NCBI GenBank assembly: GCA_902608415.1
Contig: CACLNZ010000006.1
Coordinates: 1-62,793 of the forward strand
Direction of reading: 5' to 3'
From: an uncultured PS1 clade bacterium
GTDB lineage: Bacteria; Pseudomonadota; Alphaproteobacteria; MED-G09
DNA: 62,793 nt
The position numbers and the translations under genes were made by a program. The notes under the pieces were generated by a model. It did not search any database and had not been told where the DNA came from. It worked only from the letters and a program-made list of their open reading frames with translations. Shown one piece after another: positions 1 to 62,793 of this stretch; within the stretch, counting starts at the first letter, position 1, and each line of letters starts with the position of its first letter.

Positions 1-10
1 CTTTGTCCAG

Positions 11-700
11 TTGGCCTTAAAAAAAGGATTTAAAAAAAGAACTACAGGCTTCTCAATTGATGATATATACAAATCTCAAAGTGATAGAGAATTACTTGGA
101 AAAAAAATTCATTCAATGTGTAAGGTTAGGGGCGTACCTGGTACTCATGATGTTGACCTTGGCTTGAAGACAATAGATTCCTTAAATTTTGCCACAAATG
201 AAATGATTACATCAATTCCTGTTTTTTCTAAGCCATTAGATAAGCATTTACCAGAGAGCGAGTGGGTGCAATACAAAGGAAAACCAGATTTTATTTTTTT
301 TGATGGATGGTTTTGTGGAGCTAAGCCAATTTCTGAAAAAAATTGGTCACCACCTTTAAACAAATTAGAAGAAAAACAAGATCCAGATGGAGTTTGGTCA
401 AAGTGGTATAATAGAGAATTATCGAGAGATTATCAGGAATTGTTTAACAGTTTTGATATATTGCTCATGATTAAGGTACCAAGCATGGAACATATTTTTG
501 AAAGTAGATGGATACAAGAAAAAACCCTTGAAAAAAATCTTACTGATCCAGAAATGAAAAAGAAAATTATGACAAAAGAAGAAGTTATTCATTTTGTTAT
601 GCATTATGAAAGGTTAACAAGGTATGTTTTGGAAGAAATACCAAAATTTGCTGATATAGTATTGTATAGGGATAATGAATTTAATTTTAAACGAATGTAA
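11..700 (+). CDS. D-glycerate 3-kinase-like P-loop kinase, 5' truncated by window edge
   Basis: Motifs SIDDIY and VRGVPGTHDVDLGLKTI resemble the glycerate kinase/Tda10 family; the N-terminal P-loop is absent, so the gene probably starts upstream of the window. Confidence 0.7.
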   Translation: MALKKGFKKRTTGFSIDDIYKSQSDRELLGKKIHSMCKVRGVPGTHDVDLGLKTIDSLNFATNEMITSIPVFSKPLDKHLPESEWVQYKGKPDFIFFDGWFCGAKPISEKNWSPPLNKLEEKQDPDGVWSKWYNRELSRDYQELFNSFDILLMIKVPSMEHIFESRWIQEKTLEKNLTDPEMKKKIMTKEEVIHFVMHYERLTRYVLEEIPKFADIVLYRDNEFNFKRM

Positions 701-708
701 GGGAAGCT

Positions 709-1299
709 ATGGAAGAGACTAATTTACCAAAAATTATTAGGGCACAAAAACAACAAAAAGATAAAATAAAAGGCGTTTTAAAACTTGGCTTCTCATCTGA
801 TCCTTTAATAAGATGGGTGTTTCCTGATCCAAATATTTATTTAGTAAATTTTGATACATGGATGGAAGAATTTTCAAAAATATCTTTTTCTAATGATGTA
901 GTATTTGCCGAAGAAAATTTTTATGGGGCATCACTATGGCATCCACCTGGTTTTGAATTTGATGAAACATGTCTATATCCAACACTAGAATGGATGACAG
1001 AGGAGAGAATTGAATTCGTAAGTCAGTTTTTTGAGGAATTCTCAAATTATCATCCCGATGATGCTTGGTATTTAGCCTTTATTGGCGTCGATCCATCAAA
1101 ACAGGGTCTCGGTGTTGGTTCCTTTATATTAAAAGAAGCCCTTAAAACGATTGATGAAAGAGGCGAGAGAGCATATTTAGAATCTTCTAATCCAAGAAAT
1201 ATGTCGCTTTATGAAAGACATGGTTTTGAGAGTATGGGTAAAGTGCAAATTGGTGACTCACCTCCTGCACATCCAATGATTAGAGAGCCACGGAAATAA
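709..1299 (+). CDS. GNAT family N-acetyltransferase
   Basis: C-terminal GNAT pattern FIGVDPSKQGLGVGSFILKEAL...YLESSNPRNMSLYERHGFE. Confidence 0.85.
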   Translation: MEETNLPKIIRAQKQQKDKIKGVLKLGFSSDPLIRWVFPDPNIYLVNFDTWMEEFSKISFSNDVVFAEENFYGASLWHPPGFEFDETCLYPTLEWMTEERIEFVSQFFEEFSNYHPDDAWYLAFIGVDPSKQGLGVGSFILKEALKTIDERGERAYLESSNPRNMSLYERHGFESMGKVQIGDSPPAHPMIREPRK

Positions 1300-1368
1300 A
1301 GTTGTTGTTGAGTATTTAAATACATTCTGTAATATTGATATCGTTATTTAGGATTAAGGGAGATAGAT

Positions 1369-2067
1369 ATGTCAAATATATTAATTGTTGGTGCTACAAG
1401 AGGAATTGGACTTGAATTAACAAAGCAGTATTCCGATGATGGAAATTCTGTAATTGCTTGTGCTAGAGATAAAGCCAACGCTTCATTGCTTGACGAACTT
1501 GCTTCAGGATCAGAAAATATTTCTATCGAACAGCTTGATATATCAGATCCCTCATCAATTGAAGCTGCTGCAACTAATATAGGAGACAGCGTTATAGATA
1601 CCGTAATAATAGTTGCAGGTGATGTTGGAGGAGATCCAATGGAACAACAATCACTTGATAATATAGATATAGATCAATGGCATAAAACTCTTGATACAAA
1701 CACAATTGGCCCACTTTTGGTTGCGAAAGCATTTAAAAGCAATTTAGTTTCTTCGGGTAATGGAAACCTAATGATACTTTCCAGTCAGTTAGGCGCTTCT
1801 ACCTGGCCAATGGGTGGAATGTATATTTATTCAACCACTAAAGCTGCAGTTGGTAAAGTCGGTAAAATATTATCTCTTGATTGGGCTGAAGATCCAATAA
1901 CTGTGTCAATCATGCATCCAGGGTGGGTTCAAACGGATATGGGTGGACCAGGGGCAGAAATAACAGCAGAAGAGAGTGCATCTGGTATTAGGAATGTGAT
2001 TAGCGGACTAACTAAAGAAGATTCTGGTAATTTTTATAAATGGAATGGCGATATTCATCCTTGGTAG
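1369..2067 (+). CDS. Short-chain dehydrogenase/reductase
   Basis: GATRGIGLE Rossmann motif, YSTTKAAV catalytic region. Confidence 0.9.
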   Translation: MSNILIVGATRGIGLELTKQYSDDGNSVIACARDKANASLLDELASGSENISIEQLDISDPSSIEAAATNIGDSVIDTVIIVAGDVGGDPMEQQSLDNIDIDQWHKTLDTNTIGPLLVAKAFKSNLVSSGNGNLMILSSQLGASTWPMGGMYIYSTTKAAVGKVGKILSLDWAEDPITVSIMHPGWVQTDMGGPGAEITAEESASGIRNVISGLTKEDSGNFYKWNGDIHPW

Positions 2068-2099
2068 CATATAATTCTCTGATTTAAGAATTTATCTAA

Positions 2100-3221
2100 T
2101 TAGATATTAACAATTATTCCTTCATTTGGATTTATATCCCCTTGAATAACTTCATCATAGGTATCTAAAAAATTATTTAATCCTGAAACTTCTTTAATGT
2201 TCATCCAAATTTGGCTTTGTTCGGCTCTAGCATCCATAAAAGATGTTGTTTTTTTATTGTAACCATCTGTTCCCCAATCACTTATTCTTTTTTGGATATG
2301 ATCTGGAGCAAAAAAGAACTCAGTTCTATCTCTATTCATAAGTTGACCCATTGCATCATCAGCTGTTGTTTCATTATCCCAATGTGTCATACCAACTGTA
2401 ATACACTTAAGCATGTGATTTCCAAGTGAACTATGAAGTTTTCCTAGTATTTCTCTATTACCAGCCATATCGACCATTACACTAGAATTATTAATATTTA
2501 TATCACTAAGGTCATCATAAGAATAAATCTGATCGTATGAATTTAAACTTTCTACAAATTCAGAATTTCTTTTTGAAGTTAACCCAATAATTTCAGGTTT
2601 TTTCTCTTCACTTTGCAAACCTTGAGCAAGACCAATAGCTGTTTTACTAGATGCGCTTACTATGATGACCTGTTCAGCCCCTAAATAATTTTCATTTTGA
2701 AGATAATCACATAAACAAAAAGATGTTATATGAAGTGGAAATAAAAGAGCCCTTATATTGTCATTATTCTTATTATAATTATCTTCATTGTTTAATCTTA
2801 TGTAATTATTGTAAACTGGAGGTAATTCTTTTCGATGTTCCTCACCATCTATAAAAGTTTTTTGTGAAATTTTTATCGGTTTCAAAGTCAAAATATTAGA
2901 TGCCGGAAAATAACCAAAAAGTCTTTCTCCAACTTCTAATTCTTTATTATTTGAGTACTTTATTTCAGCAAAACCCCACATTGGTATGCATCCCCATATG
3001 TTCTCAGGATCATTCATAGTTGGAAAAAATTGCCAATAACCCATCATTTCGCCTGCAACACCGTATGTAACATTGTTAGATGTGAAAGCAAAATTTTCAA
3101 TTTGAACTATTATTTCTCCATCTTTTAAATCATCCAAATCAATATCATTTGTAACAATTCTTCTTTGTGTTAAATTTTTTTTTGATGTTTGTAACTCTTC
3201 TTTGATAAGACTCATATCCAA
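2100..3221 (-). CDS. DUF2855 family protein
   Basis: N-terminal pattern IENFAFTSNNVTYGVAGEMMGYWQFFP typical of DUF2855. Confidence 0.75.
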   Translation of the reverse strand: MDMSLIKEELQTSKKNLTQRRIVTNDIDLDDLKDGEIIVQIENFAFTSNNVTYGVAGEMMGYWQFFPTMNDPENIWGCIPMWGFAEIKYSNNKELEVGERLFGYFPASNILTLKPIKISQKTFIDGEEHRKELPPVYNNYIRLNNEDNYNKNNDNIRALLFPLHITSFCLCDYLQNENYLGAEQVIIVSASSKTAIGLAQGLQSEEKKPEIIGLTSKRNSEFVESLNSYDQIYSYDDLSDININNSSVMVDMAGNREILGKLHSSLGNHMLKCITVGMTHWDNETTADDAMGQLMNRDRTEFFFAPDHIQKRISDWGTDGYNKKTTSFMDARAEQSQIWMNIKEVSGLNNFLDTYDEVIQGDINPNEGIIVNI

Positions 3222-3266
3222 CCTTTATTACTTGTTATTTTTTATTATAGATAGGAGTATATATTA

Positions 3267-4310
3267 TTGGAAAATAAAAACAAAATAACGATAATTGGCG
3301 TACCAGCATCACCCTACACTAGGAAAATGCTATCAGCTTTAAGGTATAGGAATATTCAACATTCCGTAATTTGGGGTAATGCCAAAGAAATATTAAATTC
3401 GATGGGCTTGGAAACTCCCAAACCAACACTTTTACCAGTAGTTTTATTACATAATGACAGTGAAGTTACAGCTATTTGCGATACAACACCCATAATAAGA
3501 AAACTTGAGGTTAATAATTCTGACAGAGGCATTATTCCGAAAAATAAATCTCTTGCCTTATTAAACTCAATTCTTGAAGATTTTGGCGATGAATGGGTAA
3601 CTAAATACATGTTCCATTATCGGTGGCATTTCCAAAGGGATATTGATAATGCTGGCAATATATTGCCTCTTCTTCACTCAGTAAACTTAGAAGAAAAAGT
3701 ACATAAAAATTTTAAGAAATATATTACTGATTTGCAGATAAGTAGATTATGGGTTGTTGGTTCCAATGAAAAAACTGCAGATATTATTGAAAGAAGTTAT
3801 AAAAGATTTCTAGCATTATTAGAAAATCATTTTGAAACTACCCCCTTTTTATTGGGTAATAAGCCTTTGTCATCAGATTTTGCTTTTTATGGACAAATGA
3901 CCCAACTCATTGGCTTTGATCCAACATCAAGAGAAATAGCTCTAGAGTTATCACCTAGATCTGTTGCTTGGGTTGATATTATGGAAGATTTATCAGGTTT
4001 TAATGTAGACTCAAGTCATCTTTTATCAATTAAAGATCTTCCAGACACAACCTTCTCCATTTTTGAGGAATTGAGTCATGGATATGTACCTGCAATGATT
4101 GCAAATTCAATAGCTTTTAAAGAGGGCCAAGAAACTTGGTCAACAAAAATTGATGACCAAATTTGGGAACAAAAAACATTTCCCTATCAAGCTAAGTGCT
4201 TAGAATGGATTAGAGATGAATTTAATGAGCTTGAGCAAGACGACAAGACAAAGGTTTTTAATTTTTTAAAAGAAACGGGTTGTGAAAAATTACTGATAGG
4301 TAAGGAGTAA
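3267..4310 (+). CDS. Glutathione S-transferase family protein (TTG start)
   Basis: N-terminal thioredoxin-like GVPASPYTRKMLSALRYRNIQH and C-terminal GST-like helical region (FLLGNKPLSSDFAFYGQM). Confidence 0.75.
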   Translation: MENKNKITIIGVPASPYTRKMLSALRYRNIQHSVIWGNAKEILNSMGLETPKPTLLPVVLLHNDSEVTAICDTTPIIRKLEVNNSDRGIIPKNKSLALLNSILEDFGDEWVTKYMFHYRWHFQRDIDNAGNILPLLHSVNLEEKVHKNFKKYITDLQISRLWVVGSNEKTADIIERSYKRFLALLENHFETTPFLLGNKPLSSDFAFYGQMTQLIGFDPTSREIALELSPRSVAWVDIMEDLSGFNVDSSHLLSIKDLPDTTFSIFEELSHGYVPAMIANSIAFKEGQETWSTKIDDQIWEQKTFPYQAKCLEWIRDEFNELEQDDKTKVFNFLKETGCEKLLIGKE

Positions 4311-4312
4311 AT

Positions 4313-5380
4313 ATGAAAATATTGAGAACGCCTGACAAAAGTTTTGATGTAATAACCGATTTTCCTTATGAGCCATGTTATACAAATATTAAGACTAAAG
4401 ATGGAAGTGAATTAAGAATACATCACATAGATGAAGGGCCTAAAGATGGACCTATACTCTTGGCAATGCATGGTCAACCAGTTTGGTGTTATCTCTACTC
4501 AAGAATGATACCTTTCTTAACAAAAGCCGGAATAAGAGTTATCGCGCCTGATTTACCGGGTTATGGAAAGTCTGATAAGCCTGCTTCAAGATCTGATTAC
4601 AGTTACCAAAATCAAGTCGATTGGATGGTTGACTGGTTAAATACTAATGACTTTCAAGATATTACTTTCTTTGGACAGGATTGGGGTGGGTTAATTGGGT
4701 TAAGAGTAGTTGCAAGGGAACCATATAGGTTTTCAAAGGTTTCAATGGGTAATACCGGACTTCCCTATAATCCTGATGCACCAGAAGAGGTTGTTGAGGA
4801 AATAAAAAACTTTAGAGAGAGCGATATTAAGCTACACCCATTATCTATGGCTAAAAAAGTGAGAGAAATGGATAATGGTAAAACCCATCCTGGATTAAAA
4901 TTTATGTATTGGCAGAAATTTTGTTGGGATACAGAGGATCTTCCCATTGGTTTCATACAATCTATGCAAATGGAAAAGAGATCACTAGTTTCAACATTTT
5001 TAAATTATATATTTATATTATTAGGAAAATATAGCGCTTCTCCTTTTAAGTCATATATAGCAAAAGCATATGAGGCACCGTTTCCAGACCCAAGTTACAA
5101 AATGGGCCCTAGAGCAATGCCAAGTCAAGTGCCTATAATTCCTGATCAATCTCTTGAAGAACAGAAGAAAGCAAGAGAATTTTTTAGTAAATGGGACAAA
5201 CCATTTCTAAGTGTTTTTGCCGGTGATGATCCTGTAACAAATGGAATTGAACAAGATGTATTAAATATGTGTCCAAATGCAAAAAGCGCACCCCATATTG
5301 GTGGGGGCCATTTTTTTCAATGGAAAAGGTCTAAAAAACTTTCAGGGATTCTAATAGACTTTATAAAGGAAAATAAATGA
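4313..5380 (+). CDS. Haloalkane dehalogenase-like alpha/beta hydrolase
   Basis: MHGQPVWCYLYSRMIP oxyanion region, FGQDWGG Asp nucleophile elbow, FAGDDPVT, catalytic GGGHFFQ. Confidence 0.8.
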   Translation: MKILRTPDKSFDVITDFPYEPCYTNIKTKDGSELRIHHIDEGPKDGPILLAMHGQPVWCYLYSRMIPFLTKAGIRVIAPDLPGYGKSDKPASRSDYSYQNQVDWMVDWLNTNDFQDITFFGQDWGGLIGLRVVAREPYRFSKVSMGNTGLPYNPDAPEEVVEEIKNFRESDIKLHPLSMAKKVREMDNGKTHPGLKFMYWQKFCWDTEDLPIGFIQSMQMEKRSLVSTFLNYIFILLGKYSASPFKSYIAKAYEAPFPDPSYKMGPRAMPSQVPIIPDQSLEEQKKAREFFSKWDKPFLSVFAGDDPVTNGIEQDVLNMCPNAKSAPHIGGGHFFQWKRSKKLSGILIDFIKENK

Positions 5381-5961
5381 AGAATTTTGTAATTATTATT
5401 AGTGTATGTATAATTTTAGTAAGTGTTGGTTGGAATTATCGAGCAAATATTATTTTTGAAATATATCCCCTTATTCTTGAAGCACGAGGGTCTGGAGAAA
5501 GGTCGGAATTATCTGTAAAAGAAATTAATGGAGTTGAGATTATGGAAGTAAAAAATGCAATAGTACCAAATGATGAGCAAATGAAAGGTTTTATGGAAGG
5601 TGATATTGATACGCCTATATTTATGGTTAATTTATTAAAATTTAAAGATAAAGCAGAATATGAAGATGGAAGGGAAACTAATTTAACCGGTGAAGAGGCT
5701 TACTTAATTTATGGACAAGAAGTGCAAGGACATCTCAAAAAAGTGGGAGCTGAACCAATTTTTTCAGGAAGAGTTGAACGGTTGATGTTAGGCGAAGTAG
5801 GGGAACTTTGGGATGTAATCGCAATTGCTAAATATCCCAGCCGAAAAGCTATGATGGAAATGATTATGGATGCGGATTATAGAGAAAGTGAAAAACATCG
5901 TGCTGCAGGTTTAAAAGGCCAACTTAATATTGAAACTAAAACAGGAGAGTTTGGTTGGTAG
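5377..5961 (+). CDS. DUF1330-like protein with N-terminal membrane anchor
   Basis: FMVNLLKFKDKAEYEDGRE...YGQEVQGHLKKVGAEPIFSGRVE...WDVIAIAKYPSRKA; hydrophobic N-terminus. Confidence 0.7.
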   Translation: MKNFVIIISVCIILVSVGWNYRANIIFEIYPLILEARGSGERSELSVKEINGVEIMEVKNAIVPNDEQMKGFMEGDIDTPIFMVNLLKFKDKAEYEDGRETNLTGEEAYLIYGQEVQGHLKKVGAEPIFSGRVERLMLGEVGELWDVIAIAKYPSRKAMMEMIMDADYRESEKHRAAGLKGQLNIETKTGEFGW

Positions 5962-6431
5962 ATTTTCTTAATAAGATATTTCCTGAAAATGCGAACAATA
6001 ACTATTCAGGAAATAGAATAGCCCTATGGGCACTTATACTATTTCTTGCTCTTATGACTTGGCGCTCAGCAATACACATGTTTTTTGAACCCTTTGGATT
6101 GCATGAAATTGCAAATATTGTTGTTTTGACGGGTGATCCCGATCCTATGCCATTAATTTATCGTTTTTTCTCTATTTGGGGATTTGCCCAATTAATTTTT
6201 TGTATTGCTTGTTGGATTGCGATCATTAAATACAGGTCATTTATACCATTAATGTATTTGTTTTGGATTTTTGAGTGGGGATTAAGAGTTATTTATTATC
6301 CATTTTTTGGTAGAGGTGGTGATGTTATTAATGATTATAATACAGCAGGTACGCCTGGTTTTTATATGGCTCCATACATTCTGATCTTATTAACAATATT
6401 TTTTGTTTTATCTTTAAGGAGATCAAATTGA
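5955..6431 (+). CDS. Integral membrane protein of unknown function
   Basis: ORF with several hydrophobic helices; overlaps the upstream stop. Confidence 0.55.
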   Translation: MVDFLNKIFPENANNNYSGNRIALWALILFLALMTWRSAIHMFFEPFGLHEIANIVVLTGDPDPMPLIYRFFSIWGFAQLIFCIACWIAIIKYRSFIPLMYLFWIFEWGLRVIYYPFFGRGGDVINDYNTAGTPGFYMAPYILILLTIFFVLSLRRSN

Positions 6432-7489
6432 AAATAATTAAATATATAATTCTTATATTAGTAATATTTCTAATTAGCTTATTCGTTTTATCTAGAGTTC
6501 CTGCAATTCAGGATAGAGTGGTAACAAATGTTATAAAAAATGTACTTTCAAATCCAGTTTCTTTACCTGATGATGGACTAAGTGCTTTAGTTTGTGGCAG
6601 TAGATCCCCTTTACCCTCACCTGGAAGAGCTGAAACCTGTATTATCATTAAGGCTGGTCAAAACTTGTATGTAGTTGATGTTGGTGATGGCAGTATTAGT
6701 AATTTGAGAAATTGGGGAGTAGATCTAACCCCTGTTAAGGCCGTTCTTTTTACACATCTTCATTCTGATCATATATCTGATCTTGCTGATTTACACTTAA
6801 ATACATGGGTTAATAATCCTACTAAATCTGAAAAATTAAAAGTTTATGGACCTGAAGGAGTTGAAGATGTTGTTAATGGTTTTGAGGACGCATATAAATT
6901 AGATTACCAATTCAGAAATGAGCACCACGGTAATAAGGTCGCTCCACTTAATTTTGCTGGATACGAAACATTTACCATTGATTTATTAAATCCAATTATA
7001 ATTGACGATAATGGTTTGAAAGTAACTGCTTTCAAGGTAATTCATGATCCGATTGAACCGGCTTTAGGTTTTCGTTTTGATTATAAGGGAAGGTCTATTG
7101 TAATAAGCGGTGATACAATATCTACAGAAAATACAATTAAGAATTCTAAAAATGCTGATGTTTTGTTTCATGAGGCACAAGCTAATCATATTGTAAAAAT
7201 TATTGAAAATGAAAATAAAAAAATTGGTAATAATTTAGCTGCAAAAATTATGGCTGATATAGTGACCTATCATACAACGCCTATTGAGGCCGCTGAAATT
7301 GCAAATCAGGCTAATGTGAAGCATTTGGTTTTTTATCATCTTACTCCTGCGCCAAGAAACGCTTTGATGGAGAGTATGTTTGTTAGAGGTGTGAATGACA
7401 TAAGAAAAGAATGGACATTATCTAAGGATGGAACATTGGTAATTTTACCTCTTAATTCTGAAAAAATTAAAATCACAAAAATAAATTAA
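6428..7489 (+). CDS. MBL-fold metallohydrolase, RNase Z/arylsulfatase-like, exported or membrane anchored
   Basis: FTHLHSDHISDL metal-binding motif, N-terminal hydrophobic segment, VISGDT. Confidence 0.85.
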   Translation: MKIIKYIILILVIFLISLFVLSRVPAIQDRVVTNVIKNVLSNPVSLPDDGLSALVCGSRSPLPSPGRAETCIIIKAGQNLYVVDVGDGSISNLRNWGVDLTPVKAVLFTHLHSDHISDLADLHLNTWVNNPTKSEKLKVYGPEGVEDVVNGFEDAYKLDYQFRNEHHGNKVAPLNFAGYETFTIDLLNPIIIDDNGLKVTAFKVIHDPIEPALGFRFDYKGRSIVISGDTISTENTIKNSKNADVLFHEAQANHIVKIIENENKKIGNNLAAKIMADIVTYHTTPIEAAEIANQANVKHLVFYHLTPAPRNALMESMFVRGVNDIRKEWTLSKDGTLVILPLNSEKIKITKIN

Positions 7490-7491
7490 AT

Positions 7492-7824
7492 ATGATTTTT
7501 TTGTTAATTAAAATAATAGTGACTGCCGTTCTTATAGTCCTTATTAGTGAAATTGCAAAAATTAATGATAAGCTAGGCGGTCTAATAGCTGCAATGCCTA
7601 TAATGACATTACTTGTTATTTTATGGATGTATTATGATGGAAACTCTGATGAAAAAATTTCATCCCATATTTCTTATACATTACTTTATATTGTTCCAAC
7701 TATACCAATGTTTTTAATTTTTCCATTTGTCATTTCAAAATTTGGTTTTTATATAGCTTTTTTAATAAGCATTTTAATAACAGTGATTTCTGTAACAATT
7801 CTGAATTTTTTTATAAAAATATAA
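7492..7824 (+). CDS. DUF3147/GlpM-like small membrane protein
   Basis: KINDKLGGLIAAMPIMTLLVILWMYYDG pattern with four hydrophobic segments. Confidence 0.55.
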   Translation: MIFLLIKIIVTAVLIVLISEIAKINDKLGGLIAAMPIMTLLVILWMYYDGNSDEKISSHISYTLLYIVPTIPMFLIFPFVISKFGFYIAFLISILITVISVTILNFFIKI

Positions 7825-7825
7825 A

Positions 7826-8953
7826 TTATAATGACTTTTGAAAACCTATTATAAATTTGGCTTCATTCTTCATCTGTAAACCATTTTTATCTTGATCAAT
7901 TGGAAGTATGAATTCGATTGCCAATCGATCAGAATGTTTTCCTGGTAAAAAATTAGTTATGAAATTCAAGCCTAAACCAAGATTTAAAATTTCACCGCCA
8001 TAATTATATGGATTTGCTGTTTGTACTGGAGCCATTATATTTTTATCTTTACCTTCTATTGTATCGGTATCTGAATAATTTAACCTTAATGAATAAGAAA
8101 TATTGTCATTAAATGAGCCTTGAAACCAAAGGTTGTATTCAAATTCATCACCAAAATTCCAATTTTCTTCTTCTATACTTTTTCTAAATAAAATCTGATT
8201 ACCTAAAACAAAACTATTTATTTTAGTAACATTTGTAACTCCAGCTAATAACCTTAAAGCTTTATCACTTGGTTGCATGCCGTATGGTAAAGTAATTGAA
8301 GTATTTGTATTCATTGGCGTTAAAACCATTCCTTTTTTTGTATTTTCACCAATACTTTTTTCTAGTCCGCTTATTAGATGCCATCTTGAGTTTTCATTTT
8401 CATGAAGATTAAATAATGCTGATAATGATATTTTTGATAAATCTGAAGATGAGGTTTCGAAAGACCCTAAATAATTTCTATTCATCATCCCTCTATATGT
8501 ATCTAATTGCATTTCCTTGTCATTGAGCATGGCCATACCCATTAGAGTTATTTTGTCAGATGGCGCATACATTGCACCAAGCATAATCATTTTCATTGTC
8601 ATTTTTCTGGGAATAACGCTAAGTTTAGCTGGCATTTTAGGTTCACCCATATGTGGGTGTCTATGAGTTTTAGAATATGAATCATTATGCATCATTGGCA
8701 TTTTAGAAAATGGATTAGGCTGTTGTAGGAGTTCTTTGTCAGAAATTGTATTACCGTTAAGCATATTTTTTTTCATTTCCATATTTGATACTCTAATAGA
8801 TATCATCCATTCCCCTTTTTTATGAATATGGTCAGCCATTAAACCTATAGGACCATGCCCAATAGCTGTCGACATAGCTGAAAGGTTGTATGAGAAAAAT
8901 AAAATTGAAAAAACTAAGAATACTCTAATCATTGGCTGCTCCCTACCTACCAA
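7826..8953 (-). CDS. Met/His-rich outer-membrane 'transporter'-family protein
   Basis: GHGPIGLMADHIHKKGEWMISIR...MTMKMIMLGAMYAPSDKITLMGMAML resembles the Met-rich outer-membrane family often found near copper genes; signal peptide probably begins at the internal MIRVFLVF. Confidence 0.65.
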   Translation of the reverse strand: MVGREQPMIRVFLVFSILFFSYNLSAMSTAIGHGPIGLMADHIHKKGEWMISIRVSNMEMKKNMLNGNTISDKELLQQPNPFSKMPMMHNDSYSKTHRHPHMGEPKMPAKLSVIPRKMTMKMIMLGAMYAPSDKITLMGMAMLNDKEMQLDTYRGMMNRNYLGSFETSSSDLSKISLSALFNLHENENSRWHLISGLEKSIGENTKKGMVLTPMNTNTSITLPYGMQPSDKALRLLAGVTNVTKINSFVLGNQILFRKSIEEENWNFGDEFEYNLWFQGSFNDNISYSLRLNYSDTDTIEGKDKNIMAPVQTANPYNYGGEILNLGLGLNFITNFLPGKHSDRLAIEFILPIDQDKNGLQMKNEAKFIIGFQKSL

Positions 8954-8995
8954 TAATGGAAATTACTTTTTTTTACTTAAAATACAATTAATTTT

Positions 8996-10153
8996 TCAAG
9001 ATAAATTGTCGCGTATTGCTCTAAAACAATTTCTTATTTCATTTATAAAAAGTTCAGGCTGTTCAAAGGCTGCAAAATGACCTCCTTTGTCTAACTCGTT
9101 CCAATAGACAATATTTGAGTAAACTTGCTCTGCCCACGCTCTTGGGGTACGAGAGATTTCTTTTGGAAAGATACTGCAACCAATTGGTAATGAGAGTTTT
9201 TCGTCAGGATTACCTCCAAATGATCCAAAGCTTTCCCAATAAAGGCGTGCTGAAGATGCACCACTTTTTGTTAACCAGTAAAACATAATATTATCAATTA
9301 ATTCTTCCTTTGTGAGGATGTTTTCGGGATGACCATCACAGTCAGTCCATTCATAAAATTTTTCAATTATCCAAGCTGCTTGACCTATAGGCGAGTCGAC
9401 TAGGCTATACCCTAAGGTTTGTGGTCTTGTACTTTGTTGTTTTGAATAACCAGAACCCCATTCTTGATAATAATTTAAGCCTTCAAATGCAATTTTATCT
9501 CTTTCACTCGGATTTTCTATGGCCTCTTTAGTTGGTGGAGCAAAAGGCATGTTAACATGTAGTCCTAAACAATTACCTCTATTTTGTTTTCCAATAGCAA
9601 TTGTTATGGCTGAGCCCCAATCACCGCCTTGTGCGAAGTAATTTTTATAACCAATTTTATTCATAAGTTGGTTCCAAATTTCAGCAATTTTATCAACTCC
9701 TGTGCCGTTCTTTGATGGTTTACTAGAAAATCCATATCCAGGAAGAGAAGGGCAAACAACATGGAATGCATCCTCTTTCTCTCCCCCATAATTAAGAGGA
9801 TCAACAAGCGGTCTTATTATTTTATGAAATTCTACAATTGAACCAGGCCAACCATGGCTCATAATCAATGGTGTTGCGTTTTCAATTTCACTTTTAACAT
9901 GAACGAAATGAACATCAAGTTCATCTATAGTCGTAATATATTGATCAAAAGAATTATAATACTTTTCTCTTTCTTTCCAGTTATAGTTATTAATCCAGTA
10001 TTCACTAACTTCTTTTATATAAGATAAAGGGGTGCCTTGGTTCCAATTGTTTACAGTTTCTTTTTCTGGCCATCGGGTAGATTCGATTCTGCCTCTTAAC
10101 TCATTTATATCTTCTTCAGCAATTTCGATTTTGAAAGGTTTTATTTCTGACAT
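8996..10153 (-). CDS. Epoxide hydrolase (EHN-type alpha/beta hydrolase)
   Basis: N-terminal EHN-like domain, SHGWPGSIVEF, QGGDWGSAI nucleophile elbow, DKGGHFAAFE. Confidence 0.9.
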   Translation of the reverse strand: MSEIKPFKIEIAEEDINELRGRIESTRWPEKETVNNWNQGTPLSYIKEVSEYWINNYNWKEREKYYNSFDQYITTIDELDVHFVHVKSEIENATPLIMSHGWPGSIVEFHKIIRPLVDPLNYGGEKEDAFHVVCPSLPGYGFSSKPSKNGTGVDKIAEIWNQLMNKIGYKNYFAQGGDWGSAITIAIGKQNRGNCLGLHVNMPFAPPTKEAIENPSERDKIAFEGLNYYQEWGSGYSKQQSTRPQTLGYSLVDSPIGQAAWIIEKFYEWTDCDGHPENILTKEELIDNIMFYWLTKSGASSARLYWESFGSFGGNPDEKLSLPIGCSIFPKEISRTPRAWAEQVYSNIVYWNELDKGGHFAAFEQPELFINEIRNCFRAIRDNLS

Positions 10154-10233
10154 TGTTTTATTATTCTCACTTATTATTTAAATTATGCCAAAATTTATGC
10201 TTAAATAAAAATATATTTTTAAAGGGGAAGATT

Positions 10234-10644
10234 ATGAGTGATCAAGTAGCGGATAGAATTGCTTTACAAGATGTTATGCTTAGATATGCAGCAGGTGTTG
10301 ATGAGCGCGATTTTGATCTTTATTCTTCATGTTTTATCGAAGATGTCGAGATTTTAGATTTTGGTGAAGAACCTATAAATGGAAGAGATAATTGGGTTGA
10401 ATATGTGAAAGGTGCACTCTCAAATTATGGCCCCACTCAACATATGCTAGGCCCTCAGCTTGCTTCAATTAATGGCGATGACGCCCACTGCAGAACAGAT
10501 GTTCAGGCTTTACATTATCTTAAAGAACCTGAGGGTGAAATACTTACTCTTTGGGCAACATATGAAACAGATATGAAGAGAGTTGATGGAGATTGGAAAA
10601 TATATCGTCATAGATTAGTTTCTAGAGGAATTCGTCAGCAATGA
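10234..10644 (+). CDS. NTF2/SnoaL-like protein
   Basis: Start placed at ATG 10234 behind AAGGGGAAG; RIALQDVMLRYAAGVDERDFDLYSSCF...WKIYRHRLVSRG. Confidence 0.8.
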   Translation: MSDQVADRIALQDVMLRYAAGVDERDFDLYSSCFIEDVEILDFGEEPINGRDNWVEYVKGALSNYGPTQHMLGPQLASINGDDAHCRTDVQALHYLKEPEGEILTLWATYETDMKRVDGDWKIYRHRLVSRGIRQQ

Positions 10645-11096
10645 TGTTTTTGAATACAAAAATACCGCCACCAATAGTCACAATATTATTTGCCATTATG
10701 ATTTTCTATTTTTCAGACAATTTTGCATATGTCGACTTACCTTTTAAAATATATATTTCAGTATTTTTTATAATATTAGGTTTTATTGTAACTTTTTCTT
10801 CAGCAAGAAATTTTAAAAAGAAAGATACAACTGTTAATCCTATGAAGCCTAATGAGACCTCTAAATTAGTAACTGATGGTTTTTTTAAGATTACACGTAA
10901 CCCTATGTATTTAGGTATGTTATTGTTTTTATTAGGTTTATCTATTTATAATGGTTTAATTGTAGGTTTAATATTCTTACCTTTATTTGTTGGGTATATT
11001 ACTTATTTTCAAATTATTCCTGAAGAGAATGCCATGCTTGAGATTTTTGGTGAAGAATTCACTTTATATATGAAAAAAGTTAGGCGATGGATTTGA
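10641..11096 (+). CDS. Isoprenylcysteine carboxyl methyltransferase/PEMT-like membrane methyltransferase
   Basis: LVTDGFFKITRNPMYLGMLLFLLG and EENAMLEIFGEEFTLYMKKVRRWI. Confidence 0.85.
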   Translation: MMFLNTKIPPPIVTILFAIMIFYFSDNFAYVDLPFKIYISVFFIILGFIVTFSSARNFKKKDTTVNPMKPNETSKLVTDGFFKITRNPMYLGMLLFLLGLSIYNGLIVGLIFLPLFVGYITYFQIIPEENAMLEIFGEEFTLYMKKVRRWI

Positions 11097-11099
11097 TAA

Positions 11100-11987
11100 A
11101 TGGCTGATATAAAACACTTGAAAGCAGATGCATCTCAAGAGGATATTTTGAGTGTCATTGATCAAGATGCGGCATTAATCTTAGATGATATTCTGGATAA
11201 TGATTTATTAAACCAGATTAAAGATGAGCTAGATCCTTATTTAAATAATTATATTAAAGGAAAAACTGAGTTTACTGGTTTTGAGACTAAAAGAGTAGGA
11301 GGCCTATTGGCAAGATCAGTAGGTTGTCAGAATCTAGCTCTTCATCCCCTTATAAATAATCTAGCTTATAATTTCCTTGAACCTTATGGCGATGGCTATC
11401 AACTTCATTTCACTTCTGCTGTCAGCATTGGTCCTGGAGAAACAAAACAAATACTTCATCGAGATAGAGGTATCTGGGGTGGGTATATTCCAAGAAAAAT
11501 AGAGACTCATTTTAGTACAATTTGGGCTTTAACTGATTTCACTAAAGAAAATGGCGCTACTCAAGTTGTTCCAGGCTCACATAAATGGGATAAAGATAGA
11601 GTCCCGAATGAGGATGAAATTGCCTATGCTGAAATGTCTTCTGGCTCAGCATTGCTCTATACTGGGACTGTTCTTCATGGAGGTGGAAAAAATTCAACTG
11701 ATAATGAGATTAGAACTGGAGTTTTTATGCATTATGCCTTGAACTGGTTAAGGCAAGAGGAAAATCAGTATCTATCTCACCCTCCTGAAGTCGCTAAGAA
11801 TTTTTCATCTGAATTAAGATCTCTAATTGGATATTCTAAAGGTGGATATGTTCTCGGTTTTTATACTGATCCTAATGATACTATTGGAGCAATGGACTCA
11901 GTTAGTCCTGAAAGAATCTTTGGAGAAGAAGATGACGATTTCTCATCACTTCCTGCACAAAATGATTTAGTTAAAGGAACTTCATAG
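11100..11987 (+). CDS. Phytanoyl-CoA dioxygenase (PhyH) family Fe(II)/2OG oxygenase
   Basis: LHRDRGIWG and TQVVPGSHKWD...HGGGKNSTDNEIRTGVF. Confidence 0.85.
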   Translation: MADIKHLKADASQEDILSVIDQDAALILDDILDNDLLNQIKDELDPYLNNYIKGKTEFTGFETKRVGGLLARSVGCQNLALHPLINNLAYNFLEPYGDGYQLHFTSAVSIGPGETKQILHRDRGIWGGYIPRKIETHFSTIWALTDFTKENGATQVVPGSHKWDKDRVPNEDEIAYAEMSSGSALLYTGTVLHGGGKNSTDNEIRTGVFMHYALNWLRQEENQYLSHPPEVAKNFSSELRSLIGYSKGGYVLGFYTDPNDTIGAMDSVSPERIFGEEDDDFSSLPAQNDLVKGTS

Positions 11988-11996
11988 TAAATCCTA

Positions 11997-12764
11997 ATGA
12001 TAAAAAAATTAGATAATAAGGTAGCTATAATTACTGGCGGAGCTGGAGGAATAGGAAAGGCAACAGCAATAGAATTCTTAAATGAAGGTTCTGATGTATT
12101 GCTTTTTGATTTAAATGAAAACGACTTAAAAAACTTATGCCAAGAAATTAGCTCTAATCACCTTAGCTATTATGCAGGAGATGTAACTTCTTTTGAGGAT
12201 AATTTAAGAGCTGTAGAAATAGCTAAAGAGAAATTTGGTGGTTTAGATATTTTTGTTGCAAATGCTGGTATTGAAGGTGATGTAAAAAATTTAGAAGATT
12301 ATGATATTGAAAAATTTGATCAAGTTATGTCTGTAAATGTGAAAGGGCCTTTTTTAGGTTTAAAGGCATCCATTCCAGCGTTAACTAATAGAGGAGGTGG
12401 AAGCTTTATTATAACTTCTAGTATTGCAGGTTTATCTGGTGCACCACAAATAGGTGCTTATGCAACAAGTAAGCATGCCGTAATTGGTTTGATGAAATCT
12501 GCTGCAAAAGAGTGCGCTGATAAAAATATAAGAGTAAACACAGTTAATCCATCTCCTGTAGAGACAAGAATGATGAGAAGTCTCGAGGAAGGATTGATGC
12601 CAGGTGAGTCTGAGCAAGCAAAAGACCTTATGGAATCAAACATTCCATTAGGTAGATATGGGAAGCCCGAAGACGTAGCCAAAGTAATGCTTTTTCTAGC
12701 AAGTGATGATAGTTCTTTTGTTACTGGATCAGTTTATACCGTTGACGGAGGAAGCACTGCCTAA
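11997..12764 (+). CDS. SDR family oxidoreductase
   Basis: TGGAGGIGKA, NAGIEG, YATSKHAV, GSVYTVDGG. Confidence 0.93.
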   Translation: MIKKLDNKVAIITGGAGGIGKATAIEFLNEGSDVLLFDLNENDLKNLCQEISSNHLSYYAGDVTSFEDNLRAVEIAKEKFGGLDIFVANAGIEGDVKNLEDYDIEKFDQVMSVNVKGPFLGLKASIPALTNRGGGSFIITSSIAGLSGAPQIGAYATSKHAVIGLMKSAAKECADKNIRVNTVNPSPVETRMMRSLEEGLMPGESEQAKDLMESNIPLGRYGKPEDVAKVMLFLASDDSSFVTGSVYTVDGGSTA

Positions 12765-14179
12765 GGTTTAAAAGGACCTTTTGCAAAATATTTATCCATG
12801 GTTTGATGGTAATGCCTAAGTCTGCTTTCCTGATAATTTGCGTATGTGATTTTACCGGATTTACTTGCCCGAATTCCTCTTTCAACTTCAGGTATATTTC
12901 CCATGTCTTGATCAAATATTAAACCTATACCAGTTAATTCTTCAGCATCATCCCAGTTTTCATCATCGTTTAGATAATGTATTGGGATCGGTTCGTATTT
13001 TTCTTGCTTATCAGGATCTTTGTTATTTCTTTGTAAAAACATAGCCTCCATTATTGCAGAGTCTTCTCTATTCCCGTTTGGTCTAAATCTATAGATAAGG
13101 TTTCTTGGAAAACCACCCCAAGGTGAAAAATTTGGAAATACATTATAAACAATGGCATCAAGCATTTCTGCATCAGATTTATCAGAGTAATCATGTCCAT
13201 CGGCTTCTTCAAAAGCATCTCTCATAGCTTGAGCTGCTACCTTTCTAGCTTCTTCTCCTTCTGGAACAAGTATTTTATCATCTGCAGCCATTCGACCAGA
13301 TCCATAGAAAATGGTATCTAATATTTCTTGTTCATCTACATTTTTAAGATTTGGACTTGGTTTCCCTGTTAAAGCAATATTTCTATTCATATGATCGCCG
13401 TAAATATCATAACGTGCATTTTCATCTGCCTGGAAAGGTAAAATTTCTGGATGAATTAATGTAGCATGAAAAGATTCCATAAATGCTTCTTGAACTGTCT
13501 TCCAGTTACCTGGAACTACTTTTGAAACATGTATAACTTTTTTACAATCACCTAGATTCCATCTTTTATGATGTTCTGGAAGAGGAGCAAGGTATTCTTC
13601 TAGTGAGACAGCTTTATCATCCATATTAATAAATACAAAGCCTTCCCAAATCTCAACCCTAACTTCTGGAAGCTTAAAGTCTCTATCTTTTATGTGCTGA
13701 AAATCCCATGGAGCAGGAGTAAATTTTAATGATCCGTCTAAATGCCAACAAAAACCATGAAAAGGACATTGTAAATCATCACCAAACCCACGTTCAGTTT
13801 TAATTCTTCTACCTCTATGTAAACAGCTATTATAAAAAGCTTGAATTTTATCTTCCTCAGATCTCACAATTAAAAAAGACCAATCGAGTATATCGTAAAC
13901 AAGACTATCGCCAACTTCAGGAATATCCTCTACTCTGCAAGCAAATTGCCATACTCTAGTCCACATGCAGTCTCTTTCTTTTTCAAAAAATTCCTTAGAA
14001 ATATATCTGGAAGTATCTATATCTTCAGAGCCAAGATATTCATAAGTTTCTTCAACCATAAATTCAGGTACTTTTTTTGCATCTTCCATTAAATATTCTG
14101 TATAGCTTGTATCTGGCGATCTTTCGTCACCAGTTTTAACAACTGAAAGATTTTGATTTTCTTTTTTTATTTCACTCAT
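12761..14179 (-). CDS. Rieske aromatic ring-hydroxylating oxygenase alpha subunit
   Basis: CLHRGRR...CPFHGFCW Rieske motif; ESFHATLIHPE mononuclear iron motif. Confidence 0.9.
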   Translation of the reverse strand: MSEIKKENQNLSVVKTGDERSPDTSYTEYLMEDAKKVPEFMVEETYEYLGSEDIDTSRYISKEFFEKERDCMWTRVWQFACRVEDIPEVGDSLVYDILDWSFLIVRSEEDKIQAFYNSCLHRGRRIKTERGFGDDLQCPFHGFCWHLDGSLKFTPAPWDFQHIKDRDFKLPEVRVEIWEGFVFINMDDKAVSLEEYLAPLPEHHKRWNLGDCKKVIHVSKVVPGNWKTVQEAFMESFHATLIHPEILPFQADENARYDIYGDHMNRNIALTGKPSPNLKNVDEQEILDTIFYGSGRMAADDKILVPEGEEARKVAAQAMRDAFEEADGHDYSDKSDAEMLDAIVYNVFPNFSPWGGFPRNLIYRFRPNGNREDSAIMEAMFLQRNNKDPDKQEKYEPIPIHYLNDDENWDDAEELTGIGLIFDQDMGNIPEVERGIRASKSGKITYANYQESRLRHYHQTMDKYFAKGPFKP

Positions 14180-14353
14180 ATCAACACCATATATAGCATT
14201 TCCTATTTTTTATGTTAATTTTTTATTTTAGCAAGAAAAAATTACATATTTTTAAAATAAGTTATTTACTCAAAAAAAACTGTAATTTCATTATATTTTA
14301 ACCTAGACTATGAATTAATTGAGCTTTGTAATTTATTAATATGGGGATTTTCT

Positions 14354-14752
14354 ATGAGTATTATGGAAGAAAAATTAGCTATAAGAGAGCTTTTAGATCA
14401 ATATTGTGATGGTGTTAATCAAAGAGATGCTAGCATCTGGGGGAGCACATGGTCAAAAAATGCTATCTGGGAAATTCCACATTTAGATATCAAAAATGAA
14501 GGCAAGGAAACAATCGTTAATGTTTGGAATGAAGCCATGAAAGGATATCCATTTGTACATATGATCGCCCAACCTGGTTTTATTAATATTGATGGAGATA
14601 AGGCTTTTATGAGAAGCTACACTATTGAAACAGCAGTTTTACCTGACGGAACTGAATTACGACCTTGTGGTCAATATGATGATGAATGTATTAAAGAAGA
14701 TGGTAAATGGAAATTTTCTAAGAGATCGTTTAGCAATCTTTATGGAGAGTAA
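14354..14752 (+). CDS. NTF2/SnoaL-like protein
   Basis: EEKLAIRELLDQYCDGVNQRDASIWGSTWSKNAIWEIP; paralogous to the ORF at 25898-26311. Confidence 0.85.
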   Translation: MSIMEEKLAIRELLDQYCDGVNQRDASIWGSTWSKNAIWEIPHLDIKNEGKETIVNVWNEAMKGYPFVHMIAQPGFINIDGDKAFMRSYTIETAVLPDGTELRPCGQYDDECIKEDGKWKFSKRSFSNLYGE

Positions 14753-14758
14753 ATAATA

Positions 14759-16123
14759 ATGAATAAAATTATACCTACGCCAAGAGATAAGCATCCCGAT
14801 CCTAAACTTAGAGGAGATAAGATTTCAGGTGAAAGATATTATTCAAAAGAATTTATGCAAAAAGAATGGGATCATATGTGGGCAAAGGTATGGCAAATTG
14901 CGGGGATTGCATCTGAAATACCAGAACCAGATGATTTTTTTGTTTATAAGATTGGTTTGGAAGAAATTTTAGTAGTTCGACAGAAAGACACCTCTATAAA
15001 AGCTTTTTATAATGTTTGTCCCCATAGGGGAAATATATTGGTTCATGTTGAAAATGGATCATTAGATACATTTAAATGCACTTATCATGGATGGGAGTAT
15101 GATACTGAAGGAATTTTAAGGAATCTTCAAGATCCCGAGGATTTTGATGATGGCAATCCTTGTGGAAAAATCAAATTAAAAGAAATTCATTGCGAAGTCG
15201 CTCTTGGCTTTGTTTGGGTTACTCTTGCTGAAAATCCTCAGAAATTTGAAGAAGCTCTTAACCCTTTAATCAGTCATATGAGCCCTTATCAGCCTGAAAA
15301 ATATATAAGAGTTTTAAATCTGACTTGCGAAGTTGATTGTAACTGGAAAATAATTCACGATAATTTTAATGAGTCATATCATTTACCAACATTACATCCT
15401 GAGCTATCAGTTCATATCGAAAATGATTATAAATTTTCGCAATTTGATATGTATGATAATGGCCACAATAGAATGCTTATGCCTGGTCATAAACCAGCAT
15501 TAGGTGATCAATCACCAAATGAGGTTAATTTCCCCCTTGATGCTGCATTAGAGGCTTGGGATCTCAATCCTGAAGATTTTAAAGGAAAAGCTCAAGAAAC
15601 GAGGCTAGCTATACAGGGCCAAAAGAGGAAATTAGCCAAAGATAGAGGTTTTTGGCATTATGAATTTTTAACTGATGAACAATTAACTGATTATTATTTT
15701 TATAATTGTTTTCCTAATTATGATATCACTATGACCCCTGATGGGATTCAGTTTCAAAGACCACAACCACATCCGACAGATCCAGAAAAGTGTCTTTTTG
15801 AGCATTGGTGGCTTGTTCCAGATATGGAGCAACTATCAGCCTCAGCAACTTTTATGGGATCAGATACAACTGAAAATACTGCTGGAGAGAATATGACCGA
15901 GACACCTCTTGGGCCAAGACCATTAAGACCTGCTGAGCATGAATGGGTAATATATCCAGAAGGCTCGATGGGTTATGTTACTGATCAAGATATTAGTATG
16001 GCCATAGGTCAACAAAAAGGTGTCAAGTCAAAGGGTTTTGCTGATGCAATTTTAACCAATCAAGAAAGAAGAGTTAGAAGGTATCATGAGGTATTAAATG
16101 ATTATATTGAAGGAAGAAGATAA
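14759..16123 (+). CDS. Rieske ring-hydroxylating oxygenase alpha subunit
   Basis: CPHRGN...CTYHGWEY and ESYHLPTLHPE. Confidence 0.92.
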   Translation: MNKIIPTPRDKHPDPKLRGDKISGERYYSKEFMQKEWDHMWAKVWQIAGIASEIPEPDDFFVYKIGLEEILVVRQKDTSIKAFYNVCPHRGNILVHVENGSLDTFKCTYHGWEYDTEGILRNLQDPEDFDDGNPCGKIKLKEIHCEVALGFVWVTLAENPQKFEEALNPLISHMSPYQPEKYIRVLNLTCEVDCNWKIIHDNFNESYHLPTLHPELSVHIENDYKFSQFDMYDNGHNRMLMPGHKPALGDQSPNEVNFPLDAALEAWDLNPEDFKGKAQETRLAIQGQKRKLAKDRGFWHYEFLTDEQLTDYYFYNCFPNYDITMTPDGIQFQRPQPHPTDPEKCLFEHWWLVPDMEQLSASATFMGSDTTENTAGENMTETPLGPRPLRPAEHEWVIYPEGSMGYVTDQDISMAIGQQKGVKSKGFADAILTNQERRVRRYHEVLNDYIEGRR

Positions 16124-16130
16124 GGTTTAA

Positions 16131-17105
16131 TTAATATAATTCAATTATTATCCCAGGTTCAACTGTGTAAAAATTAATATTTGTTTCAGAGACTATTTTC
16201 TTTAACCGTTCCTTAGGCTCTAAAACTGGTTCATCAGTTAATATAAAAGTTCCCCAATGCATTCCGATACTTTTTTTAGCATCAAGATCTATTGATATAT
16301 TCAATGCTTCCTCTGGAGTAACATGAGAATAACTCATAAACCATTCAGGATCATATGCACCAATAGGTATCATTGCAAAATCTACTGGCCCAAGTTTATT
16401 TTTTATTTCAACAAAGTCTTCTGAATAACCTGTATCACCAGCATGGAAAATATTCTTATTATCGTTTTCAATGAACCAGCTTCCCCATAAACTTTTATTT
16501 CTATCTCTGAGACCCCTTGCTGACCAATGTTGCGCTGGAGTAAATGTAAATTTTGTATTGCTTATTGTTTTATCTTCCCACCATAAAAATTCGTATCCAT
16601 TAATAAGCTGATAGTTTTTTAATAACTTTAAATCACCCTTTGGGACTAAAATTTTAACATTAGGAAATCTCTTTTGTATTTTTCTTAAACTATTTACATC
16701 AAGATGATCATAATGATTATGACTAATTGTAATAACATCAATTTTTGGTAAATCTTTAATATCGATTGCAGGCTTGATTAGTCTTTTTGGTCCAGCAAAA
16801 GATAATGGAGAAGCTCTATCCGAGAATATAGGATCGAATAAAATTGTAATATCGCCATTATTAATTAGAAATGTCGAATGACCAATCCATAAAGCATAAA
16901 ATTTACGGTTCTCAAAAAATTCAGAACTTATAATTTCATTTGTTTGAATGAACTCTTTTTTTGGTTCTTCTCTACTCCAGCTCCATTTTAGAACTTCACT
17001 AAGACTTTTTTCATTCTTCTTGCCATCAGAATTTGAAAATCTATCTTGTGAAAAAGATATTGAAGTAGAAAATAGAATTATAAAAAAAATTAATAGTAAT
17101 CTCAT
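16131..17105 (-). CDS. MBL-fold hydrolase, UlaG/NAPE-PLD-like, with signal peptide
   Basis: WIGHSTFLI, ISHNHYDHLD, FHAGDTGYSEDF, GMHWGTF. Confidence 0.88.
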   Translation of the reverse strand: MRLLLIFFIILFSTSISFSQDRFSNSDGKKNEKSLSEVLKWSWSREEPKKEFIQTNEIISSEFFENRKFYALWIGHSTFLINNGDITILFDPIFSDRASPLSFAGPKRLIKPAIDIKDLPKIDVITISHNHYDHLDVNSLRKIQKRFPNVKILVPKGDLKLLKNYQLINGYEFLWWEDKTISNTKFTFTPAQHWSARGLRDRNKSLWGSWFIENDNKNIFHAGDTGYSEDFVEIKNKLGPVDFAMIPIGAYDPEWFMSYSHVTPEEALNISIDLDAKKSIGMHWGTFILTDEPVLEPKERLKKIVSETNINFYTVEPGIIIELY

Positions 17106-17164
17106 GCAAATTATATAGTCTTAAATAGTTATGTTTTCAAATAATGATTTTAAGGAATAAATAA

Positions 17165-17626
17165 ATGAGCGTTGAAGAAAATAAAGAATTAATTGAAAAA
17201 TGGTACATTGCTTTAGAGCAAGGTGATTTTGAAGCGATATATAATATGCATCACGATAATGTTGTTTATAATATGCTTGGAAATACACCTGTTTCAGGAC
17301 GTATTTATGGAAAAGAAGCCTGTTGCAATGGAATGATAGGTGAAAAGCTTTTGGAAAAACTTGTAAATGATAAAGTTCAATTTTCAAAAAAATGGAAAAT
17401 AATTGCCGCTGAAAATGACAGAGTGGTTGGTATGATGCAGGGTGGAGGGCCAACAAAGAATGGTGAGATGTATGAACAAACTTACTGCGAAATTTTTACT
17501 ATCAAAGATAACAAGATAATTGAGCTGCATGCTTTTTTTGATACTGTGTTAGTTGAAAGATGTCTTTTTGATAACGATCTAACTAATCCTAAAAGTTTAG
17601 TTGATGATCCATTTAGAATAAATTAG
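17165..17626 (+). CDS. NTF2/SnoaL-like protein
   Basis: ENKELIEKWYIALEQGDFEAIYNMHHDNVVYNMLGNTPVSGRIYGKEA. Confidence 0.8.
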   Translation: MSVEENKELIEKWYIALEQGDFEAIYNMHHDNVVYNMLGNTPVSGRIYGKEACCNGMIGEKLLEKLVNDKVQFSKKWKIIAAENDRVVGMMQGGGPTKNGEMYEQTYCEIFTIKDNKIIELHAFFDTVLVERCLFDNDLTNPKSLVDDPFRIN

Positions 17627-17642
17627 TAAATTGGAGAGAGAT

Positions 17643-18845
17643 ATGGAAAAAATATACGATATTATTATTTGGGGAGCGAGTGGTTTTACTGGAAGATTAG
17701 CAGTTGATTATATTTATAAAAATCAGAATAACAGCAATTTAACATGGGCTGTGGCAGGTAGAAACGAGTCAAAGATTAAAGAAATACTTGATGGAAAAAA
17801 TGTACCAATTCTTATTGCAGATAGTCATGATAAGGAATCCTTGGTTGATTTAGTTAAGAAAACAAAGGTGATTTTAACAACTGTTGGTCCATATGCGAGA
17901 TACGGATCTGAGCTTGTAGAAGTATGTGCTGAGAATGGAACTCATTATTGTGATCTGACTGGTGAAGTGCATTGGATGAGACACATGATCACTAAATACC
18001 AAAATACTGCAAAAGAAAGTGGGGCAAAAATTGTTCATACTTGCGGTTTTGACAGTATTCCATCAGATATAGGAGTTTATTTTCTTCAAAAAAATATGCG
18101 TGAATTACATGGCGTCAATGCGAAACAAATAAAATATAGAACAAGAGGATTCTCAGGAGGTGCTAGCGGAGGAACTGTTGATAGCCTTATGTCAATGATG
18201 GAGCAAGCCAAAAAAGATTCTTCTATTCTTAAAATTATTGCAAACCCTTACGCACTTAATGATAGAGAAAAAGGTCTAGATGGTCCGGATAAAATGTCAC
18301 CATATTTTGACAAAGATTTTGATGCTTGGGTTGGCCCTTTTATTATGGCAGGAATTAATACTAGAGTAGTTAGAAGAACAAATGAATTACTCAACAATAT
18401 TTATGGTGATGATTTTGAATATAATGAAGGTAGCATTACTGGCAAAGGGCCAAAAGGTTTTATTGGTGCAACAACATCTGGAATGGTGACCGGAGGAATG
18501 GCAGGAATGGCTGCATTTTCTCCAACGCGATCAATCTTGAAAAGTTTTTTACCTAAACCAGGTGAAGGGCCTTCTGAAGAAACAATGGAAAATGGTTTTT
18601 TTGAAATCGAATTATTAGGCATTCATCCAACTAATAGAGATAAAGATATGCGGGTTTGGATTCATGGCGATAAAGATCCAGGATATAAATCTACTGCTAA
18701 AATGATATCAGAGAGCGCTATGGCTCTAGCCCAAGATGATTTAAGTGTTGGCGGTGGTTTTTGGACACCTGCTTCTGCAATGGGTGATACACTTATTAAT
18801 CGCTTACCAAATGCGGGGGTTACTTTTAAAGTAATGGATAGTTAA
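17643..18845 (+). CDS. Saccharopine dehydrogenase-like/trans-acting enoyl reductase family protein
   Basis: IIIWGASGFTGRLAVDYI, GPYARYGSELVEVCAENGTHYCDLTGE, CGFDSIPSD; start taken at ATG 17643. Confidence 0.85.
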   Translation: MEKIYDIIIWGASGFTGRLAVDYIYKNQNNSNLTWAVAGRNESKIKEILDGKNVPILIADSHDKESLVDLVKKTKVILTTVGPYARYGSELVEVCAENGTHYCDLTGEVHWMRHMITKYQNTAKESGAKIVHTCGFDSIPSDIGVYFLQKNMRELHGVNAKQIKYRTRGFSGGASGGTVDSLMSMMEQAKKDSSILKIIANPYALNDREKGLDGPDKMSPYFDKDFDAWVGPFIMAGINTRVVRRTNELLNNIYGDDFEYNEGSITGKGPKGFIGATTSGMVTGGMAGMAAFSPTRSILKSFLPKPGEGPSEETMENGFFEIELLGIHPTNRDKDMRVWIHGDKDPGYKSTAKMISESAMALAQDDLSVGGGFWTPASAMGDTLINRLPNAGVTFKVMDS

Positions 18846-18853
18846 GGAGAATA

Positions 18854-19210
18854 TTGATGATAAAAGTTATTATGCCTATGAGAAGAAAAGAAGGTATGAC
18901 AATCGATGAATTTCGAGAATACTATGAAACTAAACACAGAATAATTGGTGAGAAATATCTAACAGGATACGCTACAAAATATATAAGGCGCTTTACCAAC
19001 CCTTTACCCGATAGATCAGGAAAGACATATGACCCAGATTTTGATGTATTAATGGAAATATGGTATCCGGATATGGAAACATTTGAAAAATGTGCCGAAA
19101 ATCTTCAAAAACCTGAAATTAAACAAGAAATAAATGATGATGAAGAGCAATTATTCGATTTGTCATTAATGAGAACCTATATAGTTGAAGAGCATGAGTC
19201 TCAAATATAA
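18854..19210 (+). CDS. EthD domain protein
   Basis: MPMRRKEGMTIDEFREYYETKHRIIGEKYL is EthD-like. Confidence 0.75.
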   Translation: MMIKVIMPMRRKEGMTIDEFREYYETKHRIIGEKYLTGYATKYIRRFTNPLPDRSGKTYDPDFDVLMEIWYPDMETFEKCAENLQKPEIKQEINDDEEQLFDLSLMRTYIVEEHESQI

Positions 19211-19252
19211 TTTTCATTTGAAAAATATTCTAAGAATCAATAAAATAAACTT

Positions 19253-19405
19253 ATGAATAAATCAGACCGCTTAGTAAGATCAGAAAGAGCAAGAAAAAGA
19301 AGAAGTTATATTAAATCCATTATCATTAAAAGAACTCAGAATATTTATTCTAATCTTCATAGGTTAAAAATTAAAAAACAAAAAATAAAAATTAAATTAG
19401 CTTAA
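19253..19405 (+). CDS. Candidate small (50 aa) highly basic protein, not in ORF track
   Basis: Manual translation ATG 19253 to TAA 19405: MNKSDRLVRSERARKRRSYIKSIIIKRTQNIYSNLHRLKIKKQKIKIKLA; no strong Shine-Dalgarno seen. Confidence 0.35.
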   Translation: MNKSDRLVRSERARKRRSYIKSIIIKRTQNIYSNLHRLKIKKQKIKIKLA

Positions 19406-19529
19406 TAAAACATTTAAGAATTCTAATAAAAAGTTATCCACATAAAATTAAAAAAAAATATCGCATAAATTGAAAATATCTTATTAGATAAGAATCGTTC
19501 TCAGTTTTAAAATTAATAAGGAGGGTAAT

Positions 19530-19931
19530 ATGACTGAATATCAAATTTTAAATATGTTTTGGATGCAGGCAATAAGCAATGCAATGTTTCAATTGGGAGT
19601 TTTTGTTCTTTTGTGGGCAGCATTAAGAGGGTCATTAAGAATTTATGATCAAGGAGCTAATTTATCTACAAAAATTATCAGTTCTTTATTTGGACTAGGT
19701 ATAGTGTATAGCGGATTACAGATTTCTGGGTTCTTTTCAATTAACTGGAGAAGCACTTCATATTCTCTAGGGCAATTGGAGAGTTTATCGCCGCACGCGC
19801 AAAGGTTTGTAGATTTTTTACCAATTTCCGAACCTCCTCAATTTTCTTTAATTCCTTGGGACCCAATAATGGGAGCTTGGTGGATAGTGGTTATTATCGC
19901 TCTTCTAGCACCAATTTGGGTAAAGAAATAA
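19530..19931 (+). CDS. Small three-helix membrane protein, paralog A
   Basis: Strong AAGGAGGG ribosome-binding site; three hydrophobic segments; ANLSTKIISSLFGLG motif shared with the next ORF. Confidence 0.75.
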   Translation: MTEYQILNMFWMQAISNAMFQLGVFVLLWAALRGSLRIYDQGANLSTKIISSLFGLGIVYSGLQISGFFSINWRSTSYSLGQLESLSPHAQRFVDFLPISEPPQFSLIPWDPIMGAWWIVVIIALLAPIWVKK

Positions 19932-19982
19932 AAATAATAAAAATTATAAAAATTTATTCATTATTTAAGAAAGGAGAAAAAA

Positions 19983-20393
19983 ATGGAAGAATTTCAAATA
20001 TGGACTTTATGGGCCAGTAATAGAGCAGGTACAGCATTAGTATCAATAGGAATTATATTAGCTATTTGGTTATCATTAAGAATTGCGGCCGCAACAAGAG
20101 CTTCTGATGAGGCTAATGTTATTGCAAAAATTATATCAACTGCATTTGGTCTTATTGTTGTAGCATTTGCTTGGCAACAATATACATTTGGTGGGAATTT
20201 ATGGATTGTTACCGCAAGAGCAATTACAGATCTTAAAGAACAAAATGGATCAATATCAGAAGGTGCCCAGGCTTATCTAGAATATGTTGGAACTACTGAA
20301 GCTCTTACAACCCCAAGTCCTTTAGGTATAGCCTTTTTAGCAGTAGTTACGATAATAATTTTAACTCAAATTTGGTTACCCAAACAAAATTAA
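19983..20393 (+). CDS. Small three-helix membrane protein, paralog B
   Basis: AAAGGAG ribosome-binding site; three hydrophobic segments; ANVIAKIISTAFGLI motif shared with the previous ORF. Confidence 0.75.
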   Translation: MEEFQIWTLWASNRAGTALVSIGIILAIWLSLRIAAATRASDEANVIAKIISTAFGLIVVAFAWQQYTFGGNLWIVTARAITDLKEQNGSISEGAQAYLEYVGTTEALTTPSPLGIAFLAVVTIIILTQIWLPKQN

Positions 20394-20413
20394 TTAATTT
20401 TTTATATTTATGG

Positions 20414-20440
20414 AAAAAGCGCCAATTAGGCGCTTTTTTT
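20414..20440 (+). terminator. Rho-independent terminator after the paralogous membrane protein pair
   Basis: AAAAAGCGCC-AATTA-GGCGCTTTTTTT hairpin with T tract. Confidence 0.9.
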
Positions 20441-21875
20441 ATTTAGGTTCTTTTCCATTTAGATAATCATGTAACGTCTCATGAAAATATCTAACTCTTG
20501 TCTCTTGGGCAGCAAGATAAGGCTCTTGATATCCTTTTGATCTTACTCCCCTTCTTAATCCGTCAGTTAGTTGCCAGTCTTGGTAAACAACATGATCCCA
20601 TAGATCTTCAACCCCTTTACCGTCGTCATAATCTCGAAAATCTAATTCAACTTCTTGAAGTTTAACTGGATTGACTTTAGTGCGACTAAGAAATTCTTGA
20701 TCATTAGCCTCATCTTTTTTACCTATGCCTGCAGAAGTTGAGGTAAATGCTTGATCGTTTTCTCTACCTGTTTTACCTATACCTTTTGCTGATCCACCAA
20801 TTGGATATCCCATATCCCAAAGATCAAAAAAGCATTTTTCTGGATCAGTTGGATGCGGAAACCAGTTTAAAAGAATACAACCATCTGCTTGTACACCCAT
20901 AGCAATATTTGGGAAAACGAATTGAAAAGGGCTTTCTGTTAATTCTTCATCAGATAGGTGCTCGTAATGATGGTAACCTTTTTCTTTATATAATTTTCTT
21001 TTTGCTTTTTTTAAATCTGTCCAACCTTTCTCTGATAATGTTTCATAATCAGGATACTGATTCACATCAACTCCCCAACTTTCAAGTATCATTTTGAACG
21101 GATGATCTTCATTTTCGTTTACTTTATCACGTAATGATGGACGGCCCATCTGAATTATTCTTGCATGACCTTTTGGAAACATTTCATATCTTGAAGTAAA
21201 ATGATCTTGGTCAATTACAGAAGGTACCTGAGGATGTACAAATCGGGTATGATATGACTCATTAAAATTATCACAAAAGAATTTCCAATTAACATCCAAC
21301 TCAACTCTAACCCATTGGGCTCTAATTTGGTCTTTAAAATTGTGATTTTTATATATCTCAGGAATTGGATCTAAATAATCCATAAGATCAGGAGCTTCAT
21401 CACTCATAGTGTAAAAAATGAAACCATCCCATGTATCAACCCTAACTTCGACTAACTTTCTTTTACCTACAGGACTCCCTTGAGGAAAATCATCTTCATC
21501 AGGAACACTTATAACATCGCCATTTAACCCAAATTGCCAATCATGATAAGGGCAGCGAAAAGATTCTTGAGAGCTATCGCATTCAACTAGCCTTTGACCT
21601 CTATGTGCACAACTATTGTAGAAACCCCTTATAGATCCATCTTTTTGTCTTACAATGATAATAGACTCTTTAACTAAATCATGAACAATATAATCACCCG
21701 GTTCTTCAATTTGAATCTCTCTACCAGCTATCAACCATACCTTTGTCCACATATGGTTCCATTCTTTATCCATAAAATCTTTGCAAAAGTAACGATCATT
21801 ACTTATTGAGTCGCCCCTTAATTCATTTGGATTTTTACCGTCTAGTGCTGACGAATGTTTGATTGCTTTGTCCAT
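20439..21875 (-). CDS. Rieske ring-hydroxylating oxygenase alpha subunit
   Basis: CAHRGQR...CPYHDWQF and ESYHTRFVHPQ. Confidence 0.9.
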   Translation of the reverse strand: MDKAIKHSSALDGKNPNELRGDSISNDRYFCKDFMDKEWNHMWTKVWLIAGREIQIEEPGDYIVHDLVKESIIIVRQKDGSIRGFYNSCAHRGQRLVECDSSQESFRCPYHDWQFGLNGDVISVPDEDDFPQGSPVGKRKLVEVRVDTWDGFIFYTMSDEAPDLMDYLDPIPEIYKNHNFKDQIRAQWVRVELDVNWKFFCDNFNESYHTRFVHPQVPSVIDQDHFTSRYEMFPKGHARIIQMGRPSLRDKVNENEDHPFKMILESWGVDVNQYPDYETLSEKGWTDLKKAKRKLYKEKGYHHYEHLSDEELTESPFQFVFPNIAMGVQADGCILLNWFPHPTDPEKCFFDLWDMGYPIGGSAKGIGKTGRENDQAFTSTSAGIGKKDEANDQEFLSRTKVNPVKLQEVELDFRDYDDGKGVEDLWDHVVYQDWQLTDGLRRGVRSKGYQEPYLAAQETRVRYFHETLHDYLNGKEPK

Positions 21876-21943
21876 TTTTCCCCCAAGAAAAATTATCTAT
21901 TAATTGATAATAATATTATTTGACTAGAAAAAAACAAATTTTG

Positions 21944-23260
21944 CTATCGATTTATATATCTATCAATAAAATTATGAAATTGTTGGACACGATTTTCTTG
22001 TCCCGATAAATACGCCCCTTCAAAACCACTTGAATGGAAGCCAAGCTGTTGGGCGCTAGCCCTTTCTAGGTCTTGATCAGCTACATCGCTGAGAGTTTCT
22101 TCACCAAAAATGACAACTCTTTTTTCTACCTCTTCCCAGGGAACCATATCTTCAGGGGATGCAACAAGATCGGAATCATTAGATTTTAATGCAAAACCCC
22201 AATGATCAAATATAGATTTATTTGGATCATCAGGATGTGGTTCTGTTCTCTGTAAAGAAACAACATTTGCCGTATATGTAATTGATGTCCCCGGAAAAAT
22301 ATTGAAATGAAACGCATCTGTTAACCATGCGTCAGGTAAATTCTCAAAATGATTGAAGCCTCTTTCTTTTCCAAGCTTCTTTTTTTGATTTTGTAAACTT
22401 TCTCTTACTAAATGAGCTTTTTTATCATAATCTTCAGGATTTAAATTCCAATAAGTTAGTTCAGCTTCTAACTTTTCATTCATCTCAAAAGCTTTAGGGC
22501 TTCTAAGTGAAGGAAGAGATCCCTTCATTTTCATTAAGTTATGACCTGTTTCATAGAGTTCAAAGTCAGTATTTTTGTAGTCATCATCATAATAATCACT
22601 AATTTGAGGGTGAGTCGCAGGTAGATGATAAGATTCACAGAAATTATCTCTTAATGCTTTCCAATTAAAAGGAACCTCACAAACTTTATAATACACTCTT
22701 TTTAGACCCTCATTATCATACATATCTAAATATTTAGTTACTTCACCAAGAAAACCCTTTAGAGGAAAACAATTTTTATCCATATTATACCATATAAAAC
22801 CTGCATATTCTTCACATGGTATCTCAGAAAGCTTTAGTTTTCCGCATGGGTTGCCCTGCGGAAAATCATCATCATCTTGAGCATAAATTAATTCACCTTC
22901 ATAATTAAATTTCCATCCATGATATGTACATCTAAAATCACTAACAAAACCTGCATCAACATGAACAAGTCTGTTTCCTCTGTGTGGACAGACATTATGA
23001 AAAGCTTTTACTTTATTGTATTTATTTCTAACAAGTAAAATTGACTCTCTTCCAATATTATGAGTTACAAAATCCCCTTCTTTTTCGAGTTCTCTTCCCC
23101 AACAACCAATATTCCATACTTTTGACCATAATTTAGATAGTTCCTTTTCCATAAAATCTTTTGAAGTATACCTACCACCTGTAATTTTTACTTCTTCATT
23201 ATAGATTTTATTAGCTGAACCGCTTACACTTGCATGTCTTTGTTTTTCTTTATCTTCCAC
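21944..23260 (-). CDS. Rieske ring-hydroxylating oxygenase alpha subunit
   Basis: CPHRGNR...CTYHGWKF and ESYHLPATHPQ. Confidence 0.92.
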   Translation of the reverse strand: MEDKEKQRHASVSGSANKIYNEEVKITGGRYTSKDFMEKELSKLWSKVWNIGCWGRELEKEGDFVTHNIGRESILLVRNKYNKVKAFHNVCPHRGNRLVHVDAGFVSDFRCTYHGWKFNYEGELIYAQDDDDFPQGNPCGKLKLSEIPCEEYAGFIWYNMDKNCFPLKGFLGEVTKYLDMYDNEGLKRVYYKVCEVPFNWKALRDNFCESYHLPATHPQISDYYDDDYKNTDFELYETGHNLMKMKGSLPSLRSPKAFEMNEKLEAELTYWNLNPEDYDKKAHLVRESLQNQKKKLGKERGFNHFENLPDAWLTDAFHFNIFPGTSITYTANVVSLQRTEPHPDDPNKSIFDHWGFALKSNDSDLVASPEDMVPWEEVEKRVVIFGEETLSDVADQDLERASAQQLGFHSSGFEGAYLSGQENRVQQFHNFIDRYINR

Positions 23261-23391
23261 AATATCCTCTGTAATTTATTTTTTATTACTTATATTTTAA
23301 ATAATATGTATTGATATAAACAATATTAGCAATATACTACTTTATCAGTAATAAGTAAATTGTGTGAAAATCATTCTTTGGGGAGGGTCAT

Positions 23392-25848
23392 ATGAAAGTT
23401 TTTAATTCTTTATTATTTTCATTTATTTTAGTTTTTAGTTTCAATGTTTTACATGCTCAAGAAGAGTCGGTAGCTAATTTATCAAGCAGTATTGAAGAAA
23501 TAGTTGTTACTGCAAGAGCAACAGATGAATCTATAAGAGATATTCCTGTATCAATTACAGCATATGATGAGGAAGCTCTTGAAACATTTGGAATTAAAGA
23601 TCTCCAAGATTTAGCAGCTTCATCTGCATCACTTGAAATTGGTCAAATAAATAGCGGAAGCGGTTTCCAAATAGCAGTAAGGGGTATTTCTTCTAGTCCT
23701 GGAAGTATTGGAATTGAGCAATCAGTAGCACTAATGATCGATGGTGTTTATTATCCCCAAGGTAGAACTATCCATGAAGGATTATTTGATGCTAGCCAGG
23801 TGGCTATTTTAAAAGGCCCCCAAGCATTATATTTTGGTAAAAATGCTACTGCTGGAGCTATAGTTATTACAACTAATGATCCTGGAGAAGAAACTGAGTG
23901 GTCAGCAAAAATATCTAATGAATTTGAATATAAAAATAAATCTGCAGAGTTAGTTTTTTCAACTCCTATAAGTGATAATTGGGGAGTAAGACTCGCTTTG
24001 AAAAGTTCAAAAATGGATGAAGGATGGATTATTAATGACGCAGGCGAAACTAGTTATAATACACTTGATGTAGGTAATGGTTTTGCTGCATCTTCATACC
24101 CCAATGATAAAGCATATGATTTTGCTCCACAAACGGAAAATACATTTGCAAGAATAACTTTAAAAGGTCAGCTTGCAGACAATATTACATTAAAAGTAAA
24201 AGCATCTACTGCGGAAACGGAAAATACTTCTCTTGCTCTACATGAAAATTTTGAATGTCTTACTTTAAATGGAGTATCGCATGTTAATTCAGGAGTTGGA
24301 CCAGGTGGTATTCAAGCACCACTTCCTAACCCTAATGATATAACCGCTTGTAATAAAGATGGTAGGCGTGGATCTAATCCTATTCCTAAAGCCGTTGCTG
24401 ATGTTACACCTCTTGAAGGACAGTTTGGAGGGGCTCTTGGAGAAGTTTATGAGTCTAATATTGTAACTGCGAGTCTTGATATTGAATTAGATAATTATGA
24501 TATATTAACTGTAGCTAATATTGCTGAACAAGAGGTCGGTTGGGTCATTGACTGTGATGGAACCGCATTTACAAGTTGTTTTGCAGGTGAAGGCAACAGT
24601 TATGAAAATATAGCCATTGAGTCTAAAATTGTATCAAAAAATTCTGGTAATTTTAATTGGGCTTTTGGTGTCTATTATCAGGAATGGGAATTAAATTTTG
24701 CTCAAGAAGTTACTTTTGCTAATTTAGAAGATTCATCAGCACCAGACATTTATCGTTATCTAGCTTATAACAAGATTTCTCAAACTGAGGGTGAAGCTAT
24801 ATCAGTTTATGGTGAAGCTATTTGGGATATAAATGATAATTTACAATTAACTGCTGGAGGTAGGTTTATTAAGGAGGAAAAAGATTCATATTTTACCCAA
24901 CCTTATGCAAATGCTGCAGTTCTAGGGTTGTTTAATTTAGGTAGATTTATTGAAGTTGAAACTGATCTTGATGATTTTGTTCCTGAAGTAACACTTCGGT
25001 ATCAACCAAATGATAATACAACTTATTATGTTGCTTATAAAGAAGGTTGGAAGTCTGGAGGCTTTGATAATGGTACAATTGATAGCACATTAAATATAGA
25101 TCCATATAAAGATATTCAATATGACCCAGAAACAGTTAAAGGTTTTGAATTTGGTGTTAAGACTCTGTTATTTGATGGAGCTATGAAACTTGATCTTGAT
25201 CTATACACTTATGAATATGATGATTTACAGCTTAACTATTTTAATGCCGCTATATTTGCTTATAGAACTCTTAATGCGCCAGAATCAGAATCAAAAGGTT
25301 TCGATTTAGCGCTTACATACTACCCTCCTTTGATAGAGGGTTTACTGTTAAATGCATCTATCTCATATAATGAGGCTGCTTATAAGAAATTTAATGGTCC
25401 TTGTTATAGCGGACAAAAGCCATCTGAAGGTTGTAATATTGGAACAGGACCATTGAAAGATCAAAATCTCGATGGCAATCAAATGGCTCTAGCACCTGAA
25501 CTAAGGATTAATTATGGGTTTAATTTTTCTACCCCTATAGGAAATGGTTTAGATCTTGGAATTAATCTTAATGCAAAATTTTCTGATGATTATCCTTTAA
25601 CTGCATGGATTAATGCTAAACAAGAATCTTATACTACAGTTGATTCATCTGTATTCATAAATTCTGATAATGGCTGGTCTGTTGGCTTAATAGGAAGAAA
25701 CCTAAGTGATGAATATATTCAAACAATTTCTGCAGAAACTCCATCAACCGGTGGTAATACAGGCACAGAATTTGGTTTCCCTGCCGATAGATATGCTTAT
25801 GTTAAACCGGGTAGAACACTTATGCTTGAGATATCTTATAAAAGATAA
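23392..25848 (+). CDS. TonB-dependent receptor
   Basis: Signal peptide, EEIVVTARATDESIRDIPVSITAYDEEAL, plug region LKGPQALYFGKNATAGAIVITT, C-terminal beta-barrel strands ending in aromatic/basic residues. Confidence 0.95.
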   Translation: MKVFNSLLFSFILVFSFNVLHAQEESVANLSSSIEEIVVTARATDESIRDIPVSITAYDEEALETFGIKDLQDLAASSASLEIGQINSGSGFQIAVRGISSSPGSIGIEQSVALMIDGVYYPQGRTIHEGLFDASQVAILKGPQALYFGKNATAGAIVITTNDPGEETEWSAKISNEFEYKNKSAELVFSTPISDNWGVRLALKSSKMDEGWIINDAGETSYNTLDVGNGFAASSYPNDKAYDFAPQTENTFARITLKGQLADNITLKVKASTAETENTSLALHENFECLTLNGVSHVNSGVGPGGIQAPLPNPNDITACNKDGRRGSNPIPKAVADVTPLEGQFGGALGEVYESNIVTASLDIELDNYDILTVANIAEQEVGWVIDCDGTAFTSCFAGEGNSYENIAIESKIVSKNSGNFNWAFGVYYQEWELNFAQEVTFANLEDSSAPDIYRYLAYNKISQTEGEAISVYGEAIWDINDNLQLTAGGRFIKEEKDSYFTQPYANAAVLGLFNLGRFIEVETDLDDFVPEVTLRYQPNDNTTYYVAYKEGWKSGGFDNGTIDSTLNIDPYKDIQYDPETVKGFEFGVKTLLFDGAMKLDLDLYTYEYDDLQLNYFNAAIFAYRTLNAPESESKGFDLALTYYPPLIEGLLLNASISYNEAAYKKFNGPCYSGQKPSEGCNIGTGPLKDQNLDGNQMALAPELRINYGFNFSTPIGNGLDLGINLNAKFSDDYPLTAWINAKQESYTTVDSSVFINSDNGWSVGLIGRNLSDEYIQTISAETPSTGGNTGTEFGFPADRYAYVKPGRTLMLEISYKR

Positions 25849-25865
25849 TTAGAATATTAATAAAT

Positions 25866-25899
25866 AAGCCCTAAATTTTAATTGATTTGGGGCTTTTTT
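25866..25899 (+). terminator. Rho-independent terminator after TonB receptor
   Basis: AAGCCCTAAAT...ATTTGGGGCTTTTTT hairpin and T tract. Confidence 0.8.
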
Positions 25900-26311
25900 A
25901 TGTAGTATGTAAAATTGAAAAAGTCCTTTTTTGGAAATACCAACGGCCATCAAGTTTAATAAATTCATCATGATATTGTCCGTGAGTTTGTGATTTAATG
26001 TTTTCTTTATCTGTACCTACTTCGATTGTATATGTTGTTCCTTTGGCATTATTTCCGTCAATTGTTAAAGATCCAAGCAGAGCTACAAATACTATGTATT
26101 CATAATTACTCATGGCTTCTTCCCATTTTTTTACAATTTGATCTCTACCTTCAACTTTTTCAAGACCAGGAAAGTTTGGAACACTCCAAATTGCATCTTC
26201 AGACCATGTATTACCCCAATCTTTTGAATCATTTCTGCTAACTGCGTCTCCATATGACATTACCAATTCATGAAGAGCTAGTTTATCTTCTGTATTTCCA
26301 ACAAAGCTCAT
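25898..26311 (-). CDS. NTF2/SnoaL-like protein
   Basis: EDKLALHELVMSYGDAVSRNDSKDWGNTWSEDAIWSVP; paralogous to 14354-14752. Confidence 0.85.
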   Translation of the reverse strand: MSFVGNTEDKLALHELVMSYGDAVSRNDSKDWGNTWSEDAIWSVPNFPGLEKVEGRDQIVKKWEEAMSNYEYIVFVALLGSLTIDGNNAKGTTYTIEVGTDKENIKSQTHGQYHDEFIKLDGRWYFQKRTFSILHTT

Positions 26312-26413
26312 ATTATCTCCTATTATTTATTTAAATTTTTTATTTTAATACTATAAGATATATGTGTGTAAATTCATAAAAGTTTTAAAAAAGATTAAAA
26401 ATATAAAGTATTA

Positions 26414-27490
26414 ATGTTTTCTATATTTAGTAAAATAAGTTTTGTTGTGTTCCTGTTAACATTTTTAAATATATTAACAGCAAAAGAAATTGTAATTTAC
26501 CCTATAGTTGAAACTGAGAGTGTTTTTACAAAAGGTGATGCAGCAGATGATCCAGCTTTTTGGTTTAATGAAAATGATCCTTCACAAAGTAAAATTTTTG
26601 GAACTGATAAAAAGGCTGGTTTGCATTCCTTTTCTTTAACTGGAAAAAGAATTCAATATTTACCATCAGGTAAAGTTAATAATATTGACATAAGAAGTGG
26701 TTATAATTTTGGAGCAAAAAAATTCTCTTTACTAGCCGCCTCAAATGCAAGTGACAATTCTATTCCTGTGTATCTAGTCGATGAAAATGGAATCATTGAT
26801 AACTTAAAAAATATAATAGTTACTGATTTGGATAGCGTTTATGGCTTATGCATGTACAAAAGTACAAAATCAAATGCAACTTTTATTTTTGTAAGTGATG
26901 TAAATACATCATCAATTTATCAATATCGAATTCTAGATGTTTTTCCAATAAAAGTTCAAATGGTTAGACAGATTAATCTTAATTCTACTTCAGAGGGATG
27001 TGTTGCTGATGATGAAACAGGTTTTTTATATTTTGCTCAAGAAGATGATAAATCAGGAGTTTACTTTATTGATGCTGAACCTAATGGAGTAGAAATTCAA
27101 ATAATAGATAGAACTGTGCAATACGGAGGAAATATAAATGGCGATACTGAGGGACTGGCAATTTTAAAACATGAAAAAATGAAACTGTTAATTGCCTCAT
27201 CTCAAGGTTCAAGTGATTTTGTAGTTTATAACCTTGATAAAAATAACCAATTTTTAGGAAGAATTTCTATAAAGAAATCAAAAAAAATTGATGGAGTATC
27301 AAGAACAGATGGTATAGAAATTTTTAGAGGAAAAATTAATGATAATTTTAATTCAGGAATTTTTATTGCTCAAGATGATATGAATATGGAAATATATGAC
27401 CTTAACAACACTCCTTTACAAGCCAAGCAAGTAAACCAAAATTTTAAACTCATGAATCTAGATTTAATTATTGAAAAATTTATTGATTAA
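26414..27490 (+). CDS. Beta-propeller phytase-like protein, secreted
   Basis: Signal peptide; GDAADDPAFWFN, IFGTDKKAGLHSFSLTGK, NNIDIRSGY, DGIEI as in beta-propeller phytases. Confidence 0.85.
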   Translation: MFSIFSKISFVVFLLTFLNILTAKEIVIYPIVETESVFTKGDAADDPAFWFNENDPSQSKIFGTDKKAGLHSFSLTGKRIQYLPSGKVNNIDIRSGYNFGAKKFSLLAASNASDNSIPVYLVDENGIIDNLKNIIVTDLDSVYGLCMYKSTKSNATFIFVSDVNTSSIYQYRILDVFPIKVQMVRQINLNSTSEGCVADDETGFLYFAQEDDKSGVYFIDAEPNGVEIQIIDRTVQYGGNINGDTEGLAILKHEKMKLLIASSQGSSDFVVYNLDKNNQFLGRISIKKSKKIDGVSRTDGIEIFRGKINDNFNSGIFIAQDDMNMEIYDLNNTPLQAKQVNQNFKLMNLDLIIEKFID

Positions 27491-27897
27491 TGTTTTGGAG
27501 TTTCCATTAATTCAATTAAAACACCATCACTGTCTTTTGGGTGAATAAAAATAATAGGGGTCCCATGTGCACCAATTCTTGGTTCATTTAAAACTGTAGC
27601 CCCTTTTTCCTCCATTTCAATTTTTGCTTTATGAATATCTTTAACCTCGAAACAAATATGATGTTGTCCTCCTTTAGGGTTTTTATCTAGAAAACTTTGA
27701 ATTGGAGAGCCATCCCCTAAAGGTTCAATCAGCTCGATTTGACTATTTGGAAGATTAACAAAACAAAACTTTACACCTTGGTCGGTCATTTCACCAATTT
27801 CTGTAATATCAGTTGCGTTATATAAATTTTTATATGTTTCAATAGCTTTTTCTATTGACGGCACCGCAACGCCAACATGATTTAATGGTCCTATCAT
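27487..27897 (-). CDS. mce: Methylmalonyl-CoA epimerase/VOC family
   Basis: LNHVGVAVPSIEKAIETY, HHICFEVKDI, FIHPKDSDGVLIELME. Confidence 0.88.
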   Translation of the reverse strand: MIGPLNHVGVAVPSIEKAIETYKNLYNATDITEIGEMTDQGVKFCFVNLPNSQIELIEPLGDGSPIQSFLDKNPKGGQHHICFEVKDIHKAKIEMEEKGATVLNEPRIGAHGTPIIFIHPKDSDGVLIELMETPKH

Positions 27898-28006
27898 TTT
27901 AAATCCCCTATAAATTATTTGTAAAAATCTTTTTTTTCATTAATCTTTCAATCAGATTAACAAAATTACATTATAAAAGAAATATTATCAAAGAAGGATT
28001 AAAATT

Positions 28007-28618
28007 ATGCTCAAAGTTCATTTTGCTCCAAATTCTAGAGCCGGCAGAATTATATGGTTGTTAGAGGAATTATCTCTTCCTTATGAGGTTAATAATATGG
28101 CGTTTCATCCAAGTGACTTAAAATCAGATGAACATAGAAAAAGACATCCTCTAGGAAGAATTCCAGTTCTTGATGATGGTGATATTAGAATTTATGAGTC
28201 TGGTGCAATAGTAGAGTATGTTCTGGAAAGGCATAAAAATGGAGGATTAAAACCTTCTACTGATGATAGAAATTATCCTGATTTTTTACAATGGTTTCAT
28301 TATTGCGAAGGTATGGTAATGCCTCCTATTAATACTATTGTTGTTCAGACCATTCTTCTTCCTCCTGAAAGGAGAGATGAAACTGCATTAGGACAAGCAC
28401 AAAGATTGCTAACAAAATCAATAGCTCCTGTTGACGAGGCTCTTGAAGGAAAAGAATATTTAATTGGAAATTTTTCTGCGGCAGATATTATGCTTGGTCA
28501 TGCATGTTTTATGAGTAATAGAATGGGTTGCGTTCCCGATGAAATGAGTAATCTTAAAAAATATGTTGAAAATATCACGAATAGACCAGCTTTTAAAATA
28601 GCTATTGAAATGCAATAG
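28007..28618 (+). CDS. Glutathione S-transferase
   Basis: FAPNSRAGRIIWLLEELSLPYEV, GRIPVLDDGDIRIYESGAIVEYVLER, LIGNFSAADIMLGH. Confidence 0.9.
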   Translation: MLKVHFAPNSRAGRIIWLLEELSLPYEVNNMAFHPSDLKSDEHRKRHPLGRIPVLDDGDIRIYESGAIVEYVLERHKNGGLKPSTDDRNYPDFLQWFHYCEGMVMPPINTIVVQTILLPPERRDETALGQAQRLLTKSIAPVDEALEGKEYLIGNFSAADIMLGHACFMSNRMGCVPDEMSNLKKYVENITNRPAFKIAIEMQ

Positions 28619-29312
28619 AAGCCATCTTCTGATGATGAATTTTTGGACAGTTAAAGTAATAAGATTTGTTACAATTTTCTTTGTTATTGCAGTTATTGTT
28701 GCTTCTTATTTTTATCCAGGTGGTAATATTCATGATACTGCTCAATTGGGGTATTCATTTACCCATAATTTTTTAAGTGATTTAGGTGGATTAGAATCTC
28801 ATTCAGGTGAAGATAATATTATATCCTCAATTTTTTTTAATTTATCAATGTTACTTTTTTTCTTTATCGGTATTTCCTTCTTGTTTGTTCCTATTTTATT
28901 TAAGGAAAACAAGATTACATTTATTTTAGCAATTATTGGTTCTTTGTTTTTCTTTATCGGATCAATATTCTTTGCGGGCGTAGGATTTACTCCTTATGAT
29001 GTTTTTTTTGATCTTCATGTATTTTTTGCCCTTAATTCTTTTGGACTTATGGTGCCAGCATCTTTTTTATATTTAATAGTTTTTCTTAGAAGTTCCCTTA
29101 GTAAAAAATATATCACTGTAATAGCCTTATTTTTAGTTTTTGTTACAGCTTATGTTATTTACTTAAATTTTGGTGAAAGCCCTTTGTTAAATAAGAATGC
29201 CATGATTACTTCAGCTATCATTCAAAAACTAATAGCCTTTTTGTCTATTGCCTCGATATTTTCTCTTACTTTTGGTTTTTCTAAAATAGAAAGAGAGTTA
29301 AGCAAGATTTAA
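28605..29312 (+). CDS. DUF998-like integral membrane protein
   Basis: Multiple hydrophobic segments, HNFLSDLGG motif; a start at 28632-28635 is also possible. Confidence 0.6.
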   Translation: MKCNRSHLLMMNFWTVKVIRFVTIFFVIAVIVASYFYPGGNIHDTAQLGYSFTHNFLSDLGGLESHSGEDNIISSIFFNLSMLLFFFIGISFLFVPILFKENKITFILAIIGSLFFFIGSIFFAGVGFTPYDVFFDLHVFFALNSFGLMVPASFLYLIVFLRSSLSKKYITVIALFLVFVTAYVIYLNFGESPLLNKNAMITSAIIQKLIAFLSIASIFSLTFGFSKIERELSKI

Positions 29313-29314
29313 TA

Positions 29315-29333
29315 ATTGCAATTAAATTGCAAT
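29315..29333. promoter_or_regulatory. Candidate operator upstream of the bacterioferritin-like gene
   Basis: ATTGCAATTAAATTGCAAT, a 19-bp palindrome perfect except for the central base. Confidence 0.5.
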
Positions 29334-29390
29334 ATCAGACAAGTAAAAATTACTATGTTATAAGCGCTCTAAATTGAATTGGAGTTTATT

Positions 29391-29825
29391 ATGGAAGAAT
29401 TAAATCAAGCTAAAGTCTGTGAAATTTTAAATCAGATTATGGAATATGAATTAGCCGGTGTTGTTAGATACACACATTCATCTTTAATGGTATCTGGCCC
29501 AAACAGAATACCAATAGTTGAATTTTTACAGAGCCAAGCAACTGAGTCATTAGATCATGCTCAACAAGCAGGTGAGTTTTTGACGGGCTTAGATGGTCAT
29601 CCGAGTCAGAAAATTGCTAGAATTGAAGAAAGCAATAGGCACTCTATAGAGGATATTCTTGAAGAAAGTCTCGAGCATGAAATTCATGCTTTAAACCTAT
29701 ATAAAGAACTACTTGATTGTGTCGAAAATGGATCAGTTTATCTTGAGGAATATGCAAGAACAATGATTGGTCAAGAAGAGCAACACACAATTGAGCTTAA
29801 AAAAATGCTTAAAGACTATTCATGA
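29391..29825 (+). CDS. bfr: Bacterioferritin/ferritin-like protein
   Basis: ILNQIMEYELAGVVRYTHSSLMV, SLDHAQQAGEF, IGQEEQHTIELKKML; ATG 29391 preceded by GGAG. Confidence 0.8.
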   Translation: MEELNQAKVCEILNQIMEYELAGVVRYTHSSLMVSGPNRIPIVEFLQSQATESLDHAQQAGEFLTGLDGHPSQKIARIEESNRHSIEDILEESLEHEIHALNLYKELLDCVENGSVYLEEYARTMIGQEEQHTIELKKMLKDYS

Positions 29826-29902
29826 TAAATAATCCATTTATTTAACATTTTTGACACTTTAAAGATTTATATTTATACTTTGTTTTAAATTAGGGGAAAA
29901 TT

Positions 29903-30982
29903 ATGAGTGAACAAGAAGAAAGTTTTAATCCAGAGTACAATCCACTTGGCGCAGAGGGCTCCATTGATACTAATGCAATGCCATGGATACCAATAAAAGA
30001 TGTAAAAGGTCTGCATGTCAAGCCAATAAGAGTAAGTCCAGAAAGCGGGATGTTCTCTTTAATTTATAAGCTTGATAAAGGATGTTCATTTCCAAGCTCC
30101 GTTTATCTTGGAGGCATGGATATGCTGGTTTTATCTGGACAGTTGAGTTATTTTCAAGATGACAAAGAGAGTGTTTTAGCTCCAGGAACATGGGGCTTTA
30201 TAGCTGCAAATTCTAAAGTAAATTCAATAACCGCTATTGAGGATACTGAAGTTTTAGCAAATTTTTATAGTGCATTAGCTTTGTTAAAGGAAGATGGGTC
30301 AATTCAATCTCTTTTAACTGGAACTGATGTAATGAAGCTTGCAAATGAGAAAAATATTTCTCTTGTTCCTAATTCATCAACTGAATGTTGGGAGCGTGGT
30401 CCTCAGACTTATGATGGTGAAGGTGAACCTTTAGCTATAGCTTCTTCTAATGCAGCAACATTAGTAGATTCAGATGTTGGATCTGTATTATCATCTGAAA
30501 TTTCTCACCCTCATTTTGTTGATACTAGAGAAGTACCATGGTTTACAATGCCGACAATGCCTGATGTTGGTTTAAAGCTTTTGCGTGTCAGTGAAGAAAC
30601 TGGATTTGTTTCTATGATTGTCAGACATAATGGAGTTGCGCTTCCACATTCACATATTGGCGCTAGTGACTTTTTAGTATTGAGTGGAGCTTTAGGTGTT
30701 AGAGCAGGCCCTCCTGAAGGCTATGGACCAGGTATGTGGTTCTATGAACCTGCAGGTGCGAGACATGAGGAAACACAAAGAGTTACAGATGAAGATTTAA
30801 TCTATACTGCTAATATATATGGTCCCTTAGTTTTTGACTCTGGACCTGGCACACCTGTCGAAGCTGTTGTTTCTTGGATGGATTATAAAACAATGGCTGA
30901 AGAGGGTGGTATCAAATTAGTTCCAAATTCGAATTCAAATGATAAAACCTTACTTGCATGGGCTCCAATAGAAGCAAATTAA
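29903..30982 (+). CDS. Two-cupin-domain protein (2,4'-dihydroxyacetophenone dioxygenase/ChrR-like)
   Basis: Two related halves: MPWIPIKDVKGLHVKPIRVSPESGMFSLI and VPWFTMPTMPDVGLKLLRVSEETGFVSMIV. Confidence 0.75.
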   Translation: MSEQEESFNPEYNPLGAEGSIDTNAMPWIPIKDVKGLHVKPIRVSPESGMFSLIYKLDKGCSFPSSVYLGGMDMLVLSGQLSYFQDDKESVLAPGTWGFIAANSKVNSITAIEDTEVLANFYSALALLKEDGSIQSLLTGTDVMKLANEKNISLVPNSSTECWERGPQTYDGEGEPLAIASSNAATLVDSDVGSVLSSEISHPHFVDTREVPWFTMPTMPDVGLKLLRVSEETGFVSMIVRHNGVALPHSHIGASDFLVLSGALGVRAGPPEGYGPGMWFYEPAGARHEETQRVTDEDLIYTANIYGPLVFDSGPGTPVEAVVSWMDYKTMAEEGGIKLVPNSNSNDKTLLAWAPIEAN

Positions 30983-32067
30983 AAAAGTATAATGTAGTTG
31001 ATCTATTTTGTGGTGTTGGAGGTCTTACTTTAGGCTTCGATCAAACAAAAAGATTCAATACTATTTTTGCTAATGATGTCGATAGCGATATGTGTAAAGC
31101 ATATAAGCTTAATTTTCCTAACACAGTAATTTCTGATAACTCTATATCTAATGTAGACTTTAAAGATATAACTAGTAAAAAAAAAATTGATATTGTAGTT
31201 GGAGGACCACCATGTCAGGCCTATTCTACATCAGGAAAAAGATTACTTAATGACCCTAGAGCTGTTCTCTTTAAGGAGTATTTTAGGGCAATAAAAGACT
31301 TAAAACCATCACTATTCATATATGAAAATGTAAAAGGCCTTCTTTCTATGGGGCAAGGGCGATTAATAAATGAAATAAAGGAATTATTTCTTTCTCAAGG
31401 CTATAATCTAAAATTAGAAGTTCTAAATGCTGCAGATTATGGGGTACCTCAGATAAGAGAGAGGGTTTTTGTCATAGGCGTTAAGCAGAGAAAAAATTTT
31501 TTGTTCCCAAAAAAAACCCATCACAATAACGAAGGCGAAGATTTATTTAAAAAAACTTATTTAACTCTTGAGGATGCCATGTCTGACTTACCTCGAATTC
31601 CTGTTAACTCTCAATCAAAAACTTACATAAAAGAACCACAAAATAATTATCAAAAGTTAATGAGATTAAAAGCCCCAAGTGCTTTAACAGAACAAGAATC
31701 TGCCAATCATGGTAAAAAGTTATTAAATGCGATTAAGTTTTTACCTGAGGGCGGTTTAAAAAAATCAATTCCCAAAAAATATAGACCTAAATCAGGTTAT
31801 GCTAATAGTTACGGAAGATTATGGTGGAAAAGACCCTCAACAACTATAACAAGAAATTTTGGTACACCAAGTTCTGCAAGATGTGTGCACCCATTGATTG
31901 ACAGAGCACTTACCACTAGAGAGGGCGCAAGACTTCAGAGTTTTCCAGATTGGTTTAAATTTTATGGATCTAGAGCAAAAAAAAATCTTCAGATAGGTAA
32001 TGCTGTACCTCCATTGCTAGCAAATAAAATAGCTAAATCAGTTTTACAGTATTTAGATAAAAAATGA
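30958..32067 (+). CDS. DNA cytosine-5 methyltransferase (type II)
   Basis: VVDLFCGVGGLTLGF, GGPPCQAYS, ENVKGLLS, LQIGNAVPPLLA. Confidence 0.95.
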   Translation: MGSNRSKLKKYNVVDLFCGVGGLTLGFDQTKRFNTIFANDVDSDMCKAYKLNFPNTVISDNSISNVDFKDITSKKKIDIVVGGPPCQAYSTSGKRLLNDPRAVLFKEYFRAIKDLKPSLFIYENVKGLLSMGQGRLINEIKELFLSQGYNLKLEVLNAADYGVPQIRERVFVIGVKQRKNFLFPKKTHHNNEGEDLFKKTYLTLEDAMSDLPRIPVNSQSKTYIKEPQNNYQKLMRLKAPSALTEQESANHGKKLLNAIKFLPEGGLKKSIPKKYRPKSGYANSYGRLWWKRPSTTITRNFGTPSSARCVHPLIDRALTTREGARLQSFPDWFKFYGSRAKKNLQIGNAVPPLLANKIAKSVLQYLDKK

Positions 32068-32076
32068 GTAAAAAAA

Positions 32077-32922
32077 ATGAGAAATAGATCTGAGGGATGG
32101 AAGCACGCTAAAGTAAGTGGCCACAGGAACGAAGTATTAATTGCAGAAAAAATTATGAATGATTTAGATTTCTCCAATCAACTTAAGACAATATTAAAAA
32201 AAGATTTTGTAATAAGAAAAGTTGAAGCTGACGGACTCAAGAATAAAAAAGTCATAGATGTATTTGGAACTAAAACTACACAAAAAACAGATTTAAAAAT
32301 TTTCTGGGAAAACAATTCCTTTACAAATATTTCGATTAAAAAAAGTAAATCTGGCCAAGTTTTTTTAATAAGTTTTGAAAATTTTATCAAAGGTTTTGAG
32401 TTACAATTTAATTCAAAAATTCCAAGCGATGTTAAAAGAGCTCTTTCATTATTTATAAATGGAGCAAAGGATATTGAAGATATTCTATCTAATGAAGAAT
32501 ATCAAAAAAGTGACAACAAAATTGTCAAATATGAGAAAAGAAAGAAAAGATTAACATGGGAAACATTAAAAAAATACGATCATGAGTTGACTGAAGCTTT
32601 ATTATTTTGGTTAAAAAAAAATGTCAGAGATTTGATTTTATTTTGTTTTCAAAGAGGTCTGGTTATGCAGGAGTCTAATTGGGCAGAATATTTATGGTAT
32701 TACAATACAATCAATGAAAACAATAATAACATAACACTAAAAATAGAGAAAATTGCAGAAGAGCTATCTTCTATAAAATATCAAAAAAATATCATTCCTG
32801 GAGATAGAACTGGTGGTACAACAATACAATTACCCTTTGGTTTTTTGCAATGGCATCAAAAGAAACTTCAATTTCATCAAAAAATGGATTTAATTATTGA
32901 AGGTTTCAATTTAAATAAGTAA
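32077..32922 (+). CDS. Probable type II restriction endonuclease partner of the upstream methyltransferase
   Basis: Adjacent to the methyltransferase; KTDLKIFWENNSFTNISIKKSKSGQ resembles a PD-(D/E)XK-like core variant. Confidence 0.7.
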   Translation: MRNRSEGWKHAKVSGHRNEVLIAEKIMNDLDFSNQLKTILKKDFVIRKVEADGLKNKKVIDVFGTKTTQKTDLKIFWENNSFTNISIKKSKSGQVFLISFENFIKGFELQFNSKIPSDVKRALSLFINGAKDIEDILSNEEYQKSDNKIVKYEKRKKRLTWETLKKYDHELTEALLFWLKKNVRDLILFCFQRGLVMQESNWAEYLWYYNTINENNNNITLKIEKIAEELSSIKYQKNIIPGDRTGGTTIQLPFGFLQWHQKKLQFHQKMDLIIEGFNLNK

Positions 32923-32974
32923 TAAGATTATATGTTTGAATAAAATAATTTTTAATCTATGCAAGGTTCAAAAA

Positions 32975-33664
32975 ATGGATAATAAGGTTTCTCTAATCGC
33001 TGGTTCAACAGGATTTCTTGGTTCAAAAATTCTAAATTCTTTATCTAAAGAAGATACAAAAACTTATTGTCTTTCAAGAAGAAAGAATAATAATAACCAA
33101 AAAAATATAGAAGAATTAATTATTGATTTTGAAAAATTAGATGACTTTGATTTACCTAAAATTGATCATGTTTATCTATGTTTAGGTTATGAATTAAGAG
33201 CTTGGGAGTTAATCGTAATGCCTGATAAACTAAAATACCCTTTTTATAAAGTTGATTACGAATATACTCTTAATATTGCAAAAAAAAGCTTAGATGCTGG
33301 TGTTAAATCTATCTCATTAGTTTCAGCTGTTGGAGCAAACACAGATTCAACAAGCTTTTACCTAAAAACTAAAGGTGAGTTAGAAGAGGAGATTAAAAAG
33401 CTTCCTTTTGAAACAATCAATATATTTCAGCCAGGTCATTTAGCAGGAAGAATTGATTGGCAAAGAGAAAAAAGTGATCCAAGAATAGATGTCTTTGCTT
33501 TTGAAATAGCATCCTTATTTTTTGATCCATTTATGATTAGTGGATTAAGAAAGTTTAGGAGTATAAATGCTAAAAGATTGGCAAAATTCATTATAAAGAA
33601 ATCTAAAGAAAATCATAACGGCATTAACTATATGAGTTATAATGATTTCACATACGATAATTAG
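32975..33664 (+). CDS. NAD(P)-binding Rossmann-fold oxidoreductase
   Basis: SLIAGSTGFLGSKIL; ATG 32975 in frame with the track ORF at 32936. Confidence 0.75.
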   Translation: MDNKVSLIAGSTGFLGSKILNSLSKEDTKTYCLSRRKNNNNQKNIEELIIDFEKLDDFDLPKIDHVYLCLGYELRAWELIVMPDKLKYPFYKVDYEYTLNIAKKSLDAGVKSISLVSAVGANTDSTSFYLKTKGELEEEIKKLPFETINIFQPGHLAGRIDWQREKSDPRIDVFAFEIASLFFDPFMISGLRKFRSINAKRLAKFIIKKSKENHNGINYMSYNDFTYDN

Positions 33665-33670
33665 TTAAAT

Positions 33671-34531
33671 ATGTTCGATATTAAAGATAAAAATGTTCTT
33701 ATAACTGGAGCAACTAGCGGTATAGGAAGAGCAGCAGCAATAAAGCTTTCTTCAATTGGGGCAAATATATTTTTTGTTGCTAGGAGTGAGAGCAAAGCGC
33801 AATTACTGGTTGATGATATTTATAAAATAAGTGGAAAAGAAGCAATTCCAATTATTGCTGATCTATCATCACAATCTGATATTCGTAAAGCAGCACAAAA
33901 ATTTAATTCACTTAATTTACCTCTTCATGTTTTGTTAAATAATGCAGGTCTAATTAATAAAGAAAGGAAAAAAACAATTGATGATTATGAGGAAGTTTTT
34001 GCGATAAACCATCTAGCTTACTTTTTATTAACAACCCTTCTAATTGATAAGCTTAAGGAAGCAAGCGGCAGCAGGATAGTTAATGTTTCATCAGGAGCTC
34101 ATGCTTTTGTAAAAGGTTTTAATTTTGAAGATGTCCAATCTATGGAGGCTTACAAACCTTTTCAGGTTTATGGGTATTCTAAATTGGCAAATATACTTTT
34201 TACAAAAAAATTAGCCACTATTCTTGATAATGAGAACATTACTGTTAATTGTTTACACCCTGGAGTAGTCGGAACATCTTTTGGACAAAATAATGGAAGT
34301 CTTCAGAGATATTTATTTTTTCTTGCTAAACCATTTATGCGAAGTTCTGAGAAAGGTGCAGAGACATCTATATATTTGTGCTCCTCTCCAGAAGTATCGG
34401 ATACATCAGGGCAATATTTTTATAACTGCAAGATAGCAAAAACAACTAAATGGGCGCAAAGCAAAGTAGATGCAGATAGATTATGGGATTTAAGTAAAGA
34501 GTTGACTGGTGTTTCATGGGACATAAATTAA
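33671..34531 (+). CDS. SDR family oxidoreductase (retinol dehydrogenase-like)
   Basis: VLITGATSGIGRAAA, LNNAGLI, YGYSKLANILF. Confidence 0.92.
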   Translation: MFDIKDKNVLITGATSGIGRAAAIKLSSIGANIFFVARSESKAQLLVDDIYKISGKEAIPIIADLSSQSDIRKAAQKFNSLNLPLHVLLNNAGLINKERKKTIDDYEEVFAINHLAYFLLTTLLIDKLKEASGSRIVNVSSGAHAFVKGFNFEDVQSMEAYKPFQVYGYSKLANILFTKKLATILDNENITVNCLHPGVVGTSFGQNNGSLQRYLFFLAKPFMRSSEKGAETSIYLCSSPEVSDTSGQYFYNCKIAKTTKWAQSKVDADRLWDLSKELTGVSWDIN

Positions 34532-34785
34532 GCGGGACCGAATTTCAAATAAAAGTTTGGAAAGAAATTTCGAAAATACCTAAAGGTAAAACAAAAAGTT
34601 ATAAAGAAATAGCTATAGCAATCGGAAGGCCGAAATCTTCAAGAGCAGTGGCAAATGCTTGTGGTAAAAATCCATATCCTGTCGAAATACCATGTCACAG
34701 AATAATTAGATCTAATGGTGAAATAGGTGGCTATTCTGCAGGCGGATCAAAAGTGAAAAGAATTCTTCTTTCCAAAGAAATATGA
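34516..34785 (+). CDS. ogt: Single-domain methylated-DNA--protein-cysteine methyltransferase
   Basis: TEFQIKVWKEISKIPKGKTKSYKEIA, VEIPCHRIIRSNGEIGGYSAG (PCHR active site). Confidence 0.85.
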   Translation: MGHKLSGTEFQIKVWKEISKIPKGKTKSYKEIAIAIGRPKSSRAVANACGKNPYPVEIPCHRIIRSNGEIGGYSAGGSKVKRILLSKEI

Positions 34786-34797
34786 TAGACAAATTAA

Positions 34798-35112
34798 ATG
34801 AATAAATTCCTTTTGGGTTTTGCTTATTTTTGTATTTATACAACGCCTATTCAAGCGGGTTTCCTGCTTTGGATTGTTTGGATAATTTTTTCAACCGACT
34901 ACAGTATTCTGTCTCTTTCAACTGATGAGTTCTTAACAGATAATTTATTTATAATTAAAGAATTGGTTTTCAAATATTTATGGCCTTTAAAATCAATATA
35001 TCAATTTATTTGGCAAATTCCGGCTATTATTTGGATAATAATTAAAGCAATGATTAGTACCTGGTTAGGTTTTTATCTTTTGAAAATTGTAAAAAAAAGG
35101 AATATTGAATGA
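34798..35112 (+). CDS. Small membrane protein of unknown function
   Basis: ORF with hydrophobic segments between ogt and hemH, with a close overlap to hemH. Confidence 0.5.
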   Translation: MNKFLLGFAYFCIYTTPIQAGFLLWIVWIIFSTDYSILSLSTDEFLTDNLFIIKELVFKYLWPLKSIYQFIWQIPAIIWIIIKAMISTWLGFYLLKIVKKRNIE

Positions 35113-36044
35113 AAGGTATTCTGCTTATAAATCTAGGAACTCCAGATAATTTAGAGCTTTCTTCAGTTAAAAAATATCTTAAAGAATTTTTGTCTGATAG
35201 TTATGTTGTTGATATTCCATCGATAATTAGAAAAATATTAGTCAATTTTATCATTGTTCCTTTCAGATCAAGAAAAACACAAGAAGCATATAAATCTATT
35301 TGGACAAAAGAGGGCTCTCCATTAATTATTAATACTAACCTGATAAAAGAAAAATTAGATCAGAAAATCGAATATCCTGTTGAAATGGCAATGCGTTATC
35401 AAAGCCCTTCAATTGCGAAAGGGCTTATTTCATTAGAAGAAAAGGGCTGTAAGGAAATAATTGTTCTTCCGCTTTATCCTCATTATGCAGAGGCAACTTC
35501 TTTAACTACTAAATTAAAAGTTAAAGATGTTAAAGATAAGCTAGATCTTGATATACAATTATCTTTTTTAGATGAATTTTATAATGAGGATGGGTATATA
35601 GAATCTTTGTCAAAACAAATTAATTCATACCTAAATGCTGATACTGATTTTTTGCTTTTTAGTTATCATGGTATTCCTAAAAGACAAAATGTTAGAACAA
35701 ACCCAACATATGAAGAACAAGTAAAATTAGCATCTAAACTTTGTGCAGAAAGACTTAATTTAGAAGATGATCAATGGGGTGTTGCTTTCCAATCAAGAAT
35801 TGGGCCTGGCTGGTTACAGCCTTTTACAGATAAAGAACTAGAAAATTTACCAAAAAATGGAATTAAGAAGATAGCAGTTGTTTGTCCTTCATTTGTCGCA
35901 GATAATCTTGAAACATTAGAGGAAATCAATATAGAGGCAAGAGAGATATTTATTGAAGCTGGTGGTGAAAAATTTGTATTCATACCCTGTTTAAATAATG
36001 ATGATAAATGGATAGACTTTTTAGTTGAGTATGTTTCTAATTAA
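35109..36044 (+). CDS. hemH: Ferrochelatase
   Basis: LLINLGTPDNLELSSVKKYLKEFLSD, YSFHGIP-like FSYHGIPKR, FQSRIGPGWLQPFT, CPSFVADNLETLEEI. Confidence 0.97.
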   Translation: MKGILLINLGTPDNLELSSVKKYLKEFLSDSYVVDIPSIIRKILVNFIIVPFRSRKTQEAYKSIWTKEGSPLIINTNLIKEKLDQKIEYPVEMAMRYQSPSIAKGLISLEEKGCKEIIVLPLYPHYAEATSLTTKLKVKDVKDKLDLDIQLSFLDEFYNEDGYIESLSKQINSYLNADTDFLLFSYHGIPKRQNVRTNPTYEEQVKLASKLCAERLNLEDDQWGVAFQSRIGPGWLQPFTDKELENLPKNGIKKIAVVCPSFVADNLETLEEINIEAREIFIEAGGEKFVFIPCLNNDDKWIDFLVEYVSN

Positions 36045-36055
36045 GTGAGGAAAAA

Positions 36056-37150
36056 ATGATAACAAAAGCAGATGACTATCCTATTCATCAAACATCCTCT
36101 CCTGTTGCAGAGGTAGGTACTTCTAGAAACTTTTATGATAGGTATTTTTTTAATGGATACTCTAGAGATGACGAAGTATTTTTTGGAGCTGTTTTATGTG
36201 TGTATCCTAATTTAAATATAATGGATGCAGCTTTTACTATCGCTTATCAAGGCACTCAACATAATGTAAGGGCATCACGAATACTTAATTTAGAGAGATT
36301 AGATACTGTTGTAGGTCCAATTGAAGTTAAAGTAATAGAACCTCTTAAAAAACTTCAAGTTTTAGTTAATGATAAAGATTCAGGTATTAATGTGAATATA
36401 ATTTTTGATGGTTTTACAGAAGTTCTGCAGGAGCCTCAAATGTATTTATATGACGGTCCTAGAAAAACGATGGATACCTGTAGAATGGTCCAACATGGTT
36501 CATGGGCAGGGCAAGTAAATATAGATAATAATGCTATAGATATTAATCCAGAAAAATTTGTCGGATCGAGAGATAGATCATGGGGAGTGAGACCTGTTGG
36601 AGCTTATGATAGTCAGCCTCCTGTTCCAATGAGTTTACCTCAATTCTACTGGCTATGGAATCCAGCTCATTTTGAAGATTTTACTACACAATTTCATTTT
36701 GTTGATGACTCTGAAGGAAACATAGTGAATGGGCATTCTGTTTTGCAACACAAAGATAAAAGAGAAAAAGAAACATTTTCAGACTTGGAAAAAAATGTTG
36801 AGTATTTTAAAGGGTCGAGAAGAGTAAAATATCTAGAAATTAATGCTTTAGATAAAAATAAAAATAATATCAATTTAAAAATTACTCCTCAAACAAGAGT
36901 TTTTATGTGCGGTTTAGGGTACATGCATCAAGAGTGGGGTCATGGTCATTTTAAAGGTGAAAATGAACATACTTATGATACTTATAATTTAAGCGAAGAT
37001 CCTCATGATCCTCCATTTCTACATATTCAATCAATAAGTGATGTGATTTTATCAAGAAAAGAAAAAACTTATAATGGGTCTTGTATTCTTGAAGAACTAA
37101 TTCTCGGACCCCATTTGCCTAGTGGATTTAAAGATTTATTTGATCGCTAA
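36056..37150 (+). CDS. Uncharacterised protein (possibly CrtC/lipocalin-like)
   Basis: Long ORF with SRDRSWGVRP motif; family not confidently recognised. Confidence 0.5.
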   Translation: MITKADDYPIHQTSSPVAEVGTSRNFYDRYFFNGYSRDDEVFFGAVLCVYPNLNIMDAAFTIAYQGTQHNVRASRILNLERLDTVVGPIEVKVIEPLKKLQVLVNDKDSGINVNIIFDGFTEVLQEPQMYLYDGPRKTMDTCRMVQHGSWAGQVNIDNNAIDINPEKFVGSRDRSWGVRPVGAYDSQPPVPMSLPQFYWLWNPAHFEDFTTQFHFVDDSEGNIVNGHSVLQHKDKREKETFSDLEKNVEYFKGSRRVKYLEINALDKNKNNINLKITPQTRVFMCGLGYMHQEWGHGHFKGENEHTYDTYNLSEDPHDPPFLHIQSISDVILSRKEKTYNGSCILEELILGPHLPSGFKDLFDR

Positions 37151-37152
37151 AA

Positions 37153-38226
37153 ATGCCAGTTAGTACAGAAAAAAATTTTGATGAAAAATTTAATCTCTTT
37201 AAAGAATGGTTAACGCAACAAGACAATTTTAAAGATAAAGGTCATTTGATTACAGCAAATGAAAGCTCTATAGCCTCAGGGTTTTCAAATGAAACTTTTA
37301 TTTTTAGTCTAAATGAAAATGATGTAAGTAAAAACTATGTTTTACGATTAAAGCCTTCTAATTACCAAGTCTTTCCAGAATACAATCTAAAACTACAAGT
37401 TGATATTATGAAATGTTTATATGAGAGAGGCTTTCCTACACCAAATATTATATTGTATGAATCAAACGATGATATTTTGGGCTCCGAGTTTTATCTTATG
37501 GATTTTATTAATGGTGAAGCCCCAACTGATAATCCACCATACCACATGGATCCAGAAGGAATGGTTGGTAGAGCTAATAAAGAAGATAGAAGAAAAATCT
37601 GGACAGAATGGATACATTATTTGAATCGAATTCATACATTGGATATCAATGATTTAAAATTAAAAGAGTTAGATAAAAAGTATAGAAACAATAATCCACT
37701 GGATATTGATATTGATTATTATCAAAATTTTTTAGATTGGGGAATGGATGGAGAAGATAATCCTTTATGCAATAATGTTTTAAGCTGGTTGAAAGAAAAT
37801 AAACCAAAAAAAAATAATCCATTAAGCCTATGTTGGGGGGACTCTCGTCCAGGTAATATTTTATATGATAATTTCAAGGCCTCTGCTTTGTTGGATTGGG
37901 AAATGGCAACATACGGAGATCCAATTTCAGATATCGCATGGGGTCTAGCAGTGGATGATGCTAGCAGTATAGGCTTAACGGTTGATAGGCTAGAAGGCTC
38001 AATGGATTATGAGGAAGCTTTAGTGCTTTGGTCAGAGCATACTGGATTTTCTACAGAAAATTATAATTACTATAGAATATTTTCTTTGTTAAAGTTTTCA
38101 GTAATAATGGTTCGTGTTGCAAAGAAACTTGTATTTAATAATATAATGCCATTAGAAAGCGATTTTTATAAAAATAATTATATCTCAAATTTTCTAAAAT
38201 CTGAATTTGACGCAAATAATTCATAA
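37153..38226 (+). CDS. Phosphotransferase (APH/ACAD10-like kinase fold)
   Basis: LSLCWGDSRPGNILYDNFKASALLDWEMATYGDPISDIAW. Confidence 0.9.
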   Translation: MPVSTEKNFDEKFNLFKEWLTQQDNFKDKGHLITANESSIASGFSNETFIFSLNENDVSKNYVLRLKPSNYQVFPEYNLKLQVDIMKCLYERGFPTPNIILYESNDDILGSEFYLMDFINGEAPTDNPPYHMDPEGMVGRANKEDRRKIWTEWIHYLNRIHTLDINDLKLKELDKKYRNNNPLDIDIDYYQNFLDWGMDGEDNPLCNNVLSWLKENKPKKNNPLSLCWGDSRPGNILYDNFKASALLDWEMATYGDPISDIAWGLAVDDASSIGLTVDRLEGSMDYEEALVLWSEHTGFSTENYNYYRIFSLLKFSVIMVRVAKKLVFNNIMPLESDFYKNNYISNFLKSEFDANNS

Positions 38227-38240
38227 ATAAGAGGTTAAAA

Positions 38241-38636
38241 ATGGAAAACTTTATTTACCCAGGTCTTTTAAGTAGCGTTGCTTTATTGGTTTATTATTTT
38301 ACACTTTTACAAGCAGGATTAGCGAGAGCGAAATATGGAATTAAAGCCCCCTCACATGATGGTCCTGAAGAATATGTAAGAAAAGTTAGAGTTCATCATA
38401 ATACTATTGAGCATTTAGTATTGTTTTTACCTGGTTTATGGCTATTTTCATTTGCAGTTGATCCTATTTGGGCATTTATTATTGGTATTGTATGGCCAAT
38501 AGGACGAATAAAGTACGCATTAGATTATTATAAAGATGCTGAAAAAAGAGGTCCTGGTTTATATTTCAGTATGCCACCAATATACATTTATGTTCTTGGA
38601 TCATTAATTGGTTTTATTATAAAAATCGTTTCGTAA
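38241..38636 (+). CDS. MAPEG family membrane protein
   Basis: ARAKYGIKAPSHDGPEEYVRKVRVHHNTIEHLVLFLPGLWLF. Confidence 0.85.
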   Translation: MENFIYPGLLSSVALLVYYFTLLQAGLARAKYGIKAPSHDGPEEYVRKVRVHHNTIEHLVLFLPGLWLFSFAVDPIWAFIIGIVWPIGRIKYALDYYKDAEKRGPGLYFSMPPIYIYVLGSLIGFIIKIVS

Positions 38637-38647
38637 AGAGTTTTTGA

Positions 38648-40645
38648 ATGACTAACTGGGGTATTCTAGGCACTGGTAACATAGCTAAAATATTTGCATC
38701 AGCTATTAAAAAGACCGACAGATCAACTTTATTAGCCGTTGGAAGTCGATCAAAAGATTCTGCTGATTTATTTGCCTCAACTTATAATTGTATTGGTTTT
38801 GATAATTACCAAAAGCTTTTAGATGATAAAGATATTAATTCTATATATATCTCTACTCCTCATACATCACATTTTGAATTTTCTTATAAGGCATTAATGA
38901 GTGGTAAATCTGTTCTTTGTGAAAAGCCTCTTACAATGAATTCTTCAGAAGCAATGTTGTTATTTGACCTTGCTAAGAAAAAGCAATTACTTTTAATGGA
39001 AGCTTTTATGTATCGGATGCATCCTCAAACCGATAAAATTAGAGAAATTGTTCAAGAGAATTTCGATGGAAAAAAAATTGAAATAAAAGCAAGCTTTGGG
39101 TTTGAAGCTAATGTCAAAAAAGACCACCGATTACTTAATCCGAAACTTGGGGGTGGATCTATTTTAGATATCGGTTGCTACCCTTTATCTATGGCAAGAA
39201 TGATAGTTGGGTTAATAAACGGTAAAGAATTTATGGATCCAGAAGAATATGAAGTTCAATCTGAGATAAATGAACATGGAATTGATTTATCATCTCAAGC
39301 AAAAATAACTTTTTCAGATGGATCATTAGCTTATCTATCCTCATCAATAAAAGAAAATTTAGATAATTCTGTTGAGGTTACAGATGGAAAAAGAACTCTT
39401 TTAGTCAGAGATCCTTGGCATTGTGGTGAATATAAGAAGGATAATAACTCTTTAATTCTTAAAGAAGGTAATAAAAAGATTTTTGAAATAAATATAGATG
39501 CTATGGGTAAAATTTATATAAATGAGATCAATCATTTTGATGAATGTCTAAAAAATAACATTGAAAGCAAAAAAATATCTCATAAAGACTCATATGGTAA
39601 CGCTGTATGTCTAGATGAATGGAGAAGGCTTGCAGGTGTAAAATATGATTTTGATGAGCCTGAGAATAACTTATCATCCTTTAATAAATCTTTATTTAAT
39701 AATAAAGAAAATTTAATTCCCAAAATAAAAATTGAAGGTTTAGATAGTAAAGTTTCGAATTTGGTCTTCGGATGTGATAATCAGATAGATACAAATCATG
39801 CTTTTTCAATGTTTGATCACTTTTACTCGATTGGAGGAAATGTATTTGATACTGCATTTATTTATAATGATGGAAAAAGTGATGAGCATCTTGGTAGATG
39901 GATAAATTCTAGAAACTTAGAAAATGATGTTATTGTTCTAGGTAAAGGCGCTCACACGCCTCACTGTTATCCTGAAATAATTCGCGATCAGCTTCTCATG
40001 AGTTTATCTCGATTGAAAATAGACTGCATAGATATTTATTGCTTACATAGAGATAATCAAGATATTCCTGTTAAAGAGTTTATTGATGTCTTAAATGAAC
40101 TAAAGGATGAGGGATTAATAAAAATATTTGGCGCGTCTAATTGGTCTTTAAAGAGATTTCAGGAAGCTATTGATTATGCTGATAAGAGTAATAAAACTCC
40201 TTTTGAAGCATTGAGTAATAATTTTAGTTTAGCTCATATGATAGAGCCGGTCTGGCCAGGGTGTGAAAGCTCTTCAGATGAAGATTTTAGAAAATTTTTA
40301 AAGAAAAAAAATATTCCTTTGTTTCCTTGGTCAAGTCAAGCTAGAGGTTTTTTTCTAAAAGATACTTCAGAAAAAGAATCTTATCATCCTGCAGATCCAA
40401 ACTTAGATGAACAAAAAAGAGTATGGCATAGTGAAGAAAATTTAATGAAAAGAGATAGATGTTTTGCAATGGCTAAGGAAAAAGGATTTGAACCAATAGA
40501 GATTGCTCTGGCTTATGTTTTAAATCAAGATTTTCCAGTGTTTCCTCTGATTGGGCCTAGAAATTTTATAGAAACTGAAAGCTCTGTTAATTCTTTAAAA
40601 GTTCAACTGACCAAAGAGGAAATGCAATGGTTAGATTTAAATTAA
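38648..40645 (+). CDS. Fusion of Gfo/Idh/MocA oxidoreductase (N-terminal) and aldo/keto reductase (C-terminal)
   Basis: N-terminal WGILGTGNIAKIFASAI...CEKPLT; C-terminal FDTAFIYNDGKSDEHLGRWI...DIYCLHRDN...IFGASNWSLKRFQEA...FPLIGPRNFIE. Confidence 0.88.
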   Translation: MTNWGILGTGNIAKIFASAIKKTDRSTLLAVGSRSKDSADLFASTYNCIGFDNYQKLLDDKDINSIYISTPHTSHFEFSYKALMSGKSVLCEKPLTMNSSEAMLLFDLAKKKQLLLMEAFMYRMHPQTDKIREIVQENFDGKKIEIKASFGFEANVKKDHRLLNPKLGGGSILDIGCYPLSMARMIVGLINGKEFMDPEEYEVQSEINEHGIDLSSQAKITFSDGSLAYLSSSIKENLDNSVEVTDGKRTLLVRDPWHCGEYKKDNNSLILKEGNKKIFEINIDAMGKIYINEINHFDECLKNNIESKKISHKDSYGNAVCLDEWRRLAGVKYDFDEPENNLSSFNKSLFNNKENLIPKIKIEGLDSKVSNLVFGCDNQIDTNHAFSMFDHFYSIGGNVFDTAFIYNDGKSDEHLGRWINSRNLENDVIVLGKGAHTPHCYPEIIRDQLLMSLSRLKIDCIDIYCLHRDNQDIPVKEFIDVLNELKDEGLIKIFGASNWSLKRFQEAIDYADKSNKTPFEALSNNFSLAHMIEPVWPGCESSSDEDFRKFLKKKNIPLFPWSSQARGFFLKDTSEKESYHPADPNLDEQKRVWHSEENLMKRDRCFAMAKEKGFEPIEIALAYVLNQDFPVFPLIGPRNFIETESSVNSLKVQLTKEEMQWLDLN

Positions 40646-40652
40646 TTTAGAC

Positions 40653-41537
40653 TTAAGCTATATTATAAATACCTTCTAAATCTCTTCCTTGCACAGTAAC
40701 TTCTTGATTATTTTCCATCCTTTTTAAATGAGCAAGGGTAGACATTGCTGCAGCGGGATGAAGCGATTTATCAACATCTTTATAAATCATCTTTACTATT
40801 TCTGAGATCTTATTATTTCCTTTTTTTATAGCATCAATAATCTGTTTTTCACGGTTTAGTCTATGAGATATATAGTCTGAGACTAACTTTTTAGGTTCAT
40901 CAATAATTGGACCGTGAGTTGGAAAAAACTTCTCTTCTCTTCGAGAAAGCAATTTTTCTAAAGAAATAATATAATCTTCCATATCGCCATCGGGGGGAAC
41001 AATAACTGTAGTAGACCAGCCCATTACATGATCGCCAGAGAATAAAATATTTTCATCAAGTAGGGCATAGCAAATATGGTTTGATGTATGACCAGGGGTA
41101 TGAATAGCTTCAATTGACCATTCATTGGTCTCTATTTTATCGCCATCTTTTAATTCTATATCGCCTTCAATATTTCGATCATAGCCCTCCTCGAAATCAT
41201 CTTGAGCAAGTTCATCATTACTTAAATTTTTATAATATATCTTTGCTCCAGTTTCAGATTTTAATTTTTTCGCAAGAGGTGAGTGATCATTATGGTTGTG
41301 AGTTAAAAGTATATGAGTAATTTCTTGTCCTGATGTTGCCTTCATTAATGCATTATAATGGTCATCATCAATTGGCCCTGGATCTATTACAGCTATATTT
41401 TTATTGCCTATGATATATGTACCTGTGCCAGTGAAAGTAAAACCACCTGGATTGTTAGCAATTACTCTCCTTACAAGTGGCGTTAATTGATCGCAGACAC
41501 CATATTCTACTGATTTTATAAATTTTTCTAACTGCAT
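40653..41537 (-). CDS. MBL-fold hydrolase (LACTB2-like)
   Basis: LLTHNHNDHSPLA, HTPGHTSNHICY, LFSGDHVMGWSTTV, FPTHGP. Confidence 0.9.
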   Translation of the reverse strand: MQLEKFIKSVEYGVCDQLTPLVRRVIANNPGGFTFTGTGTYIIGNKNIAVIDPGPIDDDHYNALMKATSGQEITHILLTHNHNDHSPLAKKLKSETGAKIYYKNLSNDELAQDDFEEGYDRNIEGDIELKDGDKIETNEWSIEAIHTPGHTSNHICYALLDENILFSGDHVMGWSTTVIVPPDGDMEDYIISLEKLLSRREEKFFPTHGPIIDEPKKLVSDYISHRLNREKQIIDAIKKGNNKISEIVKMIYKDVDKSLHPAAAMSTLAHLKRMENNQEVTVQGRDLEGIYNIA

Positions 41538-41621
41538 TAGTTTAATGAATATTTCCCATAAAAAACAAAAACTGATAATAATCTTATAAGAATAACTTAA
41601 AGTAATAAATTAATAAATATT

Positions 41622-42998
41622 ATGAAATATATTTCTACAAGAGGAAAGGCTCCTGAGTTAGGTTTTGAAGATGTTCTTTTGTCTGGACTTGCAAATGATG
41701 GAGGTCTTTATATTCCAAAAGAATGGCCAAAGGTAGACTACAAAGAACTACCTACAACATCATATTCTGAACAGGCAGCATATGTTATCTATCCTTTTGT
41801 TAAAGACTTTTTAAGTTATGAAGAGTTAAATGATATTGCTAGTCAGGCTTATAGTCATTTTCCTTCGAAAGAGGCAATAGGGTTGAAAGAAGTTGAAAAA
41901 GGAAACTATTTATTAGAACTTTTTCATGGACCAACCCTTGCTTTTAAAGATTTTGCCATGCTTTTGTTAGCTCAATTTTTTGAAACTTCTTTAAGTAAGA
42001 AAAATAAATCAATAACCATATTAGGCGCTACTTCAGGAGATACTGGTAGTGCCGCTATTGAAGCCTTTAAAAATAATAAACATTGCACTGTTTTCATATT
42101 ATTTCCAAAAGGAAGAGTATCTGAAATACAAAGAAAACAAATGACAACTGTTGATAGCGCAAGTATTTATCCAATTGAAATTGACGGAACTTTTGATGAT
42201 TGTCAAAATCTTGTGAAACATCTATTCCAAAATCTTGAATTCAAAGAAGAGGTGAGTCTTGGTGCAATTAATTCAATAAATTGGGCGCGCGTAGCAGCCC
42301 AAATTGTTTACTATTTTTCAACATTTCAGCAATTACAATCAAATAGAGTTTCATTTTCAGTACCAACAGGAAATTTTGGAGATGTTATGGCTGGATGGGT
42401 TGCAAAAAAAATGGGGTTACCTATTGATAAATTAATTGTTGCAACAAATGATAACGATATTTTGGATCGAGCAATATCTAATGGCGATTACTTTCAAGAA
42501 GAAGTAAAAGCTACAACCTCTCCAAGTATGGATATTCAAATTTCAAGTAATTTTGAGAGGCTGTTATTTGAATCTTTAAATAGGGACTCAGAGAAATTAA
42601 GAAATTTATTTTTAGAACTAAAAGAAAACAACGGTTTTAGAATAGATAATGATACCCTTAACCATATTAAAAATGATTTTAAGTCAGGTAAAGCAAGTGA
42701 AAAAAAAGTGAAAGATACGATTTCAAAGATTTATAAAGCTTCTAATATAATTCTTGATCCACATACTGCAGTGGGATTTTATGCGTCTGCAAAAATAATA
42801 GATGCTGATGTGCCGATGGTTAATTTAGGAACAGCCCATCCTGCTAAGTTTTCTCAAGCAGTTATTGACGCAATCGGTTTTAAACCAGAAATTCCTGATA
42901 GACTAAAGAATATAATTAATAAAAAAGAGAAGTTTACTGAATTAGAGAATAATTCAGAAGCTTTAATAAGTTTTATAAGAAAGCACTCAAATGTCTAA
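41622..42998 (+). CDS. thrC: Threonine synthase
   Basis: YISTRGKAPELGFEDVLLSGLANDGGLYIP, ELFHGPTLAFKDFA, GATSGDTGSAAIEAF. Confidence 0.96.
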   Translation: MKYISTRGKAPELGFEDVLLSGLANDGGLYIPKEWPKVDYKELPTTSYSEQAAYVIYPFVKDFLSYEELNDIASQAYSHFPSKEAIGLKEVEKGNYLLELFHGPTLAFKDFAMLLLAQFFETSLSKKNKSITILGATSGDTGSAAIEAFKNNKHCTVFILFPKGRVSEIQRKQMTTVDSASIYPIEIDGTFDDCQNLVKHLFQNLEFKEEVSLGAINSINWARVAAQIVYYFSTFQQLQSNRVSFSVPTGNFGDVMAGWVAKKMGLPIDKLIVATNDNDILDRAISNGDYFQEEVKATTSPSMDIQISSNFERLLFESLNRDSEKLRNLFLELKENNGFRIDNDTLNHIKNDFKSGKASEKKVKDTISKIYKASNIILDPHTAVGFYASAKIIDADVPMVNLGTAHPAKFSQAVIDAIGFKPEIPDRLKNIINKKEKFTELENNSEALISFIRKHSNV

Positions 42999-44187
42999 AC
43001 ATAAAAATATCATATTATTCTTATTTTTATTTTGCTTCTTTAGTACGCCTCTGTTGTCTCAAATTATTACAATCGACTCTCATATTGATATTCCTTTTGA
43101 TTATATGGAAAACCCTCAACATGATCCTGGCAAAATTACTGATATGCAGGTTGATTTAGCTAAAATGAAAAAGGGTGGTTTAGATTCTGGTTTTTTTGTT
43201 GTTTATGTTCCCCAAGGATCATTGGATACAGCGGGCTTTAAAAAAGCAAAGCTTCTTGCTGAAAAAAAATTTTTAGCAATTTCAAAAATGACTAAAACAT
43301 ATCCCAACCAAATTGGACTTGCTTTGGTACCAGAAGATATTATTCAATTAAAAAAAAATAACCTTTTATCAGCAGCAATTGGAATTGAAAATGGATATGT
43401 AATAGGTGAAGATTTATCATTGTTAGATCATTATTATTCTCTTGGAGCTCGATATATGACATTAACTCATATAGGTCATAATCAGATAGCAGACAGCTCA
43501 ATGCCAAGTAAAAGATTAAATGATAAAGAGGAATTGCATGGTGGCATTTCAGCTTTTGGAAAGAAAGCAATTAAAAGAATGAATAAGTTAGGAATGATGA
43601 TTGATATTAGTCATATTTCAGATAAAGCTTCACTTGAAGCAATAAAATTATCATCAGCGCCAGTCATTGCCTCTCATTCATGCGTAAAGTCAATTGCAGA
43701 TCACCCTAGAAATATATCAAACGAATTACTTTTTGCACTCAAGGAAAACGGAGGTGTTATTCAAATAACAGCATTTGCAAATTATGTTAAAGTTAACAAC
43801 GATAGATTCAGCTCTATTATCAGTCTTGGTAACAAGGTTGCAGAACTTTATGGTGATAAAAGTTTTAACCCGTCATTACACTCAAATAAAAAAGAATATC
43901 TTGAAGGAATAGAAAATATAAATGCAAAATTTCCAATGCCAGACATTGATGATTTTATAGATCATTTAGATTATGTTGTTGATCTCATAGGTATTGATTA
44001 TGTAGGTATTTCCTCTGACTTTGGAGGTGGAGGGGGTATCAGCGGATGGATGGATGCCTCAGAAACTAAATTATTAACTCTCAAGTTAAAAGAAAGAGGT
44101 TATTCACCCAAAGAAATTGAAAAAATTTGGGGCGGAAATATTCTTCGTGTTTGGAAGAAAGTTGAAAATATTGCTAGTAAAACTTAA
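42991..44187 (+). CDS. Membrane dipeptidase (renal dipeptidase family)
   Basis: IDSHIDIPF, YMTLTHIGHNQIADSS, MIDISHISDKASLEAI, IASHSCVKSI, DYVGISSDFGGGGG; signal peptide. Confidence 0.92.
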   Translation: MSKHKNIILFLFLFCFFSTPLLSQIITIDSHIDIPFDYMENPQHDPGKITDMQVDLAKMKKGGLDSGFFVVYVPQGSLDTAGFKKAKLLAEKKFLAISKMTKTYPNQIGLALVPEDIIQLKKNNLLSAAIGIENGYVIGEDLSLLDHYYSLGARYMTLTHIGHNQIADSSMPSKRLNDKEELHGGISAFGKKAIKRMNKLGMMIDISHISDKASLEAIKLSSAPVIASHSCVKSIADHPRNISNELLFALKENGGVIQITAFANYVKVNNDRFSSIISLGNKVAELYGDKSFNPSLHSNKKEYLEGIENINAKFPMPDIDDFIDHLDYVVDLIGIDYVGISSDFGGGGGISGWMDASETKLLTLKLKERGYSPKEIEKIWGGNILRVWKKVENIASKT

Positions 44188-44747
44188 GCTATACCACTGT
44201 CATTTGAAAGATTATTTATATTAAACCCTATTTCTTCAATTGCTCTTTCCCACATGCTGTTATAATTGCCATCAAATATTAAATCTTTACCAGCGTTTGA
44301 GATTATCCAATCGTTTGATTTAAGTTCATTTTCTAGTTGTCCTGGAGACCAACCGCAACATCCGAGATATAAATTTACTCCAGAGTTAATTTCTTCCATA
44401 CATAATGAAGATAAAGAATCCTTAGATGAATTTAGAAAACAATTAGCGCCATTTATCTCAATGCTGTCTTCCAAAATTATTTCTGAATTATGCAATAAAA
44501 AGCCTTTATCTATTGAAACAGGACCACCATTAAAAATTGGAATATCAGTATTTGAACTTATTTGACTTATATTCATATCTTTGAGGACATCTTTTAAATT
44601 TATTTTATGCGGTCGATTTAATACAATTCCCATTGCACCGTCCGATGAAAAATTAATTAATAATATTACCGATTTAGAAAACCTAGGATCAGGCATTGAT
44701 TTCGAAGCAATTAATAAGCTTCCTTCAAATGTAATGTTTTTATCCAT
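44184..44747 (-). CDS. YqgE/AlgH family protein
   Basis: LLIASKSMPDPRFSKSVILLINFSSDGAMGIVLNRP, YLGCCGWSPGQLENEL. Confidence 0.92.
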   Translation of the reverse strand: MDKNITFEGSLLIASKSMPDPRFSKSVILLINFSSDGAMGIVLNRPHKINLKDVLKDMNISQISSNTDIPIFNGGPVSIDKGFLLHNSEIILEDSIEINGANCFLNSSKDSLSSLCMEEINSGVNLYLGCCGWSPGQLENELKSNDWIISNAGKDLIFDGNYNSMWERAIEEIGFNINNLSNDSGIA

Positions 44748-44847
44748 TTTTATTCAAAAACTAGTGACTAATTTATATCATAATATATATACTAAGAAAC
44801 CTGCATAAGCAGGCATAAAATCAATTTTAATTTATTAGGAGAAAATT

Positions 44848-45327
44848 ATGGCTATACAAGAAGGAGATAAAATTCCTGAAGCAACTGTCCATCATATGAC
44901 CGATGCAGGACCAACACCAATAACAACAAGTGAATTATTCTCAGGAAAGAGATCAGTTCTTTTCGCAGTTCCTGGTGCATTTACTCCAGGTTGCTCAATG
45001 CATCATTTGCCCGGTTTTATAGATAATTCTGATGAAATTCTAGGTAAAGGTGTAGATCAAATAGTTTGTTTATCAGTAAATGATCCTTTTGTGATGGCTG
45101 CATGGGGTAATGATAAGGGAACAGGCGATAAAATGCTTATGGTTGGTGATGGTAATGGCGAACTTACTGAAGCACTTGGCTTATCTATGGATGGCTCAGG
45201 TTTTGGTCTAGGTAAAAGATCATTAAGATATTCGATGATAATTGATGATAATTCTTTAACAAAACTTAATGTTGAAGAAAACCCAGGAGAAGTTGCTACT
45301 TCAAGTGCGGAAACTATTCTTAGTCAA

Positions 45328-45333
<6 letters not shown>
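44848..45333 (+). CDS. Peroxiredoxin (Prx5-like)
   Basis: [20 protein letters not shown]. Confidence 0.95.
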
Positions 45334-46715
<1,382 letters not shown>

Positions 46716-47666
46716 TTATGACTCATTAAGTTCCCTGGGTATTTTAAATGTTATATTTTCATCCGCAACTGAGATTTTTTTAATCTCAACATTATATAGT
46801 TGATTCAATTCATTTATAAACTCTTGAATTAGTATATCTGGTGCACTTGCGCCAGCTGTTAATCCTATTTTTTGTTTTTTTTCGACTTCACTCCAATTAA
46901 CTTCGGATATATCTGATATTAAATGTGTTTCATCACAACCAGATCTTTTTCCAACTTCAACCAATCTTAATGAATTTGATGAATTATTAGCGCCAATGAC
47001 ATAAATTAAATCACATTTACTCGCAATAGACTTTATTGCTAATTGCCGATTTGTTGTTGCATAACAGATATCTTCTTTTGGAGGTTGAATTATATTTGGA
47101 AAGATACATTTTAACTCCTCTATAATTTCTTTGGTATCATCGACTGATAGGGTGGTTTGAGTAATTAAAGCTACCTTCTTGTGGTTAATCTTTTTTAATT
47201 CTTTAACATCTTGTTTATCCTGAATTAAAGTAATGGCATCTAGCGGAATTTGCCCCATTGTCCCTATAACCTCTGGATGACCTTCATGGCCTATAAGAAA
47301 TATATGAGCTCCATCCTTATAAAGTCTCTTTGCTTCATTATGAACCTTTATAACTAAAGGACATGTTGCATCAATAAATGGCATTTTTTTTGCCTTAGCT
47401 TCAATCAAAACTCTTTTAGGAATTCCATGAGCAGAAAAAATTACCCTAGAGCCTTTAGGGGCATCTTTAAGGTTTTCTATGAATATCACACCTTTAGATT
47501 CTAAATCTTTTATTACCCAAGGATTGTGAACAATTTCATGTCTTACAAAAATTGGTGGTCCATATTTTTCTAGTGATAGCTCAACAATATTTATTGCTCG
47601 GTCAACACCAGCACAAAATCCTCTCGGATGAGGTAGATATAATATTTTTTTTAATTTTAAGTTCAT
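46716..47666 (-). CDS. ispH: 4-hydroxy-3-methylbut-2-enyl diphosphate reductase
   Basis: LPHPRGFCAGVDRAINIVE, FIDATCPLV, GHEGHPEVIG, AGASAPDILIQEFI. Confidence 0.97.
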   Translation of the reverse strand: MNLKLKKILYLPHPRGFCAGVDRAINIVELSLEKYGPPIFVRHEIVHNPWVIKDLESKGVIFIENLKDAPKGSRVIFSAHGIPKRVLIEAKAKKMPFIDATCPLVIKVHNEAKRLYKDGAHIFLIGHEGHPEVIGTMGQIPLDAITLIQDKQDVKELKKINHKKVALITQTTLSVDDTKEIIEELKCIFPNIIQPPKEDICYATTNRQLAIKSIASKCDLIYVIGANNSSNSLRLVEVGKRSGCDETHLISDISEVNWSEVEKKQKIGLTAGASAPDILIQEFINELNQLYNVEIKKISVADENITFKIPRELNES

Positions 47667-47748
47667 TTTATGTCTGATTTAACTAATATATGTTTATTAT
47701 ACAAATTTATTTACTTATTTAAGAATTAATATTTTCTTGGAAAACAAT

Positions 47749-48201
47749 ATGTTTAAAAATTATCTTATAATATTTACTTTGATTTTTTTAGTTAGTTGCT
47801 CTGACTCTGCTTATTTTGATCCTGGCCCATGCCCGAGAGCAGCCATATTAAAGGGAAGTGAGACAAAAGAATTAGATAGATCTGATTTAGTCATTGAATT
47901 AAATAGAACAATAATGATTTGTGAATATAACCTAAGAAGGAAGAATATTAATTTTGATGTCGGTATTTTTGGTGATGTAATTAATAGTGATACAGCAACA
48001 ATAGAGAATTTAAGGATTAACCTCTTTATAGCATTTATTGGTCCAGATGACATAGTTATAGACAAGTGGTCAAAAATTATTCCTTTGAAACTTAAGAATA
48101 AAAAAATAACTTCCTTTTCAATTCCGATAGAGGGACTCAGATCAAAGATTGAAGAGGGCAGAACAGGTTCGTCATATAAAGTTCTTATTGGGCTTGAATA
48201 A
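47749..48201 (+). CDS. Putative lipoprotein of unknown function
   Basis: Lipobox LVSCSDS; ATG 47749 in frame with the track ORF at 47737. Confidence 0.65.
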   Translation: MFKNYLIIFTLIFLVSCSDSAYFDPGPCPRAAILKGSETKELDRSDLVIELNRTIMICEYNLRRKNINFDVGIFGDVINSDTATIENLRINLFIAFIGPDDIVIDKWSKIIPLKLKNKKITSFSIPIEGLRSKIEEGRTGSSYKVLIGLE

Positions 48202-48206
48202 CCAAA

Positions 48207-48257
48207 TTGACAAAATCTTATATGTGTTTAATTATATAAAAAGAATCAGATGATTCT
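48207..48257 (+). promoter_or_regulatory. Candidate promoter of the gcv operon with GANTC-containing palindrome
   Basis: TTGACA at 48207-48212, AT-rich -10 candidate TTATAT/ATTATA at 48231-48237, palindrome AGAATCA-GA-TGATTCT at 48242-48257. Confidence 0.5.
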
Positions 48258-48258
48258 A

Positions 48259-48423
48259 GATATTTGCGGGAGAGACTTTTATAGCGCCGAAGGAGCAACC
48301 GCCCTCGGAAACTCTCAGGCAAAAGGACCGCAAATATCATAAAACTCTGGAAAGTAAGTTTAATACTTCTCCGACGGGGTAAGCAACCGAGGTTGTCAAA
48401 TCTCTCAGGGTCCAATGACAGAG
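48259..48423 (+). promoter_or_regulatory. Tandem glycine riboswitch
   Basis: Aptamer 1 P1 GATATTTGCGG/CCGCAAATATC with GGGAGAG, CGCCGAAGGAGCAACCGCCC, AAACTCTCAGGCAAAAGGAC; aptamer 2 CTCCGACGGGGTAAGCAACC, AAATCTCTCAGGGTCCAATGACAGAG; sits upstream of gcvT. Confidence 0.95.
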
Positions 48424-48462
48424 GAGGGCAGTTGGAAACAACTATTCTGTCATGGAGGATAT

Positions 48463-49599
48463 ATGTCTGAGGCTTATTGGGGTTTAGAACAAAATCTTAA
48501 AACTACCCCTTTGTATAAAATTCACAATAATAATAGAGCAAAATTAGTACCTTTTGCTGGCTATTATTTACCTATTCAATATGAAAATGGTATTATTGCT
48601 GAGCATAATCATACAAGAAATTCTGTGAGTATTTTTGATGTTTCACATATGGGACAGATTAAAATATCAGGACCAATGATTTATGATGCAATGGAAAAGA
48701 TACTTCCTATTTCTTTTTCCAAGATTGCACCTGGGCAAATTAAATATACACAATTTCTTAATAGTGAAGGTAAGATTATTGATGATTTAATGATCACTAG
48801 AGCTTTTGAGGAAGACCATGTCTGGCTTGTTGTTAATGCAGATTGCACAGACAAAGACCTTGATCATTTATACAGCAACCTAAATAAAACCTATAAAATT
48901 GAATTAATTGAAGATAGAACTTTAATAGCTTTGCAAGGGCCAAACTCATCAAATATTTTGAAGACTTTTTTTCAGGAAATTGATGATATGCCTTTTATGT
49001 CGGCTGATTGGTTTAATTATGATAACGAAAATTTTTTTATTTCTAGATGTGGATATACTGGTGAAGATGGTTTTGAAATATCAATAAAAGATAGATATTC
49101 AGAAAAATTTATAAGTAAACTTTTGCAAATTGATGGTGTTAAACTAGCTGGTTTGGGCGCTAGAAATTCTTTAAGAATGGAAGCAGGACTTTGTTTGTAT
49201 GGAAATGATATATCTTCTTCTGTATCACCAATCGAAGCTGGTTTGACATGGTCTATTTCAAAAGAAAGAATCGAAAATGGTGGTTTTATTGGTTATGAGC
49301 ACATCAAAAAAGATTTAAAAAATGGAGTCGAAAGGAAATTAGTTGGTATTAAGCCTTTGGGTAAACTTCCAGCCCGAGAAGGAACACAAATTTTTGATAA
49401 AAATGAAAAAACAATAGGCGAAATCACTAGTGGAGGTTATTCCCCTTCGCTCCAAGCACCAATTGCTATGGGATACATTAATTCAGATATTCTAAAAAAT
49501 GATTGTGAAGTCCTATTAAATGTTAGAGGTAATTTAATACCAGCAGAAATAACTTCACTTCCTTTTGTTGAGCATAAATATTTTAGAGGTAACAAATAA
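48463..49599 (+). CDS. gcvT: Glycine cleavage system T protein (aminomethyltransferase)
   Basis: TPLYKIHNNNRAKLVPFAGYYLPIQYENGIIAEH, VSHMGQIKISG, SRCGYTGEDGFEIS; start at ATG 48463 behind GGAGG rather than ATG 48415 inside the riboswitch. Confidence 0.95.
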   Translation: MSEAYWGLEQNLKTTPLYKIHNNNRAKLVPFAGYYLPIQYENGIIAEHNHTRNSVSIFDVSHMGQIKISGPMIYDAMEKILPISFSKIAPGQIKYTQFLNSEGKIIDDLMITRAFEEDHVWLVVNADCTDKDLDHLYSNLNKTYKIELIEDRTLIALQGPNSSNILKTFFQEIDDMPFMSADWFNYDNENFFISRCGYTGEDGFEISIKDRYSEKFISKLLQIDGVKLAGLGARNSLRMEAGLCLYGNDISSSVSPIEAGLTWSISKERIENGGFIGYEHIKKDLKNGVERKLVGIKPLGKLPAREGTQIFDKNEKTIGEITSGGYSPSLQAPIAMGYINSDILKNDCEVLLNVRGNLIPAEITSLPFVEHKYFRGNK

Positions 49600-49600
49600 A

Positions 49601-49972
49601 ATGGCTGAGATTTATTTTACTAAGGATCATGAATGGATAAAAGTAGAAGATAATATTGGTGTTGTTGGTATTACTGTATATGCAAGTGAGCAACTGGGAG
49701 ATATTGTTTTTGTTGAACTGCCAGAAGAAGGTATAACTGCAGAAATTGGAAAAGATATTGCTGTTGTTGAATCTGTAAAAGCAGCAAGTGAAATATATTC
49801 ACCAGTTTCTGGCACTGTAATAAAATCCAATGAAGATCTAAACTCAACTCCAGAAATAGTAAATGAAGACCCTGTTGGTAAGGGTTGGTTTTATGAAATT
49901 AAAATTTCTAATAATGACGAGCTTTCAGGACTTATGTCTGAAGAAGAATATAAGAAACATATAGGTGATTAA
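49601..49972 (+). CDS. gcvH: Glycine cleavage system H protein
   Basis: YFTKDHEWIKVEDNIGVVGITVYASEQLGDIVFVELPEEG, AVVESVKAASEIYSPVSG; start at ATG 49601. Confidence 0.97.
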   Translation: MAEIYFTKDHEWIKVEDNIGVVGITVYASEQLGDIVFVELPEEGITAEIGKDIAVVESVKAASEIYSPVSGTVIKSNEDLNSTPEIVNEDPVGKGWFYEIKISNNDELSGLMSEEEYKKHIGD

Positions 49973-51319
49973 ATGAGATATTTACCATTAACTAAAAACG
50001 ATAGAGAAGAAATGTTAAGCACTATTGGGGCAAATAACATTAATGAACTTTTTTCCAATATTGCTGAAAAAGTAAGTATTAATCCAAAATTTAATTTACC
50101 TAATCATAAAACCGAAATGGAAGTAGAAAAACATTTATCTCTTTTGTCTGATAAAAATCTTCACGCAGATAATAGTAGTTTTTTTATAGGCGGTGGATCA
50201 TACAAACATCATATTCCTGCAAGTGTAGATCATATTATTCAGAGATCTGAATTTTTGACTTCATATACCCCATATCAACCAGAAATATCGCAGGGTACAT
50301 TGCAATATTTGTATGAATTTCAAACTCAGGTATCTCTCTTAACTGGCATGGATATTTCTAATGCATCTATGTATGACGGGTCAACCGCTGCTGCTGAAGC
50401 AGTATCAATGGCGAAAAGAATAACTAAAAGAAATGGGGTTATTTTATCAAATACGATCCACCCCCATTATGCAGATGTTATCAAAACTGTATCTGGAATT
50501 AAAGATACCGATTTTATTTACAATAGAAAATTTTCTATCGAGATTGATCATTTATTCAATGAGGTTGATGATAATACTGCTTGTGTAGTCGTTCAAAATC
50601 CTGACTTTTTTGGTTCTTGTTACGATTTATCATCATTATCAAAATTTGTTCAAAGTAAGGGAGCATTACTTATTGTTGTTGTAACTGAAGTTTTATCATT
50701 AGGAATGATGAAATCTCCAGGTACAATGGGTGCTGATATTGTCGCATGCGAAGGTCAATCCCTTGGGAATCCTATGAATTTTGGAGGACCATATGTAGGC
50801 TTGTTATCAACAAAGAATAAATATTTAAGACAAATCCCTGGAAGGATTGTTGGAGAGTCTGAGGATGTTGATGGAAAAAAAGGTTTCGTATTAACATTGT
50901 CAGCAAGAGAGCAACATATTCGAAGAGAAAAGGCTACATCAAATATTTGTACAAATTCAGGACTATGCAGTCTGGCATTTACAATTCACTTAACACTTCT
51001 TGGTGAAAAAGGCTTTAAGAGGCTTTCAAGGCTTAATCATGAATCAGCATTAAATTTGAAAGAAAAAATATTAAAAATCCCAGAAGTTAAATTGTTAAAC
51101 AAAAGTTTTTTTAATGAATTTACTATCGAACTACCAATTAAAGGCAAAGTATTTGTTGATAGAATGGCAGAAAAAGGTGTTCTAGCAGGTATACCGGTAT
51201 CAAGATTGATTAATAATAATAAAGAATTAGATAATTTTATCGTGGTTGCTAGCACGGAAACTAATACAGAAGATGATATGAATTCATATATTGAATCAGC
51301 AAATGAGGTTTTAAGATGA
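49973..51319 (+). CDS. gcvPA: Glycine dehydrogenase (decarboxylating) subunit 1
   Basis: RYLPLTKNDREEMLSTIG, YTPYQPEISQGTLQYLYEFQT, YDGSTAAAEAVSMA. Confidence 0.97.
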   Translation: MRYLPLTKNDREEMLSTIGANNINELFSNIAEKVSINPKFNLPNHKTEMEVEKHLSLLSDKNLHADNSSFFIGGGSYKHHIPASVDHIIQRSEFLTSYTPYQPEISQGTLQYLYEFQTQVSLLTGMDISNASMYDGSTAAAEAVSMAKRITKRNGVILSNTIHPHYADVIKTVSGIKDTDFIYNRKFSIEIDHLFNEVDDNTACVVVQNPDFFGSCYDLSSLSKFVQSKGALLIVVVTEVLSLGMMKSPGTMGADIVACEGQSLGNPMNFGGPYVGLLSTKNKYLRQIPGRIVGESEDVDGKKGFVLTLSAREQHIRREKATSNICTNSGLCSLAFTIHLTLLGEKGFKRLSRLNHESALNLKEKILKIPEVKLLNKSFFNEFTIELPIKGKVFVDRMAEKGVLAGIPVSRLINNNKELDNFIVVASTETNTEDDMNSYIESANEVLR

Positions 51320-52812
51320 AAAATTCGAATAAAGGTCTAAATCACGATGAACCAATATTGTTTGAAATTGGTGGTATGGATAAAACTGGAGTTGATCTTA
51401 ATGAACCAACATTTGAAGAAAATCTTATTGGTGATTGTTTTGAGGATCGAGAAATTGGTTTACCTGGATTAAGCGAGCCTGAGTCAATTAGACATTATGT
51501 TAGATTATCAAGAAAGAACTATTCAATTGATGCAGGTCTTTATCCTTTAGGTTCATGCACAATGAAGCATAATCCAAGACTAAATGAGAAATTGGCAAGA
51601 TTAAAAGGATTTTCTGAAGTTCATCCACTTCAACCCTTATCAACATGTCAAGGTGCTCTTGAACTTATAGATGAAATTTCGATTTGGCTAAAAGAATTAA
51701 CAGGAATGAAAGCTGTTACTATGACTCCAAAAGCTGGCGCTCAAGGTGAGCTTTGTGGAATGCTTGCAATTAAAAAAGCAATAGAAGCAAGAAATGAGTG
51801 TCATCGAACTAAGGTTTTGGTTCCTGATTCTGCTCATGGTACTAACCCTGCAACTGCTGCTTTTTTAGGTTTTGATGTTGTAACAATAAAATCTGATAAA
51901 AATGGTAGATTGAATTTTGATGATTTTAAAGAGAATGTAGATAAAAACTTTGCTGCAGCAATGATTACAAATCCAAATACATGCGGTCTTTTTGAGGACG
52001 AAATTATTGAAATAGCAAATTACATTCATGATGCAGGTGGTTATTTATATTGTGACGGAGCCAACTTTAATGCCCTAGTTGGCAAAGTTAGGCCTGGTGA
52101 TTTAGGTATTGATGCTATGCATATAAATTTACATAAAACATTTTCTACACCTCATGGCGGAGGTGGACCAGGATCTGGTCCAGTTGTTTTTTCTGATATT
52201 TTAAAGGAGTTTTGTCCAGCTCCACTTTTAAAAAAGGATGAAGATAATTATTATTTAGTTGAAAATCATAATGATAAAGATATTGATAAATCTTTTGGTC
52301 GGCTTTGTGTTTTTCATGGCCAAATGGGAATGTTCGTTAGAGCCTTATCTTACATGATGAGTCATGGTTCTGACGGTTTAAGGCAAGTTTCAGAAGACGC
52401 AGTTCTGAATGCAAATTATATTAAATCTTCATTAGAGGATATTTTAACGCCTGCTTATGAAGGATATTGTATGCATGAAGTATTATTCAATGACGATTTT
52501 TTAAGTGGAACGGGTGTTGAGACAATTGATTTCGCAAAGGCTTTAATAGATAAAGGTTATCATCCAATGACAATATATTTCCCGCTTGTTGTTCATGGAG
52601 CATTGCTAGTCGAACCAACAGAAACTGAGTCAAAGAATTCTATTGACCAATTTATTGAAACTATTAGGGAATTAGCCTCAAAAACTCAAGATGGAGAAGA
52701 ATTCTTTAAGAAGGCGCCAATTTATACTCCCATTAGAAGATTAGATGAAACGAAAGCCGCAAGAAATCCAGTTTTAAGATGGCAAAAGAATGATGTAATT
52801 GCAGCAGAGTAG
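51316..52812 (+). CDS. gcvPB: Glycine dehydrogenase (decarboxylating) subunit 2
   Basis: GLPGLSEPESIRHYVRLSRKNYSIDAGLYPLGSCTMKHNPRLNE, HINLHKTFSTPHGGGGPGSGPV. Confidence 0.97.
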   Translation: MKNSNKGLNHDEPILFEIGGMDKTGVDLNEPTFEENLIGDCFEDREIGLPGLSEPESIRHYVRLSRKNYSIDAGLYPLGSCTMKHNPRLNEKLARLKGFSEVHPLQPLSTCQGALELIDEISIWLKELTGMKAVTMTPKAGAQGELCGMLAIKKAIEARNECHRTKVLVPDSAHGTNPATAAFLGFDVVTIKSDKNGRLNFDDFKENVDKNFAAAMITNPNTCGLFEDEIIEIANYIHDAGGYLYCDGANFNALVGKVRPGDLGIDAMHINLHKTFSTPHGGGGPGSGPVVFSDILKEFCPAPLLKKDEDNYYLVENHNDKDIDKSFGRLCVFHGQMGMFVRALSYMMSHGSDGLRQVSEDAVLNANYIKSSLEDILTPAYEGYCMHEVLFNDDFLSGTGVETIDFAKALIDKGYHPMTIYFPLVVHGALLVEPTETESKNSIDQFIETIRELASKTQDGEEFFKKAPIYTPIRRLDETKAARNPVLRWQKNDVIAAE

Positions 52813-53426
52813 TGCCCGATTTTTCTGTTGAGGATAAAAAAAGACAATTAGATTTTATTAATATTGCTGGTGTAGATGAGGCGGGAAGAGGTCCTTGGGC
52901 TGGACCAGTTTATTCAGCAATCGTTATTTTAAATAGGAACTGTATACCTGAGGGTATAAATGACTCTAAAAAAATTTCTGAAAAAAAACGTATAGAGCTA
53001 TATGAAGAAATCCTTATAAATCATAAATATGGTATAGGTTTCGCTTCACCAGATGAAATAGACCAATTAAATATCCTCGAGGCTACATTTCTTTCTATGC
53101 GAAGAGCATTAGAAAACCTTATTATAAAGCCTGATTATATTCTTGTAGATGGGAATTTGAGTCCAAGTTTTAATATTCCTCATGAAAGTATAATAAAAGG
53201 TGACAGTATCTCAATGTCAATTGCTGCAGCATCAATAATTGCTAAAGTTGAAAGAGACAAATTTATGTTAAATATCGATAACGAATACCCAGAATATAAA
53301 TGGAAAAAAAATAAGGGATATGGAACAAAAGATCACCAAAATGCATTAAATGCTCATGGTGTAACAAAATACCATAGAAAATCATTTTCTCCCATTCGCA
53401 AGATATTGAGTCTTTCAGCGGACTAA
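52812..53426 (+). CDS. rnhB: Ribonuclease HII
   Basis: GVDEAGRGPWAGPVYSAIVIL, INDSKKISEKKR, ASIIAKVERDKFM; GTG start. Confidence 0.96.
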   Translation: MPDFSVEDKKRQLDFINIAGVDEAGRGPWAGPVYSAIVILNRNCIPEGINDSKKISEKKRIELYEEILINHKYGIGFASPDEIDQLNILEATFLSMRRALENLIIKPDYILVDGNLSPSFNIPHESIIKGDSISMSIAAASIIAKVERDKFMLNIDNEYPEYKWKKNKGYGTKDHQNALNAHGVTKYHRKSFSPIRKILSLSAD

Positions 53427-53452
53427 TGACTCAACATATAGATAATTGAATC
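53408..53452. promoter_or_regulatory. Three GANTC (predicted CcrM) sites at 20-bp spacing upstream of ccrM
   Basis: GAGTC 53408-53412, GACTC 53428-53432, GAATC 53448-53452 read directly from the sequence. Confidence 0.6.
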
Positions 53453-53493
53453 AAATAATAATTCTTGGAATATATTTTGTTGACCAAATATAA

Positions 53494-55507
<2,014 letters not shown>

Positions 55508-55570
55508 AATTTGTTATTTAATTTTCTTAGAGTTACCTAACATTTATCTTTTACTTTATAATATTGAAAT

Positions 55571-56311
55571 ATGAAAATTATACGAGTTTATATAAATAAA
55601 AAAATAACAAATGGGTTTATAGAGTTAGATCAATCTCAAACTCATTATATTAAAAATGTTATGCGATTAAATATTGGAGATAATTTTAATATTTTTAATG
55701 AAAATGATGGTGAGTGGGTTGTTGAGCTTCTTGAATTAAATAAGAAAATATCAAAAGTTAAAATATTAAAAGAAATTGGCATTAAAGATAAGCCTAGTGA
55801 TATTTGGATACTTTTTGCGCCAGTTAAAAAATTGAGAGTCGATTTCATTGCTCAAAAAATAACTGAATTAGGTGCTAGAGTTATTTGGCCAGTTCTTACG
55901 GAGAGAACTCAATATAAATCCATCAAGCAATCTAAAATTTTGTCCAATGCTATTGAGGCTGCTGAACAGTGTGGTTTAACATTTATTCCAAAGGTTAATA
56001 AGATAGAAAACCTTGAGTATATCATTGATAATTGGAATCATATAGATTCTGAACGAACCTTAATATTTTGTGATGAAAAGTGTGAAAATAATCCAAAAAA
56101 ACAACTTGAGTCCATTAAAAAGATAAACAAATCAAACAAATGGGCTATTCTTATTGGTCCAGAGGGTGGTTTTAGCGATAAAGAAAGAGAAAAGATTAAT
56201 AATATTAAAAATTTAAGCATTATTTCACTTGGACCAAGAATTTTAAGATCTGATACTGCGATAGTTAGTTCATTATCTCTTTTTCATTCAACTCTAGGTG
56301 ATTGGGTATAG
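55571..56311 (+). CDS. rsmE: 16S rRNA (uracil1498-N3)-methyltransferase
   Basis: QKITELGARVIWPVLTERTQ, AILIGPEGGFSDKERE, LGPRILRSDTAIVSSLSL. Confidence 0.95.
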   Translation: MKIIRVYINKKITNGFIELDQSQTHYIKNVMRLNIGDNFNIFNENDGEWVVELLELNKKISKVKILKEIGIKDKPSDIWILFAPVKKLRVDFIAQKITELGARVIWPVLTERTQYKSIKQSKILSNAIEAAEQCGLTFIPKVNKIENLEYIIDNWNHIDSERTLIFCDEKCENNPKKQLESIKKINKSNKWAILIGPEGGFSDKEREKINNIKNLSIISLGPRILRSDTAIVSSLSLFHSTLGDWV

Positions 56312-56342
56312 CTTTATAGGCGAAAATTAACTAAAAAATAGA

Positions 56343-57695
56343 ATGGAAAGAATCGAATCAAAAGACCAATTAATTAGCTATATAGCTGAGGGAGAAAAAA
56401 ACCCATCAGATTTTAAGATTGGCACAGAACATGAGAAATTCCCATTCAAAATTGATACAAACAAACCAATTTCATATGACGGTACGAATGGTATTCGAAG
56501 TCTTCTTGCGAATTTTGAAGAATATGGATGGAAACCAGTTTATGAAAATGAAAATGTCATTGCGCTCACTCGGGATAATAAATTAGGCGGAGGTTCAATA
56601 ACTCTTGAGCCAGCGGGTCAGTTCGAACTCTCCGGAGCAATGTTAGATACTATTCATGAAACATTCTTTGAGTTAGTTGAGCATAAAAATCAATTATCAA
56701 ATATCGGAGAAAAAATGGGATTAGATTTTTTAGCTATAGGCTTTACCCCTGACTGGTCTAGAGATGAAATGCCTATAATGCCAAAAAAGCGTTACGATAT
56801 AATGAGGAGTTATATGCCTACTAAAGGTGATCACGGACTTGATATGATGTTAAGGTCATGTACTTCACAGGTTAATTTAGATTATTCATCAGAATTGGAT
56901 ATGGTTAAGAAATTAAGGCTTTCATTTCTTCTTCAGCCTCTTGCAACAGCTTTATTCTCTAACTCACCATTTAGTGAAAATTCTCTTAATGGCTTTAGTT
57001 CATATAGAAGCGAAGTTTGGAAAGACACTGATCCAGATAGAACAGGTATTTTAACTTTTATTTTTGATGATGGTATGTGTTATGAGCAATATGTAGACTA
57101 TGCTTTGAAAGTTCCGATGTACTTTATTTACAGAAACGGAGAGTACATTAATTTAACTGGCTATACCTTTGATGATTTTATTAATGGAAAAATTGAGGAA
57201 GTAAAAGATTTTTATCCAACTATTGATGATTGGGAGCTTCATTTAACAACAATTTTTCCTGAGGCTAGGTTAAAAAAGTTTATTGAAATGAGAGGTGCTG
57301 ATGCAGGTAATATAAATCATGTATGTGCATTATCGGCTTTTTGGGTAGGATTAATGTATGATACTAATTCTTTAAATGCAGCTTTAGAATTGACAAAAAA
57401 TATATCTTCTGAAGAATTAGTAGCATTAAGGAATATTGTTCCCAGAAAAGGATTGCATTCTAGATTAGGCAAACTAGATATTTATCAATTAGCATCTGAA
57501 GTTATATCTTTGTCAAAAGATGGCCTTATAAGAAGAAATAATTTAAATAAAAATAATCTGGATGAAAGTTATTATCTAAAATATTTAGAAGATATTGTTA
57601 TCGCTAAAGAAAATCCTGCTGATAGCCTTATGAAAAAATTCAAAAATAACTGGAATGAGGACATTTCAAAAATATATGAGAATTGTCGTTTCTAA
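56343..57695 (+). CDS. gshA: Glutamate--cysteine ligase
   Basis: GTEHEKFPF, LGGGSITLEPAGQFELSGA, MLRSCTSQVNLDY. Confidence 0.94.
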   Translation: MERIESKDQLISYIAEGEKNPSDFKIGTEHEKFPFKIDTNKPISYDGTNGIRSLLANFEEYGWKPVYENENVIALTRDNKLGGGSITLEPAGQFELSGAMLDTIHETFFELVEHKNQLSNIGEKMGLDFLAIGFTPDWSRDEMPIMPKKRYDIMRSYMPTKGDHGLDMMLRSCTSQVNLDYSSELDMVKKLRLSFLLQPLATALFSNSPFSENSLNGFSSYRSEVWKDTDPDRTGILTFIFDDGMCYEQYVDYALKVPMYFIYRNGEYINLTGYTFDDFINGKIEEVKDFYPTIDDWELHLTTIFPEARLKKFIEMRGADAGNINHVCALSAFWVGLMYDTNSLNAALELTKNISSEELVALRNIVPRKGLHSRLGKLDIYQLASEVISLSKDGLIRRNNLNKNNLDESYYLKYLEDIVIAKENPADSLMKKFKNNWNEDISKIYENCRF

Positions 57696-57751
57696 GTTTT
57701 GCTATTTTGGTTATTTTTGTTTAGATTATTATTTTTTTAAGGACGAAAATT

Positions 57752-58870
57752 ATGAATTTCGATTTTTCAGAAGATCAGAAAATGCTTAAAGAACAGGTTT
57801 CTAAGTTTTTATCTGATAATTGCTCTTTAGATGTTGCTAGAGATATTCTTGAAAGCGATAAAACATACTCAGAGGAAGTATGGCGTGGTTTAATAGATTT
57901 AGGTTTAACTGGAACAGCAATTCCTGAAGAATATGGTGGACTAGGTTTAGGTGCTCTTGAATTGTGTGTAGTTGCTGAAGAATTAGGAAGAGCGGCAGCA
58001 CCAGTTCCATTTTCTTCATCAGTTTATCTAGGAACTGAAGCTATAGTTAAGTATGGAACAGATAGTCAAAAAGAGAAATGGTTACCAAAATTGGCTGTAG
58101 GTGAATTAATTTCTACTTTTGCACTCCCTGAAACTAATTCAGAACCAACTGAAAAGAATATTAAAACAACTTTTTCTAACGGAAAGATCAATGGAAGGAA
58201 AATTCCCGTTGCAGATGGAAGTTGTTCAGATATTGCAATTGTAGTTGTTAAAAATACAGATAATGACCATATTGCTCTAACGATAGTTGACTTAACTTCT
58301 GAAAATGTAAAAAGAAATCAAATTAGCACATTGGACCCTTCAAGAGATCATGCTGAAATTATTTTTGAAAATTCTGATGCAGAGCTCATGGATACCGGTG
58401 ATGAAGGTTGGGGAGCTATTGAAAATATTTTAAATTCTGCTGCTGTCTTAATGGCTTTTGAGCAAATAGGTGGCGCTGAAGCCTCTCTAAATATGGCAAA
58501 AGATTATGCCCTTGATAGATATGCCTTTGGACGACAGATTGGATCTTACCAGGCAATTAAACATAAATTGGCTGATATGTATGTAAAAATAGAGTTAGCT
58601 AGATCAAATAGTTATTATGGGGCAATGATGCTTAATGACGGTGGCGCTGATTTAAAAATTGCTGCCGCTGCATCCAGAGTTGCTGCAACAGATGCATATA
58701 ATTTTGCTGCTCAGGAGAGTATTCAAACACATGGTGGAATTGGTTTTACTTGGGAAGCAGACACACAATTTTTTTATAGAAGAAGTCAAGTTCTTGGTTT
58801 AGCTCTGGGTAGTTCAATTACTTGGAAAAATAAACTTGTTAATCAGCTAGAAGAAAAAAATATTAGTTAA
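57752..58870 (+). CDS. Acyl-CoA dehydrogenase family protein
   Basis: MNFDFSEDQKMLKEQVSKFL, ALPETNSEPT, RYAFGRQIGSYQAIKHKLADM, IQTHGGIGFTWE. Confidence 0.93.
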   Translation: MNFDFSEDQKMLKEQVSKFLSDNCSLDVARDILESDKTYSEEVWRGLIDLGLTGTAIPEEYGGLGLGALELCVVAEELGRAAAPVPFSSSVYLGTEAIVKYGTDSQKEKWLPKLAVGELISTFALPETNSEPTEKNIKTTFSNGKINGRKIPVADGSCSDIAIVVVKNTDNDHIALTIVDLTSENVKRNQISTLDPSRDHAEIIFENSDAELMDTGDEGWGAIENILNSAAVLMAFEQIGGAEASLNMAKDYALDRYAFGRQIGSYQAIKHKLADMYVKIELARSNSYYGAMMLNDGGADLKIAAAASRVAATDAYNFAAQESIQTHGGIGFTWEADTQFFYRRSQVLGLALGSSITWKNKLVNQLEEKNIS

Positions 58871-58881
58871 GGAGAATATTT

Positions 58882-60111
58882 ATGGATTTTAATGACACTA
58901 AGGAAGAAGCAGATTTTAGAGAAGAAGTAAAAAATTGGCTAAAAGAAAATGCTTCAAAAGGTGAAAAAGTTGGTGGTCGCTATGATGCGATAGATGTTCA
59001 AGAAGATGCCTTATCTCGAGCCAGAGACTGGCAGGCTAAAAAGGCTGAAGCTGGATATGCAGCGATTACATGGCCAGAAGAGTTTGGCGGTCTTGGAGGT
59101 ACAGCAATTCAATCAGTTATTTATTCTCAAGAAGAGGCTAAATATAATGTTCCAACAGGTTTTTTTGAAATTGGTCTTGGAATGTGTATTCCTACAATGA
59201 TGGCATGGGCAACAAAAGAGCAAAATGAAAGATTTGTTAAACCTGCTCTTTATGGCGAAGAAGTATGGTGCCAGTTGTTTTCAGAACCTTCTGCAGGTTC
59301 AGATGTTGCCGGTGTTAGAACTAAAGCTGAAAAAGATGGCGATGATTGGATTATTAATGGTCAAAAAGTATGGACCTCAGGAGCGCATTTTTCTGACTTT
59401 GGAATAATAGTGGTTAGAACTGATCCAAATGTTGCTAAACATAAAGGGTTATCTTTTTTCTTCCTTGATATGAAATCCGAAGGAATAGAAGTTAAACCTA
59501 TCAGACAGCTTTCTGGTGGTGCAAACTTTAACGAGGTCTTTTTTACTGATGTAAGGGTACCGGATTCTCAAAGATTAGGCGATGTAGGGCAAGGGTGGAA
59601 GGTTGCTTTAACAACTTTAATGAATGAAAGACTTGCAATTGGCGTTCCTAAGTCTGCAGACTATAGTTCACTTACTAGAGCAGCAAAAGAGGTTGATTTA
59701 AATGATCAACCAGCAATTAAAAACGATTTAGTTAGGTCAAAAATAGCTGATTGGTATATTCAGGCTGAGGGTCTTAAATATACAAAGATGAGGACTTTAA
59801 CTGCTTTATCAAAGGGTGAAACTCCAGGGCCAGAAAGTTCAATTGGTAAAATAGTTTCTGCACCTAAAATGCAGGACCTTGCTTCATTTGCTATGGATCT
59901 TCAGGGAGCTGCTGGAATAATTAATGATTCAGAAATTGCTTTACTGCATTCAATATTTCAAAGCCAATGGTTAAGTGCTGCTGGATATAGAATTGCCGGA
60001 GGAACAGATGAGATACTCAGAAACATCGTTGCAGAAAGAGTTCTTGGTCTTCCTCAAGATGTAAGAGTTGATAAAGCTGTACCATTTAATGAATTGCCAA
60101 GTGGGCGTTAA
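58882..60111 (+). CDS. Acyl-CoA dehydrogenase family protein
   Basis: CQLFSEPSAGSDVAGVRTKAEKDGDDWIINGQKVWTSGA, AGGTDEILRNIVAERVLGLP. Confidence 0.94.
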   Translation: MDFNDTKEEADFREEVKNWLKENASKGEKVGGRYDAIDVQEDALSRARDWQAKKAEAGYAAITWPEEFGGLGGTAIQSVIYSQEEAKYNVPTGFFEIGLGMCIPTMMAWATKEQNERFVKPALYGEEVWCQLFSEPSAGSDVAGVRTKAEKDGDDWIINGQKVWTSGAHFSDFGIIVVRTDPNVAKHKGLSFFFLDMKSEGIEVKPIRQLSGGANFNEVFFTDVRVPDSQRLGDVGQGWKVALTTLMNERLAIGVPKSADYSSLTRAAKEVDLNDQPAIKNDLVRSKIADWYIQAEGLKYTKMRTLTALSKGETPGPESSIGKIVSAPKMQDLASFAMDLQGAAGIINDSEIALLHSIFQSQWLSAAGYRIAGGTDEILRNIVAERVLGLPQDVRVDKAVPFNELPSGR

Positions 60112-61190
60112 TTTATTTCGATAAAGTTAACTTGCTTTCCATTAATATCTTTTAAGGATAAATGAATTTTATTTTCAGTAAATTCAATGAATCCATAATT
60201 TTCCCATAGATACATAGAGTTAATTCTATTAGGCCCTGGTTCAGGTGGTCTATCTTTACCTTTATATTTTGTAACCCATGCAGCGCCTGGAAGATTTAGT
60301 GAACTAGAGGTAATTTCATATAAATTAGTACCTTTTTTGGTTTTATCTTTATAAATTCCGCCAGCATGTCTATCGCCAGATAAAAAAATTATATTTTTAA
60401 TATTTTTTGAATCAATAAGGTTATACAGCCTCTCCTTTTCTTTTGGCAGATTACCCCATTTCTCAAAGCCGTGACCCTCTGCAATAATTTGAATACTAGA
60501 AGCAATTATTCGAATATCCGCATTTTCATCCAATTTATTTGATAACCATTCCCATTGTTCATTGCCAATTAGAGTTTTATTAGGACTATTATCAGGTAAA
60601 TAGCGTTCTTTTCCAGGAGCTCCTCTTTCATCTGTCTGTTTAAGGGGCGATCTAAAGTATCTTGTATCAAGAAAAATTATTTGTAAAAGACCTTTTTTTG
60701 TTACTTTTTTTGTTTCGAAATAAATACCTTCTCTATTTCTTCTTGGATCATTTAAAGAAATATTCCAAAAATCAAGAAATAGATTTTTAGCTTCTTTTTT
60801 ATATTGATAATCAGCACCGCCATCATTTTTACCATAATCGTGATCATCCCAAATTGCATATACTTCATTAGTTTCCTCTAGTTTTGTGAAAGGAATTTTT
60901 GTTTTTTGTTTTTTATAGGCTTTGCTTAATTTGTCTAATTTTCCAGTAACTCTATCATCACCATAAACATTATCTCCCATAAAAATAAAAATATCTGATC
61001 TATCTTTAAGTATACTTTTCCATATAGGCTGTTTTTTTTCTTGAGTAATGCAAGCCCCAAGCGCAATTTTATTCACATATTTTGGAGTGGAATATAATTT
61101 TTCAAATGGCAAGGCATTAAAAAAAAGAGAAGTTAAGATTCCTAAGAGAAGAATTCTTCTATTAATTTTAGAAGTAAGTTTTTTTTTCAT
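60108..61190 (-). CDS. PhoD-like alkaline phosphatase/metallophosphoesterase, exported
   Basis: N-terminal RR-containing hydrophobic leader; FMGDNVYGDDR, WDDHDYGKNDGG, FLDTRYFRSPL, FLSGDRHAGG. Confidence 0.88.
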   Translation of the reverse strand: MKKKLTSKINRRILLLGILTSLFFNALPFEKLYSTPKYVNKIALGACITQEKKQPIWKSILKDRSDIFIFMGDNVYGDDRVTGKLDKLSKAYKKQKTKIPFTKLEETNEVYAIWDDHDYGKNDGGADYQYKKEAKNLFLDFWNISLNDPRRNREGIYFETKKVTKKGLLQIIFLDTRYFRSPLKQTDERGAPGKERYLPDNSPNKTLIGNEQWEWLSNKLDENADIRIIASSIQIIAEGHGFEKWGNLPKEKERLYNLIDSKNIKNIIFLSGDRHAGGIYKDKTKKGTNLYEITSSSLNLPGAAWVTKYKGKDRPPEPGPNRINSMYLWENYGFIEFTENKIHLSLKDINGKQVNFIEIN

Positions 61191-61204
61191 AATATTATTA
61201 TATA

Positions 61205-61233
61205 AAAAAAGGGCGCTAATTAATAGCGCCCCT
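61205..61233 (-). terminator. Rho-independent terminator for the minus-strand TonB receptor
   Basis: GGGCGCTA-ATTAA-TAGCGCCC stem with a T tract when read on the minus strand. Confidence 0.85.
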
Positions 61234-61255
61234 TGTTTAATATTATTGCTTTCAA

Positions 61256-62793
61256 TTAGAATTCATATTTAAGGCCAACTTTGAGTTGCCATACTGATTT
61301 TCCAATTTTTCTTACTGGATCTCCATCAATATCAAAATTTTTGTATACATACCGACCTTGATCATCAACTTCTGCTTCAACAACACCTCTAGAATTCATT
61401 GTCCCGCCAGCATAATTTTCAAATCCACCCCAATCAGAATTTATGAGATTTAAAACATTCTCGATATCAACAAAGAATGTTGCTTTTCCATTTATTCCAC
61501 CAGTAGGAAGTTCTTGAGCTATTCTCACATCAAAAGTGCCTTCCCAAGGACTATTAAAGCTATTCCTTGGTACTGCATTCCCTCTATAACCTGATAATCC
61601 AGAGTTATCTAAAAACTGATTAAATGCCTCAAGATCAAACCCATCAGCATAAAGCACATTTGGATCATTTAGACTTGGTACATATAATAGATCAATATTT
61701 TCTCCATCAGTTCTATAACCACTCAAATCCCCAAGGAATGTATAACTAAAAGGTGTACCAGATTGCCTGAAACCATTTAATGCAATACTTGTTTCTAAAT
61801 CACCAAAGATATTACCTTGCCAACTTAGTTTATAATCAAAGGCATGTTCTATCTCATAATGTGAAGGAGAATTTACAGGAGTTAAATGATCAAATACTGG
61901 ATATCTTGTTGCGCTTGAAAAGATTATAGAGCTTGTCATCGCATGAGCCATTTCTCTTTCTTGATGAGCGTATGATAGATATAAATCAATTCCATTATCA
62001 AAAGTTTTTTCGAATGAAATACTGTAAATATCGCTTTCAGGTTCTACATCTTTAAAGGTTGTCAGATATCCAACATAACTACATCCACCATATAACGGTC
62101 TGTTATCAGCTAGTGCATTTCCTCTTGGATCACAACCACCTATATAAGCTCCAACAGGATCCTCTTCTTTCATGTGCATATAATTAGCTCTTAAAGTAAA
62201 AGGACCAATTAAATTAGAGTCTAAGTCTGCTGTTACCCCTACATGTAATTTAGTTATTGATGGTATACCAAAATCTTTATCCATCATATTAGTATAACCA
62301 CCGGTATCCCCAATTTCGTTTCTTACAAGAGCTAAAGCTGCATCACCAGGATAACTTTCTGGTGAACCAGGAGTTGGTAAGTTATTGCTTCTTGCTCTAA
62401 GTTTGTTTCCGGGTAAGCCTAAACCAGTATCAATGTATGGTCCCCCATACCAAACTGGCGGAAGGTTTCCACTGAACTCACCCCAACCAAATGTAACCAA
62501 TACATTATCTTGGGCTTGCCAATCTAGAGATAAACGAGGCATTAGAATATCTTCACCATCTAAACTCACATCATTTTCAGGAGCAGGTCTATATGTATCG
62601 CCCGTCCAATTATACCAAAATGTATTTTTTTTAGGTACAGAATCCATACTAATTTCTTCATACCTAAAACCAATTCTTGCTGTTAAGTCTGATGAGATAT
62701 CCCAGGTATCTTGAAAATAAATTATTGTGAAATCCATATTGAATCGACCAGCTGCGTCTAAAGGATTATTTGTATCTGCGTTTCTGTAATCTA
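61256..62793 (-). CDS. TonB-dependent receptor, C-terminal part (5' end beyond window)
   Basis: Beta-barrel sequence ending WQLKVGLKYEF; frame stays open upstream of the tracked start to the window edge (DYRNADTNNPLDAAGRFNM...). Confidence 0.9.
   Translation of the reverse strand, partial: DYRNADTNNPLDAAGRFNMDFTIIYFQDTWDISSDLTARIGFRYEEISMDSVPKKNTFWYNWTGDTYRPAPENDVSLDGEDILMPRLSLDWQAQDNVLVTFGWGEFSGNLPPVWYGGPYIDTGLGLPGNKLRARSNNLPTPGSPESYPGDAALALVRNEIGDTGGYTNMMDKDFGIPSITKLHVGVTADLDSNLIGPFTLRANYMHMKEEDPVGAYIGGCDPRGNALADNRPLYGGCSYVGYLTTFKDVEPESDIYSISFEKTFDNGIDLYLSYAHQEREMAHAMTSSIIFSSATRYPVFDHLTPVNSPSHYEIEHAFDYKLSWQGNIFGDLETSIALNGFRQSGTPFSYTFLGDLSGYRTDGENIDLLYVPSLNDPNVLYADGFDLEAFNQFLDNSGLSGYRGNAVPRNSFNSPWEGTFDVRIAQELPTGGINGKATFFVDIENVLNLINSDWGGFENYAGGTMNSRGVVEAEVDDQGRYVYKNFDIDGDPVRKIGKSVWQLKVGLKYEF

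Follow-up and report, generated by a model that had tools for sequence, protein, structure and literature searches.

CcrM timing is central to the cell cycle of alphaproteobacteria. In Caulobacter the ccrM promoter is activated by CtrA and is probably sensitive to methylation. The locus described here raises in a concrete form the question of how the gene is controlled in lineages that have no CtrA, of which there are many. In the window (the whole stretch of DNA analysed, 62.8 kb) three GANTC sites, whose starts are exactly 20 bp apart, lie upstream of ccrM, and the original prediction saw in this regular phase a methylation-sensing element for autoregulation. What do these sites belong to, and what sets their spacing? 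Our analysis makes it probable that the three sites are part of a compound regulatory element of ccrM, in which an NrdR-type box-pair operator located upstream of a sigma70-like, nearly leaderless promoter would couple the gene to NrdR.

The ccrM locus and its host

The product of the gene at 53518-54633 (forward strand) was assigned to the CcrM family of adenine methyltransferases because both the N6_N4_Mtase domain and the RAMA domain are present (PF01555, PF18755). It is similar over its full length to Caulobacter CcrMI, its best solved relative (6pbd, E = 1.7e-142). The longest frame starts from 53512, and comparison within the family favours the ATG at 53518. GANTC occurs 134 times in the window versus about 210 expected from dinucleotide shuffles, thus it is depleted, as in CcrM-bearing genomes. 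This depletion and the homology of the enzyme suggest that the host CcrM methylates GANTC. The upstream neighbour rnhB, coding for ribonuclease HII, occupies 52812-53426 on the forward strand and ends with the stop codon TAA at 53426; its predicted GTG start at 52812 overlaps the last base of the frame 51316-52812. No terminator was found ahead of ccrM, therefore transcription read-through from the upstream genes into ccrM is possible.

The host is an OCS116/PS1-clade alphaproteobacterium, the closest named genomes being those of the OCS116 cluster/PS1 clade. Its order was represented by 18 genomes (G000-G017) belonging to three genera; some of them are incomplete assemblies, and the six that are at least 90% complete are concordant for GcrA and NrdR as well as for the lack of CtrA. 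CcrM, GcrA and NrdR (TIGR00244) were each found in 16 of the 18 genomes, and the host has all three. No CtrA ortholog was detected in any of the 18, the top matches showing only about 32-38% identity; across the class, the same query recovered CtrA from 76 genomes out of 114 (typical identity 60-87%). The query was the Caulobacter sequence, and matches as close as 87% identity in other parts of the class show that it works. Of the 80 further families with CcrM that were examined, 26 likewise lacked CtrA at the threshold used. The lack of a recognizable CtrA in the order explains why no CtrA box is visible at ccrM, as had been noted from the sequence, and control of ccrM by CtrA was rejected on the same ground. 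The locus resembles the Caulobacter ccrM promoter in having GANTC sites nearby, but differs from it in that, with no CtrA found in the order, other factors must control ccrM. In one species of the window's genus there is, in addition, a CcrM-like methyltransferase that is distantly related (38% identity; locus L097, G006 contig 19).

Position and conservation of the GANTC sites

The three sites are exactly where they had been predicted, all on the forward strand: GAGTC (site 1) at 53408-53412, GACTC (site 2) at 53428-53432 and GAATC (site 3) at 53448-53452. Sites 2 and 3 are intergenic as described, but site 1, which had also been placed between rnhB and ccrM, is inside the 3' end of the rnhB frame. 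The triple with two 20 bp steps is unique in the window, and it is also the sole equally spaced triple at any interval from 6 to 60 bp. When the same number of sites was placed at random, at least one such triple was obtained in 2.7% of the placements (P = 0.027). Three GANTC sites within 45 bp, whatever their spacing, are unremarkable in the window (P = 0.34). Two more pairs of GANTC sites 20 bp apart, 22612/22632 and 24451/24471, are both located within reading frames.

Conservation in close relatives, which had been proposed as a check, differs between the sites. Each of the 16 ccrM loci in the order, the window included, has site 2, whose conservation is 1.00 in eight representatives. Site 1 is kept in the window's genus and in the sister genus and is missing from the third. 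Site 3 is a genus-level feature, found in six of the seven loci of the window's genus and lost in one species. As site 1 is absent from one genus and site 3 is confined to genus level, ccrM in the order can function without the complete triple. The ccrM loci of the window's genus align without gaps, which means that within the genus the spacing is inherited and alone says little. The full triple with 20/20 spacing also occurs in Tepidicaulis marinus (at -107, -87 and -67), and a 20/19 version occurs in some sphingomonads; an equivalent of site 3 is present in Tepidicaulis and in some sphingomonads.

A pair of NrdR-type boxes upstream of ccrM

A palindrome near the end of rnhB was first seen in the alignments. 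It is perfect in some genomes (ACACAAGATATTGTGT) and resembles the NrdR box. Two NrdR-type boxes of 16 bp can be recognized in the window: box 1, TCGCAAGATATTGAGT, at 53396-53411 (core CAAGATATTG, 53399-53408), which overlaps the rnhB coding sequence and site 1, and box 2, ACTCAACATATAGATA, at 53429-53444 (core CAACATATAG, 53432-53441), which overlaps site 2. In each box a C and a G nine bases apart enclose an AT-rich palindromic core. The two cores are 33 bp apart and the spacer between the boxes is 17 bp. Core pairs at 33 bp that match CWANATNTWG with zero mismatches in both boxes are present in 16 of 16 ccrM loci of the order, and the pair at ccrM is the only perfect core pair at 31-33 bp in the window. 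In the alignment of eight representatives conservation was 0.96 for the core of box 1 and 0.81 for that of box 2, which is conserved even though it is noncoding, in contrast to the linker between sites 1 and 2 (0.52). Box 1 overlaps rnhB codons (KIL/KML), so its conservation may be due in part to constraint on the protein.

The position of the boxes offers an explanation for the spacing of the GANTC sites. Site 1 lies at the inner edge of box 1, its first base being the last of core 1. Site 2 lies at the inner edge of box 2 and has its last base in common with the start of core 2. With the cores 33 bp apart, this geometry yields the 20 bp step. Site 3 is on the outer side of box 2, so that sites 2 and 3 bracket it. 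If the boxes form a paired NrdR-type operator, the 20 bp steps follow from its spacer and box length. A GAGTC/GACTC pair 20 bp apart within a box pair was also found in Tepidicaulis marinus, several sphingomonads and the families G105 and G119. Tepidicaulis marinus and Novosphingobium taihuense are cultured carriers of the element.

The 16-bp motif was written after the ccrM upstream sequences had been viewed, and the first enrichment count was partly circular. Independent tests were provided by ribonucleotide reductase (RNR) loci, which had no part in defining the motif, and by the distribution of distances between cores (see below). Every one of the 12 RNR loci read in the order (L204-L215) has the motif pair ahead of the RNR frame, with the cores 31 bp apart and a spacer of 15 bp; the window's own genome, whose RNR gene is split over contigs, is not among them. 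The reductases encoded at these loci are of about 670-690 amino acids. None of the 12 RNR loci has GANTC flanking the boxes: box 2 starts with ACTC in most of them and is never preceded by G, hence no GANTC is formed. GANTC at the box edges appears to be particular to ccrM, because the RNR boxes are without it.

Comparison of ccrM upstream regions across the class

Upstream regions of ccrM were taken from 80 genomes, one per family (L114-L193). At least one GANTC within 150 bp of ccrM was found in 67 of the 80 families, and at least two in 56. The mean number per 150 bp was 3.1 in families with CtrA and 2.2 in families without it, versus 0.72 and 0.63 expected; this is about four times the expectation, and the density drops past 150 bp. 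These counts support a regulatory role of the GANTC sites at ccrM, as had been proposed, but the reading of the 20 bp phase as a sign of methylation sensing found no support in the form in which it was given. Pairs of sites at 18-22 bp were not enriched class-wide (31 versus 26.6, P = 0.19), the enriched spacing being 9-11 bp (44 pairs versus 17.2). Class-wide 20 bp phasing was dropped, and the step seen here is better accounted for by the NrdR-type box pair.

Core pairs at 31-33 bp, with at most two mismatches, were detected upstream of ccrM in 15 of the 80 families, that is in only about one fifth, versus 0.17 in shuffles and one in the far-upstream control. When all spacings between 20 and 50 bp were considered, 31, 32 and 33 bp gave 9, 6 and 3 pairs, respectively, and the others about one each. 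Cores 31-33 bp apart correspond to spacers of 15-17 bp and so match the range of strongest NrdR binding: four NrdRs bind best at spacers of 15-17 bp, the same spacers repress in vivo, and the spacers of NrdR operators range from 14 to 17 bp (or from 24 to 27 bp) between 16-bp boxes (PMC12051234). The occurrence of the pair showed no clear association with the loss of CtrA (9 of 54 families with CtrA versus 6 of 26 without). Among the 15 loci GANTC overlapped the edge of box 1 in three and that of box 2 in four, versus about 0.4 and 0.9 expected, as estimated from the mean density of 0.029 sites per base; class-wide, this overlap is suggestive only.

The predicted core promoter

The core promoter of the class was obtained by anchoring the ccrM upstream regions on TTGAC, which was found in 60 of the 80 loci (58 usable) versus 9.7 in shuffles. 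The consensus is TTGAC-N17-CAnnnT, CAnnnT coming 17 bp past the hexamer, and it offers concrete sites for mutation in cultured species. The GANTC sites of the class cluster in the -35/-10 spacer, at +8/+9 (26 loci) and at +19 (29 loci) from TTGAC. In 29 of the 58 loci the start codon is 35-38 bp from TTGAC, which is the class peak and suggests that the ccrM mRNA is often leaderless across the class.

In the window the corresponding sequence is TTGACC-N17-GAGGAT. The predicted -35 element, TTGACC (53480-53485, forward strand), is aligned in all loci of the family. The predicted -10 element, GAGGAT (53503-53508, forward strand), follows 17 bp after it, is invariant in the eight representatives of the order, and may double as the Shine-Dalgarno sequence. 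The position of these two elements predicts a transcription start at 53514-53516 on the forward strand, and with 38 bp from TTGAC to the ATG at 53518 the ccrM mRNA in the window would be nearly leaderless if this start is used. The spacer GANTC sites of the core promoter have been lost in the window. There is no GANTC within 53453-53574, an interval comprising the predicted core promoter and start, and this absence is relevant only if the predicted promoter is the one in use. The box pair ends about 36 bp ahead of the predicted -35. Counted from the likely start at about 53515, the three sites are at about -107, -87 and -67, upstream of the predicted core promoter and not in the leader.

Alternative explanations

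The GANTC sites could also be part of a methylation-dependent promoter of the GcrA/CcrM type, where they would recruit GcrA and sigma70 RNA polymerase, as at Caulobacter ctrA P1. The host has both GcrA and CcrM, and the class-wide clusters at +8/+9 and +19 occupy the spacer position that is linked to activation at 40-60 min in Caulobacter (PMC4287350). Like the GcrA/CcrM promoters of Caulobacter and Brevundimonas (PMC3667746, PMC7987155, PMC4287350), the locus combines GANTC sites in the promoter region with the presence of CcrM and GcrA. One spacer site is kept in most loci of the third genus, but the window's genus has no GANTC between -35 and -10; here the sites are at the boxes, about 30-70 bp further upstream, and the triple ends about 28 bp upstream of -35. 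A distal promoter of this type, GACTC-N8-GATAAT, with GATAAT at 53441 beside site 2, was rejected, since it has no conserved -35, promoter-like matches are at chance level, and box 2 is the better description of the conserved block around site 2. We consider a GcrA-dependent promoter a rather unlikely source of the pattern.

That the triple consists of ordinary GANTC sites inherited among close relatives, with the 20 bp spacing a coincidence devoid of function, would agree with the gap-free alignment of the genus and with the statistics of the window (P = 0.027 for an equally spaced triple and P = 0.34 for a cluster of three). We consider it very improbable, as site 2 is kept in three genera though the linker has diverged, GANTC clusters ahead of ccrM across the class, and the GAGTC/GACTC pair recurs within the box pair in Tepidicaulis, in sphingomonads and in a further two families. 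The inner arms of the boxes form a perfect inverted repeat of 7 bp, TTGAGTC-N15-GACTCAA, extended to 13 bp in one sphingomonad locus (L063), and the paired palindrome might be the operator of another regulator or an RNA hairpin. The hairpin was dropped, since folding of 53400-53520 was no better than that of shuffles (z = -0.23) and no terminator was found. Another regulator is difficult to reconcile with the occurrence of the same double palindrome at all 12 RNR loci, where it lies upstream of the gene and its spacers agree with those of NrdR operators, and the two possibilities together seem very unlikely to us.

Possible coupling of ccrM to the nucleotide pool

NrdR is a repressor of RNR genes. 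It binds with dATP and ATP and kinks the DNA at each box (PMC9110341). If the sites belong to a compound element with an NrdR-type operator, as we favour, dATP/ATP-loaded NrdR would occupy the boxes at ccrM, and its occupancy would couple ccrM transcription to the DNA-precursor pool. Since the bases at the box edges are at the same time putative targets of CcrM, methylation and NrdR occupancy could affect each other, creating a feedback. As the boxes lie upstream of -35, activation and DNA bending have to be considered on a par with repression; a positive role of NrdR has been described for topA of Pseudomonas in exponential growth (PMC4409342). The sequence data suggest that a marine bacterium without CtrA ties DNA methylation to the supply of DNA precursors. 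If ccrM does have a conserved NrdR-type operator, there would be a direct link between the nucleotide pool and DNA methylation.

A more far-reaching model, which we offer tentatively, is that in CtrA-less alphaproteobacteria a methylatable NrdR operator switches ccrM, and that this epigenetic loop reads the nucleotide pool. When replication slows, precursors would accumulate and dATP/ATP-NrdR would bind the paired boxes; CcrM would then methylate the box edges and thereby reset NrdR binding.

With two palindromic boxes, C and G nine bases apart and a distance of 31-33 bp, the predicted operator is similar to the NrdR operators at RNR genes (PMC9110341, PMC12051234), and the same motif is found at the RNR genes of the same order. 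It differs from them in fronting a DNA methyltransferase gene, in having CcrM sites as its edges, and in the length of the spacer, which is 17 bp at ccrM and 15 bp in the RNR pairs. Unlike in typical NrdR repression, the boxes are upstream of -35 and not over it. A related situation is known for MucR, which shields GANTC sites from CcrM and leaves them hypomethylated (PMC5172544). At ccrM, too, GANTC sites lie in the predicted binding region of a factor, and binding and methylation may compete; the factor is a different one, and the gene is ccrM itself. In our search no relevant paper naming NrdR and ccrM together was found; the 2005 paper on the NrdR regulon was outside the search, and priority is uncertain.

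NrdR-type boxes elsewhere in the genome

Single boxes matched the host genome at 77 places versus 36 in the reversed control, too many for defining an NrdR regulon from them. Upstream of gcrA, an NrdR pair is a candidate only, with one strong box, a second that overlaps a likely -10, and two mismatches in most loci. The gcrA upstream regions (L228-L239, L098, L100 and L101) contain a conserved NrdR-box-like sequence, ACTAYATCTTGT, and, 31-32 bp further on, ATACCATATAT, which could be either a second box or simply the -10 element.
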